Positions 1 through 64,000 of a stretch of DNA of 64,000 nucleotides are shown piece by piece. The notes beneath the pieces are model-generated. The model was not told the DNA's origin. It searched no databases and saw only the letters and a program-made list of their open reading frames with translations. The DNA comes from Pedosphaera sp. (lineage in GTDB: Bacteria > Verrucomicrobiota > Verrucomicrobiia > Limisphaerales > UBA9464), in assembly GCA_009695205.1 (NCBI GenBank), contig SIBK01000007.1, positions 1 to 64,000 on the forward strand. The letters are read 5' to 3'. The translations under genes and the position numbers were made by a program. Within the stretch, counting starts at the first letter, position 1. Every line of letters begins with the position of its first letter.

Positions 1-241
1 TGATGAATTTTTCGCTCAATAAGCCACGGCCACTGGCGTTTTCGCCACGCTGTTCGAGCCGGTAGATCACGGCGGATTTGCTCTCGTGCCAGGCGATACG
101 TTCAGGACTTTTCTTGCCAGGGCCGCCACCCCAATCGGGACCCCGTTCGTAGGAGGGGACCTCGGTGGCGGTGTAGGCCAAGCGAGCTTGAAGTTCAGGG
201 CTTGCGCGTTGGTAGGCTTCCAGGCTCCAGGCCTGGGGCAC
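1..241 (-). CDS. Unrecognised partial protein, cut by the window edge
   Basis: The reverse strand is open from about 256 to the left edge, in a frame that reads like real protein: VPQAWSLEAYQRASPE near a possible GTG start at 241 and ENASGRGLLSEKF at the edge. Codon choice looks coding, and the frame continues off the window. I do not recognise the family. It follows the DruA-like relic on the same strand but in another frame, so it may be a separate gene or the far side of a broken one. Function is not assigned, and the start is uncertain because a stop lies only a few codons upstream. Confidence 0.3.
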   Translation of the reverse strand, partial: MPQAWSLEAYQRASPELQARLAYTATEVPSYERGPDWGGGPGKKSPERIAWHESKSAVIYRLEQRGENASGRGLLSEKFI

Positions 242-299
242 CGGGTTGAACCGGAACTAAAGTCACAGGGCTCACTTCCCGGAGTGAAGCGCTCCAAGG

Positions 300-470
300 G
301 GCGGCGAAATCCTTAAGCTGTCCGCGCCCATCGCGCCAATCCCAGCGCTCACACAACTCGCGGGCAAGAGGTTTGCGGCTCCAGTCCCGATGAACCTCGC
401 ACATCTCTCGAAGCCATCCCAAATCCTCGTCGTAGACTGTGCGACCTTGCAAGTAGAGCGTCGATACCAT
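300..470 (-). pseudogene. Truncated DUF4338 (DruA-like) relic
   Basis: About 57 codons from an ATG at 470 carry the typical N-terminal signature of DUF4338 proteins: HRDWSRKPLARELCERWDW followed by GQLKDFAA. In intact family members this helix-turn-helix-like segment is followed by several hundred residues (the DruA subunit of Druantia anti-phage systems, and transposon-linked relatives). Here the similarity stops at about 300 and the frame runs into unrelated sequence. It is therefore a broken remnant and no longer a functional protein. The DUF4338 assignment is from memory of the motif; whether the source was a defence or a mobile gene cannot be told. Confidence 0.45.
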
Positions 471-623
471 GCACAGCCTTTTGCCTCATCCGACGAAGGT
501 AGTTCAGCAAAACCTCCAACAACTTCGGGATGCGCCCATTTCCTTTGATGCGATTCATCCGTCCTTGGAATTCCTCCATCGAAGCCCTTTCCTTCTGCCG
601 CCGACCGGGGTTGAATACGCCCA

Positions 624-2846
624 ATGCTTCTATCTCCCGACGAGTTCGAGGCGGTGTCGCGGGTGCAACACCGGGATCCACATTCGCTGCTGGGTATGCA
701 CCCGCTCGGCGATCGCCAGGGTCTTGTCGTTCGCGCCTTCGTGCCCGGGGCAAATCGCATCGAGGTCAAACCAGTTCACGATCGGTCCAAACCGACCTTC
801 TCATTGCAACGACTCGGAGACTCGTGCGTCTTCGAAGCGCTCACTACCGCCGCTCACGAGGTGTACGCCTATGACCTCGTCATTCACGATGATGGGGGTA
901 ACCTACGGCAAGGCAGGGATCCCTACTCGTTTCTTCCCGCGCTGGGGGACGTGGATTTGCACCTGTTTGGTGAAGGAAACCATCGGTGCCTGCACGATTG
1001 CCTGGGATCACATCTCCGCGTCATCGATGGTGTTGCCGGGACCAGCTTCGCCGTCTGGGCGCCCAATGCCCAACGAGTGTCCGTCGTAGGCACCTGGAAT
1101 CAGTGGGACGGTCGCGTTCATTCGATGAGGATGCTCGGATCCTCCGGGGTCTGGGAATTGTTCATTCCCGGCATCGGTGAAGGCACCTTGTACCAGTTCG
1201 AGATCGTCGACACACATGGGGTGATCGCCGTGAAGACCGATCCGTTCGGCGGTTTTTTCGAACGAGCTCCGAAACACGCCGCGATCGTATGGGATAACCG
1301 GAAGTTCCGATGGACGGACGACGCCTGGATGGCCCGGCGGCGCGGTGAGAACCAGCTTCGACGACCCGTCAGCATTTACGAAGTGCACCTGGGATCTTGG
1401 CAGAAAAAGTCCGCCTCGGAATCACTCAGCTATTCCGAAGTCGCCGCCCCGCTGATCGAGCATGTGAAGCAACTAGGCTTTACCCATGTGGAATTCTTGC
1501 CCCCTGCCGAACATGCGTACTATCCGAGTTGGGGGTATCAGGTGACGGGCTTCTTTGCACCCACCAGCCGTTTTGGGACGCCGGATGATTTTCAGTTTCT
1601 CGTCAATGCACTCCACGAAGCGGACATCGGCGTGATTATCGACTGGGTCCCCGCGCATTTCCCGCGTGATACCTGGGCATTGGCGAACTTCGACGGCACG
1701 GCCTTGTACGAGCACGCGGACCCGCGGCAGGGGGCGCATCAGGATTGGGGAACATTAATTTTCAATTTTGGCCGTCAAGAAGTTCGGAATTTTCTCACCG
1801 CCAATGCCCTCTTTTGGTGTGAACGTTTTCATATCGATGGACTGCGTGTCGATGCCGTGGCGTCCATGTTATACCTCGACTACTCGCGGTCCCCCGGCGA
1901 GTGGATTCCCAATCGATATGGCGGACGAGAGAATCTCGACGCAGTCGATTTCTTGCGTCACGTGAATCACGTGGTCCACACCGAACACCCGGGTGTGCTC
2001 ACGATCGCCGAGGAAAGCACGGCGTGGCCTCAGGTAAGCCGCCCTCCCGAGAACGGCGGACTGGGCTTCAGCCTGAAATGGAACATGGGTTGGATGCACG
2101 ACACGCTGGGCTATTTCAAGCGCGACCCCATCCATCGCAAACACCACCAAAATGAGCTCACGTTCGCGATGCTGTATCATCACAACGAAAATTTCGTCCT
2201 GCCCCTTTCCCATGACGAAGTCGTGCACGGCAAGGGTTCGCTCCGGCGGCGAATGCCGGGTGACGATTGGCAGGCATTCGCGAATTTGCGCACACTCTTG
2301 GGATATCAGTGGTTGTTTCCCGGCAAGAAATTGCTCTTCATGGGAGGCGAATTCGGACAAACATCGGAGTGGAGCGAAAATGGCGAACTCGATTGGTGGC
2401 TCCGTGAATGCGGCCTGTTTCACACCGGGCTCCAGTCCTGGGTGACGGACTTGAACGCGGTGTATCGGAATCAGGCCGCGTTGTGGGCTGGCGATTTTGA
2501 GCACGATGGTTTCCAGTGGATCGATTGCGCGGATGAAGCGAACAGCGTCTTAAGTTTTATCCGACGCCCCGGCCAAGCTTATGCCGGTTGTGGTGCTGTG
2601 GAATCCGGAGAATTGGTGATCGTCATCAATCTAACACCCGTCCCTCGCAGCAACTACCGGATCGGTTTTCCAGCTACGGGCTCTTGGCGCGAAATCCTCA
2701 ATAGCGATGCCGCCCCATACGGCGGGAGCGGTCTGGGCAATGGCCCTGGGATTGTCGCCATGCCCGCCCCATCCCACGGTCAACCTGCCTCCGTACTTCT
2801 CACTCTTCCACCGATGTCCGTGGTTGTTTTCGCCATGTCTCAGTGA
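624..2846 (+). CDS. glgB: 1,4-alpha-glucan (glycogen) branching enzyme
   Basis: Transfers alpha-1,4 glucan segments to alpha-1,6 branch positions in cytoplasmic glycogen synthesis. The 740-residue protein has the GlgB layout: N-terminal beta domain (DPHSLLGMHP), a CBM48 module around residues 130-230 (WAPNAQRVSVVGTWNQWDG), a GH13 barrel and a C-terminal beta domain. The catalytic residues fit: nucleophile Asp410 in DGLRVDAV, acid/base Glu463 in TIAEES, and Asp531 in LSHDEVVHGKGSL. Length matches the family. No other glycogen gene lies in the window, so it stands apart from a glg operon. It converges on the DUF218 gene with an 11-base gap. Confidence 0.97.
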   Translation: MLLSPDEFEAVSRVQHRDPHSLLGMHPLGDRQGLVVRAFVPGANRIEVKPVHDRSKPTFSLQRLGDSCVFEALTTAAHEVYAYDLVIHDDGGNLRQGRDPYSFLPALGDVDLHLFGEGNHRCLHDCLGSHLRVIDGVAGTSFAVWAPNAQRVSVVGTWNQWDGRVHSMRMLGSSGVWELFIPGIGEGTLYQFEIVDTHGVIAVKTDPFGGFFERAPKHAAIVWDNRKFRWTDDAWMARRRGENQLRRPVSIYEVHLGSWQKKSASESLSYSEVAAPLIEHVKQLGFTHVEFLPPAEHAYYPSWGYQVTGFFAPTSRFGTPDDFQFLVNALHEADIGVIIDWVPAHFPRDTWALANFDGTALYEHADPRQGAHQDWGTLIFNFGRQEVRNFLTANALFWCERFHIDGLRVDAVASMLYLDYSRSPGEWIPNRYGGRENLDAVDFLRHVNHVVHTEHPGVLTIAEESTAWPQVSRPPENGGLGFSLKWNMGWMHDTLGYFKRDPIHRKHHQNELTFAMLYHHNENFVLPLSHDEVVHGKGSLRRRMPGDDWQAFANLRTLLGYQWLFPGKKLLFMGGEFGQTSEWSENGELDWWLRECGLFHTGLQSWVTDLNAVYRNQAALWAGDFEHDGFQWIDCADEANSVLSFIRRPGQAYAGCGAVESGELVIVINLTPVPRSNYRIGFPATGSWREILNSDAAPYGGSGLGNGPGIVAMPAPSHGQPASVLLTLPPMSVVVFAMSQ

Positions 2847-2857
2847 ATTCCATGCCC

Positions 2858-3625
2858 TTAGATCCAGCCCCGCAGCCGGTACCACCACCAGCCGATCTCT
2901 TCGTGGCTCCAGCGATGCAGATTTATAAATCCGCGAAGATGCGGCACGCAATGCCACTGGCCGCCCGCCTCCAGGCCGTCCATGCCGATGAAATCACAAC
3001 CGACCGGAACCACGGTGAGACCTTCCCGCCGAAACACCGCCTCGGCGCGGTGTAGATGGCTCGCAGTCGATACGAGCAGAATCCGCTTCCACTTCCGCTC
3101 TATCACAAGTGCCGCAGTCCGTTTCGCCTCATCCCGAGTATCCGCGCACATCCCAAGCTGGTACAGGCGGCCGGTCGGCAGATGCCAGGATCGAAACCAC
3201 GCTTCGAGCAATTCTGAGTCGGGACGCTTAACCCCATCGAGCCGGTAATGAGCTCCCCCCAGAACGAGCGCCGGTGCCTTCCCGATCCGCACTAGTTCGA
3301 GAGCCGTCAGCACCCGGTTTGAAGTTTCGGCCATATTGAACCGGAGTTGGCCGCGTTTTGTAAAATCATGGGTTCCCCCCAGCATAACCACGGCATCCGC
3401 TGTGGGAGGTGATTGCGCGATTGCCGCATACGGCTGCTCGAGCGAAGCCAATAGCCACCATGAAAGAGGCGTGGCACCAACCACCCAAAGACTCGTCGCA
3501 AGACCAAGCCCCAAAAGAGCCATTCCCCATGCTCCCTTCATCCAAGATCGAAGCCCCACGAGCAGCAGGACGAACCACACCAAGCCCAACGGGAATAGCA
3601 GTGCTTCAAGTTCATCGGACAACAC
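2858..3625 (-). CDS. YdcF/SanA-like DUF218 membrane protein
   Basis: A 255-residue protein with two N-terminal membrane helices (about residues 11-27 and 32-52) followed by a DUF218 domain (about 76-230). Visible family motifs are ADAVVMLGG, the conserved TRDEA, and LVSTASHLHRA. DUF218 proteins (YdcF, SanA, ElyC) are linked to envelope integrity and polysaccharide or peptidoglycan precursor handling, but the reaction is not settled. The catalytic domain probably faces the periplasm. It converges on glgB, and nothing in the context narrows the function. Confidence 0.85.
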   Translation of the reverse strand: MLSDELEALLFPLGLVWFVLLLVGLRSWMKGAWGMALLGLGLATSLWVVGATPLSWWLLASLEQPYAAIAQSPPTADAVVMLGGTHDFTKRGQLRFNMAETSNRVLTALELVRIGKAPALVLGGAHYRLDGVKRPDSELLEAWFRSWHLPTGRLYQLGMCADTRDEAKRTAALVIERKWKRILLVSTASHLHRAEAVFRREGLTVVPVGCDFIGMDGLEAGGQWHCVPHLRGFINLHRWSHEEIGWWWYRLRGWI

Positions 3626-3856
3626 AGCGAGGGAGAATCAACAATTCCGCTGGAAATGAAATCCCAGAATGCAGATTGATCAAACTCGTGGGGTAGAGCT
3701 CCCGGTCTGCCCGTTGCCGAAGGCTTCCACCTGCTCGGCTTCGGCAACTCCGGAAACCGACAGGCCGGAGACCTGCCCCTCAGCGGCAACATGAGAACGG
3801 CTGCAATGTCGGGGTTCCCCATTGCCGCGCGGAACCTCGGACCGCATTGTCTCGCG

Positions 3857-4258
3857 ATGCCAAAACGGCCCACCCGCGAGGAGATACGCACAGACGCCGC
3901 TCGAAGCCGGGCCCTGCAGGCGTGGAGGCGAGTGGACTGGACGGGTCTTGAAAAGGCGTGGAAGCCCGCTGCGTTGCCTGCATCCGAGCTCGTGCCACAA
4001 GTTCTCACACACCTCCGGCTCGAACATCGGGTCGCTGAGTCGCAACTGCTGCAGCTCTGGGAAAAAATCATGGATCCACTCATTGCGGCGCACTCTCGCC
4101 CCGTCGGATTGGTCCGCGGAACCTTGTTTGTCGAAGTCGACAGCAGTGTATGGCTTAGTGAAATCGTCCGCTATCGACGGGAAGAAATCATTGAGCGGGT
4201 TCAACACGCCGTGGGTTCGGAAATGGTCGGCAAGATTTCATTCAGAACTGCCGGCTGA
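3857..4258 (+). CDS. DUF721 (DciA-like) protein
   Basis: A 133-residue protein whose C-terminal half is a DUF721 domain (LWEKIMDPLIAAHSRP, then GTLFVEVDSSVWLSEI and the YRREEIIERV helix). DUF721 includes DciA, the ancestral loader of the DnaB replicative helicase in bacteria lacking DnaC/DnaI, so a replication role is a fair inference. I chose the ATG at 3857, which gives the basic N-terminus MPKRPTREEI; in-frame ATGs at 3791 and 3806 would add up to 22 poor-looking residues. It is not beside dnaA, dnaN or gyrB here. Confidence 0.75.
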   Translation: MPKRPTREEIRTDAARSRALQAWRRVDWTGLEKAWKPAALPASELVPQVLTHLRLEHRVAESQLLQLWEKIMDPLIAAHSRPVGLVRGTLFVEVDSSVWLSEIVRYRREEIIERVQHAVGSEMVGKISFRTAG

Positions 4259-4419
4259 GTAAGGCGACGCGCGGTTCGTGAACACAATGTATTCCATTGG
4301 CGTTTCCACTCGCGCTTAGCGCTCGGGTTGCTCATTTTGGTCAAACTCATGGGCTAACTTGCGAGATCGCTTGTCCGGCCGCAGGAAAGGCTCAGTGCTC
4401 CTGACCTCGTGGAATCTCA

Positions 4420-4497
4420 GTGACCCCTCACCCGGCCTCTGCGGCCACCCCCACATCCGATGTGGGGAGGGCAGGAGTGAGGCGCCTACGGGGTCAC
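4420..4497. repeat. Nested palindromic intergenic repeat
   Basis: Outer arms GTGACCCC (4420-4427) and GGGGTCAC (4490-4497) are perfect complements. Inside lies a near-perfect hairpin, CCCCACATC (4449-4457) against GATGTGGGG (4459-4467). The arrangement suggests a REP/BIME-type repeat or a structured leader. It sits in the 397-base gap between the DUF721 and pseudopilin genes, which otherwise holds no gene I can support. The hairpin core resembles the one at 62863-62893. Confidence 0.5.
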
Positions 4498-4655
4498 GCT
4501 TTTTCCAAGTCAGCAAAACGTCTCGCTGCGATATCAGGAGGCCTGGGGCTGTGGCGTTTCCGGCGGTTTTCGAATATTTTTCTCAACATTTTCCTTTGCG
4601 CGAGTCTGACAATTGCTCTCTTATTTGAGGATTCCCGCACGCCGGTCGCTATTTT

Positions 4656-5429
4656 ATGAAAAAATCGCTCACACTCTCATCCCGGGCTGTCCGCCAGGGC
4701 TTTACTCTGATCGAATTGCTGGTCGTGATTGCCATCATCGCCATCCTGGCGGGGATGCTCTTGCCGGCGCTGGCCAAGGCCAAGGCCAAGGCCACCAGCA
4801 TTGCCTGTTTGTCCAATGGCAAACAATTGGGATTGGCTTGGTTCACGTACACCACAGACAACCGCGACGCCATCGTGCCCAACTACATTGGCGGCACTCT
4901 GAATTCGTGGATTCCGGGAGCGAATGACGTCAATTCACTTCCCGGAGCGACGAATGTTCTCGCGATCAAAAAGGGGCTCCTGTTTCCGTATAACGGAGCT
5001 CCGGGGATCTATGTGTGTCCTGCGGACGATTTCAAGCTTGCCGGCAGGCCGTTGAAGCGGGTGCGCAGCTTCTCGATGAACGGTCAGATGAATAGTGATG
5101 TGGATTGGGTCAACCCCAAGTATCCTATCTACCGGAAGCACGGTGATATCGCGTTTCCCTCTCCGTCGCAGGCACTCGTGTTTATCGACGAAAGCAGCAA
5201 AACGCTGGAAGACACCTATTTCGCGATCCAAGTGGACAACAAGGTATGGCAGAATGATCCATCCGATCGGCATGGCAAGGGTGCGAATCTGAGCTTCGCT
5301 GACGGCCATTCCGAAATTTACAAGTGGGTGGAGCCGGATACCGGCAAGCACGATTACAATGCACCGGCGAGAAAGCCTATCGATCGCGATTTTGAGCGGC
5401 TGAAGGTGACGATCGCCACCCCTCGGTGA
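4656..5429 (+). CDS. Pseudopilin-type protein with H-X9-DG motif
   Basis: A 257-residue protein with a prepilin N-terminal methylation/cleavage signal: a basic leader ending GF, then [17 protein letters not shown] as the hydrophobic helix (about residues 17-40). The prepilin peptidase would cut after the Gly of QGFTLIE. The large C-terminal domain contains [13 protein letters not shown], an exact H-X9-DG motif of the Planctomycetes/Verrucomicrobia family. It probably sits at the inner membrane facing the periplasm, as a type II secretion-like pseudopilin. No secretion genes are nearby, which is usual for these dispersed paralogues. Paralogues lie at 16398-17213 and 56977-57837. Confidence 0.88.
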
Positions 5430-5451
5430 GCTGATCCTCCTTGGCGCCAAA

Positions 5452-5475
5452 GGGGTCGGTCAATAGTAATGTGCT
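5452..5475. repeat. Dispersed 24-base repeat, copy 1
   Basis: The sequence starting GGGGTCGGTCAATAGTAATG matches 16367-16390 at 22 of 24 bases. Both copies sit directly at the 3' end of a minus-strand gene; this one overlaps the last two bases of the ThuA-like gene. On the minus strand it ends in GACCCC, recalling tails of elements mobilised by REP-associated (Y1) transposases. That link is an inference. Confidence 0.4.
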
Positions 5476-6544
5476 ATTTCATTTCGTGGTCGGACACCTT
5501 CACGCCCTTCCGGTACGTGTTGAAACCGAACTTTGAAGGCTCATAGGTGCCGATGAGATCGACGTCCGCCTTCTTGGGCACCTCGAGGTTGGACAGGTTG
5601 TAGCAGGCGTTCACAAAGAGTCGGCGGAGGTCTTCGCTGCGGAGGTCGGTGGCCGCGCCGATCGTGGAGCAGAACACCTTCGATTTGTTACCTGTGTCAC
5701 CGCGATACTCTCGCATCCAGACGAGAGGCATGGCGGCCTTTTGGAGATTCGGGCCGTCTTCGGGATTCATTCCCTTCAACACTTGGCCATGGAGCAAGAT
5801 GGTGGCATCCGCCGGGAAATCCGAATTGACGCCATAGACATCCGTCGGGCCGAAGACATCGGTTACACTGTGGAGGACAGGATGGGATCGGTTGCGGCCG
5901 TCGATGACACCGCGTGTGGCCTCTTTACCGTGGTCGCCGTGGTGATACGTCCAGGTTTCGCCGACCACGCGTCCGCCGAAGCCGCCATTCCACACGCCAC
6001 CCTTGAAACGCCAATCGTAGGTGGCGAAGACACTGTTCTTATTTCGATCGTAGTTGAAAGAGTGGGTGGCGGTGCGAAGCACCATCATTGGTTTGCCCGA
6101 ATTCAGGTAGTTTACGAAATGCTGCATGTCGGCATCGGGCAGTTCACGAAAGCGAAATTGGAGGATTACCAGATCCGCCGTGGCGAGGAGATGCATTCCG
6201 GGAATGTTGGTCTGGTTATTGGGATTGATGGTTCCATCGGGGTCTTGCGAGAAGAGAACGGTGCATTTGAAGCCATGGCGCTGGCTCAGGATGCGGCCGA
6301 GTTGTGGGAGGCCCTCTTCGGAGCGGTACTCCTCGTCACCGCTCAGCATGACGATGTGTTTGCCAGCGCCAGGGCCGGGCTTGGGGTCGTAGGTCACCCA
6401 TTGAGCGGCGGTGGCAAGCACGGCAGAGCAACTGAGAGTGGCGAGTATGGCGAGGAGTTTCACAAGGGGAAGCCTACGGATTGCAGGAAAAGAGTGAAGA
6501 CGGAAATGAAAGAAACGAAGGCAAACAGAGCCCGGAAGAATCAT
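5474..6544 (-). CDS. Exported ThuA-like domain protein
   Basis: A 356-residue protein with an N-terminal signal segment (KLLAILATLSCSAVLATAAQ; an internal GTG just before KLLAIL may be the true start). The rest is a ThuA-like, glutamine-amidotransferase-fold domain: KHIVMLSGDEEYRSEEGLP, ADLVILQFRF, LNSGKPMMVLRTATHSF, and a late MPLVWMREYRGDTGNKSKVF segment. ThuA-like proteins are widespread in Verrucomicrobia and Planctomycetes, usually beside sugar or membrane-bound dehydrogenase genes, and the reaction is unknown. It faces the pseudopilin gene and shares its 3' end with the 24-base repeat. Confidence 0.85.
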   Translation of the reverse strand: MILPGSVCLRFFHFRLHSFPAIRRLPLVKLLAILATLSCSAVLATAAQWVTYDPKPGPGAGKHIVMLSGDEEYRSEEGLPQLGRILSQRHGFKCTVLFSQDPDGTINPNNQTNIPGMHLLATADLVILQFRFRELPDADMQHFVNYLNSGKPMMVLRTATHSFNYDRNKNSVFATYDWRFKGGVWNGGFGGRVVGETWTYHHGDHGKEATRGVIDGRNRSHPVLHSVTDVFGPTDVYGVNSDFPADATILLHGQVLKGMNPEDGPNLQKAAMPLVWMREYRGDTGNKSKVFCSTIGAATDLRSEDLRRLFVNACYNLSNLEVPKKADVDLIGTYEPSKFGFNTYRKGVKVSDHEMK

Positions 6545-6699
6545 CGTTTCCCTCGTTGGCTTCTGTTCAAAGAGTTGTATTTCTCAGCCAAGATCGACAG
6601 ATCCACGCACTGAGCCCCCATTTTCCGGGTACACCCTTTGTTTTCCGTCCCTGATGTTCGCGCTTTTACCTTTGTCGTAACTCCGATAGGCTTCTTGGG

Positions 6700-7929
6700 A
6701 TGCAGTTTTCCGAACTTGGGTTGCGCGCGGCCATGCTCGATGCGGTGGCGGAACTTGGTTACAAAGAACCCACTCCCATCCAGGAGCAGGCGATTCCGTT
6801 GCTGTTGGACGGGCGCGACGTCATCGGGTCGGCGCAGACCGGCACGGGGAAGACCGCGGCGTTTGCGCTGCCGATACTGACCCGACTGGGTCCGCACGGG
6901 CCGGGTCCGCGGTGTCTGGTGTTGGAGCCGACGAGGGAATTGGCATTTCAGACACACGAAAGTTTCTTAAAATTCGCCCGGTTTACCCAGTTACGCTGCG
7001 GGTTGGTGTATGGGGGTGTGGGGTATGGGAAACAGCGGGAAGATCTGGCGAACGGGGTGGATGTGTTGGTGGCGACCCCGGGCCGGCTATTGGATCACAT
7101 GGGGGAAAAGGCGGTGAAGCTTAACCTGGTGAAGTTCTTGATCTTGGACGAAGCGGACCGGATGTTGGACATGGGGTTTCTCCCGGATGTGAAGCGAATT
7201 GTGGAGCAGACTCCAAGGGATCGGCAGACAGCATTATTTTCGGCCACGATTCCGCCGGCAATTGAGACATTGATCACGTGGGCAATGAACAACCCCGTGA
7301 CCGTGGCGATCGGAGCGCGGCAATCACCGGCGGAGACCGTCAAGCACGTTCTCTATCCCGTGGCGGAGGCACAGAAGATGGATCTGCTTCTCGCCCTATT
7401 GGAAGCGATTCATTGGGAGAGCGTGATTGTGTTTTGCCGAACGAAACGTGGAGCGGATGAAGTCGAGCAGAGTTTAAAGCGGGCGAAGCATCGGGCGGCT
7501 GTCATCCACTCAGACCGATCGCAGAAGGAGCGGGAGCAGGCACTCGATGGATTCAAGACGGGTTCTTATGAGGTTTTGGTTGCGACTGACGTGGCGTCCC
7601 GCGGGCTCGACATCGCGGACGTCTCGCACGTGATCAACTATGACGTGCCGCAGCATCCGGAGGATTACGTGCATCGGATTGGCCGGACAGGACGGGCGCA
7701 GGCGACGGGGGATGCATTCACCCTATACACGGCGGGTGATGCCCAGGCGGTTTTCGCTGTTGAGCGGTTTATCACCCAGAAGATCGAGCGATTGAAGCTG
7801 GAGGGATTTCCTTACAACTACACGGCCCTGTTTGACGAAGACAAGCTGGGCCCCTTGCACGAGCGTCGAGTGAAGGGCGTGAAGATGGGGGGCGGCTATT
7901 ATATCGGCGGGTCACGCCGAAAGCGGTAG
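6700..7929 (+). CDS. DEAD-box ATP-dependent RNA helicase (RhlE-like)
   Basis: A 409-residue cytoplasmic RNA helicase. All core motifs are present: Q motif (YKEPTPIQEQAIP), Walker A AQTGTGKT at 45-52, PTRELAFQ, TPGRLLDH, DEAD at 150-153, SAT at 181-183, and motifs V/VI ending HRIGRTGR at 325-332. After the second RecA-like domain only a short basic tail (MGGGYYIGGSRRKR) remains, without a long RNA-binding extension, which fits the RhlE type. Likely roles are ribosome assembly or RNA turnover. It stands alone and converges on larE. Confidence 0.95.
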   Translation: MQFSELGLRAAMLDAVAELGYKEPTPIQEQAIPLLLDGRDVIGSAQTGTGKTAAFALPILTRLGPHGPGPRCLVLEPTRELAFQTHESFLKFARFTQLRCGLVYGGVGYGKQREDLANGVDVLVATPGRLLDHMGEKAVKLNLVKFLILDEADRMLDMGFLPDVKRIVEQTPRDRQTALFSATIPPAIETLITWAMNNPVTVAIGARQSPAETVKHVLYPVAEAQKMDLLLALLEAIHWESVIVFCRTKRGADEVEQSLKRAKHRAAVIHSDRSQKEREQALDGFKTGSYEVLVATDVASRGLDIADVSHVINYDVPQHPEDYVHRIGRTGRAQATGDAFTLYTAGDAQAVFAVERFITQKIERLKLEGFPYNYTALFDEDKLGPLHERRVKGVKMGGGYYIGGSRRKR

Positions 7930-7955
7930 CCCTGATGCCGGGAAATGGCAGCTCC

Positions 7956-8921
7956 TTAGGGAACCGATGCGGTCGCGGTCATCCTGGCTGGCAGAGATTG
8001 GATGCGGATGCTTGCTGCCTCATTCAGGCTACCCCGCCGGTATCCCTGTAGATCGAGGGTGACGTGTAAATAGCCGAGGGCACGAATTCCGGCTTCGAGC
8101 GAGCGGTGGCGTTCCGCGTCCCACCACCGGTGAAATTCCTCCGGACCCACTTCGATTCGTGCCAAATGCCCAGTTTTCAGCTCGTGATGGCGGACGCGGA
8201 CCTCGTGGAATCCGGCATCTCGGAGGAGATACTCAGCCTCCTCAATCATATGTAGCTTCTGCGGCGTCACTCGTTCGCCATACGGAATGCGGGAACTCAA
8301 GCACGCGAGTTGTGGCTTATCAGCGGTTGGAAGGCCGAGCTGGGCCGACAGAACGCGAATCTCCGTCTTGGTGAGACCGGCGTCTTTCAAGGGCGACCGT
8401 ACGGAGAACTCCGTGGCGGCACGGGCACCGGGGCGGTGGTCGCCGACGTCGCTGGCATTTTCCCCATAGGCGATCACGGAGAAACCTTCGAACTGGGCGA
8501 GGGGTGCGAGTTCAGTAAAGAGCTCGTGTTTGCAGAAGTAGCAGCGGTTGTTTGGATTCGCCAGGTAGTCGGCGTTCTGAAATTCCGCAGTGTTCACCAC
8601 TCGCACTGGAAAACCGAATCGCGTCGCCAGTTCGAGCGCTTCCCGCAATTCCCGTCGGGGCAGGCTGGGTGAATCGGCAATGACGGCCAGCATCTTCGGG
8701 CCGAGCACGTCGTGGGCGACTTTGGCGAGAAAGACAGAGTCGACTCCGCCGGAATAGGCGATGAGGCAGGAGCCGTACCCGGCAATTTCCCGGCGTAGTT
8801 GGTCGTACTTTATTTCCGCAGGCACGAGGGGAAACTGGCACGTGAGCGTCGAGATGTCGAGGGACGCCCGCGAGGCGCCCAGGAGACTGGAGGGTGGAGG
8901 AGTTGACGAGAGATCACACAT
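7956..8921 (-). CDS. larE: ATP-dependent sacrificial sulfur transferase LarE
   Basis: LarE completes the nickel-pincer nucleotide cofactor of lactate racemase-type enzymes by donating sulfur to the LarB product. The PP-loop SGGVDS follows LIAY near the N-terminus, and CYFCKHELF and ACLSSRIPYGE lie further on. The three cysteines (CxxC plus the Cys of CLSSR) match the three-cysteine LarE type reported to use an Fe-S cluster rather than sacrifice one cysteine; that detail is family knowledge. I chose the ATG at 8921; the frame is open to 9062, but that extension looks unlike LarE. No larA, larB or larC is in the window. Confidence 0.9.
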   Translation of the reverse strand: MCDLSSTPPPSSLLGASRASLDISTLTCQFPLVPAEIKYDQLRREIAGYGSCLIAYSGGVDSVFLAKVAHDVLGPKMLAVIADSPSLPRRELREALELATRFGFPVRVVNTAEFQNADYLANPNNRCYFCKHELFTELAPLAQFEGFSVIAYGENASDVGDHRPGARAATEFSVRSPLKDAGLTKTEIRVLSAQLGLPTADKPQLACLSSRIPYGERVTPQKLHMIEEAEYLLRDAGFHEVRVRHHELKTGHLARIEVGPEEFHRWWDAERHRSLEAGIRALGYLHVTLDLQGYRRGSLNEAASIRIQSLPARMTATASVP

Positions 8922-9240
8922 TGCGCACAGACTCTTTGCGCTCGGAACAAGATTCAGCCCGCAGCAAAAAGGCGGAGCGCGGAACTCCGGGTCGACGATG
9001 ACGCCAATCGCCGACCACGGGTATCGGGTCGGTAGGGGTCCACCGAGGCACGGGTTCTGCAATCGCTTACCAACTCTGTGAAAAATGCCTGAACAAAATG
9101 TTTGTTGCCCTCCCCGACCGGCATAGACTCACCGCAAATCACCACTGCCAAAAAGCAATGAACTTCGGTGCATCAAAAAGCAGGTTTACACCGCTCTGCC
9201 AACGTCGGAGTTTGCAATTCCACATGGATGGAACCTCGCT

Positions 9241-10605
9241 ATGCTAAGGATTCTCGCCCCTACTGACCGCAGCCGCCCATTCTGCGACGGCGTCTCGCGG
9301 CGCAATTTTCTGAAGATCGGCGGATTGGGAGCAGCCGGCCTCTCACTACCCAATCTACTGGCGCTGGAAGCTCAGGCGGGCATTCGCAATTCGCACAAGT
9401 CGGTGATCCTCATCTACCTTGTCGGGGGTCCGCCGCATCAAGACATGTTCGACCTCAAGCCGAACGCGCCGCGCGAGATTGCCGGACCGCACAAGCCGAT
9501 CGGAACGAACGTAGCGGGGATTGAGATCTGCGAGCTCTTCCCGCGCATGGCCCGGATGATGGACAAGTTTGTGATCATCCGCTCGCTCGTCGGGGCGCAA
9601 AGTGACCACGACGCATCCCAATGTTTTACTGGTCACAACCTCTCCGAAATCGCGCCGCCCGGTGGTTGGCCACAGTTTGGCAGCGTGGTGAGCAGGCTGC
9701 ACGGAGGAGTGGATGCCGCCGCGCCGCCGTTCGTGAGTTTGTGCTACGAATGTACCCACGGCCCCTATAACGAGCCCGGTCCCGGCATGTTGGGTGTGGC
9801 CAGTTCCGCATTCCGGCCCGTTGGCCCGCGCAGCGCGGATCTGACGTTGCAGGGAATCACTTACGACCGTCTCACGGATCGCGCGCGGCTCTTGTCCAGC
9901 CTCGACCGCTTTCGTCGTGATGCCGATGCGAGCGGAAAGATGGCGGGCATGGACGCCTTCACCCAACAGGCCATGGGCGTGCTCACTTCGTCGAAACTCG
10001 CTGACGCGCTCGACCTGTCCAAGGAAGACCCACGCGTCGTCGCGCGTTATGGCACGGGCGACACGGTCAAACGCATCGACGACAACGGAGCTCCGCGTGT
10101 TCCACAAAGCTTTCTCGCAGCGCGTCGGTTAGTCGAAGCCGGTGCCCGGGTCGTAACCGTCAACTACAGCAAGTGGGATTGGCACGGTGGACCGGGCAAC
10201 GACATCTTTTCCCGTGAACGCGAGGACTTCCCCGTCTTCGACCAGGGCATCACTGCACTCATCGAGGACCTTTACCAGCGGGGGCTCGACAAGGATGTCA
10301 CGGTGCTGGTCTGGGGAGAATTCGGCCGCACGCCGCAGATCAGCGCGCAAGTCGGGCGAGATCACTGGCCGCGGGTCGCCATGGCGTTGCTAGCGGGCGG
10401 TGGCATGCCCTGCGGCCAGGTCATCGGCTCCACCGACCGCCTCGGCGGCGAAGCCGACAGCCGTGCCGTGACCTTCCCTGAAGTTTTTGCCACGCTCTAC
10501 CGAAACCTGGGAATCGACGTGAACACCGCGACCGTCACCGACCCCAATGGCCGCCCACACTACCTCGTCGAAGGCGGTACCCAACCCATCCGCGAGTTGA
10601 TGTGA
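9241..10605 (+). CDS. DUF1501 protein, Tat-exported, without PSD1 partner
   Basis: A 454-residue member of the DUF1501 (alkaline-phosphatase-fold) family. It begins with a twin-arginine-like leader (SRRNFLKIGGLGAAGLSLPN), so export through Tat is likely. Family motifs include GGPPHQDMFDLKP, the late VWGEFGRTPQI and VGRDHWPRV. These proteins usually follow a PSD1 (DUF1549/DUF1553) gene and are proposed to act with it in polysaccharide breakdown; the reaction is unproven. Here the upstream neighbour is larE on the other strand, so the partner is missing or was lost. Paralogues lie at 26115 and 61386. Confidence 0.88.
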   Translation: MLRILAPTDRSRPFCDGVSRRNFLKIGGLGAAGLSLPNLLALEAQAGIRNSHKSVILIYLVGGPPHQDMFDLKPNAPREIAGPHKPIGTNVAGIEICELFPRMARMMDKFVIIRSLVGAQSDHDASQCFTGHNLSEIAPPGGWPQFGSVVSRLHGGVDAAAPPFVSLCYECTHGPYNEPGPGMLGVASSAFRPVGPRSADLTLQGITYDRLTDRARLLSSLDRFRRDADASGKMAGMDAFTQQAMGVLTSSKLADALDLSKEDPRVVARYGTGDTVKRIDDNGAPRVPQSFLAARRLVEAGARVVTVNYSKWDWHGGPGNDIFSREREDFPVFDQGITALIEDLYQRGLDKDVTVLVWGEFGRTPQISAQVGRDHWPRVAMALLAGGGMPCGQVIGSTDRLGGEADSRAVTFPEVFATLYRNLGIDVNTATVTDPNGRPHYLVEGGTQPIRELM

Positions 10606-10734
10606 AAAACGGCACGATCGCAGCATTGATCCCTGAGTAACGAATTGAGCCAGATGGTTCGCCCGTGCCCTGCTCAACCCCGAGCTATCAGCTGACAACC
10701 CTTCAGGTTGCCGCACCGGCAATTGTAGAGCAGG

Positions 10735-12285
10735 ATGAGATCTGAAATGTCTCTAGCCGCTGACGCGAACGCTGCCGCTCCACTGAGGGGCGTCGCCGAC
10801 CTATTGGAGAAGATCGCGGGGAACCGCGCGCTTCTGGCCACGCTTACGGTCGAGGAACGCACCCGGTTGCTGACGGCCGCCGGGGAGATTTACTGCCCCG
10901 ATGTGGATGAACGCAGGCGTCTGGTAAAGGCGAAGGTGCGCCAGCGTAAGAATGAGAAATTGCTCCGCGATCAGGCCAAACTCACCGAAACCGGGATCCG
11001 AAAACTACGCCGAGAAAAAGTGTTCACGACACCTAATTCCTTTCCGCCCGTTGGTTTCGAACAGCAGGAAATTCGAGGTGATCCAGATTTCCGAGACGTG
11101 GTCGAGCCGCAGAATTGCTACGTTTGCAAACAGGACTATTCCACGATCCATCATTTCTACGATCAGTTATGTCCCCCGTGCGCGGCACTGAATTTCCAGA
11201 AGCGGACAGAACTGACAGACCTCCGTGGTCGTGTGGCGTTGCTCACGGGTGGTCGCGTCAAAATCGGCTATCAGGCTGGCATCAAGCTTCTCCGGGCTGG
11301 AGCCCATCTCATTGTCAGCACCCGTTTTCCCCGTGATTCAGCAACCCGCTATGCGGCGGAACCGGATTTTCCGGAATGGGGGCATCGGTTGGAAATTTTC
11401 GGACTCGATTTGCGCCACACACCGAGCGTGGAGGCATTTTGCCGCCATCTGATGGCAACCCGGAACCGTCTGGACTTCATAATCAATAACGCTTGCCAGA
11501 CGGTCCGGCGGCCACCCAGTTTTTATCAGCACATGATGGCCCTGGAAACGGCGCCACGGAACGGGATGCCCGAATCCGCTCAGCGGTTATTGGGTGCCTA
11601 CGAAGGATTGCGGGGGTATCACCTGCTTCCGGAAGGCGATGCCGTGGCTGAGACGCGCCGCATTTCGGAGGTCACGGGCTTGATGCATGCGGCTGAACTC
11701 TCGCAGGTGCCTTTGTTGGCGGAGGAACTGACGGCACAGGAGGCATTGTTTCCGCGGGGGCGACTCGATCAGGACTTGCAGCAGGTGGATTTGCGCGAGC
11801 GGAATTCCTGGCGGCTGATGATGTCGGAGGTTCCCTCGGTGGAGCTCCTGGAAGTGCAGCTCGTCAATGCCATTGCTCCCTTCATCCTGAACGCACGGCT
11901 CAAGCCCTTGATGCTGCGCACCGCGAATTGCGACAAACACATCGTTAACGTCTCGGCGGTCGAGGGACAGTTCTATCGCAAGTTCAAGACCACTCGCCAT
12001 CCCCACACCAATATGGCGAAGGCCGCGTTGAACATGATGACGCGGACGGCTGCCGCGGATTATCAGGCGGACGGCATTCACATGAACAGTGTGGATACGG
12101 GATGGGTTACGGACGAGGACCCGGTATTGATTGCCGAGCGAAAGGTGAAGGAGCACCGGTTTCATCCTCCGCTGGACATCGTGGATGGTGCGGCGCGAAT
12201 TGTGGATCCCATCATCGCGGGCATCAACTCGGGCGAACATGTCTGGGGAAAATTCCTCAAGGATTACCGGCCGACGGATTGGTGA
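10735..12285 (+). CDS. Zinc-ribbon SDR-fold oxidoreductase with altered active site
   Basis: A 516-residue protein. Residues 1-110 are helical and basic. A four-cysteine knuckle follows (C128/C131 in NCYVCKQDYS and C146/C149 in LCPPC), probably zinc-binding. A Rossmann SDR domain occupies about 160-510: nucleotide-binding TGGRVKIG at 171-178, INNAC around 250, Ser407 in VNVSAVEGQ, and Lys429 in HTNMAKAALNMM. The residue four before Lys429, normally the catalytic Tyr, is Thr425; Tyr414/Lys418 also fit YxxxK but sit too early. The substrate is unknown. It heads a same-strand group with fabI, a radical SAM gene and a PLP decarboxylase. An in-frame ATG five codons in is an alternative start. Confidence 0.85.
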   Translation: MRSEMSLAADANAAAPLRGVADLLEKIAGNRALLATLTVEERTRLLTAAGEIYCPDVDERRRLVKAKVRQRKNEKLLRDQAKLTETGIRKLRREKVFTTPNSFPPVGFEQQEIRGDPDFRDVVEPQNCYVCKQDYSTIHHFYDQLCPPCAALNFQKRTELTDLRGRVALLTGGRVKIGYQAGIKLLRAGAHLIVSTRFPRDSATRYAAEPDFPEWGHRLEIFGLDLRHTPSVEAFCRHLMATRNRLDFIINNACQTVRRPPSFYQHMMALETAPRNGMPESAQRLLGAYEGLRGYHLLPEGDAVAETRRISEVTGLMHAAELSQVPLLAEELTAQEALFPRGRLDQDLQQVDLRERNSWRLMMSEVPSVELLEVQLVNAIAPFILNARLKPLMLRTANCDKHIVNVSAVEGQFYRKFKTTRHPHTNMAKAALNMMTRTAAADYQADGIHMNSVDTGWVTDEDPVLIAERKVKEHRFHPPLDIVDGAARIVDPIIAGINSGEHVWGKFLKDYRPTDW

Positions 12286-12440
12286 CGGGTCGGTGTGACG
12301 CCGCCCCGAGCTTGCCAGGCCCGGGTCGGTCGCGTAGGTCTTGGGGAATGGGTCGTGGCAACGGGAGCGAACGCTGCGCCTCAACGTCGGTGCAGATCTT
12401 TGTTGCATCCCGTTTCACCTCCAAGCTCAACTTCATCATC

Positions 12441-13211
12441 ATGTCATCACTCGCGGGAAAACTCGGAATCGTCTTTGGTGTCGCCAACAAGCGGTCTATC
12501 GCCTGGGCTATTGCCCAAGCCTGGCATGCAGCCGGCGCTCGCCTCGCCTTTACCTACCAAGGGGATCGTCTCAAGGAAAACGTGGAGGAGCTCGCCGGAA
12601 ACTTCGGCGCAGACACGCTACTCCTGCCGTGTGATGTCACCCGCGACGAGGAGATCGACGCGGTTTTCGCCTCAGTGAGGCAATCCTTCGGCCGATTGGA
12701 TCTGCTCCTGCATAGCGTCGCGTTCGCCCCGCGCGAGGCTCTTGAAGGGGATTTCCTAAATACATCACGCGAAGCATTCCGCGTTGCCCACGACGTCAGC
12801 GCTTATTCCCTTATCGTCTTGTCTCGGGCGGCGGCTCCCTTGATGACAGCCGGCGGGAGCATCGTCGCCATGACGTACTATGGAGCGGAAAAGGTCATCC
12901 CGCACTACAATGTCATGGGGGTCGCCAAAGCATCTCTGGAGGCAAGCACTCGCTACCTAGCATACAGTTTGGGGCCGAGGAAAATTCGGGTGAATTGCAT
13001 CAGCGCCGGCCCGGTGAATACCCTTGCCGCACGCGGGATCGCAGGCTTCACCGACATGCTTAAACACTATGAGGCTCATGCCCCGCTGAAGCGCAATGTG
13101 CTGCCCGAGGAACTCGGCACGACCGGGACCTTTCTGGCCGGCGACGGTGCCGCTGCTATCACCGGTCAGGTGCTGTACGTGGATTGCGGGTACCAGATCA
13201 TGGGAATGTAG
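12441..13211 (+). CDS. fabI: Enoyl-[acyl-carrier-protein] reductase (NADH), FabI type
   Basis: Catalyses the last reduction of each fatty-acid elongation cycle. The 256-residue protein has the FabI cofactor motif GVANKRSIAWAIAQ near the N-terminus and the catalytic set Tyr146, Tyr156 and Lys163 (MTYYGAEK, then HYNVMGVAK, the Y-x6-K pattern), numbered as in E. coli FabI. The C-terminal ITGQVLYVDCGYQIMGM is typical. I chose the ATG at 12441; the frame is open further upstream, but that part overlaps the SDR gene and is not FabI-like. It follows the SDR gene by 155 bases. Confidence 0.95.
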   Translation: MSSLAGKLGIVFGVANKRSIAWAIAQAWHAAGARLAFTYQGDRLKENVEELAGNFGADTLLLPCDVTRDEEIDAVFASVRQSFGRLDLLLHSVAFAPREALEGDFLNTSREAFRVAHDVSAYSLIVLSRAAAPLMTAGGSIVAMTYYGAEKVIPHYNVMGVAKASLEASTRYLAYSLGPRKIRVNCISAGPVNTLAARGIAGFTDMLKHYEAHAPLKRNVLPEELGTTGTFLAGDGAAAITGQVLYVDCGYQIMGM

Positions 13212-13266
13212 GCGGGTCGCAGCGCCCTCCTTCCGCAGATGCGGACACGGACGCGGAGCCTCTCCG

Positions 13267-14133
13267 GTGAAACAAATTCCCAACACGCTTTCAGCGGTAC
13301 AGGACCATACGAGGGTCTTTGGTGATCTTGCGTATGTCTATCCCGTCATTTCGCGCCGCTCGCGTGGCCTTTCGATCGGCATCAATCTAAACCCGGACAA
13401 GAAGTGCAATTTCGACTGTGTTTATTGCGAGGTCGACCGCCGGACGCCCGGCCTGGCGGCCCGCGTGGATCTAGAGCAGCTGAAGGACGAACTGCGGTGG
13501 CTCATCCGGTTCGCACGCGACGGTGAACTGGGAAAGCGCCCAAAATTTAATGAAGTGCCAGACCTTACCCGGAGCATTCGTGATCTGGCCTTCAGCGGTG
13601 ATGGCGAACCGACGATGGTGTCTAATTTCGATGCGTGCGTTCGTGCGGTAATCGAAATCAGGGAGTTGGAGAAACTCAGGGATGCGAAGCTTGTGCTCAT
13701 CACCGACGCTGCCGGATTGGACAAGGCAACCGTGAAGGCGGGACTGGCCCTGATGGACCAGAACAACGGCGAGATCTGGGGAAAGCTGGATGCCGGAACA
13801 CCGGAATACTTCCGACAAGTGAACCGCAGCACGATTCCGTTCGAACGAATTCTAAAAAACCTCCTGGAAACATCCCGTGTCCGCCCAATTGTTATCCAGT
13901 CGCTGTTTCTCAAGATTCACGGGCAGGCGATCAGCGAGGGGGAGCTCGCAGCATATTGCGAACGATTGAACGCCATCCTCCGCGATGGAGGCAAGATTTG
14001 CGAAGTCCACGCCTATACGATTGCGCGTCCGACACCCGAGGCCTGGGCGACCCGGTTGGAGACCGTGGAACTGAATACGATTGCGCAAACGATTCGGAAC
14101 AAAACAGGGCTTTCAGTCGAAGTTTTTGATTGA
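13267..14133 (+). CDS. Radical SAM protein
   Basis: A 288-residue radical SAM enzyme. The cluster motif CNFDCVYCE (Cys47, Cys51, Cys54) coordinates the [4Fe-4S] cluster that cleaves S-adenosylmethionine. FSGDGEPTM matches the glycine-rich SAM-contact region, and VLITDAAGL and LDAGTPEYF are further conserved strands. The pattern recalls the COG0731-like group of radical SAM proteins with unassigned substrates. I chose the GTG at 13267; the open frame reaches 13096 but overlaps fabI. It lies 55 bases after fabI and 59 before the PLP decarboxylase, so cotranscription is plausible. Confidence 0.88.
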   Translation: MKQIPNTLSAVQDHTRVFGDLAYVYPVISRRSRGLSIGINLNPDKKCNFDCVYCEVDRRTPGLAARVDLEQLKDELRWLIRFARDGELGKRPKFNEVPDLTRSIRDLAFSGDGEPTMVSNFDACVRAVIEIRELEKLRDAKLVLITDAAGLDKATVKAGLALMDQNNGEIWGKLDAGTPEYFRQVNRSTIPFERILKNLLETSRVRPIVIQSLFLKIHGQAISEGELAAYCERLNAILRDGGKICEVHAYTIARPTPEAWATRLETVELNTIAQTIRNKTGLSVEVFD

Positions 14134-14192
14134 TCCGGGAGGCTTCGCGGCCGCAGGGGTCCAGTGATTCATTCCCCGGAAATCCATCTGCC

Positions 14193-15398
14193 ATGATCCC
14201 CAGTTTCGGATATTCCCGCGAGGCGCTTCGGTGGTGGAACTTACGCGTTTCGCAAGCCTTCGCGCGCGGTGCCCGGACGCCATTTTACCTATTCTCGCCT
14301 TTGCCGGTCGAGTCTGCCTTGAAGCAGTTGGAAGGTCTCGATTTCGGATGCCCCACGCGGCATTGGTTATCCTGCAAAACTCAGCCGTTGCCATCGTTGC
14401 TTGAATGGTGGCGAAAGTCCGGACGCCCCATCGAAGTGGTCAGCGAGTTCGAATTTCGCGCCGCCCTGCGTGCAGGGTTTACGCTCGATGAAATTCTGGT
14501 CAATGGCCCGGCAAAACAACGCTGGCTTCCGCAGATCAGTGGGCGGCGTCTGCGGGTCCATTTCGATTCACCTTTCGAACTCGCCAAGCTTCTTCCGCTG
14601 GCGCGCCGGCAACAATGGCGGGTGGGTCTCCGTATCCGAACCCGCACGGAAAACGACCCCGGCAATCCGTCGATTCCCACCCAGTTTGGATTCGAACCCA
14701 CCGAGGCAATGTCTGCACTTCGACAGCTCCGTCGGGCTGATTTGACGCCCGAGTCAGTGCATTTTCATCTCCGCACAAATGTCGCCTCGGCAAGTTCCTA
14801 CGGCCGCGCGTTTCGGGAAGTCGCGGATTTCTGTTCATCCGCGCGGTGGTCTCCCCGTTACGTGGATTGCGGCGGCGGATTGCCCCCGCACCATACGCGG
14901 GGCCTCGACGGCCTGGATTTTGCGGCGCAGATGGACCTCCAAGTATTTGCCAGGACCTGCCGCCGCGGAATCGCCCGATTGGGAGGTGTGCGCGAGTTGT
15001 GGTTAGAGAATGGCCGCTTCCTGCTCGCGGGATCTGGCGTCCTCGTGATTCAGGTTCTCGACGCCAAATGCCGTCAAGGAATCCGTCAGCTCATCTGTGA
15101 TGGTGGCCGCACCCTGAACGCCCTGGTTTCGACTTGGGAAGACCACGAGCTCCTCCCGCTGCAACGGCGAGCCGGCCGGACGGTCCCGACGGCTGTCTAC
15201 GGTCCGACGTGTATGGCATACGATCGACTTGCCTTCCGGCCGATGCCGGCAAGAATTCGGCCAGGGGACCACTTGGTGTGGTTCGAAGCCGGAGCCTATC
15301 ACTTGCCGTGGGAAACCCGTTTTTCCCACGGGTTTAGCGAAATTTGGTGGGCGGAAAAGAACCGCATGAAACGGATTCGATCCGCAGAAACAGCGTGA
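14193..15398 (+). CDS. Fold-III PLP-dependent decarboxylase-like protein
   Basis: A 401-residue protein with an alanine-racemase-like TIM barrel and C-terminal beta domain, as in diaminopimelate, ornithine and carboxynorspermidine decarboxylases. The PLP lysine is probably Lys62 in LSCKTQPLP, the counterpart of YAVKAN. YVDCGGGLP matches the phosphate-binding glycine loop and GPTCMAYD the active-site cysteine loop. The substrate cannot be read from the sequence: no lysA neighbours are present, and divergence from LysA is high. An ATG at 14193 is preferred. It ends a four-gene run and may act on the product of the radical SAM enzyme. Confidence 0.82.
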   Translation: MIPSFGYSREALRWWNLRVSQAFARGARTPFYLFSPLPVESALKQLEGLDFGCPTRHWLSCKTQPLPSLLEWWRKSGRPIEVVSEFEFRAALRAGFTLDEILVNGPAKQRWLPQISGRRLRVHFDSPFELAKLLPLARRQQWRVGLRIRTRTENDPGNPSIPTQFGFEPTEAMSALRQLRRADLTPESVHFHLRTNVASASSYGRAFREVADFCSSARWSPRYVDCGGGLPPHHTRGLDGLDFAAQMDLQVFARTCRRGIARLGGVRELWLENGRFLLAGSGVLVIQVLDAKCRQGIRQLICDGGRTLNALVSTWEDHELLPLQRRAGRTVPTAVYGPTCMAYDRLAFRPMPARIRPGDHLVWFEAGAYHLPWETRFSHGFSEIWWAEKNRMKRIRSAETA

Positions 15399-15425
15399 CC
15401 CGGCGGTTCGGCGTCCCGTGCGGCG

Positions 15426-16319
15426 TTACAACAAATTCTGATAGGCCAACCAGAGCGACCGGAAATAGCGCATGACCCGGACCGGATCCTTGCTTTCAGA
15501 AATCTCCGCCATCGTATATCCCCGGAAGCCCACCTCGTTCAGGCGTGTCAGCAAACGGCGGAACGGATATTCTTCCAAATACAGGTCGCGCATGTGAACG
15601 GAGAAGATCCGATTCTTCACGAGGTCGAAATTGTGGTCAAACCCCTCCCCGGCCAGATCACTCTGGTTCGAATTCCAACAAACCCCAACCTGCGGATGAT
15701 TCGCAACCGACATGATCGTGTGAATGTTCGGCAAGAAAGACGTGCCCTCACCATGCACTTCAAGACGTATCTGCTGTCCCAACCCGGAGGCATACTGCCC
15801 TAGTTCCCTCAACGAGCGCCCGATCTGGTCCAGCGTCTTCTCCACGGAAACCTCCTTCGGCAATCCGTTGGGTCTCACCTTCACGCCTGTCCCACCGACG
15901 TCATGGGACAGTTGTAGATAGTCCTTGGTGGCTTCGATATCCTTTCGGAGTCGCGCCAAGTCAGGTGTGTGGTAATCGAATGCACTCCCCAGGCCCATGA
16001 GTTGAACCGGGGAATCGGCGAATCGCTTGCGCACTTCGCGTCGCTGATCCGCGCTGAGATCCACTTCCACCTTGTGCCCATGCGATGTCCGCAATTCGAC
16101 CCCGTCAAATTTCGCGTCGGTACAGTTCTTGATCACGGTCGGAACATTCCAATCCTTGGCCAGGTTGTAGGTGACAAGCCCCAACTTGAGCGTCGCTGGT
16201 TTCGCAAAACCGGAGGAGGCGGCCGCCCCAGGTTCGGCAGCCCGCGGGTTTAGGGGAACGAGTGCCGCAGAGACGCCGGCGGCGGAGGCTACCAGGAACT
16301 GTCTTCGGGAGGATTGCAT
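15426..16319 (-). CDS. Exported sugar isomerase/epimerase-like TIM-barrel protein
   Basis: A 297-residue protein with a Tat-like leader (SSRRQFLVASAAGVSAALVP) and an AP-endonuclease-2/xylose-isomerase-like barrel: LKLGLVTYNLAKDW, FDGVELRTSHGH, QIRLEVHGEGTSFLP, VGVCWNSNQSD and GYTMAEISES. The acidic and histidine residues at strand ends fit a divalent-metal site. Such Tat-exported barrels are common in Verrucomicrobia and Planctomycetes and are taken to process sugars outside the cytoplasm; the substrate is unknown. It converges on the PLP decarboxylase gene, 27 bases away. Confidence 0.85.
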   Translation of the reverse strand: MQSSRRQFLVASAAGVSAALVPLNPRAAEPGAAASSGFAKPATLKLGLVTYNLAKDWNVPTVIKNCTDAKFDGVELRTSHGHKVEVDLSADQRREVRKRFADSPVQLMGLGSAFDYHTPDLARLRKDIEATKDYLQLSHDVGGTGVKVRPNGLPKEVSVEKTLDQIGRSLRELGQYASGLGQQIRLEVHGEGTSFLPNIHTIMSVANHPQVGVCWNSNQSDLAGEGFDHNFDLVKNRIFSVHMRDLYLEEYPFRRLLTRLNEVGFRGYTMAEISESKDPVRVMRYFRSLWLAYQNLL

Positions 16320-16366
16320 CCCTAAGACATGCGACGCCCTCCGGCCAGAGGCAAGTCCGAAGAAAT

Positions 16367-16390
16367 GGGGTCAGTCAATAGTATTGTGCT
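16367..16390. repeat. Dispersed 24-base repeat, copy 2
   Basis: The sequence starting GGGGTCAGTCAATAGTATTG differs from 5452-5475 at two positions. It lies between two minus-strand genes, 7 bases beyond the 3' end of the second pseudopilin gene, matching the placement of copy 1. On the minus strand it reads into GACTGACCCCATTT, recalling a tail often seen near Y1-transposase-mobilised repeats (inference). Confidence 0.4.
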
Positions 16391-16397
16391 TTCGATA

Positions 16398-17213
16398 TCA
16401 GTTTTCTACCCAGGTCCAATCCCACGGCCAGCCGGACGCCCACAGGGATTTCGGATAGGGATCCCCGGGTTTTGCACGGAGGAACCGTTTCTCAACGACC
16501 CATTCAGCATGACCATCGCTGAACGACTGGTTGTGCCCCGCCGGAGTGTTGGCAAAACTGACTGTTCCGAGAGCCGGCGCAGGTCCTTGGATGCCGTGGT
16601 TGGATATCCACGATTTCTTGTCGAGAAAAACCATCGTGTGATCCGCCGTCAGCGGTCCGACGGCGTCTGAGTTTTTCGCGGGCGACGACTTGCCGCGAAA
16701 CCGAGGGCCCGACAACCCAGTGAGAATCATGAAGTGATCGACATGGAGCAGTCCCTTTTCATCGAACAAGCGCGGTTGATCCGGGCGCGACGGACAGAGC
16801 CACACAGTCGGGAGATGGGTGCGCTTGGATTCGACATCAAAAGCGGCGGCGCTTTTTCTAACAGTGCCTCCGGCGAGGCCATAGCTAATCAATGCGATAC
16901 CCTGATTGCTGCTCATCACGTACAGCGCTTCCAGGTGCCACGCTGTCTGTTGATCGGCGGTCGGATACGTTCCGCGGAAGTCGTCGGCATACATGCTGAA
17001 CGCGAGCGCCTGGTTTTTCAGATTGGAGAGGCAGGCGACCCGTTTCGCTCGCTCCTTGGCCTTCGCCAGCGACGGCAGAAGCATACCCGCGAGAATTGCA
17101 ATGATCGCAATCACCACCAATAACTCGATCAACGTGAAGGCCTGTCGACGCAGACGATCCCCATCCGCGTCCGTGGTGGGAGTTGGGGGGAACGGGAGGC
17201 GGGCAGAATTCAT
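16398..17213 (-). CDS. Pseudopilin-type protein (shortened H-Xn-DG)
   Basis: A 271-residue protein with a prepilin cleavage signal ([13 protein letters not shown] followed by a hydrophobic helix to about residue 50) and a soluble periplasmic domain. The leader ends in Ala-Phe rather than the usual Gly-Phe, so processing could be weaker. The C-terminal motif is [10 protein letters not shown], so His and Asp-Gly are five residues apart rather than nine. The 24-base repeat lies just beyond its 3' end. It is not in a secretion operon. The role is presumed to be a minor pseudopilin or secretion-linked protein, as for its paralogue at 4656. Confidence 0.85.
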
Positions 17214-17381
17214 GACCAGAGGCGCTGAGGTTTAGGAGATTCATTGTGTTTGTACGCCTGGGGGGGAATTAGTCGAGCGGAATTCAGACAAGCATCTCGC
17301 GTCCGTGCGTCCCGGGTTCCCGTGCTTGCGCGAAGGTCCGTTGTTCGGCACAAAGCCGGTCGCCGATAAATCGATTTTGCC

Positions 17382-18053
17382 ATGCCGACTCTCCATTCTG
17401 TTCTCGTCCCTTCCGCGGACACTGCGTCGCGACGTCTGATCGTCGTCCTTCATGGCCTGGGGGATAGCCTCCGCGGGTGGGAATGGCTTCCCGATGAACT
17501 TCGACTGCCGTGGCTCAATACGCTTTTGGTAAATGCGCCGGACGACTATCACGGTGGTTTTTCTTGGTACGATTTGTATGGCGACCCAGGGGTTGGTATC
17601 CGGCGCAGCCGAGCCCTGATCCACGATTTGCTCGATAACACCCGGGCTTCGGGATTCCCGTCGGATCAGACGGTGCTCCTCGGCTTTTCGCAGGGGTGTG
17701 TGATGACACTCGATGCCGGATTGCGGTATGGCGAGTCGCTTGCGGGGTTGGTGGGGATCAGCGGCTACGTGTTTGATCAGGAGGCTCTGGTTAAAGAATT
17801 GAAGCCTCACGCGCGGGCTGTTCCAATTCTGGTCACGCACGGAACGCGGGATCCGCTACTCGACATTGCGCCGAGCCGTGAGCAAATCGGATTCCTCCAG
17901 CAAGCGGGACTCAACGTGACGTGGCGCGAGTACCCCAAAGAGCACACCGTCGATTTTTCGCGGGAACTCCCGGATCTCCGCCAATTTCTTAACGCGTGCC
18001 TGTCGGGCAAGGCTGGCAACAGCACGGCTCCCGTTGGACGGACATCGGACTAA
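17382..18053 (+). CDS. Phospholipase/carboxylesterase-type alpha/beta hydrolase
   Basis: A 223-residue serine hydrolase of the COG0400 (carboxylesterase/acyl-protein-thioesterase-like) group. The oxyanion region is VVLHGLGDS, the nucleophile Ser103 lies in GFSQG, and Asp157 (THGTRDPLL) and His188 (PKEHTV) complete the triad. There is no signal peptide, so it is probably cytoplasmic. Substrates are likely short acyl esters, but nothing in the context tells which. Its last four bases overlap the convergent aquaporin gene. Confidence 0.9.
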   Translation: MPTLHSVLVPSADTASRRLIVVLHGLGDSLRGWEWLPDELRLPWLNTLLVNAPDDYHGGFSWYDLYGDPGVGIRRSRALIHDLLDNTRASGFPSDQTVLLGFSQGCVMTLDAGLRYGESLAGLVGISGYVFDQEALVKELKPHARAVPILVTHGTRDPLLDIAPSREQIGFLQQAGLNVTWREYPKEHTVDFSRELPDLRQFLNACLSGKAGNSTAPVGRTSD

Positions 18054-18712
18054 CACCTCCCAGTGCAGCATCCTTCTTCCCGAAATGCCCGGCAGGCAGG
18101 CACCGCAAGAAGCGCCCCCGCAACGGGTGCTACGAGGTAGATCCATAGATGTTCCAGGTGCCTACTCACGAGAGCCGGGGCGATTGATCGCGCCGGATTC
18201 ATCGAAGCACCACAAATCGGTCCGGCAAACAACGCCTCCAGGGCAATCACAGCGCCGACGGCAATTCCGGCGGTGATTCCCTTCTCCTTCGCTCCCGTGG
18301 AAACGCAGAGGATTACCAACATTAGAAGAAACGTTAGGATCCCTTCCAGGATTAAACTTTGCCCATCAGACCCCAAAGGGAGCGTGGCCCCCAATGTTGG
18401 GTGTTCAACAAACAGGAGACGCAGAACGCCGCTCGCCACCAGAGCTCCCGCCAGTTGAGCGCCTATATAGCCGGGAACGTCGCTCCATGAAAACCGCCGT
18501 GCAAAAGCGAATCCAAGCGTTACCGCTGGATTCAGATGCGCTCCGCTGACATCCCCCAATGAATATATCATCGCCAGCACGATCAACCCGAACGTCAGCG
18601 CGATTCCTGGATGCGTCACCGTCCCGCCGGTGATCTGATTCACCACGATCGCGCCGGTCCCGGCGAACACCAGTGCAAACGTCCCGAGAAATTCCGCGGC
18701 CCATCTCTTCAT
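18050..18712 (-). CDS. Aquaporin-family (MIP) channel
   Basis: A 220-residue integral membrane protein with six predicted helices and two half-helices. Both signature loops are present: NPAVT (Asn61) and NPARS (Asn172, followed by Arg175, the selectivity arginine). It conducts water or small neutral solutes across the inner membrane. Residues next to Arg175 suggest the water-selective rather than glycerol type, but this is not certain without alignment. There is no glpK or transporter neighbour. A cysteine-rich C-terminus (EEGCCTGRC) is unusual. Confidence 0.92.
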   Translation of the reverse strand: MKRWAAEFLGTFALVFAGTGAIVVNQITGGTVTHPGIALTFGLIVLAMIYSLGDVSGAHLNPAVTLGFAFARRFSWSDVPGYIGAQLAGALVASGVLRLLFVEHPTLGATLPLGSDGQSLILEGILTFLLMLVILCVSTGAKEKGITAGIAVGAVIALEALFAGPICGASMNPARSIAPALVSRHLEHLWIYLVAPVAGALLAVPACRAFREEGCCTGRC

Positions 18713-18830
18713 GCGGTCAGGATAACCGGGAGAGGCCCTCTTCCGTCAAGTGAGGCCTCTTCCAGGGTTTACAAAGCGGGGTGACGTGCGGCATGATCGG
18801 TGGAACCGGTCTCAAAGCCGCTATCTGAGC

Positions 18831-19832
18831 ATGAATTCCACCGTCATTCGCCACGATTGGTCACTGCCCGAGTTGCGGGCAATCCATGAGAAGCCCGTGC
18901 TGGGCCTTGTTTTCCAGGCAGCCGCCGTACATCGCGCACATCACGACCCCTTGGAAATGCAGGTATGCAAATTGATTTCCATCAAGACCGGGGCCTGCCC
19001 GGAGGATTGCGCCTATTGTGCCCAGTCCTCCCGATACACGACTGGGGTGACTCCTGAGCGATTGATGGAAAAGGAAAAGGTGCTCGAGATTGCTGCGCGG
19101 GCGAAGGCGTCCGGCGTCTCACGAGTCTGTCTTGGCGCGGCGTGGCGTGAAGTGAAAGACAATGCGCAGTTCGACCGTGTGCTCGACATGGTCAAGGACG
19201 TCACCGGAATGGGGATGGAGGTTTGCTGCACGTTGGGCATGCTGACGGAGGATCAGGCGCGCAAACTCGAACAGGCCGGCCTGCATGCGTACAACCACAA
19301 CGTTGATTCGTCCGCTGAGTTTTACGAAACGATCATCACGTCGCGCCGTTACGAAGATCGATTGAACACGCTGCAAACCGTACGCAAGACATCGGTAACG
19401 GTATGCTCTGGCGGAATCATCGGCCTTGGCGAGACGGTCGACGACCGGTTGAAAATGCTGCAGACTTTGGCCCAGATTCGGCCGCATCCCGAATCGGTTC
19501 CGATAAATATTCTGTCGAAAGTTCCAGGCACTCCGCTCGGTGAAAACCCGGACGTTCCAATCTGGGACATCGTGCGGATGATCGCTACGGCGCGGATCGT
19601 TTTCCCGCGATCCGATATCCGGTTGACCGCTGGGCGGGCGCGGCTTGAAGAGACGGAGCAGGCCCTGTGTTTCCTGGCTGGCGCGAATTCCATTTTTTCC
19701 AGTGAGACGGAATTCATGCTGACCAAGGCGGTCCCCTCGCCCAGCTACGATGCGGACGCTGAGTTATTAAGAACGCTGGGACTGCGCATGCGGGAACCGT
19801 TCAAGCGGCGAGAGCTGTCAGTGTCTCCCTGA
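18831..19832 (+). CDS. bioB: Biotin synthase
   Basis: Radical SAM enzyme that inserts sulfur into dethiobiotin. The 333-residue protein carries CPEDCAYC (Cys56, Cys60, Cys63) for the [4Fe-4S] cluster and typical BioB segments: [23 protein letters not shown], LDTSxEFY-like [21 protein letters not shown] and [10 protein letters not shown]. Further conserved cysteines fit the sacrificial [2Fe-2S] cluster. The ATG at 18831 gives the normal N-terminus. bioA, bioD and bioF are absent from the window, so it is a detached pathway gene. Confidence 0.96.
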
Positions 19833-19852
19833 CATTCTTGGCCGGTGGCCAC

Positions 19853-20893
19853 TTACACCCGGAACTTCGGATCCCGGATGTGCACCCAACAGTGAACGTG
19901 GGGCGATCCGCGGAAATACCAAACCATATCCGGCCCCTCGATCTGCCAAACATCCCAAACGCCATCAGTCCCAAGGTCGTCCTGCTTAAAAAATGCCAGG
20001 CTCAGATTCTCAATACCCTGGGCTTCCACCAACTTCATCGCCTCGTCCGTATCCGGCTTCCGGAACGGACTCAACAAATCGCCCATCACTTTCTGGACAA
20101 GCCCGCGCTGATCTTTCGCTAAATCGGCTACTCGGATCCCCGATAGACCCTCTGCCCGCCCGCTCAACTTCACGGTCTCAGCACGCTTTTCTCGGCGCCC
20201 CTTGCCATTGATCAGTGCGGTCTCCCGTTGGCGTCCGTCCAGAGCCTGGAACACGTCGTTCACTCGACGCGCCTGAAACCAGAATACGTTGCCAGGATGA
20301 TCGGACGGTTCGGTGTCGTTGGTCCCGGCTTGATGTCCGTAAAAGATCGGACCACCAAATGCGACACCCGCGACCGAATCCCCGTCGCAACGCCGCGTGC
20401 AGTGACGGCCCGTCAATACAAACTCGAAACCCTTTGCGTTTGGCTGACCAAACAACGCAACCGAAACGCCCCCTTCAAATCCCTTCCCCTCCGCATCGTG
20501 AATCATTTGTTCCATGGCACGATCGGCGAACTCGGGCGTATGCAAACCACGATAGATCTGGCGCACCAAATCCTGTTGATCCGCAGTGAGCAGTTCACGA
20601 ATCGGCTTCTTGGTGATGAGCCAGTTATTGTCGATCTCGCGACGGAGTGGATGATCAAACTCGAAACAGACTGTCGCTCGCTGTTCGGGCGAAAGAGACT
20701 TGTACAACTGCGACGCCAGTGTTTCGGAGGTGTCATGGGGAGACGGAGCCGCCGCTACCGCGAAAGGATACCCGAGGGCGCCTGCGGCTACGGCTACGGC
20801 ACCTGCGGTCGAGGTTTTGAGAAATGACCGGCGGTCAAGAGTTGAAGGAAACGCGCAATCACACCGGTTGAGATCGGAAAATCGGGGGTTCAC
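19853..20893 (-). CDS. DUF3500 protein, exported
   Basis: About 346 residues from a GTG at 20893, starting with a leader containing DRRSFLKTSTAGAVAVAAGA (Tat-like, but with Asp-Arg-Arg) that ends near AVAAAPSP. The remainder matches the DUF3500 pattern: YKSLSPEQRATVCFEFDHP, the GFEFVLTGRHCTRRCDGD segment, GGPIFYGHQA, DHPGNVFWFQ and the C-terminal GSPHVHCWVHIRD. The function of DUF3500 is unknown; conserved His and Cys residues near the end could bind metal. The open frame continues to 21052 but enters the palindromic repeat, so the longer start is rejected. Confidence 0.85.
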   Translation of the reverse strand: MNPRFSDLNRCDCAFPSTLDRRSFLKTSTAGAVAVAAGALGYPFAVAAAPSPHDTSETLASQLYKSLSPEQRATVCFEFDHPLRREIDNNWLITKKPIRELLTADQQDLVRQIYRGLHTPEFADRAMEQMIHDAEGKGFEGGVSVALFGQPNAKGFEFVLTGRHCTRRCDGDSVAGVAFGGPIFYGHQAGTNDTEPSDHPGNVFWFQARRVNDVFQALDGRQRETALINGKGRREKRAETVKLSGRAEGLSGIRVADLAKDQRGLVQKVMGDLLSPFRKPDTDEAMKLVEAQGIENLSLAFFKQDDLGTDGVWDVWQIEGPDMVWYFRGSPHVHCWVHIRDPKFRV

Positions 20894-20949
20894 AATCCGC
20901 AGCGTACCAAGGTTTCCTTGGAATGGAAGAGAAAGCGAACGGCGCCCGT

Positions 20950-21296
20950 GACGCGGGGCGCATTCCGAAGTTGTTGGCACACGTGCATTCTTAAGGCGCG
21001 GAGCGCCGCCGGAAAGTAGCCCACGGCGCCAGTCGTGGGTCTCGACACGCACGCTCTCAAGCCCCGGAGGGGCGACGGAGATTTGCGCAGCGCTGCCGTC
21101 CTCGTTCTCTGTCGCCCCTGGCGGGGCTTGGACCTATCGTGCATACGGTCCCATGGCTCCCGCCATGGGCTACTCTCTGCCGCTGCTCCGCAGCTTTGCT
21201 CCGAGCCTCACCCACGTGTTGGCAAACTTGAAAAATCGGCTAATCGCGGGCAGTGCGAATTGCGCGCGCCAACAACATCGGGATGCGCCCCGTGAC
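20950..21296. mobile_element. MITE-like nested palindromic element
   Basis: A 347-base non-coding element. Imperfect terminal inverted repeats of about 33 bases (20950-20982 and 21264-21296, roughly 26 matches) share CGGGGCGCAT and TTGTTGG blocks. Inside are two further complementary pairs: 21016-21041 with 21148-21173, and 21058-21081 with 21106-21130 (cores AAGCCCCG, AGGGGCGAC). The inner pairs share one centre near 21094 and could fold into a 158-base hairpin. It encodes no protein I can support. It sits between the divergent DUF3500 and SGNH genes in a 576-base gap; from 21297 to 21469 I see only a small hairpin. Confidence 0.55.
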
Positions 21297-21469
21297 GCGC
21301 GACACGAACGGAGTGATCTTCCACCTCTGGGTGAACTTCCGGGCGCTCGCAGTTGAGGATTCCGTTTCGGCAGCGGCGCCATGAAGTGTTAGTATCCCCA
21401 GGATACGGCAACAAGGACTTCCCTTCGAAGGCTCGGTAAGGCTATGTTTGGCGAATAAAAACCTTTTCC

Positions 21470-23209
21470 ATGCATTGCTGGCTTTGCGCCGTTGTAGGGC
21501 TCTGTTGCTTCCTGCCGGTCGGATTCGCCGCTGAACAAATGCCAGACGGACGCATTACTTTCGGAGTGACGGCGGTGGGAGACACGGCGAGCTGGGAATT
21601 TAAGCCTACGCGCTGGGGCCGATATGATATCGAGGCGACCGTCTCAGCCGGGGCTGCTGGTTCCGAGCTGCAGGTTGAAATCGCCGGTCAGACGTTGACG
21701 GCCCGCTTGCCCCCCAATGCCGACGGAGTGAACCGGACGACCGTACCTGTCGGCCGGTTCTACCTCGCGAAGTCGGAGCCGTTCACGGTTCGAGCGGGTC
21801 CGAAGCCAGGGTCGACGGCCCCGTTCACACTCGGAGGCATCACACTGCGGCCCGCACCCGAGGGCGATGCTGTCGTTCAGAAACCAACCGGCGAGATTTT
21901 ACTCCGCTCCCGCGATGCCACGACGCACAGCGTGATGATGTGCTATGAGCCGGCGACGAACAAAAACTGTCTGGGCTACTGGGGAAACCCCACCGACTGG
22001 GCTGACTGGGAATTCACCGTTATGCAGCCTGGCGCCTTTGACCTGGAAGTCTGGCAAGGTTGCGGCAACGGAAGTGGTGGGAGTGATGTAGCGGTCGAAG
22101 TCGGGGGCGAGCGGTTCATGTTTGTTGTCGAGGAGACGGGTCACTTCCAGAACTTTGTCCCGCGCCGGCTCGGGCGAGTGATGTTGGCAACCGTCGGGAA
22201 GCATTCCCTCGCCATTAAACCGCAACGCAAGCAGGGCGGGGCAGTCATGGACATCCGGCAAGTGAAGCTGGTGCCCGTCGTCAGCGGCGACGAGCCCGCG
22301 CCGGGAGCGCGCGCCCTCGTGGCGGCAAACCGCGTCGTGTTCCTTGGCGACAGTATCACCTACGGGGGCGAATGGGTGGAATTCGTCGAGACGTGGCTGC
22401 GGTTGAAGTTCCCCGGGGCCAGTGTGGGGTTCCTAAATCTGGGTTTGCCGAGCGAGACTGTCTCGGGGTTGTCCGAGCCCGGCCACGCGGGCGGAGCGTT
22501 CCCGCGGCCGGGCCTGCACGAGCGCCTCGGCCGTGTGCTGGAAATAGCGAAGCCAGACCTGATTGTTGCCTGCTACGGGATGAACGATGGCATCTATTAC
22601 CCCTTCGGTGAGGAGCGTACGAAGGCGTTTCAGGACGCGATGCGCCGACTCCGTGAACGCGCGGCCCATGAAGGCGTGCGCGTGCTCCACATAACGCCGC
22701 CGGTGTTCGACCCCATGCCCTACGGGGGTCGGACGCTGCCGGCCGGACTCGCGGAATATCCTACGCCCTACGAAGGCTACAACGGCGTGCTCGACCGCTA
22801 CTCCGAATGGCTCCTCAAACAGCGCACGAACGGCTGGGAAATCGTCGATGCGCATGGGCCGATGAACCGTTTCCTCGCGGACCATCGCCGGGCGGACCCG
22901 AAGTTCCTGCTCGCCAGCGACGGGGTCCACGCGAACACACAGGGCCACTGGCTCATTGCGCGGGAAGTTCTTCGCCATCTTGGGGCGCCCGACGCTCTGG
23001 TGTCCGCTGACACACCCGACGCGCTCGCTAAATTCCATCCGAAAGGTGCGGAGGTGCTGAAGCTCGTGCAGCAACGCCAGCGGGCGCAGAAGGACGCATG
23101 GCTCACGCACGTCGGCCACGTCCGTCCCGGCATGAGCAAGGGCAAGCCCTTAGCCGATGCCGATCGTGAAGCCGCAGAGGTGACCGAGAAACTGCGAGCG
23201 CTACGTTGA
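21470..23209 (+). CDS. Secreted SGNH/GDSL-type hydrolase with N-terminal beta modules
   Basis: A 579-residue exported protein: signal peptide to about residue 20, two beta-rich modules (about 25-130 and 140-270; the second resembles sugar-binding DUF5077-type modules: WGNPTDWADWEF, GAFDLEVWQGCG), then an SGNH hydrolase domain (about 285-520). The catalytic blocks are GDSIT (Ser295), NLGLPSE, YGMNDG (Asn372) and SDGVHANTQG (Asp/His). It probably de-esterifies acetylated or otherwise substituted polysaccharide outside the cytoplasm. The PSD1-DUF1501 pair starts 141 bases downstream on the same strand, so the three may act on one substrate. Confidence 0.88.
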   Translation: MHCWLCAVVGLCCFLPVGFAAEQMPDGRITFGVTAVGDTASWEFKPTRWGRYDIEATVSAGAAGSELQVEIAGQTLTARLPPNADGVNRTTVPVGRFYLAKSEPFTVRAGPKPGSTAPFTLGGITLRPAPEGDAVVQKPTGEILLRSRDATTHSVMMCYEPATNKNCLGYWGNPTDWADWEFTVMQPGAFDLEVWQGCGNGSGGSDVAVEVGGERFMFVVEETGHFQNFVPRRLGRVMLATVGKHSLAIKPQRKQGGAVMDIRQVKLVPVVSGDEPAPGARALVAANRVVFLGDSITYGGEWVEFVETWLRLKFPGASVGFLNLGLPSETVSGLSEPGHAGGAFPRPGLHERLGRVLEIAKPDLIVACYGMNDGIYYPFGEERTKAFQDAMRRLRERAAHEGVRVLHITPPVFDPMPYGGRTLPAGLAEYPTPYEGYNGVLDRYSEWLLKQRTNGWEIVDAHGPMNRFLADHRRADPKFLLASDGVHANTQGHWLIAREVLRHLGAPDALVSADTPDALAKFHPKGAEVLKLVQQRQRAQKDAWLTHVGHVRPGMSKGKPLADADREAAEVTEKLRALR

Positions 23210-23350
23210 AGGGGTGGCGATCGGATCGAGAAGACAGGAATAGATATGTCGGGGTTAACGGTTCGCTGCGATGCAGGATAGGTTTTTAAAAAAGGATTAG
23301 ACCTCGTTTCCGCAGTTGCCCGAAGCTGGTGGAAGCGCATACAAAAGTGG

Positions 23351-26113
23351 GTGTTGAAATCGTGTTCATCCATCCGCATGCAAACCATTCGGCAGGAACT
23401 TCCGGCTTTGGGATGTCGGAGGGAGGCATCTGGACAGTCCTGGGCCGATCGCAACGGGCATCGACAGGTTGACGCACGCGGTTGGCTTGCGGTTGGGTTC
23501 CTTCTTCTGGGTATGGGGTGTGGCCTTGCAAGCTCGAGCTCGCAGGTCGGTTCAGGACTCACGTTTGAACGGGACGTGCGGCCAATCCTCAAAGCCCATT
23601 GTTTTCCCTGTCACGGTGAAGGCGAGAAATTGAAGGGCGGAGTCGATCTTAGGCTCCGAAGATTGATGCTCACCCACACCGAGTCGGGAACCGTGATGAT
23701 CCCGGGCAAGCCATCGGAGAGTCTTCTGCTGAAAATGGTAGCCTCGGGTGAAATGCCTAAATCCGAGAAAAAACTCACACCCGATCAGGTGAATCGCATA
23801 GCCCGATGGATTGAAGAGGGCGCCGCGACGTTGCGCCCCGAGCCCGCCGAGGTTGCAAAATTTTTCATCACAGAAGACGAACGACAATTCTGGTCGTTCC
23901 AGCCGGTCCAGAAACCCAGCGTGCCTCCGGTTCGAAACCGGACGGCAGCCCGCACGGCGATCGATGCTTTTCTCCTGGCTCGTCTAGAGGCGGTGGGCCT
24001 GAATTTTTCTCCGGACGCGGACAAACGCACGTTGATCCGTCGGCTCACGCTTGACTTGACCGGGCTGCCGCCGACCCCGGAAGAAGTGGGTGCCTTCCTG
24101 AAGGACAACGCGCCTCACGCTTACGAAAAAATCGTGGATCGATTGCTCAATTCGAATCGATACGGCGAACGCTGGGCCCGGCATTGGCTCGATGTCGCGG
24201 GGTATGCGGACTCGAACGGCGGTACCGAAGCGGACTCGGAGCGAGGCTGGATTTGGAGGTACAGGGATTACGTCATCCGCTCGTTCAATGCGGACAAGCC
24301 CTTTGACCAATTCATCACCGAGCAACTTGCGGGCGATGAACTCGTGACTCCTCCCCACCGCGACCTGCCAGGTGAGGATCTCGACAAGCTCACCGCCACC
24401 GGCTTCTTGCGTCTCGCTCCGGATCCGACGGGCGATGGGCCCCCCGATGCAGACTTGGCCCGGAACCAGGTGATTGCAGACACGCTGCAGATTGTCTCTT
24501 CGTCGCTTCTCGGACTTACGGTTCAGTGCGCCCAATGCCATGACCATCGGTACGACCCGATTCCCCAGACTGACTACTATCGGTTGCGTGCCGTATTCGA
24601 ACCGGCCTTTCAGTGGAAGCAGTGGAAGAACCCTGGCCAACGATTGGTTTCGCTGATGCAGCCACAGGATCGCGAAGCCGCAGGGTGCATTGAAGTTGCC
24701 AGTCTGGAAATCGATGGCCAGGCGACTCGGCTTCATGATGAATTCATTGAAAAATTCGTCCAAAAACAAATCGCCATGGTGCCGGAAGATCTCCGTGAAC
24801 TGGTGATCGCGGCGCGGCGGACTCCCGCGGACAAAAGGATGGAAGCTCACAAGAAACTACTTCGTGATTTCCCGACGTTCCAAGACCACATCATTTTGGG
24901 TGAGATCGATACGGAAGGTGCGAAAAAGGTGGAGGAGATTCGCCAGAAGGCCGTGGAATTGCGGAAGCTCAAGCCGATGGATCCCATGGTCGATTGCTTG
25001 ATCGAAGCCCCGGGTAACACAACGGAAACGGTCCTGTTCCATCGCGGTGATTATCAACAACCTCGCGGCAAAATCGCGCCAGGAAGACTCACTGTGTTGG
25101 AGGGCCGAGCTGGAGGAGACATCCCACTTACTAACGCCCTACTCAGCACGACCGGCAGACGATTAGCGTTTGCACGCGCTCTCACCGACGGATCCAACCC
25201 GCTGACGCCGCGAGTTCTTATCAACCGGATGTGGCACCATCTTTTCGGCCAGGGTTTGGTCAGTTCGCTTGGGGATTTCGGTGCACTGGGCGAGCGCCCG
25301 AGTCATCCGGAACTCCTGGACTGGCTCGCGAGTGAATTTATATACGACGGCTGGCGGTTGAAGGCACTCCACCGGTTGATCGTCACGAGCACCGCCTATC
25401 GGCAGGGCTCGGTCAACGCAACCGCTCAGGCAGCGGACCCGGACAATCGTTTGCTGGGGCGCATGCGGATGCGCCGACTCGATGCGGAAAGTTTGCGCGA
25501 CAGCTTGCTGTCCCTGAGCGGACGCTTGAATCTGGTGTCGTTTGGACCGCCGATTCCTGTCGCCGTGAATCCGCAGGGACAGTTTGTGGTGGGTACGCAA
25601 AGCCGTGATCGCAATGGAAACCCGTCGGGTGTGGCAGGATTGGGAGGACAGGAATATCGCAGGAGTATATACGTTCAGGTCCGTCGATCTATGCCGGTCG
25701 GCATCATGGAAACGTTCGACTCACCAACACTCAAACCGAACTGCGAAGCGCGCTTTTTTTCAACGGTGCCGCCCCAGGCGTTGATGCTAATGAATGACCA
25801 TTTTGTGTTGAGCACCGCCTCGGATCTGGCCGAACGCCTGCGCCGCGAACAACCGGATTCTGTTCCCGAACAATTGAATCTCCTGTGGAGACTGACTTAT
25901 ATCCGGGAGGCATCGAACTCCGAGATTCGACGGAGCCTCGACTACTTGGCCGCCCAGACCGAAACACTTCGAGTAACGATCACACCGGGGGTGGAGATGA
26001 AGACAGACGACAAGAACAAGGTACAACTGCCTGCGGTCGATCCATCGCTTCAGGCCTTGGCGAGCCTCTGCCAGGTGATGCTTGGATCAAACCACTTCCT
26101 TTATCTCGACTAA
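23351..26113 (+). CDS. PSD1 (DUF1549/DUF1553) protein with cytochrome c-like motif
   Basis: A 920-residue exported protein. After a hydrophobic leader come a c-type heme motif (HCFPCHGEGEKLKGG, CxxCH), DUF1549 (TIDAFLLARLE-like start, then LTLDLTGLPPTPEE) and DUF1553 near the C-terminus (RVLINRMWHHLFGQGLV, HPELLDWLASEF, RRLDAESLRDSLL). A second CAQCHDHRYDP motif lies within DUF1549. These planctomycete/verrucomicrobial proteins are proposed to degrade polysaccharides together with DUF1501 partners; the chemistry is unproven. GTG at 23351 or ATG at 23378 could start it. DUF1501 follows after one base. Confidence 0.92.
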   Translation: MLKSCSSIRMQTIRQELPALGCRREASGQSWADRNGHRQVDARGWLAVGFLLLGMGCGLASSSSQVGSGLTFERDVRPILKAHCFPCHGEGEKLKGGVDLRLRRLMLTHTESGTVMIPGKPSESLLLKMVASGEMPKSEKKLTPDQVNRIARWIEEGAATLRPEPAEVAKFFITEDERQFWSFQPVQKPSVPPVRNRTAARTAIDAFLLARLEAVGLNFSPDADKRTLIRRLTLDLTGLPPTPEEVGAFLKDNAPHAYEKIVDRLLNSNRYGERWARHWLDVAGYADSNGGTEADSERGWIWRYRDYVIRSFNADKPFDQFITEQLAGDELVTPPHRDLPGEDLDKLTATGFLRLAPDPTGDGPPDADLARNQVIADTLQIVSSSLLGLTVQCAQCHDHRYDPIPQTDYYRLRAVFEPAFQWKQWKNPGQRLVSLMQPQDREAAGCIEVASLEIDGQATRLHDEFIEKFVQKQIAMVPEDLRELVIAARRTPADKRMEAHKKLLRDFPTFQDHIILGEIDTEGAKKVEEIRQKAVELRKLKPMDPMVDCLIEAPGNTTETVLFHRGDYQQPRGKIAPGRLTVLEGRAGGDIPLTNALLSTTGRRLAFARALTDGSNPLTPRVLINRMWHHLFGQGLVSSLGDFGALGERPSHPELLDWLASEFIYDGWRLKALHRLIVTSTAYRQGSVNATAQAADPDNRLLGRMRMRRLDAESLRDSLLSLSGRLNLVSFGPPIPVAVNPQGQFVVGTQSRDRNGNPSGVAGLGGQEYRRSIYVQVRRSMPVGIMETFDSPTLKPNCEARFFSTVPPQALMLMNDHFVLSTASDLAERLRREQPDSVPEQLNLLWRLTYIREASNSEIRRSLDYLAAQTETLRVTITPGVEMKTDDKNKVQLPAVDPSLQALASLCQVMLGSNHFLYLD

Positions 26114-26114
26114 T

Positions 26115-27575
26115 ATGAATTCTGCAGCCTGTTTGCCGAAGGATCTCTGTTCCCGACGCCATTTTTTCGGCGCGAGCTCCTTTGGCCTGGGTTCAACCGC
26201 GCTCGCGTGGCTGCTCCAAAAGGAAGGCTTGTTGGCCGAGCCCTCGCGGCCGGAGTTGGAACAACAGATATACGATTTGACGCCCAAACCGGCCCACCAC
26301 CCGGCACGGGCGCGGGCGATGATTTCCATTTTGATGATCGGTGGACCCAGTCAAATGGACCTGTTCGATCCGAAACCGTTGCTCAAGGAATATGAAGGGA
26401 AGAAATTCCCCGGAGAACTCAAGTTTGACAACGCAGGACAGGCCAGCGCGAAGGTGTTGCCGTCGTTCTGGGAATTCAAAAAGCACGGACAATCCGGAAC
26501 GGAATTGTCGTCATTGCTGCCCCATCTGGGTGACGTCGTGGATGATATCTGCGTGATTCGATCCATGCACACGGGCGTGAACAACCACGGACAATCTCTC
26601 TATGCACTTGCGAGCGGACGCATCACATCGGGAGCTCCGACCTTGGGTAGCTGGATCAATTATGGCCTTGGCTGCGAAAGCCAGGAATTACCCGCCTATG
26701 TCACGTTAACTCACCCCACCGGGACGCCGCTGCTGGTAGACCAGCATTGGACCAATGGCTGGCTGCCTTCGATCTACCAGGGAACCATGATCCGCCCGAG
26801 AGAACCGCGCATTCTGAATTTAGACCCACCTCCCCATCTGCGCGGAACCGCCCAGGAACGACAACTCGACTTGCTGAGAGAATTGAATCAAGAGCACCAG
26901 CTGGAACATCCCGGTGAACTTGATCTCGGAGCTCGGATCGCGAGTTATGAACTCGCCGCACGCATGCAAACCGCGGCCAAGGAAGCGATGGATATTACTC
27001 GGGAAAGCGAGGTCACTCAGCGGCTCTACGGGATCGACAATGAACGGACTCGCGACTACGGCACGCGGTGTTTGATCGCACGCCGCTTGGTCGAGCGCGG
27101 CGTTCGCTTCGTACAGATCGTCAACAACGGCCAGAGTTGGGATCAGCACAGCGGACTCATCAAGGCCTTGCCCGACCTGTGCGCCAAGAGCGACCAGCCA
27201 GTCGCGGCATTGATCAAGGATCTCAAATCCAGGGGTCTCCTCGACAGCACATTGGTCCACTGGGGCGGCGAGATGGGCCGATTGCCTGTTATGCAGAACG
27301 ATCTAGGCAGGGAGAAGGTGGGTCGCGATCACAACACCTACGGGTTTACGATTTGGCTTGCAGGGGGCGGGATTCGTGGCGGCATGACCTATGGCGAGAC
27401 GGACGAATGGGGTCATCACGCGGTCAAGAACGTGGTCACTCAGCATGACTATCATGCCACCCTCCTTCATTTATTTGGGCTCGACCACACACGACTCCTC
27501 TACCGGCACGCGGGTCGGGAACTCACTCTGACCGACAAGAAGGCGGCTCGAGTTGTCCGCGAGATTCTGACGTAA
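26115..27575 (+). CDS. DUF1501 protein paired with PSD1 protein
   Basis: A 486-residue DUF1501 (alkaline-phosphatase-fold) protein with a Tat-like leader (CSRRHFFGASSFGLGSTALA). Family motifs are MIGGPSQMDLFDPKP, LLPHLGDVVDDICVIRSM, LVHWGGEMGRLPV, VGRDHNTYGFTIWLAGGG and the C-terminal DYHATLLHLFGLDH. The ATG lies one base after the PSD1 stop, so the two are almost certainly cotranslated. An upstream in-frame ATG at 26082 would overlap PSD1 and looks poor. Its function is presumed linked to PSD1 in the periplasm. Confidence 0.92.
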   Translation: MNSAACLPKDLCSRRHFFGASSFGLGSTALAWLLQKEGLLAEPSRPELEQQIYDLTPKPAHHPARARAMISILMIGGPSQMDLFDPKPLLKEYEGKKFPGELKFDNAGQASAKVLPSFWEFKKHGQSGTELSSLLPHLGDVVDDICVIRSMHTGVNNHGQSLYALASGRITSGAPTLGSWINYGLGCESQELPAYVTLTHPTGTPLLVDQHWTNGWLPSIYQGTMIRPREPRILNLDPPPHLRGTAQERQLDLLRELNQEHQLEHPGELDLGARIASYELAARMQTAAKEAMDITRESEVTQRLYGIDNERTRDYGTRCLIARRLVERGVRFVQIVNNGQSWDQHSGLIKALPDLCAKSDQPVAALIKDLKSRGLLDSTLVHWGGEMGRLPVMQNDLGREKVGRDHNTYGFTIWLAGGGIRGGMTYGETDEWGHHAVKNVVTQHDYHATLLHLFGLDHTRLLYRHAGRELTLTDKKAARVVREILT

Positions 27576-27603
27576 CCGCCGAACGCGGGTGTAAGGCCAC
27601 CCC

Positions 27604-27741
27604 ATGCTGCGCCCTCTCGAAATCTCCGACGACCCTCTCGAATTTGATGGGTTCCGAGTCCGGTTCCACGACTGGGGCTCCTGGGAAAAGCATCGGGAGG
27701 ATTCCCTGCAGTTCTTTGTGCGACAGTTGCCGTTAACTTGA
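27604..27741 (+). CDS. Possible 45-residue small protein
   Basis: An ATG at 27604 opens 45 codons (LEISDDPLEFDGFRVRFHDW in the middle, ending FFVRQLPLT) before a TGA. It follows the DUF1501 gene by 28 bases and ends 3 bases before the convergent pepP stop. Composition is protein-like, rich in Asp, Phe and Arg, with no signal peptide. I do not recognise it. It could be a small partner of the PSD1/DUF1501 operon, a relic of a longer gene, or chance. Confidence 0.3.
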   Translation: MLRPLEISDDPLEFDGFRVRFHDWGSWEKHREDSLQFFVRQLPLT

Positions 27742-27744
27742 GTT

Positions 27745-29031
27745 TCATCGGCTCATCAATTCCTCGATGGCATCCGCTTCGATCGGGATCTTAGCCATGA
27801 GGTCGACCACGCCTGTCTCGGTAATCAATACATCATTCTCCAGCCGCACCGCCATTCGTTCCTCAGGAATATAAATCGCGGGTTCAATGGTCATCACCCA
27901 ACCGGGAGCGAAAGGCTCCGTTGTGAATCCGATGTCGTGGACATCAAGCCCGAGCGGGTGGCCCACTCCGTGCATAAAGTACCGTTTCATCGCTGATCTT
28001 TCGGGACCTTGCTTTCGGAGATCGCGGAGAGACAGGAGCCGCAGATCCACGAGTTCCTTTTCGATCATTTCTTCCGCAGCCTTCTGCCAATCCTTATGAC
28101 GACGTGCAGGACTGAGTTCTGCCATCAATCCGCGAAGGACGCGGAGGACGGCGTCGTAGACACGACGCTGGCGGGGGGTGAACCGGCCGTTGACGGGAAT
28201 CGTGCGAGTGAGATCCGCATTGTAATTTGCGTAACTGGCGGCTACGTCTAGCAGCAGCAGATCGCCCGCGCGACAGGTCTGATCATTCTGAATATAGTGC
28301 AGGACGCACGCGTTTCGGCCGCTGGCGATGATTGGGTTATAGGCAAAGGCGGCGTGGCGCCGGGTAAATTCATGGATAAATTCGGCTTCGATGTCACATT
28401 CGTTCACTCCGGGGCGGGTGAACTTGGCGACTCGGCGAAAACCCGCTTCCGTGATATCGCAGGCCTGCTGCAACAGGTCGATTTCCCAATGCGATTTAAC
28501 GACGCGCAAGCGATGCAGCAGTCGGGCCAGCCGGTGGTATTGATGGAGGGGGTACTGTCGGCGCATCTCTTCCACGAAGCGCATTTCCCGCGTCTGGACA
28601 TTGCTTCCGGACCGCTTGTGTTCGTTGGTATTTAGGTAAACATGCTCCGCCTCGCACACCAGGCGGTGCATCATTTGCGGAAGCGCCGAGGTCCACTGAA
28701 TATTCTGGATCCCACTGATCTGACGCGCCTCGTCTTTCGTCAGTTTGTGACCCTCCCATACGGCGATCAAATCGCTGGTTTCGCGGAGGAAGAGGATTTC
28801 CCGAAGACTGGGATCGTCGGCGTCGGGGAAGAGCAGCAAGGTGGATTCCTCCTGCTCCACACCCGAGAGGTAAAACAGATCCGAATTCGGCACTATCCGC
28901 AGCGAACCATCGGCATTGGTTGGTAGAATGTCATTGGCATTCAGAATGGCGATCGAGTTGGGCAGCTGCAATCGCTTCAGCCGTTGCCGGTTGTCAATGA
29001 AGAGTTGCGGGTCAATTGCAGCGTGTCTCAT
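27745..29031 (-). CDS. pepP: Xaa-Pro aminopeptidase (aminopeptidase P)
   Basis: A 428-residue M24B metallopeptidase that removes an N-terminal residue preceding proline. The N-terminal creatinase-like domain contains FYLSGVEQEESTLLLF. The pita-bread domain provides the dinuclear metal ligands Asp262 and Asp273 (LLLLDVAASY, YNADLTRT), His358 (HGVGHPLGLDVHD), Glu383 (TIEPAIY) and Glu398 (RLENDVL), spaced much as in E. coli PepP. The ATG at 29031 gives MRHAAIDPQLF; the longer open frame to 29181 would overlap purL. It is divergent from purL across about 134 bases that must hold both promoters. Confidence 0.94.
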   Translation of the reverse strand: MRHAAIDPQLFIDNRQRLKRLQLPNSIAILNANDILPTNADGSLRIVPNSDLFYLSGVEQEESTLLLFPDADDPSLREILFLRETSDLIAVWEGHKLTKDEARQISGIQNIQWTSALPQMMHRLVCEAEHVYLNTNEHKRSGSNVQTREMRFVEEMRRQYPLHQYHRLARLLHRLRVVKSHWEIDLLQQACDITEAGFRRVAKFTRPGVNECDIEAEFIHEFTRRHAAFAYNPIIASGRNACVLHYIQNDQTCRAGDLLLLDVAASYANYNADLTRTIPVNGRFTPRQRRVYDAVLRVLRGLMAELSPARRHKDWQKAAEEMIEKELVDLRLLSLRDLRKQGPERSAMKRYFMHGVGHPLGLDVHDIGFTTEPFAPGWVMTIEPAIYIPEERMAVRLENDVLITETGVVDLMAKIPIEADAIEELMSR

Positions 29032-29165
29032 ACCGAGGGTAGGGTGAGGGGAGATTCGATTCCAAACAAGGATGACGGCGCGGGTTGATCGGTTCTGAAT
29101 GAATTTCGCTTTCGCAATTTCGACCGGCTCCCCTAGCCTTGTCGCCTCGGTGGATTGGGCGGGGA

Positions 29166-31547
29166 ATGAGTTCCGCACCACCGTTGGCTTCCAACTTTGA
29201 ATTGCTGCCGATGATCGATCCCGCCATCACTCCTGAGCTAGTCGCAAAGCACAACTTGACCCCGGATGAGTACCAGAAGGTGCTGGAAATCCTGGGTCGG
29301 ACCCCAAGCTACACCGAATTGGGGATCTTCTCGGTGATGTGGAGCGAGCATTGTTCGTACAAAAATACGCGGCCCGTTCTCAAATCCTTCCCGACGCGAT
29401 CCCCGCGAATACTGGTTGGTGCCGGGGAAGAAAACGCCGGGATTGTCGACATCGGGGATGGTCTGGCGATCGCGTTCAAGATCGAGTCCCACAATCATCC
29501 GAGTGCCGTCGAGCCGTTCCAGGGTGCGGCGACGGGTGTGGGTGGCATTGTACGGGATATCTTTACGATGGGTGCCCGGCCGGTGGCTGCGATCAATTCA
29601 CTGCGGTTCGGGGATTTGGGGAATCCCCAAGTGCGACATCTGTTCAGCGGAGTGGTGCATGGCATTGCCCACTACGGCAACTGTTTCGGCATACCCACGA
29701 TCGCTGGCGAGGTCTACTTCGACAAATCCTACGAAGGCAATCCACTCGTGAATGCGTTCTGTCTGGGCGTTCTTCGACACGAGCAAATCGCGAGGGGAGC
29801 CGCGAAAGGGATCGGGAACCCCGTGTTTTACGTGGGTCCCGCGACGGGACGGGACGGCCTGGCCGGAGCCGCATTTGCCTCTCAGGACCTCACCGAAGAA
29901 TCGGCGGAGAAGCAGCGCGGCGCTGTGCAGGTTGGCGATCCATTCATGGAAAAGCTTGTCTGCGAAGCTAGTCTGGAGCTTCTCGCCACCGGGTGTGTGG
30001 CTGGGATCCAAGACATGGGGGCTGCGGGACTAACCTGTTCCACGTGCGAGACTGCGGCTCGTGCAGGGACGGGAATTGAGATTGAGTTGAACAAGGTTCC
30101 GCAGCGTGCCCCCGACATGACTTCGTACGAAATCATGCTGTCCGAGTCCCAGGAACGTATGCTGATCATCGTGCACAAGGGCCGGGAGGCGGAGGTAAAG
30201 CGGATTTTTGAGAAATGGGACTTGCCCTGGGCTGAGATCGGTTTCGTGACGGATACCGGACAAATGGTGGTGCGCCACAACGGTCATGTTGTTGTGGACG
30301 TCCCAGCAAAGAAGCTGGCGGATGAAGCCCCGGTCTATCATCCGGAAGCTCGGATTCCTGAATACTTGACCGCCGTTCGCGCCTTTCGTCTCGATGGCGT
30401 TCCCCAAACTGTCGACCCGGTGCCGGATCTTTTGGCGCTCTTGGCCGACCCTTCCCTTGCCTCCAAGAATTGGGTTTACCGGCAGTATGACCACATGGTG
30501 CGCGACGGATCTATCGTATGCCCGGGGAGTGATGCCGCGGTGATTCGGATCAAGGCGGATTCAATTCCCCCGATGTCGGAGGATCTCCGAGCGAAGGTGA
30601 CGCCCTTCTCCGGTGAAAAGCTCGTGGCCATGACCGTCGATTGCAACGCCACGTACGTCTACTTGGACCCGTACGAAGGGGGAAAAATCGCCGTGACGGA
30701 GGCTTGTCGTAATCTGGCGTGCTCCGGAGCAACCCCTCTGGGTGCCACTGACAACCTCAACTTCGGAAGCCCCCAAAACCCGGAGATTTTCTGGCAGCTT
30801 CGCGAATCCGTGCGAGGGCTCGCCGAAGCCTGCCGGGCCTTTGATGCACCCGTGACCGGTGGCAACTGCTCTTTGTATAATCAACGGGGCGCCCTCGGAG
30901 CGATTGACCCCACGCCAACGGTTGCTGTCGTGGGCTTAATCGAGAAAATTGAACACGTTACAACCCAATGGTTTAAGGATGCTGGTGACGCTATTTTGCT
31001 CCTTGGCAATGTCGTGAATTCCGCCGACCCGCTTCAAGGTCTCGGAGGGAGTGCCTGGCTGCGCGTCGCCCGCGGCTTGAAGACGGGCTCGCCCCCTCCG
31101 TGCAATCTTGAGGAAGCCCGTATCCTGCATGACGGTCTTCGCAGCCTGATTCGAGGCGGAAGTATTAAGAGTGCCCACGATTGCAGCGAGGGAGGACTTG
31201 CCGCCTGTGTCGCCGAATCCTGTATTAGTCAATTGATCGCACGAGAAACGCCACGACTCATCGGGGCGACATTGGATCTAATAGTCATTCAACAAGCCCT
31301 GAAAGATGGAATCCGGCTGGACGCGTTCTTGTTCGGTGAAAGCCAAAACCGGGTGGTGGTGACCACTGAAATTCTCGCAGTGGGAAAAGTCCTCGCTCAA
31401 GCCAAAATCCTCGGCGTCCCAGCCGCTGTCATTGGCCGCGTCGGGGGTGATCACTTGAGGATTCAGACGGAGATAGGCCAATTTAGTTGGGCACTGACCG
31501 ATCTGCACGATGGTTGGTGGAATTCCATCGCACGCGCGATGGACTGA
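29166..31547 (+). CDS. purL: Phosphoribosylformylglycinamidine synthase subunit PurL
   Basis: Converts FGAR to FGAM in purine synthesis with ammonia delivered by PurQ (and PurS). About 793 residues, the small-PurL type. Visible motifs: [81 protein letters not shown] and the late [17 protein letters not shown]. Start codons are ambiguous: ATG at 29166 or 29211, with a TTG further up. purQ and purS are not adjacent, so the FGAM synthase parts are scattered in this genome. Confidence 0.95.
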
Positions 31548-31642
31548 GGTTGGGGAGGCGAATAAGGCGTGCTTCCGACCGATTGGAAGCCGACCTACTC
31601 ACTAATGAGTATCCATTTAGGAATAAAGATACTCATTTTGAG

Positions 31643-34057
31643 TTGCTAACAAAACTCAAGCGAGGTCCACAGGAGAATTTTCATCGCTCGAATCAACGAA
31701 GAGCCATCCAACAGCAGGCCAGTATCTCAAATCAAAAACCTCCTGCGAGGTGCCATGTTTTCTTCGCACTCCTGGCAGCCGTTTGCCTGGGTACCGGAGG
31801 CCTGATTGCCGAATCCGGTGAATTGTTGCTGAGTGCCCAGGACTCTTTCGCATTTCTTCCCACCAAAAGCAGCAAGAGTGCGTATGGCTCCGAAGTCAGA
31901 CTGGCGGCTCGCCTTCTCAATGAACCCTCGTTTGAGCTAAATCTGGGAGCAGGTCATCGATTCAAGGCTGTCCGGGACCGCACGGATCATTACTCCGGTC
32001 AAGATCTCGTCTGGGTGAAACATTTGGATCAGGAACCGTTGAGTCGGGTGACGGTGGCCGTGCGTCGTGGCGTAATTGCCGGAGTGATTGATCGCCTGAC
32101 GCCCCTGGGAAATGAAACCTGGGAAATAAACCCCAGTCCGGGCGGCCGCCAATGGATCGCCTCTGTGGCACAGTCTGCGGCAGCGTGCGTTCATCCTCAG
32201 AACGCCCCTACGAACAGCGTGGGAATTCCTGTTTCCGGGCAGGGGCCGGCGTCCTCCACGTCCCCATCGGTCGTCGATCTTCTCGTCGTCTACTCGCCGG
32301 CATCGCGCGTTCGGTGGACGCAAGCCGGCTTGGAGGCAAAGATTCTGCAGGCGGTTTCCGATGCCAACACGGCCTATCAAAATAGCGGCATACATCTCCA
32401 GCTAAACTTAGTCAACATGGCGGAGGTCAATCACGTGGAGTCGCCTTTAGTCACAATGCAGGATGTGCTCGGTCAGCTGGCAAATCCCGTGGATGGTTGG
32501 CTGGATGAGGTGCCCGTATTGCGGAACACCTATGGCGCCGATGTGGTAACGCTGGTGAGCGAAGACACGGGTCAAAACGCAACGGGTACCGCCTATATTC
32601 CGTGGATCCTCACCGTGGTCTACCCGGATCTCGCGTTCAACATCTGCCAGTCGGGGGCGCTTTCGTCCGGCGTGCTGGTTCACGAGGTGGCTCACTCCAT
32701 GGGCTCGGCCCACAACCATGAGGATGCCGGTGTTCCCGGAGCCTTTCCCTATTCCTATGGATGGCGACGCTGTGCAAATGACAGCCTTGGGTTCGGCACC
32801 GTCATGTCCTACCCGTGTCCCTCCGGAACGGGCTCGGCCCCGCGAATCAACTATTTCTCAAATCCAAACCTGTCCTACCTCGGCGCCCCTCTTGGCGTGG
32901 ATTTTTTGGCGGATCCCAACAATGCAGCGGACAACACGCGATCGATCAATGAAACAGCTCCCCTGGTGGCGACGTTCCGGAATTCGACAGCGCTTGCCCC
33001 ATCGCCCCCTACCCGTCTGACCGCCACCAGTTCAGCCTACAATCGCATCGATCTTTCCTGGGCGGACGGATCCGCAAACGAGGCGGGGTTCGAATTGCAG
33101 AGAAGTCTCGACGGAACCACCTGGTCGTCGATCACGTTTCTGGCGCTGGAGCAGACGGCGTATGCGGATCGCCCATTGTCTGCGGGAACCACGGCTTGGT
33201 ATCAAGTTCGGGCCTACAACAGCGGCGGTTTCTCCCTGTTCACCGGCTCCTCCACGGCGACCACTTCTTTCATCGCTAGTCCACCCGCAGGTCCGTCAGA
33301 GTTCGCCGGAACAATACGATCCGGCTATCGGGTGGATCTAGCCTGGACAGACAACGCCAACAGTGAAGATGGATTTCGCCTTGAGCGATCGATCGACGGC
33401 GTGAATTTTTCTCTTCTGACGAGTCTGGATAGTGATCTGGTCGCTTTCTTGGACGGAACTGCGTCTCCGAACACGGTGTTCACCTACCGGCTGACCGCCT
33501 TTAACTCGGCCGGAGATTCCCCGTCGGTGCTGGTCTCCGTCACCGTACCCGCTATCCCGAGCGCGCCCAGTGGCCTGATCGCTCAAATCATCGCCGTCAA
33601 TCGCCTGCGATTGACCTGGATCGACAACGCGAACAATGAGACGGGCTTCACTCGTTTTAAATCCGTAAACGGCTCCGCGTTCACCGCCAAAGCGGCTCCG
33701 GCAAGTAATGTGGTGACGTATGACGACACGAGCGTCTCCAGCGGCAATAGCTATGTCTATCACGTGCAGGCCCGAGGTTTCAGCGGCTTGTCTCCATTCT
33801 CCAACGACGCCGGCGGAACGGTGGGTCTGCCCAGCGCCCCGTTGAGCTTGACGGGGAGCGGGGTCTCATCCTCCCAGATTGATCTGACCTGGGTGGACAC
33901 CTCAAACAATGAGAGCGGATTCGTGATCGAACGAGCCGTGGATGGTGTCCTGTTTTCGTCCCTGGCAAGGGTCGGCGCCGGAATTGTGGTCTACCACGAC
34001 CCGACGGTTTTGTGGGGCCTGTATACACGTATCGAGTTCAGGCAACCAATGGAATAG
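31643..34057 (+). CDS. Secreted HExxHxxGxxH metalloprotease with Fn3 repeats, part 1 (frame broken)
   Basis: The N-terminus carries a signal peptide (CHVFFALLAAVCLGTGGLIA). A propeptide-like region follows, then a reprolysin-type zinc protease domain (VVDLLVVYSPASRVRW, GADVVTLVSED) with the zinc motif HEVAHSMGSAH at 32681-32713 and the Met-turn VMSYPCPSG. After it come Fn3 domains of about 91 residues with the TWVDNSxNExGFxIER pattern. The frame is lost inside the fourth Fn3 domain near 34010, where adding one base to a T4 run restores it. The start is uncertain: a TTG at 31643 fits best, and the frame is open up to 31487 inside purL. Confidence 0.75.
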   Translation: MLTKLKRGPQENFHRSNQRRAIQQQASISNQKPPARCHVFFALLAAVCLGTGGLIAESGELLLSAQDSFAFLPTKSSKSAYGSEVRLAARLLNEPSFELNLGAGHRFKAVRDRTDHYSGQDLVWVKHLDQEPLSRVTVAVRRGVIAGVIDRLTPLGNETWEINPSPGGRQWIASVAQSAAACVHPQNAPTNSVGIPVSGQGPASSTSPSVVDLLVVYSPASRVRWTQAGLEAKILQAVSDANTAYQNSGIHLQLNLVNMAEVNHVESPLVTMQDVLGQLANPVDGWLDEVPVLRNTYGADVVTLVSEDTGQNATGTAYIPWILTVVYPDLAFNICQSGALSSGVLVHEVAHSMGSAHNHEDAGVPGAFPYSYGWRRCANDSLGFGTVMSYPCPSGTGSAPRINYFSNPNLSYLGAPLGVDFLADPNNAADNTRSINETAPLVATFRNSTALAPSPPTRLTATSSAYNRIDLSWADGSANEAGFELQRSLDGTTWSSITFLALEQTAYADRPLSAGTTAWYQVRAYNSGGFSLFTGSSTATTSFIASPPAGPSEFAGTIRSGYRVDLAWTDNANSEDGFRLERSIDGVNFSLLTSLDSDLVAFLDGTASPNTVFTYRLTAFNSAGDSPSVLVSVTVPAIPSAPSGLIAQIIAVNRLRLTWIDNANNETGFTRFKSVNGSAFTAKAAPASNVVTYDDTSVSSGNSYVYHVQARGFSGLSPFSNDAGGTVGLPSAPLSLTGSGVSSSQIDLTWVDTSNNESGFVIERAVDGVLFSSLARVGAGIVVYHDPTVLWGLYTRIEFRQPME

Positions 34058-34947
34058 GAGCTTCATCCTACTCCACTAGCAGCGGCATCTCGGTAACCGA
34101 AGTCTTACCCAACCCGCCGGCAGCCCCCAGCTCACTCGGTGCGACGGCGATTTCGGCCACTCAGGTAAATCTGACGTGGGTGGACAATTCCGACAACGAG
34201 CTAAACTTCCGGATCGAGAGAGCTTCCGGCGCGGGCGCTTTTTCCGCCACAGGAACGGTTCGGGTGAACATCACTAGCTACACGGACACCTCTGTCGCCC
34301 CGGGCTCAACATACAGCTATCGGGTTATTGCCGTTGGCGTTGGAGGAGATTATGCTCCGAGCAGCAGCGCCACCGTGACTACCTCTGTTCTCCCTCCCTC
34401 CGCCCCGTCCGGGCTTTTAGTGGTTTCCGCACCGAGCGGTCAGGTCGATGTGTCGTGGACGGACACGTCCTCGGATGAGACGTCGTTCCGGGTCGAGCGA
34501 GGCGTCGGTGCGGGTGCGTTTATCGAAATTGCCGGTCTTGCTGCCGACGTAACGAGCCATTCCGATGGCACCGTTTTCCCGGCGACGACATACAGCTATA
34601 GGGTGCGTGCATCGAATTCAGGAGGGGACTCTCCCTACAGTGCCATCTCCACCGTTTCGACGCTTATTCTCCCACCCGTAGCCCCGTCCGGATTGAGCGC
34701 GTTGGCCATTGCTGCGACGCAGATTAACCTTTCGTGGCTGGACAACGGCCCGGATGAAGCCGGTTTCCGCATTGAACGGGCGTTAGGCAGCGGTTCCTTC
34801 ACCGAAATTGCGACCGTAGGGGCAAACGTTACCGCGTATGCTGACAGCACTGTGGTTCAGGCAACGTCCTATTCGTATAGGGTGCGGGGTTATAACGCGG
34901 GCGGCTTGTCACCGTATTCGGCGACCGCCTCAGCCACCCCCCCCTAA
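34012..34947 (+). CDS. Fn3-repeat protein, middle segment of the broken metalloprotease
   Basis: This segment completes the fourth Fn3 domain (GPVYTYRVQATNGIGASS) and adds three more, with sequences such as QVNLTWVDNSDNELNFRIER and QINLSWLDNGPDEAGFRIER. It has no start signal or signal peptide of its own, and the repeat phase continues exactly from the upstream segment, so it is the same gene in another frame. It ends at a TAA directly after a run of eight C (34937-34944); nine C would carry the frame into the third segment. A separate functional gene is unlikely. Confidence 0.7.
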   Translation: MGPVYTYRVQATNGIGASSYSTSSGISVTEVLPNPPAAPSSLGATAISATQVNLTWVDNSDNELNFRIERASGAGAFSATGTVRVNITSYTDTSVAPGSTYSYRVIAVGVGGDYAPSSSATVTTSVLPPSAPSGLLVVSAPSGQVDVSWTDTSSDETSFRVERGVGAGAFIEIAGLAADVTSHSDGTVFPATTYSYRVRASNSGGDSPYSAISTVSTLILPPVAPSGLSALAIAATQINLSWLDNGPDEAGFRIERALGSGSFTEIATVGANVTAYADSTVVQATSYSYRVRGYNAGGLSPYSATASATPP

Positions 34948-34985
34948 CCCCGCCGACCGCTCCATCCAATCTGGTCGCAATTCCG

Positions 34986-35786
34986 GTGTCGTCCAGTCAG
35001 ATAAATCTCACCTGGGTCGATGGATCTGTTAACGAATCTGGTTTCCGCATCGAGCGCGCCATAAACGCTGGGGCGTTTTCGCAGATTGCACTGGTCGGCG
35101 CCAACATAGTTGCCTTCAGTGACACCCCTTTATCTCCTGCGACCAGCTACACGTATCGAATTCGAGCAACCAATTCCGGGGGAGATTCTCCGTTTAGCAA
35201 CACATCCACCGCTGTCACTCTCCCGTTGCCGCCCACCGCTCCGTCCGGTATCAGCGCGATGGTGATATCCGCCACCCAGATCAATGTGGCCTGGGTCGAC
35301 AATTCGAGCAATGAGACAGGATTCCAGCTCGAACAAGCCAAAGGTTCCGGATCGTTTACGCTGATCGCAACCCTTGGAGCCAACACAACGGGTTATTCCG
35401 ACCTGACGGTCCTGCAAACAACCCAGTACACGTATCGTGTCCGTGCATATAATTCTGGAGGTAATTCCGCCTACTCCGCCAGTGTGACTGTGACAACTCC
35501 GGAAATTCTCCCCTTGGCTCCGTCGAATCTCAAACTTACTTCGCTGAATTCGTCGCAAATCCGTTTGAACTGGAGCGACAACTCCGCGGTTGAAAGTGGC
35601 GTTAAGATCGAGCGCTCACTCAATAATTCCACATGGGGTCAGGTGGCGACTGTTGGAGCCAATGGGGTGACCTATACGGACATCAGACTGAACCGCAACA
35701 CATTGTATTACTATCGAGTGCGAGCTTATAATGCGTCCGGAAACTCCGCCTACTCGGGCACCGCTTCCGTGAAAACCAAGCCGTGA
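34986..35786 (+). CDS. Fn3-repeat protein, C-terminal segment of the broken metalloprotease
   Basis: Carries Fn3 domains eight to ten (QINLTWVDGSVNESGFRIER, QINVAWVDNSSNETGFQLEQ, QIRLNWSDNSAVESGVKIER) and ends YSGTASVKTKP. The same frame reads back through the linker PPTAPSNLVAIPVSSS to the C8 tract at 34937-34944, which shows continuity with the previous segment. There is no C-terminal PEP-CTERM, Por or LPxTG-like sorting signal. If restored, the whole protein is about 1,380 residues with ten Fn3 repeats, a cell-surface or secreted adhesive protease. Confidence 0.7.
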   Translation: MSSSQINLTWVDGSVNESGFRIERAINAGAFSQIALVGANIVAFSDTPLSPATSYTYRIRATNSGGDSPFSNTSTAVTLPLPPTAPSGISAMVISATQINVAWVDNSSNETGFQLEQAKGSGSFTLIATLGANTTGYSDLTVLQTTQYTYRVRAYNSGGNSAYSASVTVTTPEILPLAPSNLKLTSLNSSQIRLNWSDNSAVESGVKIERSLNNSTWGQVATVGANGVTYTDIRLNRNTLYYYRVRAYNASGNSAYSGTASVKTKP

Positions 35787-35818
35787 TTTGGGAATCGGCG
35801 AGGGATCCTACCCTTCTA

Positions 35819-37567
35819 TCACCAGCCTTTCGCCGAGCCTTCCGATCGAGGATCGGCGGCCCCGGTAAATTCACCGTCGGTTGCATTCCATCCGACTGCC
35901 TGGGTGGCGCCTAGGTCGTCTACGACAACAAGGGTGTGGCCGCGTTGGCGGAGTGCCTCGAGGATCACTTCACCGGCTCGCTTTTCGATGAGGAGCGAGT
36001 CGGGTTTCCATTGGTGATGAAACCGCACGCCGGCGAGGGCATTGGAAGGATTCTGTCGGAAGTCAACGGTACGAAGGATTGGCAGGAGGGTTTGGCTGAT
36101 GATGGTCGGTCCGCCCGCTGCGCCGACGGCAAGGATGGGCTGGCCGTTTCGGAGCACGACCGTGGGACTCATACTCGATAGAGGGCGTTTGCCGGGAGCG
36201 ATCGCATTGGCTTTAGCTCCCACCAGACCGAACGCGTTCGGTACGTCGGGCTGGGCAGCAAAATCGTCCATTTGATTGTTCAACACCACACCCGTTCCCG
36301 GCACGACGACCTTGGAGCCAAACGTTGTATTCACGGTGGCGGTGCAGGCCACCCAGTTTCCATCGGAATCGGCGGTTGAGAAATGAGTGGTGTGTTTTCC
36401 AAACCATTCGCTGCCTGCGTGCGCTGGGTTGCCGTGTTTCGGCACCGGTGTCGCTCGGTCCATCCGAATTTTTTGCCCCAGGTGGCGGGCGTACTCCTTC
36501 GAGATCAGGGCGCGGGGCACCTTGGCAAAGTCCGGATCGCCCAGCCAGTGCGCTCGATCGGCAAATGCCAGTTTCATCGCCTCGGTCACCAGATGAATAA
36601 AGTCTGCCGAGTTGGGATCCATGGATGGCAGATTGAACGTTTCGAGAATGTTGAGAATTTCCGCGACGTGAACTCCTCCCGAGCTTGGTGGAGGGAACCC
36701 AATGAGTTCGCATCCTCGATAGGTCGTGCGAAGCGGTTCCCGAAGTTTCGCTTCGTAGCCTGAAAAATCACCCCGCGTCAGGAGTCCTCCCGATTGTCGG
36801 AGACATTCCGACGCCCGGCTCGCGAACGGACCGCGATAAAACCAGTCGGGCCCCTTTGCAGCAATTTCACGATAGGTATGACTCAAGTCGGGCTGCTGAA
36901 GCCAGGTCTCCGGCTGCGGGTCCGATCTGTTCAGCGGCAGAAACAAGCGCCGGAACTCGCTAAACTCGGAGTTGCCCGCCAGGGGGCGTCCACCCGCAGC
37001 ATTGGTAAGAGCCGCAAGTTCCCGGGCGGCCGTGGCCAGACAGCCGGCATAACTCTTACCCAATGGAAAGCCGCGATCGGCGAGCGACGCGGCATTCTCC
37101 AGATGCACGGCCAACGGGAGGCGTCCGAAGCGTGTGCTGGCGATCGCCAAGGCCGCGAGCTCCCCCGGAACACCCACGGACAGGGAGCCGTGTAAACTTA
37201 GTTCCGCCACCGCTCGGCCATCGCGGATATATAAATTTTTCCCGACGGTCATCGGCGCTGTCTCCCGACCGTCAATAGCTATGCACGATCCATCCGCCCG
37301 TCGAATAAGAAAAAAGCATCCGCCTCCAATTCCGGAATTCTGTCCATCCACGACCCCGAGCGTCAGAGCGCAGGCGATGGCGGCATCGATGGCGTTGCCG
37401 CCGGCCCGCAGGGCAGTGATACCCGAATCCGTTGCTAGCGGATGAATGGTGGCCACCATGCCATGCTTGAAAACTGCGGAGTCCTCGGCATTAGCCGGCG
37501 TGACGCCGCTCACCGTTGCTAGAGCGAATGCCGCGATCGAAGAGAGGATTCTCAAACAAGGGTTCAT
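35819..37567 (-). CDS. ggt: Gamma-glutamyltransferase
   Basis: A 582-residue periplasmic N-terminal nucleophile hydrolase acting on glutathione and other gamma-glutamyl compounds. There is a signal peptide to about residue 27. The autocleavage/nucleophile site is Thr393 in GKHTTHFSTAD, which would yield large and small subunits. Other family blocks: GGNAIDAAIACALTLGVV, SGIGGGCFFLIR, SLSVGVPGELAAL, GFPPPSSGGVH and RPLSSMSPT. Its length and all key residues look intact. The upstream minus-strand frame at 37491-38132 runs into its 5' end, but ggt clearly starts at 37567. Confidence 0.95.
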   Translation of the reverse strand: MNPCLRILSSIAAFALATVSGVTPANAEDSAVFKHGMVATIHPLATDSGITALRAGGNAIDAAIACALTLGVVDGQNSGIGGGCFFLIRRADGSCIAIDGRETAPMTVGKNLYIRDGRAVAELSLHGSLSVGVPGELAALAIASTRFGRLPLAVHLENAASLADRGFPLGKSYAGCLATAARELAALTNAAGGRPLAGNSEFSEFRRLFLPLNRSDPQPETWLQQPDLSHTYREIAAKGPDWFYRGPFASRASECLRQSGGLLTRGDFSGYEAKLREPLRTTYRGCELIGFPPPSSGGVHVAEILNILETFNLPSMDPNSADFIHLVTEAMKLAFADRAHWLGDPDFAKVPRALISKEYARHLGQKIRMDRATPVPKHGNPAHAGSEWFGKHTTHFSTADSDGNWVACTATVNTTFGSKVVVPGTGVVLNNQMDDFAAQPDVPNAFGLVGAKANAIAPGKRPLSSMSPTVVLRNGQPILAVGAAGGPTIISQTLLPILRTVDFRQNPSNALAGVRFHHQWKPDSLLIEKRAGEVILEALRQRGHTLVVVDDLGATQAVGWNATDGEFTGAADPRSEGSAKGW

Positions 37568-38132
37568 AATAGGCTTCTAGAATTCTACAGCGGCAATTGT
37601 CGTGCGCCGGACTTGTGCTTGAGTTCGGCGATTTGTGATCGAGCGCTCGTTCGAGTTCGTCGAACGGTTCCGCGCGAATCTTGATGAGCGCTGCACGCGC
37701 GCGCGTTGTCACGAAGTGGCGATGCTGGGCGGAAACGCCTGCGAGCACTTCAGCGCTCGCCGCCGGCGGCCCTATTTCGACCAAGGCGCTCGCGGCGTAG
37801 GCGTGCCAATGGGAGGCGGGCGTGGTGAGTTTCTCGGCGCCGCGCGCGATGAGGGTGCGGGTCAGCGCCGAGTCGTGCGCGTGCAGCAACTCGATCAGCT
37901 CGGGCACCGTCGACGCACCGCGCGTGCGCAACGCCGCGCCCGCCCGCCTGCCGGCGGGCCTCGTAGTCGTCCACCCGCATCTCTGGAAGGCGAGCTCTGC
38001 CACGGACGTAGTCTGCGATGACGCACGGGTTGGGCTCGTGGAGCAGGAGGCGAGCACGACGGTCAACACGAGGAGACCGCCGCCGAGTCCGAGTCGGACT
38101 GCGCGTGCCGCAACGATCGAGAATGAGTGCAT
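37491..38132 (-). CDS. Possible HEAT-like lipoprotein, probably decayed
   Basis: A 213-codon frame begins with a lipoprotein-like signal (GGGLLVLTVVLASC, lipobox LASC). A middle section resembles HEAT repeats: STVPELIELLHAHDSALTRTL, then YAASALVEIGPPAASAEVLAG. The start of the mature part and the last 50 or so residues look unlike protein, and the end overlaps ggt by 77 bases. A neighbouring frame (VRGRARLPEMRVDDYEARR) reads better between about 37925 and 38030. This pattern suggests frameshifts in a former lipoprotein gene. No function is assigned. Confidence 0.35.
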   Translation of the reverse strand: MHSFSIVAARAVRLGLGGGLLVLTVVLASCSTSPTRASSQTTSVAELAFQRCGWTTTRPAGRRAGAALRTRGASTVPELIELLHAHDSALTRTLIARGAEKLTTPASHWHAYAASALVEIGPPAASAEVLAGVSAQHRHFVTTRARAALIKIRAEPFDELERALDHKSPNSSTSPAHDNCRCRILEAYYEPLFENPLFDRGIRSSNGERRHAG

Positions 38133-38434
38133 GCGAGGGAAGGCTGTAGCTGCGGAGTTTCAATCATTCCTGGTTCGAAAGCGACCCATAACGCACACTG
38201 ACCTCCTCCTCACAGAACTGCTGCAGCACATCGGGTCGAGCAGACCGCAGGTTGCGACCCTCTGCACCAGACTGCGCACGGTAAATACACGGCGGTTGAA
38301 TCGAAACACATCGATCTCGGCCCTGTCCTGGTTAAGGCGCCGATCAGCGTCAAAAAAAATGGAAACTTGTAGTCGTTTATTTGGCTTCGCTGTTTGTTGG
38401 TTACTGTCCTGCTGTCCCACACTACGATCGGCCT

Positions 38435-40702
38435 GTGAACAGAGCCCGCCAAACCCCTCTCATTCTCATTTTCCTGGTCACCGCCGGCCTCCTGGTCGCG
38501 GCGCCACCGGTCCAAATCTGGCCCCGTTCGGCGACATCGACAGCGGCCGCCGTTGTACCAACCTCTCTTCCGCCCGCCGCTTCTACTGAACAACTCGCCG
38601 CCCGCGCCCGACCCTCGCTCGCGGTCATTACCAACCACGGACGCAATGGCGCCAAGGAGGGCATCGGCACCGGCTTCGTAATCAGCGCCGACGGTCTCAT
38701 CGCGACGAGTCTGCACGTCGTCGGCGAGGCCCGGCCTATTGGGGTCCGGCTGGCTGACGGGCGGACTGTCGACGTTATCGCTATCCACGCCTTCGACCGA
38801 CACGCGGACCTGGCCATCCTCCGGGTCGGAGCCACGAATCTGACCTCACTCTCTTTGGGAGATTCCGACTCACTCGTCAATGGGGCGGATATCATTGTCC
38901 TCGGCAATCCGCTCGGCCTGGAGAATTCAGTCGTCACCGGGGTCTTATCTGGACGCCGAACCTTTGACGAAACCGAAATGCTCCAGATCGCCGTTCCGAT
39001 CGAACCGGGGAACAGCGGGGGTCCGCTGATTGATCGCTCCGGCCGGGTGTTGGGAATAGTGAATGCCAAGGCGGTGCTTACCCGCAACCTGGGCTTCGCA
39101 ACTCCCGTCAACCTGCTCAAAACTTTGGTCGAGAAACCCAATCCGGTCCCGATGGCGACCTGGATACGTGCGGGCGCCTTGGATCCGTCCACATGGGAAC
39201 CCCATTACGGTGCCCTATGGCGCGAGAAGGCGGGTCGACTCCTGGTCGATGGCGTGGGCTCCGGTTTCGGCGGGCGCGCCTACCTGCTCCACACGGCTCG
39301 GGCGCCACTCCCGCCATTCGAACTCACGGTGACGGTCCGGTTGGAGGATGAATCGGGCGCGGCGGGTCTGGTGTTTCTTGGGGATGACGAGGACCGTCAC
39401 TACGGTTTTTATCCCACGGACGGCCAACTTCGGCTCACAGCGTTCGAAGGTCCGGATATTTTCAGCTGGAGAATCCTCGGGACGGTTCCGAGCGCCCAAT
39501 ACCGAAGAAACGACTGGAATACCTTGCAAGTTCGGGTCGGGACCAACGGATTCACCTGCCTGGTCAATGGTCAAGCTGTGTTCAACAGCACGGATACGGC
39601 GTTGCACGGCACGCGGGTCGGGATCGCCAAGTTCCGGGAAACGGCGGCCCAATTTCGGTCGTTTGCCGTTGGCCGCAGCCTGCTTTCCGCACCCGATCTC
39701 CCCTCTGGTTTGGTGAAGGCGCTCGGCGGTCAGCTCGAGCCGGAGGCCCAATTGTCCGAGGCGGATCTGGGCGCGTTGCGCACCCATTTAGGCGCAGCGC
39801 GCAGTTTCTTAGCGGACCGGGCCCGTCGACTCGAACAAGAGGCCGAGCGGTTGCGCGAACTCGCCGCCCGCTTACATCGAGAGGTCGTGGGCCAGGAACT
39901 CTCCGCCGAACTTCTCCGCGCCGAAGCGGAGATCGATCTGGGGCGGGCCGCCCTCTTAGTCGCGCGCTATGACCTACCTGATCTGGATCCGCTACCATAC
40001 CTCCGTCAACTCGACACCCTTGCCCGAGAAGTTCGCGGCCGATCGGCCTCCGATGCCCCGGCGGTGGATCGAGTCGACGCCCTCCGCAACTTCCTATTTG
40101 CGGAAAGCGGTTTCCACGGGAGTCGGCATGATTATTATAACCGCTCCAATAGCAGGCTGAACGATGTGTTGGATGACCGCGAAGGGCTCCCGATCACCCT
40201 GAGTGTGCTCTTTATGGAAGTGGCACAGCGCGCTGGGTTGACAGACGTATACGGCGTCGCTCTTCCCGGACATTTCCTGGTGAAACATGCGCCCTCGGGC
40301 GCTCAGGAACGCCTCATCGATGTCTTCAACGGCGGACGCTTCCTCACCCACAGTGAAGCGGATGAACTCGGAAGCGGCTACGCCGGCGTCCCCGTCCGCA
40401 GCGAATTCCTCCGTCCGGCGACCAAGCGCGAGATCATTGTGCGAATGGTCACGAACTTGCAGGGATTCACGGAACGTAGTGACGGAGCGGCTGCCTCGCT
40501 ACACTACTCGGACCTGCTGGTAACGATCGCCGGGGATCCGCGTGCCGAAGCCGGGCAACGCATCGACCGCGCACGTCTCCGAGCGGTGTGCGGAGACCCC
40601 AACGGAGCGCGCGCCGACCTGCGTTGGATCTTGGAGGCCGCACCGCCCGGCGTCGATGTCAAGAAGTTAGCGGAAATATACCGTCGTCTCGTGGAGGAAT
40701 GA
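38435..40702 (+). CDS. Secreted trypsin-like protease fused to LamG-like and SirB1-like domains
   Basis: About 755 residues from a GTG at 38435, with a signal peptide (TPLILIFLVTAGLLVAAPP). Domain 1 (about 50-240) is an HtrA/S1C-type protease with an intact triad: His94 (SLHVVGEA), Asp125 (HADLAIL) and Ser194 (PGNSGGPL). Domain 2 (about 265-420) is a beta-sandwich resembling LamG/DUF1080 (GAAGLVFLGDDEDRHYGFY, DWNTLQVRVGTNGF). A charged coiled-coil-like stretch follows, then a SirB1/transglutaminase-like region (LRNFLFAESGFHG, NDVLDDREGLPITLSVLF, GVALPGHFLVKH) and a short helical tail. No PDZ domain is seen. The domain combination is unusual and the role unknown. Confidence 0.85.
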   Translation: MNRARQTPLILIFLVTAGLLVAAPPVQIWPRSATSTAAAVVPTSLPPAASTEQLAARARPSLAVITNHGRNGAKEGIGTGFVISADGLIATSLHVVGEARPIGVRLADGRTVDVIAIHAFDRHADLAILRVGATNLTSLSLGDSDSLVNGADIIVLGNPLGLENSVVTGVLSGRRTFDETEMLQIAVPIEPGNSGGPLIDRSGRVLGIVNAKAVLTRNLGFATPVNLLKTLVEKPNPVPMATWIRAGALDPSTWEPHYGALWREKAGRLLVDGVGSGFGGRAYLLHTARAPLPPFELTVTVRLEDESGAAGLVFLGDDEDRHYGFYPTDGQLRLTAFEGPDIFSWRILGTVPSAQYRRNDWNTLQVRVGTNGFTCLVNGQAVFNSTDTALHGTRVGIAKFRETAAQFRSFAVGRSLLSAPDLPSGLVKALGGQLEPEAQLSEADLGALRTHLGAARSFLADRARRLEQEAERLRELAARLHREVVGQELSAELLRAEAEIDLGRAALLVARYDLPDLDPLPYLRQLDTLAREVRGRSASDAPAVDRVDALRNFLFAESGFHGSRHDYYNRSNSRLNDVLDDREGLPITLSVLFMEVAQRAGLTDVYGVALPGHFLVKHAPSGAQERLIDVFNGGRFLTHSEADELGSGYAGVPVRSEFLRPATKREIIVRMVTNLQGFTERSDGAAASLHYSDLLVTIAGDPRAEAGQRIDRARLRAVCGDPNGARADLRWILEAAPPGVDVKKLAEIYRRLVEE

Positions 40703-40713
40703 GCGACAGGATA

Positions 40714-40730
40714 GAACGCCGTTGGCGTTC
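40714..40730 (+). terminator. Hairpin after the protease fusion gene
   Basis: GAACGCC, loop GTT, GGCGTTC forms a perfect 7-base-pair stem 11 bases after the stop codon. There is no T-tract, so it could be a transcript-end stabiliser rather than a true intrinsic terminator. Confidence 0.35.
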
Positions 40731-40879
40731 CCCGGAGATTGATCATTTTAGCAGGGCCGCGGGCTCCACCGCGGCTTCGTCCAACCGCGAAATAGGTCAA
40801 GCGGTACGTTCCTTGCCTAAAACTAGACCTTCTCCGCTCGACCTAATCCGCTTTGATGTTAGGATTACGGTCCTTGGCG

Positions 40880-40906
40880 GTGGCTTTTAGCTCTCCGAAA
40901 AGCCAC
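40880..40906. terminator. Bidirectional terminator-like hairpin
   Basis: GTGGCTTTT (40880-40888) pairs with AAAAGCCAC (40898-40906) around a 9-base loop. It lies between two convergent genes, with A/T-rich stem bases that could act as U-tracts in either direction. Confidence 0.45.
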
Positions 40907-40937
40907 GGCAAATGACTCGTCACTTAGTCCGCCCGAC

Positions 40938-42155
40938 TCAACGGTCGACCAGCTGAAATAATTCCGTTCCACCGGTGCCATAGGGCTTCTCCCAGTATAG
41001 AATGGCATCCTTTCCGAAGCGGGTGGTGTCCCAAGGTTTCCAGGCCGAGAACGATCCGGAACACTCGATTCCGTACCGGTGACCGGCCTGACCAAAGGCG
41101 ATGAGTTGTACGGCATTCGCGCGGTTTGACACAAACAGACCCTGCCATTGTTGAAAAACGTTGAGTTCGATGTTGCCGGAATGCGCGTTTAAGGCCGCCG
41201 GCCCGTCTACGGCAATCACATGGCTCGTTCCACGAACGGCGGTGAATTGAACGCTGGCGGCAAAATTGCGGGAGATATGGTCCGCGCCCGTAACGGGGAC
41301 CAGGTTACTGAATCGGTCCCCCGTGAAGACCGTGATCGATGAGAAAAACTCCGTTCCTTCGGTGCTCATTTGAACAGGGCCGGAATGCGACGCCGTCCAT
41401 TCCCACCAAGCGACTTTGTTTCGCTTTCCGAAGTGAGCCGGCTCAAACGCTTCGGGCGTGTTGGCAGCGTTGAATCCGACGCCAACGGCGATCGGACCGG
41501 AGAGCTTCCCGCGATCGGCGAAGTCGTCACTTCCAAGGATTCCGTCCGGGACCCGTTGCGGGGCGAATTCCAGGTGCAGAAGCACGTTACCGCGATGTGC
41601 GGTCAGCGCTTCCTGTCCATCCATCAAGATTTCGTAGACACGCCCTTCCTCTGCATAAAATTCAACAAGCGACCAGGTCGCATGGGGAACGTCCGCTCCG
41701 GCCGCCACATACGTGAGGGATTGAATCGTGCGGCCACTGAAGACCGTGATCGTTGTGTTCAGGGGGGCGCCTTCCCGCTGAAAACTCCCTTCGGTGGAAA
41801 GCTTCAGCCGGCCACTCGAGGGGGCGCGCCAACTCCACCAGACCGTGCTTTTCCGGTTGCCCAGGTTTTCCGGCTCAAACGGGTCGAGACCGAAGTCTTC
41901 ATTGTTGGCGATGCCGTAGACATATGTTCCCTCGAGATCGCGCCCTGCGGTGAACACATCCATTCCGGGAACGGAAAGCGGCATGTTGCCTGGTTCGAGA
42001 TGGACATTCACTGTCCCGTCGCCGGAATTCGATGTGAATGCGTTTTGCCCGTCCAAAACAATCTGGTAGGCGGTGTCGCGCGCCACGGGGAAACGAACGA
42101 GCGCGGGATTTGGACCGGTGTTATCCGGATCACCGGCGCGGGCCACGGGATTCAT
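40938..42155 (-). CDS. Beta-repeat surface protein, downstream part after an in-frame stop
   Basis: A 405-codon frame made of repeats of about 130 residues, each with an ExxxxGxRxxxxWWxWxAxxSG core (FGKRNKVAWWEWTASHSG, LGNRKSTVWWSWRAPSSG), then a TITVFSG or SITVFTGD strand and an EGRVYEILMDG or TSHVIAVDG strand. Such repeats are common in verrucomicrobial secreted proteins of unknown function. It has no signal peptide, and its N-terminus is the second half of a repeat whose first half lies upstream, before the TAA at 42168-42170 in the same frame. It is therefore the continuation of the 42168-42566 frame. Confidence 0.7.
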   Translation of the reverse strand: MNPVARAGDPDNTGPNPALVRFPVARDTAYQIVLDGQNAFTSNSGDGTVNVHLEPGNMPLSVPGMDVFTAGRDLEGTYVYGIANNEDFGLDPFEPENLGNRKSTVWWSWRAPSSGRLKLSTEGSFQREGAPLNTTITVFSGRTIQSLTYVAAGADVPHATWSLVEFYAEEGRVYEILMDGQEALTAHRGNVLLHLEFAPQRVPDGILGSDDFADRGKLSGPIAVGVGFNAANTPEAFEPAHFGKRNKVAWWEWTASHSGPVQMSTEGTEFFSSITVFTGDRFSNLVPVTGADHISRNFAASVQFTAVRGTSHVIAVDGPAALNAHSGNIELNVFQQWQGLFVSNRANAVQLIAFGQAGHRYGIECSGSFSAWKPWDTTRFGKDAILYWEKPYGTGGTELFQLVDR

Positions 42156-42167
42156 CCCGGCAAAATT

Positions 42168-42566
42168 TTAACCGACATAAACCGAAATCGCCGAATTTGG
42201 GAAAACCGTCCCCAGGGTGTCGCTGGTGACCCATCCCGATTCGGAAGCCGTCCACTCAGCCCATAGGGTTCGGCCTCGCTTGGACTTATGGTCGGGTTCA
42301 CCCGCTTCACGGGTTGCGCTCTTGGAGTTGCCGGCGAAGACGGCCGTTCTTCCCGATTCCCGGGGCCGGCTGGCAAACGCATCCGTCATGGTGCCCGCTT
42401 GGATCCCAGAGACGGAAATTCCAAGCAAAAGTGCCTGGATGCAGGCAAAACTGAAAGGATTCACCTGGTAGATGGAATTGGTTGTTGACTCTCTGCGGTC
42501 AGGCTTAGGGCGCTTGGGAGCGGCGGGGCCGTTCAGGTTGCGGAGGAATGTTCTAATGGTAGTCAT
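42168..42566 (-). CDS. Beta-repeat surface protein, N-terminal part before an in-frame stop
   Basis: From an ATG at 42566 (preceded by GGAAAG) the frame reads a basic N-terminus, a hydrophobic segment (FACIQALLLGISVSGIQAG), then the first repeat (SKRGRTLWAEWTASESGW, SAISVYVG) and stops at TAA 42168-42170. Four codons later the same frame continues as the 405-codon repeat protein. The stop falls exactly between the strand corresponding to TITVFSG and the next linker, so a single nonsense change (or a base-call error) has split the gene. As a stand-alone product it would be only about 132 residues. Confidence 0.65.
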   Translation of the reverse strand: MTTIRTFLRNLNGPAAPKRPKPDRRESTTNSIYQVNPFSFACIQALLLGISVSGIQAGTMTDAFASRPRESGRTAVFAGNSKSATREAGEPDHKSKRGRTLWAEWTASESGWVTSDTLGTVFPNSAISVYVG

Positions 42567-42896
42567 ATTTTTGCTTTCCGAATCTCGCGGGTTTTTCGTC
42601 TTCAGAACGGTAAACGAAGTTTTTGGGCAAAAGTTACAGATCTCCCTGGGGCGGGCGTATTCGGCCATCGAACCTACGGGAGCAGGAAACGGGCCGGCGC
42701 GTGACAAACGAAAAAGTAGCGGGAATAATTCACCCCATTCGTGCAACTGAAATTCCGGTTTTCAGACCATTATCAAAAGTTCTCAGGATTTGTTTAACCT
42801 ACCTAATATGAGCACGTTGAAAGTCATGGAAGGCTGAGTTTGATTAGTGATTCTCCATTGAATAATCGCTGTCGGCGTTCGTCCAAAATGGCAAGC

Positions 42897-42914
42897 TTGT
42901 GAAAAATTTCACAA
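42897..42914. promoter_or_regulatory. CRP/FNR-family-like operator upstream of the oxidase locus
   Basis: TTGTGAAAAATTTCACAA is a perfect 18-base dyad containing TGTGA-N6-TCACA, the E. coli CRP half-site pattern. It is flanked by GCAAGC (42891-42896) and GCTTGC (42920-42925), themselves complementary. The start codon of the cupredoxin-like gene lies about 68 bases downstream. A CRP/FNR-family regulator controlling the oxidase locus is a reasonable inference; the regulator is not in the window. Confidence 0.5.
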
Positions 42915-42981
42915 AATATGCTTGCGAGAGTTGGACCCGATCATAAGGTTCAGACTTCGTTCAGGAAAACGATCAGTAATC

Positions 42982-43692
42982 ATGCTTATGAAAACGACTC
43001 TACAGTTCGCGGCGGTTTTGGCCATTTTTGCTGCGGTTTCAATCCTCCAGGCGGGTGACGTGACGGGAAAAGTGACCCTCAAGGGGGATGCTCCGGCCGA
43101 GAAAGAGATCACACCGCTGGCCAAGGATCCGAATTGCGGCAAGTCCTATTCGAAGCCTGCGACCACTCGTCACTACGTGGTGGGCGCCGACAAAGGATTG
43201 GCCAACGTCTTTGTTTACGTGAAGAAGGGGCTTGAAGGGAAGACCTTCCCAGCTCCGGCGGAGAAGCCGGTGATGGATCAAAAAGCCTGCCTCTACCAAC
43301 CCTACGTGTTGGGAGCCCGTGCAGGGCATCCGGTGGTCATTAAGTCGAGCGATGACTTCATGCACAACGTCAACTTCGCGGCGTCGAAGACGGGGAATGA
43401 TACCTTTAACTTCGCGCAGACGAAAGCAGGCCAGGCGAACGAGAAGATCTTCAAGAACGTGGAGGTACTTGCGAAACTGCAATGCAATGTGCATCCGTGG
43501 ATGTTTGGGTACATCGGCGTCGTGGACAGCCCCTACTACGGGGTGACGGACGCATCCGGCAAGTACACAATCGCTGGACTTCCGGACGGCAAGTACACGC
43601 TGGCGTTCGTTCACCTGAAGGCAGGTGAGGTTCTACAGGAATTTGACGTAAAGGGCGGCGCCTCGGTGAATGCCACCCTGGAAGTCAAGTAG
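42982..43692 (+). CDS. Periplasmic cupredoxin-like protein, first gene of the oxidase locus
   Basis: About 236 residues with a signal peptide (TLQFAAVLAIFAAVSILQAG). The core resembles a plastocyanin-like fold: His128 in DDFMHNVNF, then Cys168, His171 and Met174 in QCNVHPWMFGYIGV, the ligand set of a type 1 copper site. The C-terminal part (YYGVTDASGKYTIAGLPDG) is a Cna_B/carboxypeptidase-regulatory-like beta module. It may donate electrons to the oxidase or carry copper. The ATG at 42988 is an alternative start. A CRP-like dyad lies upstream and a hairpin terminator downstream. It could also bind copper only structurally. Confidence 0.8.
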   Translation: MLMKTTLQFAAVLAIFAAVSILQAGDVTGKVTLKGDAPAEKEITPLAKDPNCGKSYSKPATTRHYVVGADKGLANVFVYVKKGLEGKTFPAPAEKPVMDQKACLYQPYVLGARAGHPVVIKSSDDFMHNVNFAASKTGNDTFNFAQTKAGQANEKIFKNVEVLAKLQCNVHPWMFGYIGVVDSPYYGVTDASGKYTIAGLPDGKYTLAFVHLKAGEVLQEFDVKGGASVNATLEVK

Positions 43693-43728
43693 TCGGTTGG
43701 ATGGGTCGCCGTGTGCGACCCTGATTTC

Positions 43729-43766
43729 GGGGCCACTGCGGAATAATTCTGCAGCGGCCCTTTCTC
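43729..43766 (+). terminator. Hairpin with short U-tract between the cupredoxin and ctaA genes
   Basis: GGGGCCACTGC (43729-43739) pairs with GCAGCGGCCC (43751-43760) with one mismatch, followed by TTTCTC. It could partly terminate transcription after the cupredoxin gene, making that transcript more abundant than the rest of the locus. Confidence 0.45.
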
Positions 43767-43820
43767 GCCGTGAGTTCCCTTGCGGGATTCTCTTTTTGCT
43801 TTGTGCATTCGGAATCGAAC

Positions 43821-44888
43821 ATGAACGGCGTCTGGCGCCATCGCTTTGCGGTGTTCACCGCGGCGTCCACGCTCCTGCTCATTTGCCTCGGTGGGTTCGT
43901 GACCAGCAAGGGGTTTGGAATGGCCGTCCCGGACTGGCCGACGACGTACGGTTACAACATGTTTTTCTTCCCCATATCCAAATGGTGGGGGGTCGGGGGT
44001 GTTCACGACGAACACCTGCACCGGTTGGTGGCGAGCACCGTGGGGTTCCTGGTGATCCTCCTGGCTGTATGGACCGAACTGAGCGAGGGGCGACGCTGGT
44101 TGCGAGCTTTGGCTTGGACCGCTTTGGCTCTCGTGCTGGTTCAGGGTTTGTTGGGCGGATTGCGCGTGATTTTAAACGGCAGGGGCCTCCTTGGGACCAC
44201 CGCCGGCGTCGTTTTTGGCATGTGCCACGCAGCCCTCGCTCAGATTTTTTTCTCGACCCTGGCAGCGATTGCCCTTTTCACCTCAAGAATTTGGAGCTGC
44301 CTTAGTCCAGGGCAAATGCCCCGGAGGCTGTCCAGCATACCCGGCTGGACTCTTGTCATTACCTTCCTGATCCTTGCCCAATTGCTCATCGCCGCCGCGA
44401 TTCGGCACCAGCACGCGCCACTCGCGATTCCGGACTTTCCTCTCGCTTACGGCCATCTGTATCCGCCGACCGATCCGGATTTCTTGCTGTCCGTAAATCA
44501 GCGGCGGGTGAACGTGCTCCAGGATAGTGAAGTCACGGCATTCCAGATCCATTTACAGATGGCGCACCGGTTTGTGGCGGCGCTGATTCTGAGCTCGGTA
44601 CTGCTCTTGGGGTGGCGGTTGATCCAGGAAGGCGGTTTACTCGGCCGATTTGGAGCCGTTTGGAGCGGTTTGACTTTGGTCCAGGTCGGATTAGGTGCGG
44701 CGACCATTTGGACAAACAAATCGGCGGACATTGCGACAGCGCATGTTGCTGTGGGCGCCCTCACCTTGATGACCGGCGTCTTGCTCGCGGCAGTAACGCA
44801 GCGGATGCGTGGCGCGTGGCTCGAGCCCTTGGTTGTCGACAGTATCGATGTGATGGATGTTCGCTCGGCGAATTCGTTGGGCGGATGA
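43821..44888 (+). CDS. ctaA: Heme A synthase (CtaA/COX15)
   Basis: Oxidises the heme O methyl group to give heme A for cytochrome oxidase. A 355-residue protein with eight predicted membrane helices in two pseudo-symmetric halves. Conserved heme-binding histidines are visible in HDEHLHRLVAS, MCHAALAQ, QMAHRFVAA and IATAHVAVGA. The first periplasmic loop carries WPTTYGYNMFFFP and the middle loop is long and charged. The ATG at 43821 gives MNGVWRHRFAVF. It precedes ctaB by 88 bases. Confidence 0.93.
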   Translation: MNGVWRHRFAVFTAASTLLLICLGGFVTSKGFGMAVPDWPTTYGYNMFFFPISKWWGVGGVHDEHLHRLVASTVGFLVILLAVWTELSEGRRWLRALAWTALALVLVQGLLGGLRVILNGRGLLGTTAGVVFGMCHAALAQIFFSTLAAIALFTSRIWSCLSPGQMPRRLSSIPGWTLVITFLILAQLLIAAAIRHQHAPLAIPDFPLAYGHLYPPTDPDFLLSVNQRRVNVLQDSEVTAFQIHLQMAHRFVAALILSSVLLLGWRLIQEGGLLGRFGAVWSGLTLVQVGLGAATIWTNKSADIATAHVAVGALTLMTGVLLAAVTQRMRGAWLEPLVVDSIDVMDVRSANSLGG

Positions 44889-44976
44889 AAGGTTGGCGGA
44901 ACCTGTTCGATTGGTACCGAGCGCGGTTTGAGGTTGTAGTCGAAGTGGCCGTGATAATTTTTAAGAGATAATTGTT

Positions 44977-45885
44977 TTGAAAGCGGTGGCGCACAATTTG
45001 GTGGGCGCGACAGTTCCGACGGATCGGAGCTGGGCTTCGGTATTGTCCGACCTCTTCAAGGCACGACTCACGTTGCTCGTGTTGATCACGACAGCTGTGG
45101 GATTCCGGATGGGGGTGTCGGGGAGTCCGGACCGGTGGTTGATGGTACACGCAATGGGTGGATCGGCTTTCCTTGCGATGGGTGCGTCGGCGTTGAATCA
45201 GTTAATGGAGCGGGAATATGACGCTCTCATGCGCCGTACGGCGACTCGGCCGCTTCCTGCCGGGCTGATGGATCCGGAGACCGTGCTCGCATTGGGAGTG
45301 GGCCTATCGGTGTCGGGAATGGTTTGGTTGTATTTTTTGGTGAATCCGCTGACCGCTCTTCTCGGGGTGATCACCTTGGGCAGCTACATTTTTGTGTACA
45401 CGCCAATGAAGCGGCGGACGGTGTTGAACACGTTGGTCGGTGCAGTGCCAGGAGCGCTGCCACCCTTGATGGGATGGACGGCGGCGACGGGCGAACTGAA
45501 CCGGGGCGGGTGGGTTTTGTTTCTGATCCTGTTTTTCTGGCAGATGCCCCATTTTATGGCCATTGCGTGGCTTTACCGCGAGGAATACGCCCGGGCGGGA
45601 TTTCGCATGCTGCCGGTGATTGACCCGGAGGGGCGTAGGGTGGCGGCAACGGCGATTCGACACACGATTGCCTTGGTGGCCTTTAGTCTGGCCCCTTTTG
45701 TGATGGGGATGGCCGGGCGTTGGTACTTGGCAGGGGCCTTCATCTTGGGCGGCGGTTTTCTGGCAGCGGCAATTAACTTTGCGGTCAAGCTTACCCCGGC
45801 CAGTGCCCGCAAGCTTTTTTATGCGAGCATTTTTTATCTCCCGCTGTTGTTAGGTTTATTGGTTTTCGACAAATTTAAAAATTGA
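44977..45885 (+). CDS. ctaB: Heme O synthase (protoheme IX farnesyltransferase)
   Basis: UbiA-family prenyltransferase that adds a farnesyl group to heme B, giving heme O, the substrate of CtaA. 302 residues, about nine membrane helices. The first prenyl-diphosphate motif is NQLMEREYDALMRRT (N-x3-E-x3-D), preceded by LFKARLTLLVLITTAVG; the second region is YTPMKRRTVLNT and WQMPHFMAIAWLYREEYARAG. It starts with TTG at 44977. Together with CtaA and subunit I it indicates an a-type heme oxidase. Confidence 0.94.
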   Translation: MKAVAHNLVGATVPTDRSWASVLSDLFKARLTLLVLITTAVGFRMGVSGSPDRWLMVHAMGGSAFLAMGASALNQLMEREYDALMRRTATRPLPAGLMDPETVLALGVGLSVSGMVWLYFLVNPLTALLGVITLGSYIFVYTPMKRRTVLNTLVGAVPGALPPLMGWTAATGELNRGGWVLFLILFFWQMPHFMAIAWLYREEYARAGFRMLPVIDPEGRRVAATAIRHTIALVAFSLAPFVMGMAGRWYLAGAFILGGGFLAAAINFAVKLTPASARKLFYASIFYLPLLLGLLVFDKFKN

Positions 45886-46008
45886 ACTTCACCCCGAAAT
45901 CTCTGAGAAACTAGGGATCTGGCGAGTGGATCGCGATTTTCTCGTTCCGTGAAGGAGCGATTATCAGGTTTTCAGGCAGTCCGAGTTGCATCAAAAAGAC
46001 TTCAGTTT

Positions 46009-47823
46009 ATGGCACAGACAACGACTTCTAAGTCGGGAGCCCATGGGGCTCACGCCGCCCACGAGGCGCATCATGACCACCACGAGCTGGGCTACCTGTC
46101 GAAGTACATCTTCAGCTCGGACCACAAGATGATCGGGATCCAGTACGGTGTTACCGCGCTTTTTTTCCTGCTGTTCGGGTTCTTTCTGGTAGGCTGCATG
46201 CGGTGGCAGTTGGCCTATCCCGGCCGGGCGATTCCGGTGGTTGGTGGGCTCCTCGAAACATTGTTGGGTAAGGACATGGCGGCGGGTGGCGTCATGCAGG
46301 GGGATCTTTACAATGCGTTTGGGGCGATGCACGGAACGATCATGGTGTTCCTTGCAATTGTTCCGTTGGCGTTTGGTGCATTTGGCAATTTTGTTACACC
46401 CCTGCAAATCGGCGCTCCGGACATGGCCTTCCCCAGGCTGAACATGGCCAGCTACCACTTCTACTTTTTCGGGGGTATCGTGATGTTCGCCAGCTTCTTC
46501 ATCCCCGGCGGAGCAGCGAGGTCCGGATGGACGTCGTATTCACCGTTGGCCACCACGGCCCAGTTCGGTCAGGCGTTCAACGGGCAAACAGCATGGCTCA
46601 TTGGCATGGTGCTGCTCATTAACTCGTCGTTGCTCGGAGCGGTGAACTTCATCACCACCATCATCCAATTGCGTACCAAGGGTATGAGCTGGATGCGGAT
46701 GCCTTTCTTCGTATGGGCGCAGTTTGTGACGGCTTTCCTGCTTCTGCTGGCGTTTCCGCCGCTGGAGGCTGCCGGTGTCCTGCAATTGATGGACAATGTG
46801 TTTCATACGAGCTTCTTCCTCCCGACCGGCCTCGTGGTGGATGGAGCTCAGCTCCCGGTTTCCGGCGGTGGCAGCCCGCTGCTCTGGCAGCACTTGTTCT
46901 GGTTTCTTGGCCACCCGGAGGTGTACGTGTTGATTCTTCCCGCGATGGGAATTGTTTCCGAAGTGATTGCCAATAGCACCCGCAAACCCCTTTGGGGCTA
47001 TCGACCGATGGTTTATTCGGTCATCACCGTTGGGTTCCTAAGCTTCATCGTCTGGGCTCACCACATGTATCTCACGGGAATGGGAACTAAGATTTCGACC
47101 TTTTTCCAGACCACGACGATGATGATCTCCATTCCGTCCGTGATCATTCTGACCGCGCTCTTCATTTCCCTTTGGGGCGGATCGATTCGATTCAACACCG
47201 CAAGCCTGTTTGCGCTGGCATTCCTTCCGATGTTTGGCATTGGCGGTCTCACGGGTCTGCCACTGGGTTTCAACGCCTCCGATATCTTCCTGCACGACTC
47301 GTACTATGTGATTGGCCACTTCCACTACGTTGTGGCTCCGGGAACGATCTTCGGGCTGCTGGCCGGCATTTACTTCTGGTATCCCAAGGCGACCGGTCGG
47401 TTCCTGAACGAAACGCTTGGGAAGATTCATTTCTGGGGGTCGTTGGTCTGCATGAACCTGGTTTTTGCGCCGATGTTTATTCAGGGGTTCAAGGGAATGT
47501 CCCGCCGCATGTATGACGGGGGCGCCACCTATTTTGCTGAGACGGATCCGACCGCGCTTAAGCTTAACATTTACATCACGCACTCGGCCATCGCCCTCGG
47601 AGTCTTCCAACTCCCGTTTATCTGGAACTTCTTCGCCAGCCTGTTCGTCGGTCGCAAGGTTACCAACGATAATCCGTGGGACGCGACGACGCTCGACTGG
47701 GCGACGCCCACGCCGCCGCCGCACGGCAACTTCACGCACCAACCGGTTGTGTATCGTGGTCCCTACGAGTACAGCGTGCCCGGTGCTGCAAAAGATTTCT
47801 CGCCGCAGAACCAGCCCTCCTGA
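46009..47823 (+). CDS. ctaD: Cytochrome c oxidase subunit I
   Basis: A 604-residue catalytic subunit with about 12 helices. Low-spin heme ligands are His108 (GAMHGTIMVF) and His439. The binuclear centre has His302, His351, His352 (CuB; WAHHMYLTGM) and His437 (IGHFHYVVAPG); Tyr306 and Glu304 in GHPEVYVLILP fit the A1-type HPEVY motif. The N-terminus is strikingly histidine-rich (GAHGAHAAHEAHHDHHE), possibly copper-binding. The ATG at 46009 is chosen; the frame is open back to 45949. It lies 123 bases after ctaB and just before subunit III. Confidence 0.97.
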   Translation: MAQTTTSKSGAHGAHAAHEAHHDHHELGYLSKYIFSSDHKMIGIQYGVTALFFLLFGFFLVGCMRWQLAYPGRAIPVVGGLLETLLGKDMAAGGVMQGDLYNAFGAMHGTIMVFLAIVPLAFGAFGNFVTPLQIGAPDMAFPRLNMASYHFYFFGGIVMFASFFIPGGAARSGWTSYSPLATTAQFGQAFNGQTAWLIGMVLLINSSLLGAVNFITTIIQLRTKGMSWMRMPFFVWAQFVTAFLLLLAFPPLEAAGVLQLMDNVFHTSFFLPTGLVVDGAQLPVSGGGSPLLWQHLFWFLGHPEVYVLILPAMGIVSEVIANSTRKPLWGYRPMVYSVITVGFLSFIVWAHHMYLTGMGTKISTFFQTTTMMISIPSVIILTALFISLWGGSIRFNTASLFALAFLPMFGIGGLTGLPLGFNASDIFLHDSYYVIGHFHYVVAPGTIFGLLAGIYFWYPKATGRFLNETLGKIHFWGSLVCMNLVFAPMFIQGFKGMSRRMYDGGATYFAETDPTALKLNIYITHSAIALGVFQLPFIWNFFASLFVGRKVTNDNPWDATTLDWATPTPPPHGNFTHQPVVYRGPYEYSVPGAAKDFSPQNQPS

Positions 47824-47863
47824 GCCGCCGGCCAGCACGATTCAATCCAAAACATTTCGACTC

Positions 47864-48697
47864 ATGGAAATCCCGTATACAGATAAGGCCCGTCCGGACA
47901 CTGGGCTCTATAACGCAAAGGTTGGCATTTGGCTGTTCCTTGCCTCTGAAATCATGCTCTTTGGAGCGTTGTTTTCATCCTATATCCTGCTCCGAGTAGG
48001 GGCCGCCACGGGCGTTTGGCCGGCGGTGAAACTTGCCTGGCCGCATCATTTGCTAAACGTTCCAATCGGCACCTTCAACACGGCGGTGCTCATCACCTCG
48101 TCCGTCACCGTGGTCATGGCGTGGGCCTCCCTGAAGATGAATAATTTCCGGAGATTCCGGATGTTCATGGTTATGACGATCGCCTGTGCGATCGCGTTCC
48201 TCGGTATAAAAAGTTACGAATACAATGAGAAATTCACTCATTACGAGCTTCGATTGAAGGACGGGAAGGCGATGACCGGACACTTGGAGGTTAACGGCAA
48301 GCATCCCGGGTTTTGGAGTTCGGCTGACCTGTGGAATCTCCCCAGGCTTACGTCATCGAATATCACCGAGGTCAAGTTCGTGGCGGATCCGATGGTGGGT
48401 CATGAGGGGCATGGAGGTCACGAGGAGATGACGGTCAAGGTTGATGAGATTACCCATCTGGATGCCTTTATTCCGCGCAACCACACATTCTTCGCGATTT
48501 ACTTCACCATCACAGCGCTCCACGGATTTCATGTGCTGGGGGGCGCCCTGGTGCTGGCCTATTTTGCCTTCCCGGGTTCAGGGATGTGGAAAACGAACCC
48601 GGAGCAATTTACCAATCGGATCGAGATCGGGGGCTTGTTCTGGCACTTCGTTGACCTTGTCTGGATCTTTCTGTTTCCCGTTGTATACCTGTTGTAA
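47864..48697 (+). CDS. ctaE: Cytochrome c oxidase subunit III
   Basis: A 277-residue membrane subunit with conserved blocks ASEIMLFGALFSSYILLR, ALHGFHVLGGALVLAYF and FWHFVDLVWIFLFPVVYLL at the C-terminus. A hydrophilic insertion of roughly 90 residues between membrane helices (about residues 115-205) contains GHEGHGGHEEM, a histidine-rich stretch. The longer open frame upstream overlaps subunit I and is not real. Its role is assembly and proton-uptake stability of the oxidase. Confidence 0.94.
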   Translation: MEIPYTDKARPDTGLYNAKVGIWLFLASEIMLFGALFSSYILLRVGAATGVWPAVKLAWPHHLLNVPIGTFNTAVLITSSVTVVMAWASLKMNNFRRFRMFMVMTIACAIAFLGIKSYEYNEKFTHYELRLKDGKAMTGHLEVNGKHPGFWSSADLWNLPRLTSSNITEVKFVADPMVGHEGHGGHEEMTVKVDEITHLDAFIPRNHTFFAIYFTITALHGFHVLGGALVLAYFAFPGSGMWKTNPEQFTNRIEIGGLFWHFVDLVWIFLFPVVYLL

Positions 48698-48705
48698 CAC
48701 TGAAT

Positions 48706-49077
48706 ATGAGCGATTCCTCTCACTCCGCCCACGGCCCAAGCGATGCCGGCGATCACGATGACCATGATGTCGCGTCGCATCTGAAGACCTACTGGGCAGT
48801 TTTTGCCGCCCTGCTGTTTGGGACGGTCTTGACCGTCCTAATGGCCAAGGTGCAGTTCAACAGCACGGCCCTCACCATCTGCATTGCGTTGTTTATCGCG
48901 ACGATCAAGGCATTCCTGGTGGCGGGATTTTTCATGCATCTGCTTTCGGAAAAAAAGACGATTTACGTAGTGATGGTTGTGACGGTGATCTTTTTCTTTG
49001 CGCTAGGCGGGCTGACTCTTTGGTGTATGCACGATATGCCGCAGAAGACCGAGACTAAGACCCTCTATGTCCCTTAA
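48706..49077 (+). CDS. ctaF: Cytochrome c oxidase subunit IV
   Basis: A 123-residue protein of the prokaryotic COX4/CyoD type with three membrane helices. The family core is visible in KTYWAVFAALLFGTVLTVL, FIATIKAFLVAGFFMHLL and VMVVTVIFFFALGGLTLW. The N-terminus is His/Asp-rich (SSHSAHGPSDAGDHDDHD), like that of subunit I. It starts 8 bases after subunit III, and its last 11 bases overlap the next small gene, indicating tight translational coupling. Confidence 0.92.
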   Translation: MSDSSHSAHGPSDAGDHDDHDVASHLKTYWAVFAALLFGTVLTVLMAKVQFNSTALTICIALFIATIKAFLVAGFFMHLLSEKKTIYVVMVVTVIFFFALGGLTLWCMHDMPQKTETKTLYVP

Positions 49078-49273
49078 AGCCTTTCATCTCGTCTTTATTG
49101 TAGCGTCCGTACTGATGATGACGGGGTTTTCCGTCTGGGGTGGTGCGCGCTGGCGGGAGACGGGTGATATCGTCGACCTGTGCTTGAGCGTGCTGGGCGG
49201 GTTGGCCGCGGCTGGGTTGGTAATGTACGGGCGTTATTTTCTTAAGAAGCTCAAACATATCAGCTACCTATGA
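49067..49273 (+). CDS. Small two-helix membrane protein in the oxidase locus
   Basis: A 68-residue protein with two predicted membrane helices (FHLVFIVASVLMMTGFSVWG and LCLSVLGGLAAAGLVMYG) and a basic C-terminus (RYFLKKLKHISYL). Its ATG overlaps the end of subunit IV by 11 bases, and its end overlaps the next gene by 4. Its placement inside the oxidase operon suggests a minor subunit or assembly factor. I do not know a named family for it. Confidence 0.7.
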   Translation: MSLKAFHLVFIVASVLMMTGFSVWGGARWRETGDIVDLCLSVLGGLAAAGLVMYGRYFLKKLKHISYL

Positions 49274-49521
49274 TCCGGTTTCTGACTCTTCTTTGCGGCT
49301 TGGTGTGCGGCCTTCCGGCCCGTGTTCTCGGGTGTGCGGCATGCTTTGGCCAATCGGACTCCTCGATGGCGAACGGGCTCAATGCGGGAATGCTGGTCCT
49401 TCTGGGGTTTGTCTTGGTTTTTTGGGCTTTGTTCGGGAGCTTTTTCGTATTCCTTGTACGCCGGGGCCGTCAAGTCAATGGAGCTGTTCCCGGAGATCAG
49501 AACGATCCTCAGCACAATTGA
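49270..49521 (+). CDS. Small membrane protein with a CAACFG motif in the oxidase locus
   Basis: An 83-residue protein: a cleavable-looking N-terminal signal ending near LPARVLG, then CAACFGQSDSSMANGLNAGM and one membrane helix (LVLLGFVLVFWALFGSFFVF) followed by a basic tail. The two cysteines three apart at the mature N-terminus (CxxC) could bind copper or form a disulfide. It overlaps the previous gene by 4 bases and precedes subunit II by 48. It could be an assembly factor, but this is inferred only from position and motif. Confidence 0.7.
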   Translation: MIRFLTLLCGLVCGLPARVLGCAACFGQSDSSMANGLNAGMLVLLGFVLVFWALFGSFFVFLVRRGRQVNGAVPGDQNDPQHN

Positions 49522-49569
49522 TTTTGAATTTCACACGTTGTTTTCCAGATACGCTTTTCTTTCTCTACC

Positions 49570-50343
49570 ATGACCAAATTGCTGCAACTATTCGGGATGC
49601 CCGATGTGGCTTCGGCGCACGGCGCAGGCCTGGATGATCTGATCGGGTACGTTCACCTGCTGATGCTCCTCCTCTTCGTGGGCTGGTTCGCCTATTTCCT
49701 CGTCGCTATTACAAAGTTTCGCAAATCGGCCAATGCCAAGGCGGACTATTTAGGGGTTAAGGGCCACATGAATTCGTACCTGGAGCTAGGGTTGGCGATT
49801 GTTGAGGCCGTCTTGCTTATTGGGTTCGCCATACCTCTCTGGGCCCGGGCGGTGGATCGTCTGCCGACGGCTGCCGAGAATCCGGTCGAAATCCAAGTGA
49901 TGGCCATGCAATTCTCCTGGAACGCGCATTTTGCAGGTCCGGACGGCAAGTGGGGCCTACAGGACACCCGTTTTGCCAGCTCGGGGAATCCGTTTGGTGT
50001 TGACCCAAAAAACGCCGAAGGCAAAGACGATGTTGCCACCGTCAGCAACGAGGAATTTCTTCTCCCCATCAACCGCCCGGTGATCGCCAAGCTTTCGAGC
50101 ATGGACGTTATTCACTGTTTCAAACTGCTGGAAATGCGGGTCACCCAAGACTGCGTCCCCGGCTTGAGCATTCCAGTCCACTTCACTCCGACTAAATTAG
50201 GAAAATATAGCATCATGTGCGCCCAGTTATGCGGCAACGGCCATTCTAAGATGCGCGGCTATTACCGGGTTGTTGCGAAGGATGAATTTGACAAGTGGTA
50301 TGCGGAAAAATCCAAAGCCGGAGCTGGGACCAGCTTCGAGTAA
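49570..50343 (+). CDS. ctaC: Cytochrome c oxidase subunit II
   Basis: A 257-residue subunit with two N-terminal membrane helices (about 27-50 and 71-93) and a periplasmic cupredoxin domain. The CuA ligands are His182 (VIHCFKL), Cys217, Cys221, His225 and Met228 in CAQLCGNGHSKM. Gln219 replaces the more common Glu, as in ba3-type oxidases; it contributes only its backbone carbonyl. There is no fused cytochrome c domain, so an external donor is needed, perhaps the cupredoxin-like protein. A strong terminator follows directly. Confidence 0.95.
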   Translation: MTKLLQLFGMPDVASAHGAGLDDLIGYVHLLMLLLFVGWFAYFLVAITKFRKSANAKADYLGVKGHMNSYLELGLAIVEAVLLIGFAIPLWARAVDRLPTAAENPVEIQVMAMQFSWNAHFAGPDGKWGLQDTRFASSGNPFGVDPKNAEGKDDVATVSNEEFLLPINRPVIAKLSSMDVIHCFKLLEMRVTQDCVPGLSIPVHFTPTKLGKYSIMCAQLCGNGHSKMRGYYRVVAKDEFDKWYAEKSKAGAGTSFE

Positions 50344-50378
50344 CCTTTGCCGGACTGGCTCCTCCACGCTTTGACGCG

Positions 50379-50411
50379 CGGCCGCTGGTTTTCGCCAGCG
50401 GCCGTTTTCTT
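50379..50411 (+). terminator. Intrinsic terminator after subunit II
   Basis: CGGCCGCTGG (50379-50388) and CCAGCGGCCG (50395-50404) form a perfect 10-base-pair stem with a 6-base loop, followed by TTTTCTT. It closes the oxidase operon 36 bases after the stop codon. It also argues that the sco gene starts downstream. Confidence 0.8.
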
Positions 50412-50517
50412 GCCCAGCCTCCTCAATCTCTCGCTTCTGACACCTCCTGAAAGTCTCCATTCCTCCGTTGTTCCCCGCAACGTATCTGGAAAGGCATTCC
50501 CCCGAGTTGCCTGGTTT

Positions 50518-51090
50518 TTGCTGATTGCCTCAATGCTGGCAGTAACGGTCGGTTACTGGCTTTCATCGCCGGCAGAGACGTTGCCCATCATCGGCCATGT
50601 GCATGAATTCACGCTGACAAATCAACTCGGTGCGCCGGTCACCCGCGTCTCTCTCGCAGACAAGGTCCACGTTTTCAACATCATCTTCTCCCGGTGCCCG
50701 ACTCAATGCCACATTCTCTCGCACCAGATGGCGCAGGTGCAGCGTGGATCACCCGACGGCGTCGCGCTCTGGTCTCTCACCGCGGATCCGGAGTACGACA
50801 CCCCCGCGGTGCTCGCTCGGTACGGAGCGGACCACGGGGCAAACCCAGCTGTCTGGCAGTTTCTCACCGGCCCGAAGCGGGAGGTGTATCGGTTTGCATC
50901 GGCGGATCTGCTGTTCTCGGTAATGGAAAACGCCAATCCGAAGAGCACCCGACTCGATGAATTGTTCATTCACTCCGCCGACTTCGTGTTAGTGGATCGG
51001 CAGGGACGACTGCGTGCGGTTGTTCACGGTGAGGAACCGCACGCGGATAGAAAGGTTCTCAAGTATGTGCGCGCGCTACTGCGTGAATAG
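50518..51090 (+). CDS. SCO1/SenC-type copper chaperone
   Basis: A membrane-anchored thioredoxin-fold protein that delivers copper to the CuA site of subunit II. The anchor is LLIASMLAVTVGYWL. The copper-binding motif is FSRCPTQCHILS (CxxxC), and the third ligand is the His of LFIHSADFVLVDRQG. The frame is open from 50347, but that part contains the intrinsic terminator, so I prefer TTG 50518; ATG 50533 is also possible. It follows the oxidase operon as a separate or read-through unit. Confidence 0.85.
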   Translation: MLIASMLAVTVGYWLSSPAETLPIIGHVHEFTLTNQLGAPVTRVSLADKVHVFNIIFSRCPTQCHILSHQMAQVQRGSPDGVALWSLTADPEYDTPAVLARYGADHGANPAVWQFLTGPKREVYRFASADLLFSVMENANPKSTRLDELFIHSADFVLVDRQGRLRAVVHGEEPHADRKVLKYVRALLRE

Positions 51091-51168
51091 TGAGTCTGAG
51101 CCCGGACCGCATCTCACTCAAAGAAGCTTGATTCATCTTCCTACCGCGGCTACCTATTTTTGATCTCC

Positions 51169-51603
51169 ATGACTCTCGACCTACCGCTAGTGAATGCGTG
51201 CCTCAATGGAACCAGTGGCTGCCTTCTTGTGCTGGGACTCGTTTTTATCAAGAAAGGCCGCAGGGAGGCGCATCAACGCTGTATGGTTTCGGCGTTCGCG
51301 ACCTCGTGCGTATTTCTGGTGTCCTACCTGATCCACAAGATCTTCGTGGTTCACGGCGTAAACACACCCTTCCCGGGGCCTGTGTTCTTGAAGCCCTGGT
51401 ATCTGTCGATGCTTTTCACGCATGTCGTACTCGCGATCGCCATTGTGCCGCTCGCGCTCCTGACGATTGTACGAGGAATCAAGGGCCGACTGGATCTGCA
51501 TCGCAAAATTGCCCGAATTACTTGGCCCATTTGGATGTACGTCAGCGTGACGGGCGTGTTGATCTATCTGGCCCTCTATCAGATTTGGAGCCCGGTGCGA
51601 TAA
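51169..51603 (+). CDS. DUF420 membrane protein
   Basis: A 144-residue protein with four predicted helices and the DUF420 features: NGTSGCLLVLGLVFIKKGR, HQRCMVSAFATSCVFLVSYL, FTHVVLAIAIVPLALLTIVRG and LDLHRKIARITWPIWMYVSVTGV. Conserved histidines in the helices suggest metal or heme contact. DUF420 proteins sit in many oxidase operons, and the related CtaM is needed for heme-copper oxidase activity in Gram-positives. An assembly role here is inferred from position. ATG at 51169 is chosen over TTG 51160. Confidence 0.85.
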   Translation: MTLDLPLVNACLNGTSGCLLVLGLVFIKKGRREAHQRCMVSAFATSCVFLVSYLIHKIFVVHGVNTPFPGPVFLKPWYLSMLFTHVVLAIAIVPLALLTIVRGIKGRLDLHRKIARITWPIWMYVSVTGVLIYLALYQIWSPVR

Positions 51604-51731
51604 TCTTGAACGAGTTGGGGTGAGAACCGACGGGTTTGGGGTGCGGGGGTATCGGGGAAACCCTGTCAGATAGTTCCCAGAACGTCTTGGACAGCGATTT
51701 CAAGTTCGGAGTCCGCGAAGGAGGCTCAGGG

Positions 51732-52181
51732 TTAGCCGGGAAGGAGCCGTCCCACGATCTGACTTAACGTTCGGCCATCCACTCGGCCGGCAGCCTTGGA
51801 TTGGGCCACTTTCATCACCGCTCCCATGTCCTTCTTGCTCGTCGCACCCGCCTCGGCAATTGCTGCCAGCACGATAGCCTCCGCTTCCGCCGGGGAGAGC
51901 GCCTTTGGAAGATACTCCTCGAGCACGGCCAGTTCGGCCTTTTCCTTGGCCGCAAGATCCTGCCGGCCACCGCGGTCAAATTCCTCGAAGGCGTCACGCC
52001 GTTTCTTAGCTTCCTTCTGGATGACGCCTAGGATGTCAGCGTCGGAAAGAGTTTCGGTCTTTCTCTCAATCTGGACGTAGCCGATGGCGGATTTGAGCAT
52101 TCGCAAGGCCCCAGTCCGGTCGGTGTTGCGGGCCATCATGGAGGCCTTGAGTTCGTCGGCGATGCGTTGTAGTAAACTCAT
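51732..52181 (-). CDS. yqeY: GatB/YqeY domain protein
   Basis: A 149-residue soluble protein of the YqeY family, resembling the tail domain of GatB (tRNA-dependent amidotransferase). Helical features: LLQRIADELKASMMARN, RMLKSAIGYVQIE, the EEFDRGGRQDLAAKE linker, LEEYLPKALSPAEAEAIV, and the GAVMKVAQSKAAGRVDGRTLS C-terminal domain. No gatA or gatC is nearby, and the free-standing protein has no settled function. It lies 2 bases after the UVR-motif gene on the same strand, so they are cotranscribed. Confidence 0.93.
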   Translation of the reverse strand: MSLLQRIADELKASMMARNTDRTGALRMLKSAIGYVQIERKTETLSDADILGVIQKEAKKRRDAFEEFDRGGRQDLAAKEKAELAVLEEYLPKALSPAEAEAIVLAAIAEAGATSKKDMGAVMKVAQSKAAGRVDGRTLSQIVGRLLPG

Positions 52182-52183
52182 GG

Positions 52184-52942
52184 TCAGGGTTCTTCCATTT
52201 TCCGTAATTGATCACGGACGCGGGCCGCCCGTTCATAGTCTTCGAGCCGGATGGCTTCCGAAAGTTGATCCTGCAATTTTTCCAATTCGCTCAAAGGCTT
52301 ACGTGAGCGCATCTCCTGGAGCCATTGGCGCAGCGATGCCAGTTCGCCGCTGCTTTCCATCAAATCCTCCCTACCGTGTTCGCGATAGAAATCATCGAGA
52401 GTGCCAATGCCGTCTTCGATCAGATGAATCGCGGCCTCATGCTGACCTGCTTTGAGTGCTTTCGTTCCCACGGCACGAGTTCGCATCATCAGGGTTTGGG
52501 GTAGAAACTGATTCAGCGACCATCCCAATTCGTCGCTCGCGGCGAAAGCGGTCGCGAACTCACACGCGTCCTCGTTGCGATCGGCGTCCCGGACGACGGC
52601 ATCATAGTCTTCGAGCTGAAACAGGCAGATGTACCGGTGGTGATATTGAATCGCCTCCTGCTGGAGCCGTGAGCAATCCTCAGGCTTCAATTCGAATCGG
52701 CCTTCCTCGCTTCCAACCTCGGTTTGGCTCTTTTCCAGACGTGCCTTGAAACATTCCAACCAAGATTCGTGCCCCAGTGGCCGCTTGCCATCCGGCCTGC
52801 CCTCGGCGTGCATTTGTAGGATGCCAAGATCAACCCGGAGCTGAATTCGTTCGCGGCCGTCGCGACCCTTGAACCGGCGGGCCACGACGTGACCTGGCAC
52901 ATAGTCCCAGTCCCGGAGCAAGGTACTCATGTCGTAGTTCAC
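52184..52942 (-). CDS. UVR-motif protein
   Basis: A 252-residue cytoplasmic protein starting with GTG (an ATG lies four codons in). The N-terminal domain has the start DWDYVPGHVVARRFKGRDGR, a central helical part follows (HHRYICLFQLEDYDAVVRDA), and the last 35 residues form a UvrB/UvrC motif (LEKLQDQLSEAIRLEDYERA then RVRDQL). UVR motifs mediate contacts in UvrB-UvrC and in McsA/ClpC adaptors. No McsA-type zinc fingers are present. Its function is unknown; pairing with yqeY suggests a shared transcript. Confidence 0.88.
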   Translation of the reverse strand: MNYDMSTLLRDWDYVPGHVVARRFKGRDGRERIQLRVDLGILQMHAEGRPDGKRPLGHESWLECFKARLEKSQTEVGSEEGRFELKPEDCSRLQQEAIQYHHRYICLFQLEDYDAVVRDADRNEDACEFATAFAASDELGWSLNQFLPQTLMMRTRAVGTKALKAGQHEAAIHLIEDGIGTLDDFYREHGREDLMESSGELASLRQWLQEMRSRKPLSELEKLQDQLSEAIRLEDYERAARVRDQLRKMEEP

Positions 52943-53035
52943 GCCCCCACTATGGTGGTCGGACTGGAAAGCGTCAACGGGCGGCAGGCATACCTCCGGC
53001 GCCCGGTAAAGCCCGCCCCGGGGCGGGCCAGACGT

Positions 53036-53860
53036 TCAATTCGGCCCACCCCGGCGCGGCGGTGGGGCGTTTAGTTTTCGATACAGCCATGCTTCCAGGG
53101 GGGCCAGGGGTCTGAGCACTCCGTGAAAAGGAGAGTAGAGCAGGCGGAGTCGTGCTAGCGACAGGACCATGTTGGCGGATGTCCGGGCGTTAAATGAAAC
53201 CTTTGAACCGGTTTGATCGTTCCATTCCGTGGGCACCTCCTTCACGGTGAAACCGGCACGGCGAATCGAGTAAAGCAGGTTCACGTCGAAGGCGAGGTCG
53301 GCCAGGCGGAGATAGGAATGCACTTTTTCGATGGCTTCGCGACGCATCACTTTAGCGCCACATTGCGTATCGCGGATGCCCATCCAGAAAAACCCCTCGA
53401 CAAAGAGATGAAACAGTCGGCTCGCAAAGCGCCGCTTCTCCGGTTGTGCATGTGTGATCTTTGCTCCGGGCATCCAGCGGGAGGCAATTACTGCATCCGC
53501 TTCGTGGGAATTGCAGCGGGTGACGAGATCAAGAAAGGCGGCCGGTGGGGTCGCCCCATCCGCGTCTACGTATCCCACCAGATTCGCCAGCGGCCAGAGT
53601 TTCAGTCCTTCAATCAGAGCGCCGCCCTTACCGATTGGATCGGGAAACACCAGATGTGAAATCGCCGGGTGCCGGGATTCCGCCTCCTGCACGACACCGA
53701 GCGTATTGTCCCGGCACCCGTTCAACACGACGACGATGCTTACCGTTCCCGAGTAGTGATCCCGCAAGAAGGACCCGTACCGCTCGAGGGTCGGACCAAT
53801 CCGCCGTTCCTCGTTATACGCGGGAATCAGCAGAAGCAGGCTGGTGGGAGTCTCGGGCAA
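53036..53860 (-). CDS. Family 2 glycosyltransferase (polyprenyl-phosphate type)
   Basis: A GT2 enzyme of about 274 residues, similar to dolichyl/polyprenyl-phosphate mannosyl- or glucosyltransferases. Visible are LLLLIPAYNEERRIGPTLER, the VVLNGCRDNT loop, GYVDADGATPP (the DAD metal motif), GIRDTQCGAKVMRREAIEK and DLAFDVNLLYSIRRAGF. I start it at TTG 53860, 14 bases after the upstream gene; an open frame to 53995 overlaps that gene. There are no C-terminal membrane helices, so it probably acts at the cytoplasmic face. It ends an operon with EboF- and EboD-like genes. Confidence 0.85.
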   Translation of the reverse strand: MPETPTSLLLLIPAYNEERRIGPTLERYGSFLRDHYSGTVSIVVVLNGCRDNTLGVVQEAESRHPAISHLVFPDPIGKGGALIEGLKLWPLANLVGYVDADGATPPAAFLDLVTRCNSHEADAVIASRWMPGAKITHAQPEKRRFASRLFHLFVEGFFWMGIRDTQCGAKVMRREAIEKVHSYLRLADLAFDVNLLYSIRRAGFTVKEVPTEWNDQTGSKVSFNARTSANMVLSLARLRLLYSPFHGVLRPLAPLEAWLYRKLNAPPPRRGGPN

Positions 53861-53873
53861 TTCGGGAGGGATA

Positions 53874-55331
53874 CTACGAAAGATTCTTCGCGGAAGGAAG
53901 AACGACGTTCGGGCGAGACTCGACCGCCTCTTCCAAGATACCGCAAACCGCCGTCGATTCCACGCAGGGACCTGGCAGCGGGCGGGGTGACACAATCAAG
54001 GGCCAATCCGATCGATTCGCTGGATGGCAGCCGTGGGATCCTTTAACCAAGCCGGCGTCCAGCGGGATCACGTCCATCAGCATTCGGAACCCTAACTTCT
54101 TCTGGAGCAGCCGGGCTGCAATTCTCGCCCGGACCCAGGGAATCGCTGGATCGAGGAACAACTCCACGGGATCATAGCCCGGTTTCCGATGGATATCGAC
54201 ACAGCGGGCAAAATCCGGCGCGCGAGTGTCATCGTGCCAATAGTAATAGGTGAACCATGCGTTTTCTTCGGATACAACCAGAAAGTCCCCTGAGCGGGCA
54301 TGGAAAAGGCTGCGATCACGTTGGGCTGATGCGTCGAGAACTTTGGCAACGCCCGGCGTGCTCTCCAGGAGAGAGCGGACGTCCGAGAGAAGGGAACGGT
54401 CGTTGACGTAGACGTGAGCGATCTGGTGATCCGCCACGGCGAATGCCCGGGAGTTTCCGGCATCGAGCAATTCGAGTCCGAGTTCCTCCTTGATGGTTAG
54501 CCAGCCCCGTTCGCGAAACCGGCGGTTCAAGTGAATGGGTGTGTCGACGGTGGTTATTCCATACTCGCTCAACACAATCACTTGAACGCCCTGGTTTTCG
54601 AAAAAATCAACCAACTCACCTGCAACGGCATCGATCCTCTCCAAATCCCGATAGATCTCTGAACGCGGTTCGCGGCGGGTCGATCCCGGGGCAAGGGTTC
54701 CGTACCGCTGAAGATTGTAATCGAGGTGAGGCAGGTATATCAAACTCAGAGTGGGGCGATACTTTTTTTCAATCCAGCGGGCGGCTTCAGCGATCCAACG
54801 CGTGGCGGCATCCGGTCCGCCTTGCGGGGACTTGACTCCAGCCGCCGGCCCCCAGAATCCTGCGAACGGAAACTCCCCCAAATCCCGTTTTATTTCGGGA
54901 CGAATCGGCTGCGGCCACGAATGAATGTCGAAAAACTTCCGTCCGTCGGCCGGATACATCGGCCTCGGAGTGATGGACCAGTCCGCGGTGGTATACATGT
55001 TGTACCACCAAAAAAGCTGGGCGCAGGTAAACCCTTGATTCCGGGCTTTGAGGTGGTCCCAGATTTTTGGTGCTTCGACGAGGCGGTTTGACTGCTTCCA
55101 GAAATGCACCTCGGCCAGCTCCCGATTATACCAGCCGTTGGCCACGATTCCGTGGACCGCTGGCGGCTGGCCGGTAAGGTAGTTGGACTGCGCGGTGCAC
55201 GTGACGGCCGGGAGTGCGGGAACGATCTCCGCCGAATGGCGGGTCCGGAGCAATGTCGCGAGACACGGAGTTTGCGGGCCAATCAGCCCGCGAGTCAGAC
55301 CGACCACGTTAAGAACCGCTGTCCGTTGCAT
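53874..55331 (-). CDS. Alkaline-phosphatase-superfamily phosphodiesterase (EboF-like)
   Basis: A protein of about 485 residues of the type I phosphodiesterase/nucleotide pyrophosphatase fold. The N-terminus MQRTAVLNVVGLTRGLIG fits EboF-like proteins. The metal/nucleophile region is LPAVTCTAQSNYLTGQPPA, followed by GIVANGWYN. Further blocks are LPHLDYNLQRYG, VIVLSEYGITTVDTPIHLNR and DFARCVDIHRKPGYDP. It lacks a signal peptide. The frame is open to a TTG at 55391 that overlaps the EboD-like gene by 8 bases, but the ATG at 55331 gives a better N-terminus. In Ebo clusters this protein belongs to a pathway with EboD (3-dehydroquinate synthase-like). The substrate is unknown. Confidence 0.78.
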   Translation of the reverse strand: MQRTAVLNVVGLTRGLIGPQTPCLATLLRTRHSAEIVPALPAVTCTAQSNYLTGQPPAVHGIVANGWYNRELAEVHFWKQSNRLVEAPKIWDHLKARNQGFTCAQLFWWYNMYTTADWSITPRPMYPADGRKFFDIHSWPQPIRPEIKRDLGEFPFAGFWGPAAGVKSPQGGPDAATRWIAEAARWIEKKYRPTLSLIYLPHLDYNLQRYGTLAPGSTRREPRSEIYRDLERIDAVAGELVDFFENQGVQVIVLSEYGITTVDTPIHLNRRFRERGWLTIKEELGLELLDAGNSRAFAVADHQIAHVYVNDRSLLSDVRSLLESTPGVAKVLDASAQRDRSLFHARSGDFLVVSEENAWFTYYYWHDDTRAPDFARCVDIHRKPGYDPVELFLDPAIPWVRARIAARLLQKKLGFRMLMDVIPLDAGLVKGSHGCHPANRSDWPLIVSPRPLPGPCVESTAVCGILEEAVESRPNVVLPSAKNLS

Positions 55332-55383
55332 CGACCGAGAGTCCGTCACCCAGTTCGGAAAAACCAGTCCTTCGGAGAGGAGA

Positions 55384-56583
55384 TCAAGCAATGGCGGAGA
55401 TCGGACGGGCCACGGACGAATTGTGACGCGCCTGAAGTTCCAGAATACACAGGTTCACCAAGGGCAAGTTGACGTCGTGAACCTCGAATCCCTCGCCGAT
55501 GTCGCGGAGCATGGTGATGGTCAAATCCCCCCCGAGATGCTCACGAAACTCCTCCAGTCCGCCGGTCACAAGCAATCGGCCCGATGAGTCCTCGTGCAGC
55601 AGCTCCACGGCGAAGAGTTCGAACCCGAGTTTCTCGAGCAGGGTCAAAATCCTTTCGGCCGCGGGTGCTGGGAGATGGCCCATTCGTCGGGAATAGATCA
55701 CGTCAAGGGCGATACCAATGGCCACCGCCTCGCCATGACGCAGGCGGTACTCGGAGAGTTGTTCGAGTTTGTGGGCGGCCCAATGGCCGAAATCCAGAGG
55801 GCGGGCGCTGCCAATTTCAAAGGGATCGCCGCTCCCAGAAATGTGGTCGAGGTGCAGTTCAGCGCTCCGGTGGATGAGGTACTGCATGGCCGCTTGCTCA
55901 AACCGAGCGAGAGCGGAGGCGTCTTGTTCCAGGCGCGCAAAAAAATGGCCGTCACGAATGCAGGCAACTTTTACTGCCTCTACAAAGCCGGCCCGCTTGT
56001 CGCGGGGCGAAAGCGTGGCGAGCAGGTTAAAGTCGTTGATCACCGCGAAGGGTGGGGCGAAAGTCCCTATGAAATTCTTTTTGCTGAACGCGTTGATACC
56101 ATTCTTAACGCCAACGCCGGAGTCATCTTGCGCCAGCGTCGTTGTCGGAATGCGGATCAAGCGTACGCCGCGATGGGCAGTGGCGGCGGCCAGTCCCACC
56201 ATATCCAGCAGAGCACCGCCACCGACGACCACGAGATAACTGTGGCGGTCGATGTGATAGCGGTCGATCAAGGCATGGATTTCCGAGACTCGGAAGTAGG
56301 CATTCTTCACCGCTTCGCCGCCGACCATGAGCACGGGCAAGCCAGTGAGCTGAATTGAGGGATGTTGTTCGAAGTAGGCCGAAATCTCCCGAAGCAGTGC
56401 GGCGTTTGCCTCCGCCAGGGATTCGTCCACGACGCACAGAACCTTGGTTGAGCGTTGGAAACTTGCCGGACGGCCTTCGCTGATGACGGCCGCCAGAGTA
56501 GGGTTCGTTCGGGCAAAGACGTCGAGGGTGAAGTGCACTTGATGCCTCCACTCCACACGAATGATTCGCTCAATGACGGACAT
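55384..56583 (-). CDS. 3-dehydroquinate synthase-like protein (EboD-like)
   Basis: A 399-residue sugar-phosphate cyclase-fold enzyme. NAD-binding GGGALLDMVGLAA, the VRLIRIPTTTLAQDDSGVGV segment and KNFIGTFAPPFAVI are conserved. Metal ligands fit Glu202 (GFVEAVKVA), His267 (LDFGHWAAHKLE) and His283 (LRHGEAVAIG). The N-terminus (RVEWRHQVHFTLDVFA) is longer than in AroB and matches EboD proteins, which are thought to make a cyclitol-type intermediate rather than dehydroquinate. It begins the EboD-EboF-GT2 operon. A housekeeping AroB role is less likely. Confidence 0.85.
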   Translation of the reverse strand: MSVIERIIRVEWRHQVHFTLDVFARTNPTLAAVISEGRPASFQRSTKVLCVVDESLAEANAALLREISAYFEQHPSIQLTGLPVLMVGGEAVKNAYFRVSEIHALIDRYHIDRHSYLVVVGGGALLDMVGLAAATAHRGVRLIRIPTTTLAQDDSGVGVKNGINAFSKKNFIGTFAPPFAVINDFNLLATLSPRDKRAGFVEAVKVACIRDGHFFARLEQDASALARFEQAAMQYLIHRSAELHLDHISGSGDPFEIGSARPLDFGHWAAHKLEQLSEYRLRHGEAVAIGIALDVIYSRRMGHLPAPAAERILTLLEKLGFELFAVELLHEDSSGRLLVTGGLEEFREHLGGDLTITMLRDIGEGFEVHDVNLPLVNLCILELQARHNSSVARPISAIA

Positions 56584-56727
56584 GTGCGAGCAGTCTGCCT
56601 TTGCCTTAAACGATTTGCAAATCGGCCTTTATCGCTCCCGGGGGTTCAACGCCGGGTTACGAGTCAGACCGTGCAAGTCCCGAAAGGATGGTTGGCAATT
56701 AATCGCACAGGATGGGACACCGTTTCT

Positions 56728-56782
56728 TCGCGGGCAAAACGGGTTAAGAGTACCCAGGACGTCGGGATGTGCTCCTGCGCGG
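56728..56782 (+). repeat. Third copy of the MITE terminal sequence
   Basis: This stretch aligns with 21241-21296, sharing TCGCGGGCA, a TCGGGATG core and following GC-CC, at roughly 65 percent identity; the left terminus of the 20950-21296 element is a further relative, sharing TTAAGA as well. Copies are solitary here, with no second arm found nearby. It sits in the 393-base gap upstream of the third pseudopilin gene, where I support no coding sequence. Confidence 0.4.
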
Positions 56783-56976
56783 GATGGGGGATGAGCGAGG
56801 CCAACTTCGGTATGGACGTAGGGCAGCAAACGGGGGATAAACGGGGAATCTAGCCCCCGCCATGTCGCCCGACGATCGTTTGGGGACGTCCTGAAAGAGC
56901 TTAACTGAGGTGATTCGGAGAGATTCCGGGCGGCAGTTCCTTGAACTAATTCGACTGTTTTGGACTGGAGTGATTT

Positions 56977-57837
56977 ATGAAAGCCATATTACCACGGCGT
57001 TTAAACCCGCTTCTTCGCGGTTTCACACTGATCGAGCTGCTGGTCGTCATTGCGATTATTGCGATTCTCGCCGGCATGCTTCTGCCGGCGTTGGGCAAGG
57101 CCAAGGATCGTGCCATGCTCGCCAACGACCTTAACAACATCAAACAGGTGCTTCTGAGCGGCCACATGTTCGCAGGCGATAACAATGATTACCTGCCATT
57201 TTGTGGCTGGGGCGGACTGCCGGATCGCGACAGTTGGGCCTATTCAAAGGATTTGATCAAATACCCGGGAGCAGGCAAAAACGACGCAATCACCTTTTCG
57301 AACCAGGTCCAGATGTTCAAAAAGGGGCAGCTTGGACCCTACATCCAGTCGGAGAAGGTGCTGACTTGCCCGAAGGATTTTGTAGAACGTCAAACTGGGG
57401 TGAAACTCAAGCAGTACATTCGGCGCGATATCAAGATCACCAGCTACCTTTGGAACGGTGCGATCAATGGGTTCGACTCAGGCGATGTCAATCGCATCAG
57501 CATGTCCAAGTGGACACTGGGCACGTTTCGTCCCACCGGAATGCTCATGTGGGAGGCGGATGAGATGCAGAGCGATTACGTTTTCAATGATGCCAGCAGC
57601 ACGCCCCACGAGGGGATTTCGAGACGGCACGGCTCGAGTCGGATCCCCAAGGATCAAAGCGAAAAAGTGGCTGGCATCGCCACGTTCGGCAACTTGACGG
57701 GTTCCGCCTTCACGGTGCCACTGGCGAAGTGGCTCTCGCGCGAGATGGCAGGGCCGGCGATCTGGCCTTTATCCCCCACATTTGATGGGCCCAACGATGC
57801 GTGGTACGTCCCCGGCACAAAGGATGGTTTAAACTGA
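56977..57837 (+). CDS. Pseudopilin-type protein, H-X9-DG motif lost
   Basis: A 286-residue protein with the prepilin leader (RRLNPLLRG then [18 protein letters not shown]) and a large soluble domain. The C-terminal region reads GIATFGNLTGSAF where relatives have a DG motif preceded by His, so the motif is replaced by Asn-Leu-Thr-Gly. It probably lies at the inner membrane facing the periplasm. The hydrolase/PSD1/DUF1501 operon begins 24 bases after it on the same strand, so it may be cotranscribed and could help secretion of those proteins. Confidence 0.86.
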   Translation: MKAILPRRLNPLLRGFTLIELLVVIAIIAILAGMLLPALGKAKDRAMLANDLNNIKQVLLSGHMFAGDNNDYLPFCGWGGLPDRDSWAYSKDLIKYPGAGKNDAITFSNQVQMFKKGQLGPYIQSEKVLTCPKDFVERQTGVKLKQYIRRDIKITSYLWNGAINGFDSGDVNRISMSKWTLGTFRPTGMLMWEADEMQSDYVFNDASSTPHEGISRRHGSSRIPKDQSEKVAGIATFGNLTGSAFTVPLAKWLSREMAGPAIWPLSPTFDGPNDAWYVPGTKDGLN

Positions 57838-57861
57838 CGATGAACGATAGAACATTGCTAT

Positions 57862-59019
57862 ATGACACGCGCGCAGCTGTCATCTCTTCGCCTACTCGCG
57901 ATTGTAGTCGTCGGACTGTTTACAAGTCGCGGTCAGTCCGCTCCGCTCCTTGACGATCATGCGATCACGATCCATACCCCACGCGATGTCGCGAAGAAAC
58001 GCCAAGCGCTGATTCAATATCTTTGGGGCTCCGAAGGATTTCCGGATCACCGGCTGCCAACGGTCGTGACCAATGTGGCCAGCCCGGTGCTGCATCTCGA
58101 TCATCTCGCGCGTGTGGACGAATTCCGCGTCGATATGGCGCCCGGATTGCAGGGCGTCGCGTATCATTTCATCCCGCAAAATTCGAATCGCGAGCTGGTG
58201 GTCGTTCATCACGGCCACGCCTGCACGTTGGACGATGATCCCTCGCCGAAGGATGTTGGCTACGGTTTGCAGCGAACCATTCATGCGCTGTTGCGCGGCG
58301 GTTATGGCGTGCTCGGTGTTTTCATGCCGCACATGCGACCGGGTGATTGCACGGGCGGCCACGATGCGCTGTTCCAATTGACCCCCCAGGGGAGTCCCAT
58401 CAAATACTTTCTGGAACCCACGGCGCTCAGCCTGAATTACCTCAAAGCTCACAGCCGTTCCGGTCGCTTCCCAAACTATCGCACGTTTCATATGACCGGG
58501 CTTTCGGGCGGCGGGTGGACCACGACAATTTACGCAGCGATTGACCCAAGGATTTCCTTCAGTTTTCCGGTCGCGGGATCGATCCCGTTGTATTTGCGGA
58601 CGGGTGGGTCGGTCGGGGACCGCGAACAGTTTGAAGAGTCCTTCTACCGCATCGCCGGTTATCCAGACCTTTACATACTCGGTTCGCAGGGGCGTGGCCG
58701 CGCGCAAGTGCAGATACTGTTGCGCCGGGACAATTGTTGTTTTGGTGAAAATCAACACGATGCGACATCAACCGGCATGCCGTACGCGGATGCAATGCGA
58801 GGTTACGAACAACGCGTGCAGACAGCGCTAAAAGAGATCGGTGGCGGCTCGTTCCGGCTGGAAATCGACGAGATCGCGCCGAGCCACATGATCTCGCATC
58901 ATGCGATTCAAGACGTGATTCTCCCCGAGCTTCGAAGAAAGCCCTCACGCCAAACGGGGTGTTGTGGTGTTGGATTTCGCCACGCGAAGAGCGCAGGGAA
59001 GCTGGGTGACCTCGAATGA
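57862..59019 (+). CDS. Exported alpha/beta hydrolase coupled to a PSD1-DUF1501 pair
   Basis: A 385-residue protein with a signal peptide (LRLLAIVVVGLFTSRGQSA). The hydrolase core has ELVVVHHGHACTLDDD, the nucleophile elbow GLSGGGW (Ser in the middle) and a late histidine-rich SHMISHHAIQ that can supply the catalytic His. The substrate is unknown; esters of sugars are plausible given the neighbours. Its stop overlaps the start of the PSD1 gene (ATGA at 59016-59019), so translation is coupled. A cysteine pair in RQTGCCGVGFRH lies near the C-terminus. Confidence 0.85.
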   Translation: MTRAQLSSLRLLAIVVVGLFTSRGQSAPLLDDHAITIHTPRDVAKKRQALIQYLWGSEGFPDHRLPTVVTNVASPVLHLDHLARVDEFRVDMAPGLQGVAYHFIPQNSNRELVVVHHGHACTLDDDPSPKDVGYGLQRTIHALLRGGYGVLGVFMPHMRPGDCTGGHDALFQLTPQGSPIKYFLEPTALSLNYLKAHSRSGRFPNYRTFHMTGLSGGGWTTTIYAAIDPRISFSFPVAGSIPLYLRTGGSVGDREQFEESFYRIAGYPDLYILGSQGRGRAQVQILLRRDNCCFGENQHDATSTGMPYADAMRGYEQRVQTALKEIGGGSFRLEIDEIAPSHMISHHAIQDVILPELRRKPSRQTGCCGVGFRHAKSAGKLGDLE

Positions 59020-61382
59020 AAGCAAGTAGTTTGCGATGCGACCAACGCTGTCTGCCGCTGTTTTTCGGCATGGCGCTGGCTTCGGTCGCGTCTGCGACGC
59101 CTGCGGTGGATTTCAATCGAGAGGTTCGCCCGGTGCTTTCGGACAACTGTTTCGCATGTCACGGACCCGATGCGAAACAGGTGAAGAGTGGCCTCCGCCT
59201 GGATTTGCGCGACGTGGCGACGAAGCCACTCAAATCGGGCCGGACCGCCATTGTGCCGAGCGATCCGGCCCAGAGCGAACTGATGCGGCGCATCGTGGCC
59301 ATGGATTCGGACGATCGGATGCCCCCAGCGGAGTCGCACAAGGTGCTAACCGCAGTGCAAAAGGAATTGTTGAAGCGCTGGATCGCCGAAGGCGCGGAGT
59401 ATCGCGGGCATTGGGCCTATACGCCGCCCAGGAAAGTCGAGATACCCCCAGGCAGGAATCCGATCGATTTCCTTGTGCGCAGCCGCTTGAACGAGCTCGA
59501 CTTGAAACCCTCGCCAGAAGCAGACCGGCACAGTCTCGCCCGGCGATTGCATTTCGATCTGATCGGGCTGCCGCCCATGCCGAAGGAAGTCGCCGCGTTC
59601 GAGAGCGCGAGTTTTCCCGACGCCTATGAACAGATGGTGGACCGCCTGATCGCGTCGCCGACATACGGTGAGCGGATGGCGATTGCCTGGCTTGATGTGG
59701 TGCGGTTCGCGGATACCATCGGCTATCATTCCGATAATCCCCGCAACATCTGGCCTTATCGCGATTACGTCATTCGCTCGTTTAATCAGAACACGCCGTT
59801 TGACCGCTTCTCCCGCGAGCAACTCGCGGGTGATCTATTGCCCGACCCGACGACGGAGCAGAAAGTGGCGTCGGGGTTCAACCGGCTGCTCCTCACCACG
59901 GAAGAAGGCGGCGCGCAGCCGAAAGATTACGAGGCGCGCCAGCTTACGGACCGTGTCCGAGCCGTCGGCGCGGTCTGGCTTGCGCAGACGATTGGGTGCG
60001 CGCAATGCCACGATCACAAGTTCGATCCGATTACGACCCGGGACTTCTATTCGCTCGGCGCAATCTTTGCCGACGTCAAGGAGGCGGCCATCGGTCGGCG
60101 CGAAGACGGCATGTTCGTTCCCAACAACGCGCAGGCCAGCGAACTCGCCCGACACGAGCAGGAAGTTTCCCGACTGGAGCGTGAGACTCTCTCCGGGCAT
60201 TTCAAAGAGCACACGCCGGAGTGGGCGGACCTGAGGAAACAGCTCACCGAAGCCAGGAAGGCACGCGTGGATTTGGAGGCCACCGTGCCCCGCACGCTGA
60301 TCACCGAACGTGCTCGCGAGCCTCGCACAGTCCGCATCTTGCCACGAGGTGACTGGATGATTGAGACGGGTGAGGTCGTGGCTCCGGCGCTTCCGGCATT
60401 TTTGGTGAAGACGGGTCACGAATCGAACCCCCGGCGGCTCAACCGGCTTGACCTCGCGAACTGGCTGGTCGCCCGCGACAACCCACTGACGGCTCGCGCC
60501 GTGATGAACCGGTTGTGGAAACAGTTTTTCGGCATCGGCCTGTCGAAGGTGCTGGACGATCTCGGCGCGCAGGGGGAAGTGCCGTCGAACCAGGCGCTAC
60601 TCGACTGGCTTGCGTGCGAATTTATGGACAGCGACTGGGACGTGAAGCACATGGTCCGACTCATCGTGAGCAGCGCGACGTACCGTCAGACTTCGGTCGC
60701 GACGCGCGAGTTACTCGAACGCGATTCGGACAACCGCCTGATAGCACGGCAGGGTCGCTGGCGGCTCGACGCCGAGCTTGTGCGCGACAACGCGTTGTCG
60801 ATCGCCGGCTTGATTGTGCTGACCATCGGCGGCCCAAGCGTGAAGCCGTATCAGCCAGAAGGTTACTGGGAAAATCTAAATTTCCCCACGCGCAATTACG
60901 AACGCAGCACGGGGGCGAATCAGTATCGTCGTGGGCTCTACAGTTGGTGGCAGCGCACATTTCTGCATCCTAGCATGGTCGCCTTCGACGCGCCCAGCCG
61001 CGAGGAATGCGCCCCGGACCGGAGCCGATCGAATATTCCGCAGCAAGCGCTCGCGCTGCTTCACGACCCGACGTACGTCGAAGCGGCCCGCGCGTTTGCG
61101 GTGCGTATTTTGCGCGAATGCAGCGGCGACGAAACCACCCGAATCGCCTGGGCGTGGCAGCAGGCGCTCGGTAGAACAGCGCAGCCCGAAGAGATCGCCA
61201 CGCTGCACAGGCTGCTGGACAAACACCGTGTGGAATACCACCAGGACCGGTCTGCGGCCGAGGCCTACTTGAAAGTGGGCGATAGCAAACCGCCCGCGGA
61301 CCTTGATGTCGCCGAACTTGCCGCCTGGACCAGCGTGGCCCGCGCGCTCTTGAACCTTCACGAAACCATCACGCGTTCCTGA
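59016..61382 (+). CDS. PSD1 (DUF1549/DUF1553) protein, second copy
   Basis: A 788-residue exported protein. A signal peptide (FGMALASVASATPAV) precedes the c-type heme motif in NCFACHGPDAKQVKSG. DUF1549 follows (HFDLIGLPPMPKEV, ERMAIAWLDVVRFADTIGYH, IGCAQCHDHKFDPI), then DUF1553 (RAVMNRLWKQFFGIGLSKVL, SSATYRQTS, ARALLNLHE near the end). It is shorter than the copy at 23351 because the region between the two domains is reduced. It overlaps the upstream hydrolase by 4 bases and precedes DUF1501 by 3. Confidence 0.93.
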   Translation: MKASSLRCDQRCLPLFFGMALASVASATPAVDFNREVRPVLSDNCFACHGPDAKQVKSGLRLDLRDVATKPLKSGRTAIVPSDPAQSELMRRIVAMDSDDRMPPAESHKVLTAVQKELLKRWIAEGAEYRGHWAYTPPRKVEIPPGRNPIDFLVRSRLNELDLKPSPEADRHSLARRLHFDLIGLPPMPKEVAAFESASFPDAYEQMVDRLIASPTYGERMAIAWLDVVRFADTIGYHSDNPRNIWPYRDYVIRSFNQNTPFDRFSREQLAGDLLPDPTTEQKVASGFNRLLLTTEEGGAQPKDYEARQLTDRVRAVGAVWLAQTIGCAQCHDHKFDPITTRDFYSLGAIFADVKEAAIGRREDGMFVPNNAQASELARHEQEVSRLERETLSGHFKEHTPEWADLRKQLTEARKARVDLEATVPRTLITERAREPRTVRILPRGDWMIETGEVVAPALPAFLVKTGHESNPRRLNRLDLANWLVARDNPLTARAVMNRLWKQFFGIGLSKVLDDLGAQGEVPSNQALLDWLACEFMDSDWDVKHMVRLIVSSATYRQTSVATRELLERDSDNRLIARQGRWRLDAELVRDNALSIAGLIVLTIGGPSVKPYQPEGYWENLNFPTRNYERSTGANQYRRGLYSWWQRTFLHPSMVAFDAPSREECAPDRSRSNIPQQALALLHDPTYVEAARAFAVRILRECSGDETTRIAWAWQQALGRTAQPEEIATLHRLLDKHRVEYHQDRSAAEAYLKVGDSKPPADLDVAELAAWTSVARALLNLHETITRS

Positions 61383-61385
61383 GCC

Positions 61386-62855
61386 ATGAACATCACAGCT
61401 GAACTGGGCCAACTCTCGCTTCAACAGCAAACCCGCCGGGTGTTCCTGGGTCGCGCCGGTCGTTCACTCGGATCCGTGGCGCTGACGTCACTCCTGAATC
61501 CCGAGTTGCTTCGCGCCACGGAGACCCCAGCCATCCCCGGCAATTCGCGGCGCGGTGTGATTCAGCCGTTGCATCATCCGGCCAAAGTGACACGGGTGAT
61601 CTGGCTCACGATGGCCGGCGGGCCGTCGCACCTTGAATCATTCGACTTCAAACCCACGCTAGCCAAGATGGACGGGCGGCCGATGCCGGAGAGTATGACG
61701 GCGGGGCAGCAACTCGCACAGCTCCAAGGCGAGAAACTAGTTTGCTGGGGACCGCAGACAACGTTCAAACGATTCGGCCGCTGCGGTGCAGAGATCACCG
61801 AATTGTTCCCGCACGTGGGTCGGATCGCAGACGAGCTTTGCATCATCCGCTCCATGACCACGGACGCAATCAATCACGACCCGGCGCATACCTTCATGAA
61901 CACCGGCTCACAGATTGTTGGGCGGCCTTCGATGGGGTCGTGGACGACCTATGGTCTGGGAAGTGACGCCGCGGATTTGCCGGGATTCGTGGTGTTGGTC
62001 TCGCAGGGCGGCGGCCGATCGCCGCAACCGATTGCCACCCGCCAATGGTCTTCGGGCTTTCTGCCGAGCCGTTTCCAGGGCGTTCAACTTCGTGGCAGGG
62101 GCGATCCGGTCTTGTATCTTAGCCGCCCACGGGGTGTCACCCGCGGGCAGGAGGGCGATGTGGTGCACGCCGTGAACTCACTCAACAAGCGTCACGACGA
62201 TGCCGTGGACGATCCGGAAATAGCCGCGCGCATCGCGCAATACGAGATGGCCTTCCAGATGCAGACCAGCGTGCCGGGTTTGATAGACACGACCGCTGAA
62301 CCGCAAAGCATCCGTGAGATCTATGGTTGCACACCGGGCGACGGTTCATTCGCGTCGAACTGTCTGCTCGCCCGGCGGTTGGCCGAGCGCGGCGTGCGTT
62401 TCATCCAGCTGTATCATCGCGATTGGGACCATCACAACGGCCTGCGGGAATATTTCCCGGAGAAAGCCCGCGAAACCGATCGCGCGTGCGCAGCGCTGGT
62501 GACCGATCTCCGCGAGCGCGGCATGCTTGATGAGACGCTCGTCGTGTGGGCGGGCGAATTCGGGCGCACGCCGATGGCCCAGACCAACAAAGGCTCCCCC
62601 GGCCGCGACCATCACAACAAGGGTTTCTCCATCTGGCTCAGCGGCGGTGGAATCCAGCGTGGCATCCGTTACGGCGCAACTGATGAGTTCGGTTATGCCG
62701 CGGTGGAAAACGTGGTTTCCGTCCACGATCTTCACGCCACCCTGCTACATCTGCTGGGTATTAATCATGCCCGCTTCACCCAAAAGTTCCAGGGACTCGA
62801 TGCGCGACTGACCGGCGTGGAGATGTCCAAGGTGGTCGAAGGCATCCTGCTCTGA
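61386..62855 (+). CDS. DUF1501 protein, third copy
   Basis: A 489-residue DUF1501 protein. The leader (RRVFLGRAGRSLGSVALTSL) is Tat-like but without a clean RRxF-LK consensus. Core motifs are MAGGPSHLESFDFKP, ITELFPHVGRIADELCIIRSM, LVVWAGEFGRTPM, PGRDHHNKGFSIWLSGGG and HDLHATLLHLLGINH. It follows the PSD1 stop after 3 bases. In this operon (pseudopilin, hydrolase, PSD1, DUF1501) it is likely to act on the same extracytoplasmic substrate as the hydrolase; the reaction is unproven. Confidence 0.93.
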   Translation: MNITAELGQLSLQQQTRRVFLGRAGRSLGSVALTSLLNPELLRATETPAIPGNSRRGVIQPLHHPAKVTRVIWLTMAGGPSHLESFDFKPTLAKMDGRPMPESMTAGQQLAQLQGEKLVCWGPQTTFKRFGRCGAEITELFPHVGRIADELCIIRSMTTDAINHDPAHTFMNTGSQIVGRPSMGSWTTYGLGSDAADLPGFVVLVSQGGGRSPQPIATRQWSSGFLPSRFQGVQLRGRGDPVLYLSRPRGVTRGQEGDVVHAVNSLNKRHDDAVDDPEIAARIAQYEMAFQMQTSVPGLIDTTAEPQSIREIYGCTPGDGSFASNCLLARRLAERGVRFIQLYHRDWDHHNGLREYFPEKARETDRACAALVTDLRERGMLDETLVVWAGEFGRTPMAQTNKGSPGRDHHNKGFSIWLSGGGIQRGIRYGATDEFGYAAVENVVSVHDLHATLLHLLGINHARFTQKFQGLDARLTGVEMSKVVEGILL

Positions 62856-62862
62856 GTCGATG

Positions 62863-62893
62863 GGCCACTCCGCATCGGATGCGGGGAGAGGCC
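62863..62893. terminator. Hairpin between DUF1501 and acpS
   Basis: CCGCATC (62870-62876) pairs with GATGCGG (62878-62884), and GGCC flanks at 62863-62866 and 62890-62893 extend the structure. It lies between convergent genes and lacks a T-tract. Its core resembles the hairpin at 4449-4467, so it may instead be a dispersed repeat. Confidence 0.35.
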
Positions 62894-62922
62894 GAACAGG
62901 AACCGTTTCACGGAACGGATCG

Positions 62923-63324
62923 TTATAGCTGTTTCAGATCGATAGGGGTCCCTTCAAGGATAGCGACGGCTGCCGCATAGAGGGCCGTGTGGGTGAGGGT
63001 GAGGTGAAGAGTTTGTCCACCGCGACGGGCCAGTAGTTCCCGCCCGGATCCATGCAATTCCACGATCGGTTGGCCGGATGGCAATCGCACAACTTCGATG
63101 TCCTGCCATCCCAGTTCGGAGCCGATTCCCGTGCCGAATGCCTTGCTGACCGCCTCTTTGGCGGCAAACCTCGCTGCCAGGAATGGGCCGGGTTGGGAAT
63201 GGCTTGTGCAATAGGCGATTTCATTGGGTCGTAAGATTCGCGTGAGAAACCGGTCTCCGAATCGTTGGAAAGAGGCGGTGACCCGAGATACCTCGATCAC
63301 ATCGATTCCGATGCCGAGTATCAT
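62923..63324 (-). CDS. acpS: Holo-[acyl-carrier-protein] synthase
   Basis: Transfers the 4'-phosphopantetheine arm of CoA to acyl carrier protein. The 133-residue length fits. Mg-binding Asp8 (GIGIDVIEV) and Glu57 (RFAAKEAVSKAFG) are present, and the C-terminal LTLTHTALYAAAVAI matches the family. It lies downstream of pdxJ on the same strand, 31 bases apart, the conserved pdxJ-acpS order of many bacteria. Confidence 0.96.
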   Translation of the reverse strand: MILGIGIDVIEVSRVTASFQRFGDRFLTRILRPNEIAYCTSHSQPGPFLAARFAAKEAVSKAFGTGIGSELGWQDIEVVRLPSGQPIVELHGSGRELLARRGGQTLHLTLTHTALYAAAVAILEGTPIDLKQL

Positions 63325-63355
63325 ATAAGTCGAGTGCGGGTCGTTGAGCTGGAAT

Positions 63356-64000
63356 TCATCCTATATATCCCTTCATAACGTCGAGCATCTCCCTTACCGC
63401 GGCGGCCAGACCGGTTTGAATGGCCCGGCTTACGAGAGTGTGGCCGATATTCAGTTCCACCATGTGGGGGACGACATGCAGGAGCGGAACATTACGGACA
63501 TTCAATCCGTGCCCGGCGTTGACCCGGAGTCCGAATTGGTTGGCCAGAGTGGCGGCGGCGACCAGTCGTTCGATCTCCCGGTTGCGTTCGGCCGTTTGTT
63601 CGAAATGTTCCGCGAAGTTGCCGGTGTGCAACTCGATGAACTGGGCGCCGATCTGGGCGGCCGCCTCCACCTGGCGGGGTTCGGGTCCGATGAAAAGGCT
63701 GACCTCGATCCCGGCGTTGTTGAGGCGGAGACAGGTTTCAGTGAGCGCGAGGATCGCTCCCGCCGCATCGAGTCCCCCCTCGGTGGAAATTTCATCGCGA
63801 CGCTCAGGCACGAGGCACACAATCTCTGGATGAACGTCGAGGGCGATTTCGACCATCTCTGGCACGTTGGCCATTTCCAGATTGAGACGCGTGCGAATTG
63901 CTCGACGGAGGCGATGGACATCGTTGTCGATGATATGACGACGGTCTTCGCGGAGATGTGCTGTGATGCCGTGCGCTCCAGCGGCTTCGCACAGCAGGGC
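63356..64000 (-). CDS. pdxJ: Pyridoxine 5'-phosphate synthase, 5' end beyond the window
   Basis: Condenses 3-amino-2-oxopropyl phosphate with deoxyxylulose 5-phosphate in vitamin B6 synthesis. The frame enters at the right edge with CEAAGAHGITAHLREDRRHI and continues with NLEMANVPEMVEIALDVHPE, LVPERRDEISTEGGLD, the Glu and His of FIELHTGNFAEHF, and VNAGHGLNVRNV near the C-terminus. About 215 codons are visible, so only the first 20 to 30 are missing. Its partner pdxA is not in the window. Confidence 0.95.
   Translation of the reverse strand, partial: ALLCEAAGAHGITAHLREDRRHIIDNDVHRLRRAIRTRLNLEMANVPEMVEIALDVHPEIVCLVPERRDEISTEGGLDAAGAILALTETCLRLNNAGIEVSLFIGPEPRQVEAAAQIGAQFIELHTGNFAEHFEQTAERNREIERLVAAATLANQFGLRVNAGHGLNVRNVPLLHVVPHMVELNIGHTLVSRAIQTGLAAAVREMLDVMKGYIG

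Follow-up and report, generated by a model that had tools for sequence, protein, structure and literature searches.

The window analysed here comprises 64,000 nucleotides of a Pedosphaera sp. genome (contig SIBK01000007.1, positions 1 to 64,000), an assembly of 4.95 Mb in 142 contigs that is 93% complete. Between a DUF3500 gene on the minus strand and a GDSL-lipase gene on the plus strand, probably in their divergent promoter region, lies an element whose exact boundaries, 20956 to 21290, were given by its aligned copies. An inverted-repeat search of positions 20600 to 21600 returned exactly three pairs of complementary arms and no others in this surrounding kilobase: an outermost pair at 20947-20983/21263-21299 (37 nt, 81%), a middle pair at 20993-21039/21150-21196 (47 nt, 74%), and an innermost pair at 21068-21081/21106-21119 (14 nt, 93%). 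The two inner pairs are centred at 21093.5 and 21094.5, and the centre of the outer pair lies about 29 bases to the right. Folded as single-stranded DNA, the 335 bases of the element reach −99.2 kcal/mol, compared with a mean of −69.6 kcal/mol for shuffled sequences (z = −7.8), and 0 of 100 shuffles folded as well. A first-pass annotation of the same DNA had described a nested, MITE-like element at 20950-21296 with three layers of arms, the inner two sharing one centre. The repeat search and the fold bear out the three layers, and the common centre holds to within one base; the interval did contain the element and ran slightly into the flanks, because 20947-20955 and 21291-21299 are target duplication. 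That annotation had also named the lack of any other copy as grounds for giving up its reading; the host genome holds 47 matches, at least 8 of them full length at 84 to 100% identity and about 40 partial.

Table 1. Features of the window described in the text (window coordinates; TIR, terminal inverted repeat)
Feature	Position	Strand	Remarks
Outer MITE	20956..21290	.	Gene-less; 335 bp; 8 full-length copies in host genome
Left target-site duplication of outer MITE, CGTGACGCG	20947..20955	.	Identical to 21291-21299
Right target-site duplication of outer MITE, CGTGACGCG	21291..21299	.	Identical to 20947-20955
Left TIR of outer ISKra4-type MITE, GGGCGCATTCCGAAGTTGTTGGCA	20956..20979	+	Inverted-repeat search; TIR-core count
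Right TIR of outer MITE	21267..21290	-	Inverted-repeat search
Inner element, inverted Acido-Lenti-1 doublet	20993..21196	.	204 bp; IS200-like Y1 element without transposase gene
Left Acido-Lenti-1 terminus (RF01687)	20994..21039	-	40.5 bits
Right Acido-Lenti-1 terminus (RF01687)	21150..21195	+	49.7 bits
Left inner hairpin, AAGCCCCGGAGGGGCGACGGAGA	21059..21081	+	Subterminal hairpin preceding tnpA in full-length elements
Right inner hairpin, TCTCTGTCGCCCCTGGCGGGGCTT	21106..21129	+	Complementary to 21059-21081
Left end of multicopy IS, same TIR (at 516-535), runs off contig	1..537	-	Broken copy; DruA-like N-terminus

The outer layer is a MITE, in line with the MITE-like element of the first-pass annotation, and its outer arms are genuine TIRs. 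Aligned copies fix the ends as GGGCGCAT...ATGCGCCC flanked by a 9-bp direct duplication, and the TIRs of about 24 bp read GGGCGCATYCCGAWGTTGTKGG. Six copies could be tested for the duplication, which is exact at three (the window copy, CGTGACGCG; C3, GAACTGCAG; C140, GATGCCGAG), carries one mismatch at two (C44 and C17), and was not found at the sixth. The TIR core matched the genome 93 times, compared with a single match for a reversed control pattern. Genomes of the same genus hold 163-bp MITEs bounded by the same TIR, with unrelated interiors and 9-bp duplications, and the host genome itself contains a 90-bp relative of the MITE (C44:1454-1543) that is free of Acido-Lenti-1, the inner motif described below, and is flanked by the exact duplication AAGCTCCAC. 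On two different contigs, element ends (L287, C44:308; L121, C50:177) share the exact 9-mer TGGTGAATG, and the two flanks of the C44 element itself differ; the combination suggests inter-copy recombination or a mis-join.

Mobilisation in trans had been proposed for the gene-free element, and a candidate source is present in the form of a multicopy insertion sequence (IS) in the host genome that has the ends of the MITE and 9-bp duplications. The TIR core stands at many IS ends, including the one at the left edge of the window, which reads into a DruA-like (PF14236) N-terminus. Many TIR-core matches are found some 150 bp short of a contig end, a position expected of a longer repeat that breaks the assembly. 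The IS ends at contig breaks are of two types, and identical 9-mers join one type to the other three times (AAAGGAAAT, ATCGGCTGC, and TATCCGGTA; the first is common to the left IS end of the window and a right end on contig C71). We estimate that chance would yield <0.001 such pairings in about 90 comparisons, so that the two types are taken to be the two ends of one IS, with left and right ends connected by target duplications and sequence overlap only. On C43, the right end codes for the C-terminal part of an ISKra4 transposase, which scores 84.4 bits against a whole-protein cut-off of 205, a shortfall expected of a fragment, and on contig C124 (L079) a DruA gene adjoins an ISKra4 transposase that scores 198.6 bits against the same 205-bit cut-off. 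The assembly holds no IS copy that is both complete and intact, the interior being absent at the contig breaks, and at the ends matching those of the MITE the ISKra4-type transposase was seen as a C-terminal part. ISs of the ISKra4 group have inverted repeats of 18 to 39 bp ending in C and duplications of 8 to 9 bp, and some carry extra genes (PMC3942029). The elements described here resemble them in TIR length, terminal C, 9-bp duplications, transposase homology, and extra genes, and differ from the group and from MITEs generally in a TIR sequence that has so far turned up in these Verrucomicrobia alone, in the DruA-like passenger gene and, for the window MITE, in carrying a second transposon.

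That second transposon is the inner palindrome, which the first-pass annotation had taken for part of a single nested element, missing that it is another, unrelated mobile element. Both of its termini score above the 37-bit threshold of the covariance model for Acido-Lenti-1 (RF01687) and have the two-hairpin, 46-nt structure of that family, which was catalogued as a likely RNA of Acidobacteria and Lentisphaerae whose role is unknown (Weinberg et al. 2010, PMC2864571). Relatives conserve the inner ∼205 bp alone (query positions 38 to 245), without the outer ends, and a plain, single-layer MITE was rejected since they retain the inner doublet by itself. Acido-Lenti-1 is abundant in these relatives, with at least 97 matches in G001, 92 in G002, 83 in G023, and 57 in G027 (range, 48 to at least 97). 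The host genome contains nine close pairs, all nine in one orientation and 183 to 206 bp long, and across all listings 62 of the 69 close pairs are inverted in one polarity. The outer lengths of the pairs fall into two classes, 147 to 293 bp and 638 to 768 bp. The foot beside the hairpin is NTAG, with T, A, and G nearly invariant; REPs carry GTAG at the matching position (PMC3733652). In one locus (L160:1938-2267), open frames run through the doublets and encode recurring peptides (EGAERRQT..HGVSRGYRRAK); such frames probably give rise to spurious hypothetical proteins in these phyla.

The long length class holds a gene: in G002, a Y1 transposase of 150 amino acids sits between two doublets. 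With this single protein as the query, and by protein similarity alone, 18 tnpA loci were found in Verrucomicrobia, Acidobacteria, Planctomycetes, Calditrichaceae (Calditrichota), and one Deferribacteres metagenome-assembled genome. Acido-Lenti-1 stands inverted on both flanks of tnpA in 15 of the 18, mostly 32 to 68 bp from the gene (at one of these, L190, the right copy was seen as an inverted arm without an Rfam match); in the other 3, no Acido-Lenti-1 match was found. Across the family genomes, too, roughly half of the Y1 genes had no Acido-Lenti-1 match, and some of these are other Y1 types. The ends of the L195 element are inverted copies of each other over 51 nt (94% complementary). A second inverted hairpin pair, AGCCCCGGAGGGGCGGCAGA, lies just inside each element end, adjoining tnpA, and corresponds to the innermost layer of the window; the motif is present on both sides of tnpA in L195, L190, and L197, and it recurs in Limnoglobus, in the full element as well as in the doublets. 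Limnoglobus roseus, whose genome is complete, has a single tnpA-bearing element of 641 bp alongside six doublets of 172 to 178 bp, which align to the first ∼90 and last ∼90 bases of the element, the gene alone being missing; no target duplication was visible at these six doublets. Because they align to both element ends and their inner hairpins match, the doublet is the transposon without its gene. An intact cognate Y1 tnpA was not found in the host genome, whose only full-length Y1 match of the type (L031, C89:68511-68855) has an in-frame TAG, and none of the Y1 loci checked there, L031 included, has an Acido-Lenti-1 neighbour. A record titled Akkermansia muciniphila (L185, CAMDJH010000183.1) has a transposase locus that matches G002 exactly, the two transposases being identical; as G002 belongs to the same genus as the window, the species label of this record is doubtful.

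The proteins match Y1_Tnp with up to 103 bits, have the HUH motif, the Tyr, and the Gln invariant, and carry the motifs DHVH, WQ, and Y---Q--HH. Three of four pass the cut-off of the IS200/IS605 model (NCBIfam NF033573), and that of the REP-associated transposase model (NF047646) is failed, at 22.6 versus 80 bits. Hairpins just inside the ends, a short foot sequence, and the lack of a target duplication are further traits of IS200/IS605; each end here has two hairpins and an NTAG foot, and the Limnoglobus doublets showed no duplication. In classical members of that family, the two ends are generally not inverted repeats of each other. The Acido-Lenti-1 ends differ in being inverted copies, as in REPINs and TIRtrons. 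Subclass 1.2 of TnpA_Y1 (Quentin et al. 2018, PMC6006769) shares the protein features (about 148 amino acids, DH[IV]H, WQ, Y---Q--HH); it is described as low-copy, found mainly in Cyanobacteria and Bacteroidetes, and as a rule lacking typical terminal structures, whereas the elements here are from other phyla and have clear inverted termini and many miniature derivatives. In TIRtrons (Di Nocera et al. 2013, PMC3733652), too, tyrosine transposase genes lie between long inverted repeats, some of which form repeat families, and Acidobacteria are among the groups reported to have them. GGGGWSAS, the TIR motif common to TIRtrons, was not seen in Acido-Lenti-1 elements, and most TIRYTs belong to TnpA_Y1 subclass 2.1 (PMC6006769). 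The two were compared by common motif and subclass, and an overlap of TIRtron ends with Acido-Lenti-1 is possible.

REPINs and their RAYT transposases (Bertels and Rainey 2011, PMC3116915; Nunvar et al. 2010, PMC2817692) are another close system: common to both are inverted hairpin doublets whose TAG foot lies outside the hairpin, many copies, and clusters beside a Y1 HUH gene. The doublets could on this basis be REPINs in the strict sense, made by a RAYT (TnpA_REP class 2) and not by an IS200-like transposase, a possibility that we regard as unlikely. The NCBIfam scores speak against it, and the Y---Q--HH signature is that of TnpA_Y1 subclass 1.2, not the NP motif of class 2; a link to a class 2 REP-associated tyrosine transposase was not seen, and the failed cut-off led us to reject the strict assignment. 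The elements further differ from REPIN/RAYT systems in having two hairpins per terminus, in doublets of about 170 to 206 bp with a further inner hairpin pair, and in the persistence of single-unit elements with tnpA between the ends. What we describe is a REPIN-like system that belongs to an IS200-like transposase: it behaves as a REPIN/REPtron system does and is not classed as one because it fails the class 2 transposase test.

The first-pass annotation had offered a structured RNA as an alternative to a mobile element. The match to an Rfam family gives this option some substance, and Acido-Lenti-1 might be a true small RNA that rides on transposons and, for example, regulates tnpA: the family is curated, its scores here exceed the gathering threshold, and small RNAs regulate some IS genes (ISPpu9, PMC8450116). 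Covariation is strong as well. In 44 termini (43 distinct), 98.2% of the stem cells pair and two-sided changes occur at 11 of 13 stem pairs, so that compensatory changes, whose absence had been named as part of a refutation of the earlier reading, are present in the inner motif. This covariation is almost without G-U pairs, which make up 1 of 549 paired cells in these termini versus 41 of 718 pairs in 33 tRNAs of the host genome (Fisher P of ∼1e-9, indicative only, given the non-independence of related sequences). When the set is widened to 81 termini, G-T pairs account for 11 of 1,015, still below the tRNA control, and mirror-image C-A mismatches number 14; the lack of C-A pairs in the tRNAs is uninformative, as Aragorn takes standard pairs only. 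That G-T is no commoner than C-A is expected of a hairpin that acts as DNA and is read on both strands. Copies at both ends of tnpA are inverted, which places at least one on the antisense strand, and the two discrete outer lengths match those of the complete element and of its gene-less form. Judged by these patterns, a small RNA is quite improbable, and the RNA-gene part of the earlier option is opposed by the inverted termini of a transposase gene, the two size classes, and the near-absence of G-U, which point to DNA hairpins at transposon ends. With many copies, inverted doublets, two sizes, and covariation almost without G-U, Acido-Lenti-1 is best read as a transposon terminus, and the sequences suggest that the family is transposon DNA rather than an RNA gene. 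Unlike the family as filed, it is here the terminus of an IS200-like element and its miniature derivatives. Titles and abstracts naming Acido-Lenti-1 or RF01687 (subscription journals and preprints being outside the scope) contained no link to transposons.

How the transposon terminus came to lie within a MITE is addressed by doublets elsewhere. In G012 (L203 to L222), doublets sit inside a different TIR element with the ends TATTGATCCTCGCTCAATAGGGTGACC and its near reverse complement; it is about 290 bp long, has more than 12 copies and sharp boundaries, and is possibly TA-targeting. In G001 and G002 (L223 to L240), many doublets lie inside a third TIR element with the ends TGGAGATTGGCCATT, copies of which often stand beside other short palindromes. 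Palindrome targeting or the amplification of rare events may place doublets inside TIR elements. That the 335 bp are one element, with the doublet integral to an ISKra4-type MITE, would fit the host genome, where doublets are mostly inside the MITE; it is very improbable, as doublets occur MITE-free in relatives, beside tnpA, and inside these two other, unrelated TIR elements, and the MITE exists without a doublet. Given the 90-bp relative without a doublet, insertion of the doublet into the MITE is probable. As the host genome yielded no intact cognate tnpA, the present spread of the doublet is most likely by way of the MITE. Chance palindromes, rejected on the fold (z = −7.8), or an assembly artefact, which the several copies at contig ends (where assemblies break) might recall, have a negligible likelihood given contig-interior copies with target duplications and the presence of the inner element in finished isolate genomes.

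The feature is thus very probably a chimera of two nonautonomous elements, an ISKra4-type MITE carrying an IS200-like Y1 derivative. Boundaries, duplications, copy number, ends shared with an IS, tnpA between inverted termini, and the equivalence of the doublet to the element minus its gene were read directly from the sequences. As to chemistry, we infer that the outer MITE would be moved as double-stranded DNA by a DDE transposase (Mutator-like, ISKra4 group) from the IS with the same ends. The inner doublet, comprising the inverted termini and inner hairpin pair of an IS200-like Y1 (HUH) element with tnpA deleted, would be transposed as a single strand with tnpA supplied in trans, and the transposase may recognise the hairpin and NTAG foot at each end, by analogy with TnpA_IS200 and TnpA_REP and their own ends. 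The doublet would have entered the MITE by transposition and, in the host genome, would spread passively along with it.

REPINs were proposed to stem from palindromes flanking an IS200-like element (Bertels and Rainey, PMC3116915). We tentatively put forward, as a possibility that we do not favour outright, that Acido-Lenti-1 elements are a living IS200-to-REPIN intermediate, with a subclass 1.2 transposase, inverted double-hairpin ends, high-copy doublets in several phyla, and a single-strand preference for the tips of other palindromes. Such a preference, if true, would explain the presence of doublets in three unrelated TIR elements of three related lineages. Full-length elements and doublets coexist in a finished isolate genome, which makes the proposed step in the origin of REPINs testable. 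For an Rfam "sRNA" family without known function since 2010, the analysis offers a concrete identity, and it implies that annotation pipelines label transposon ends as RNA genes. In motif surveys, DNA hairpins might generally be distinguished from RNA genes by covariation confined to Watson-Crick pairs.
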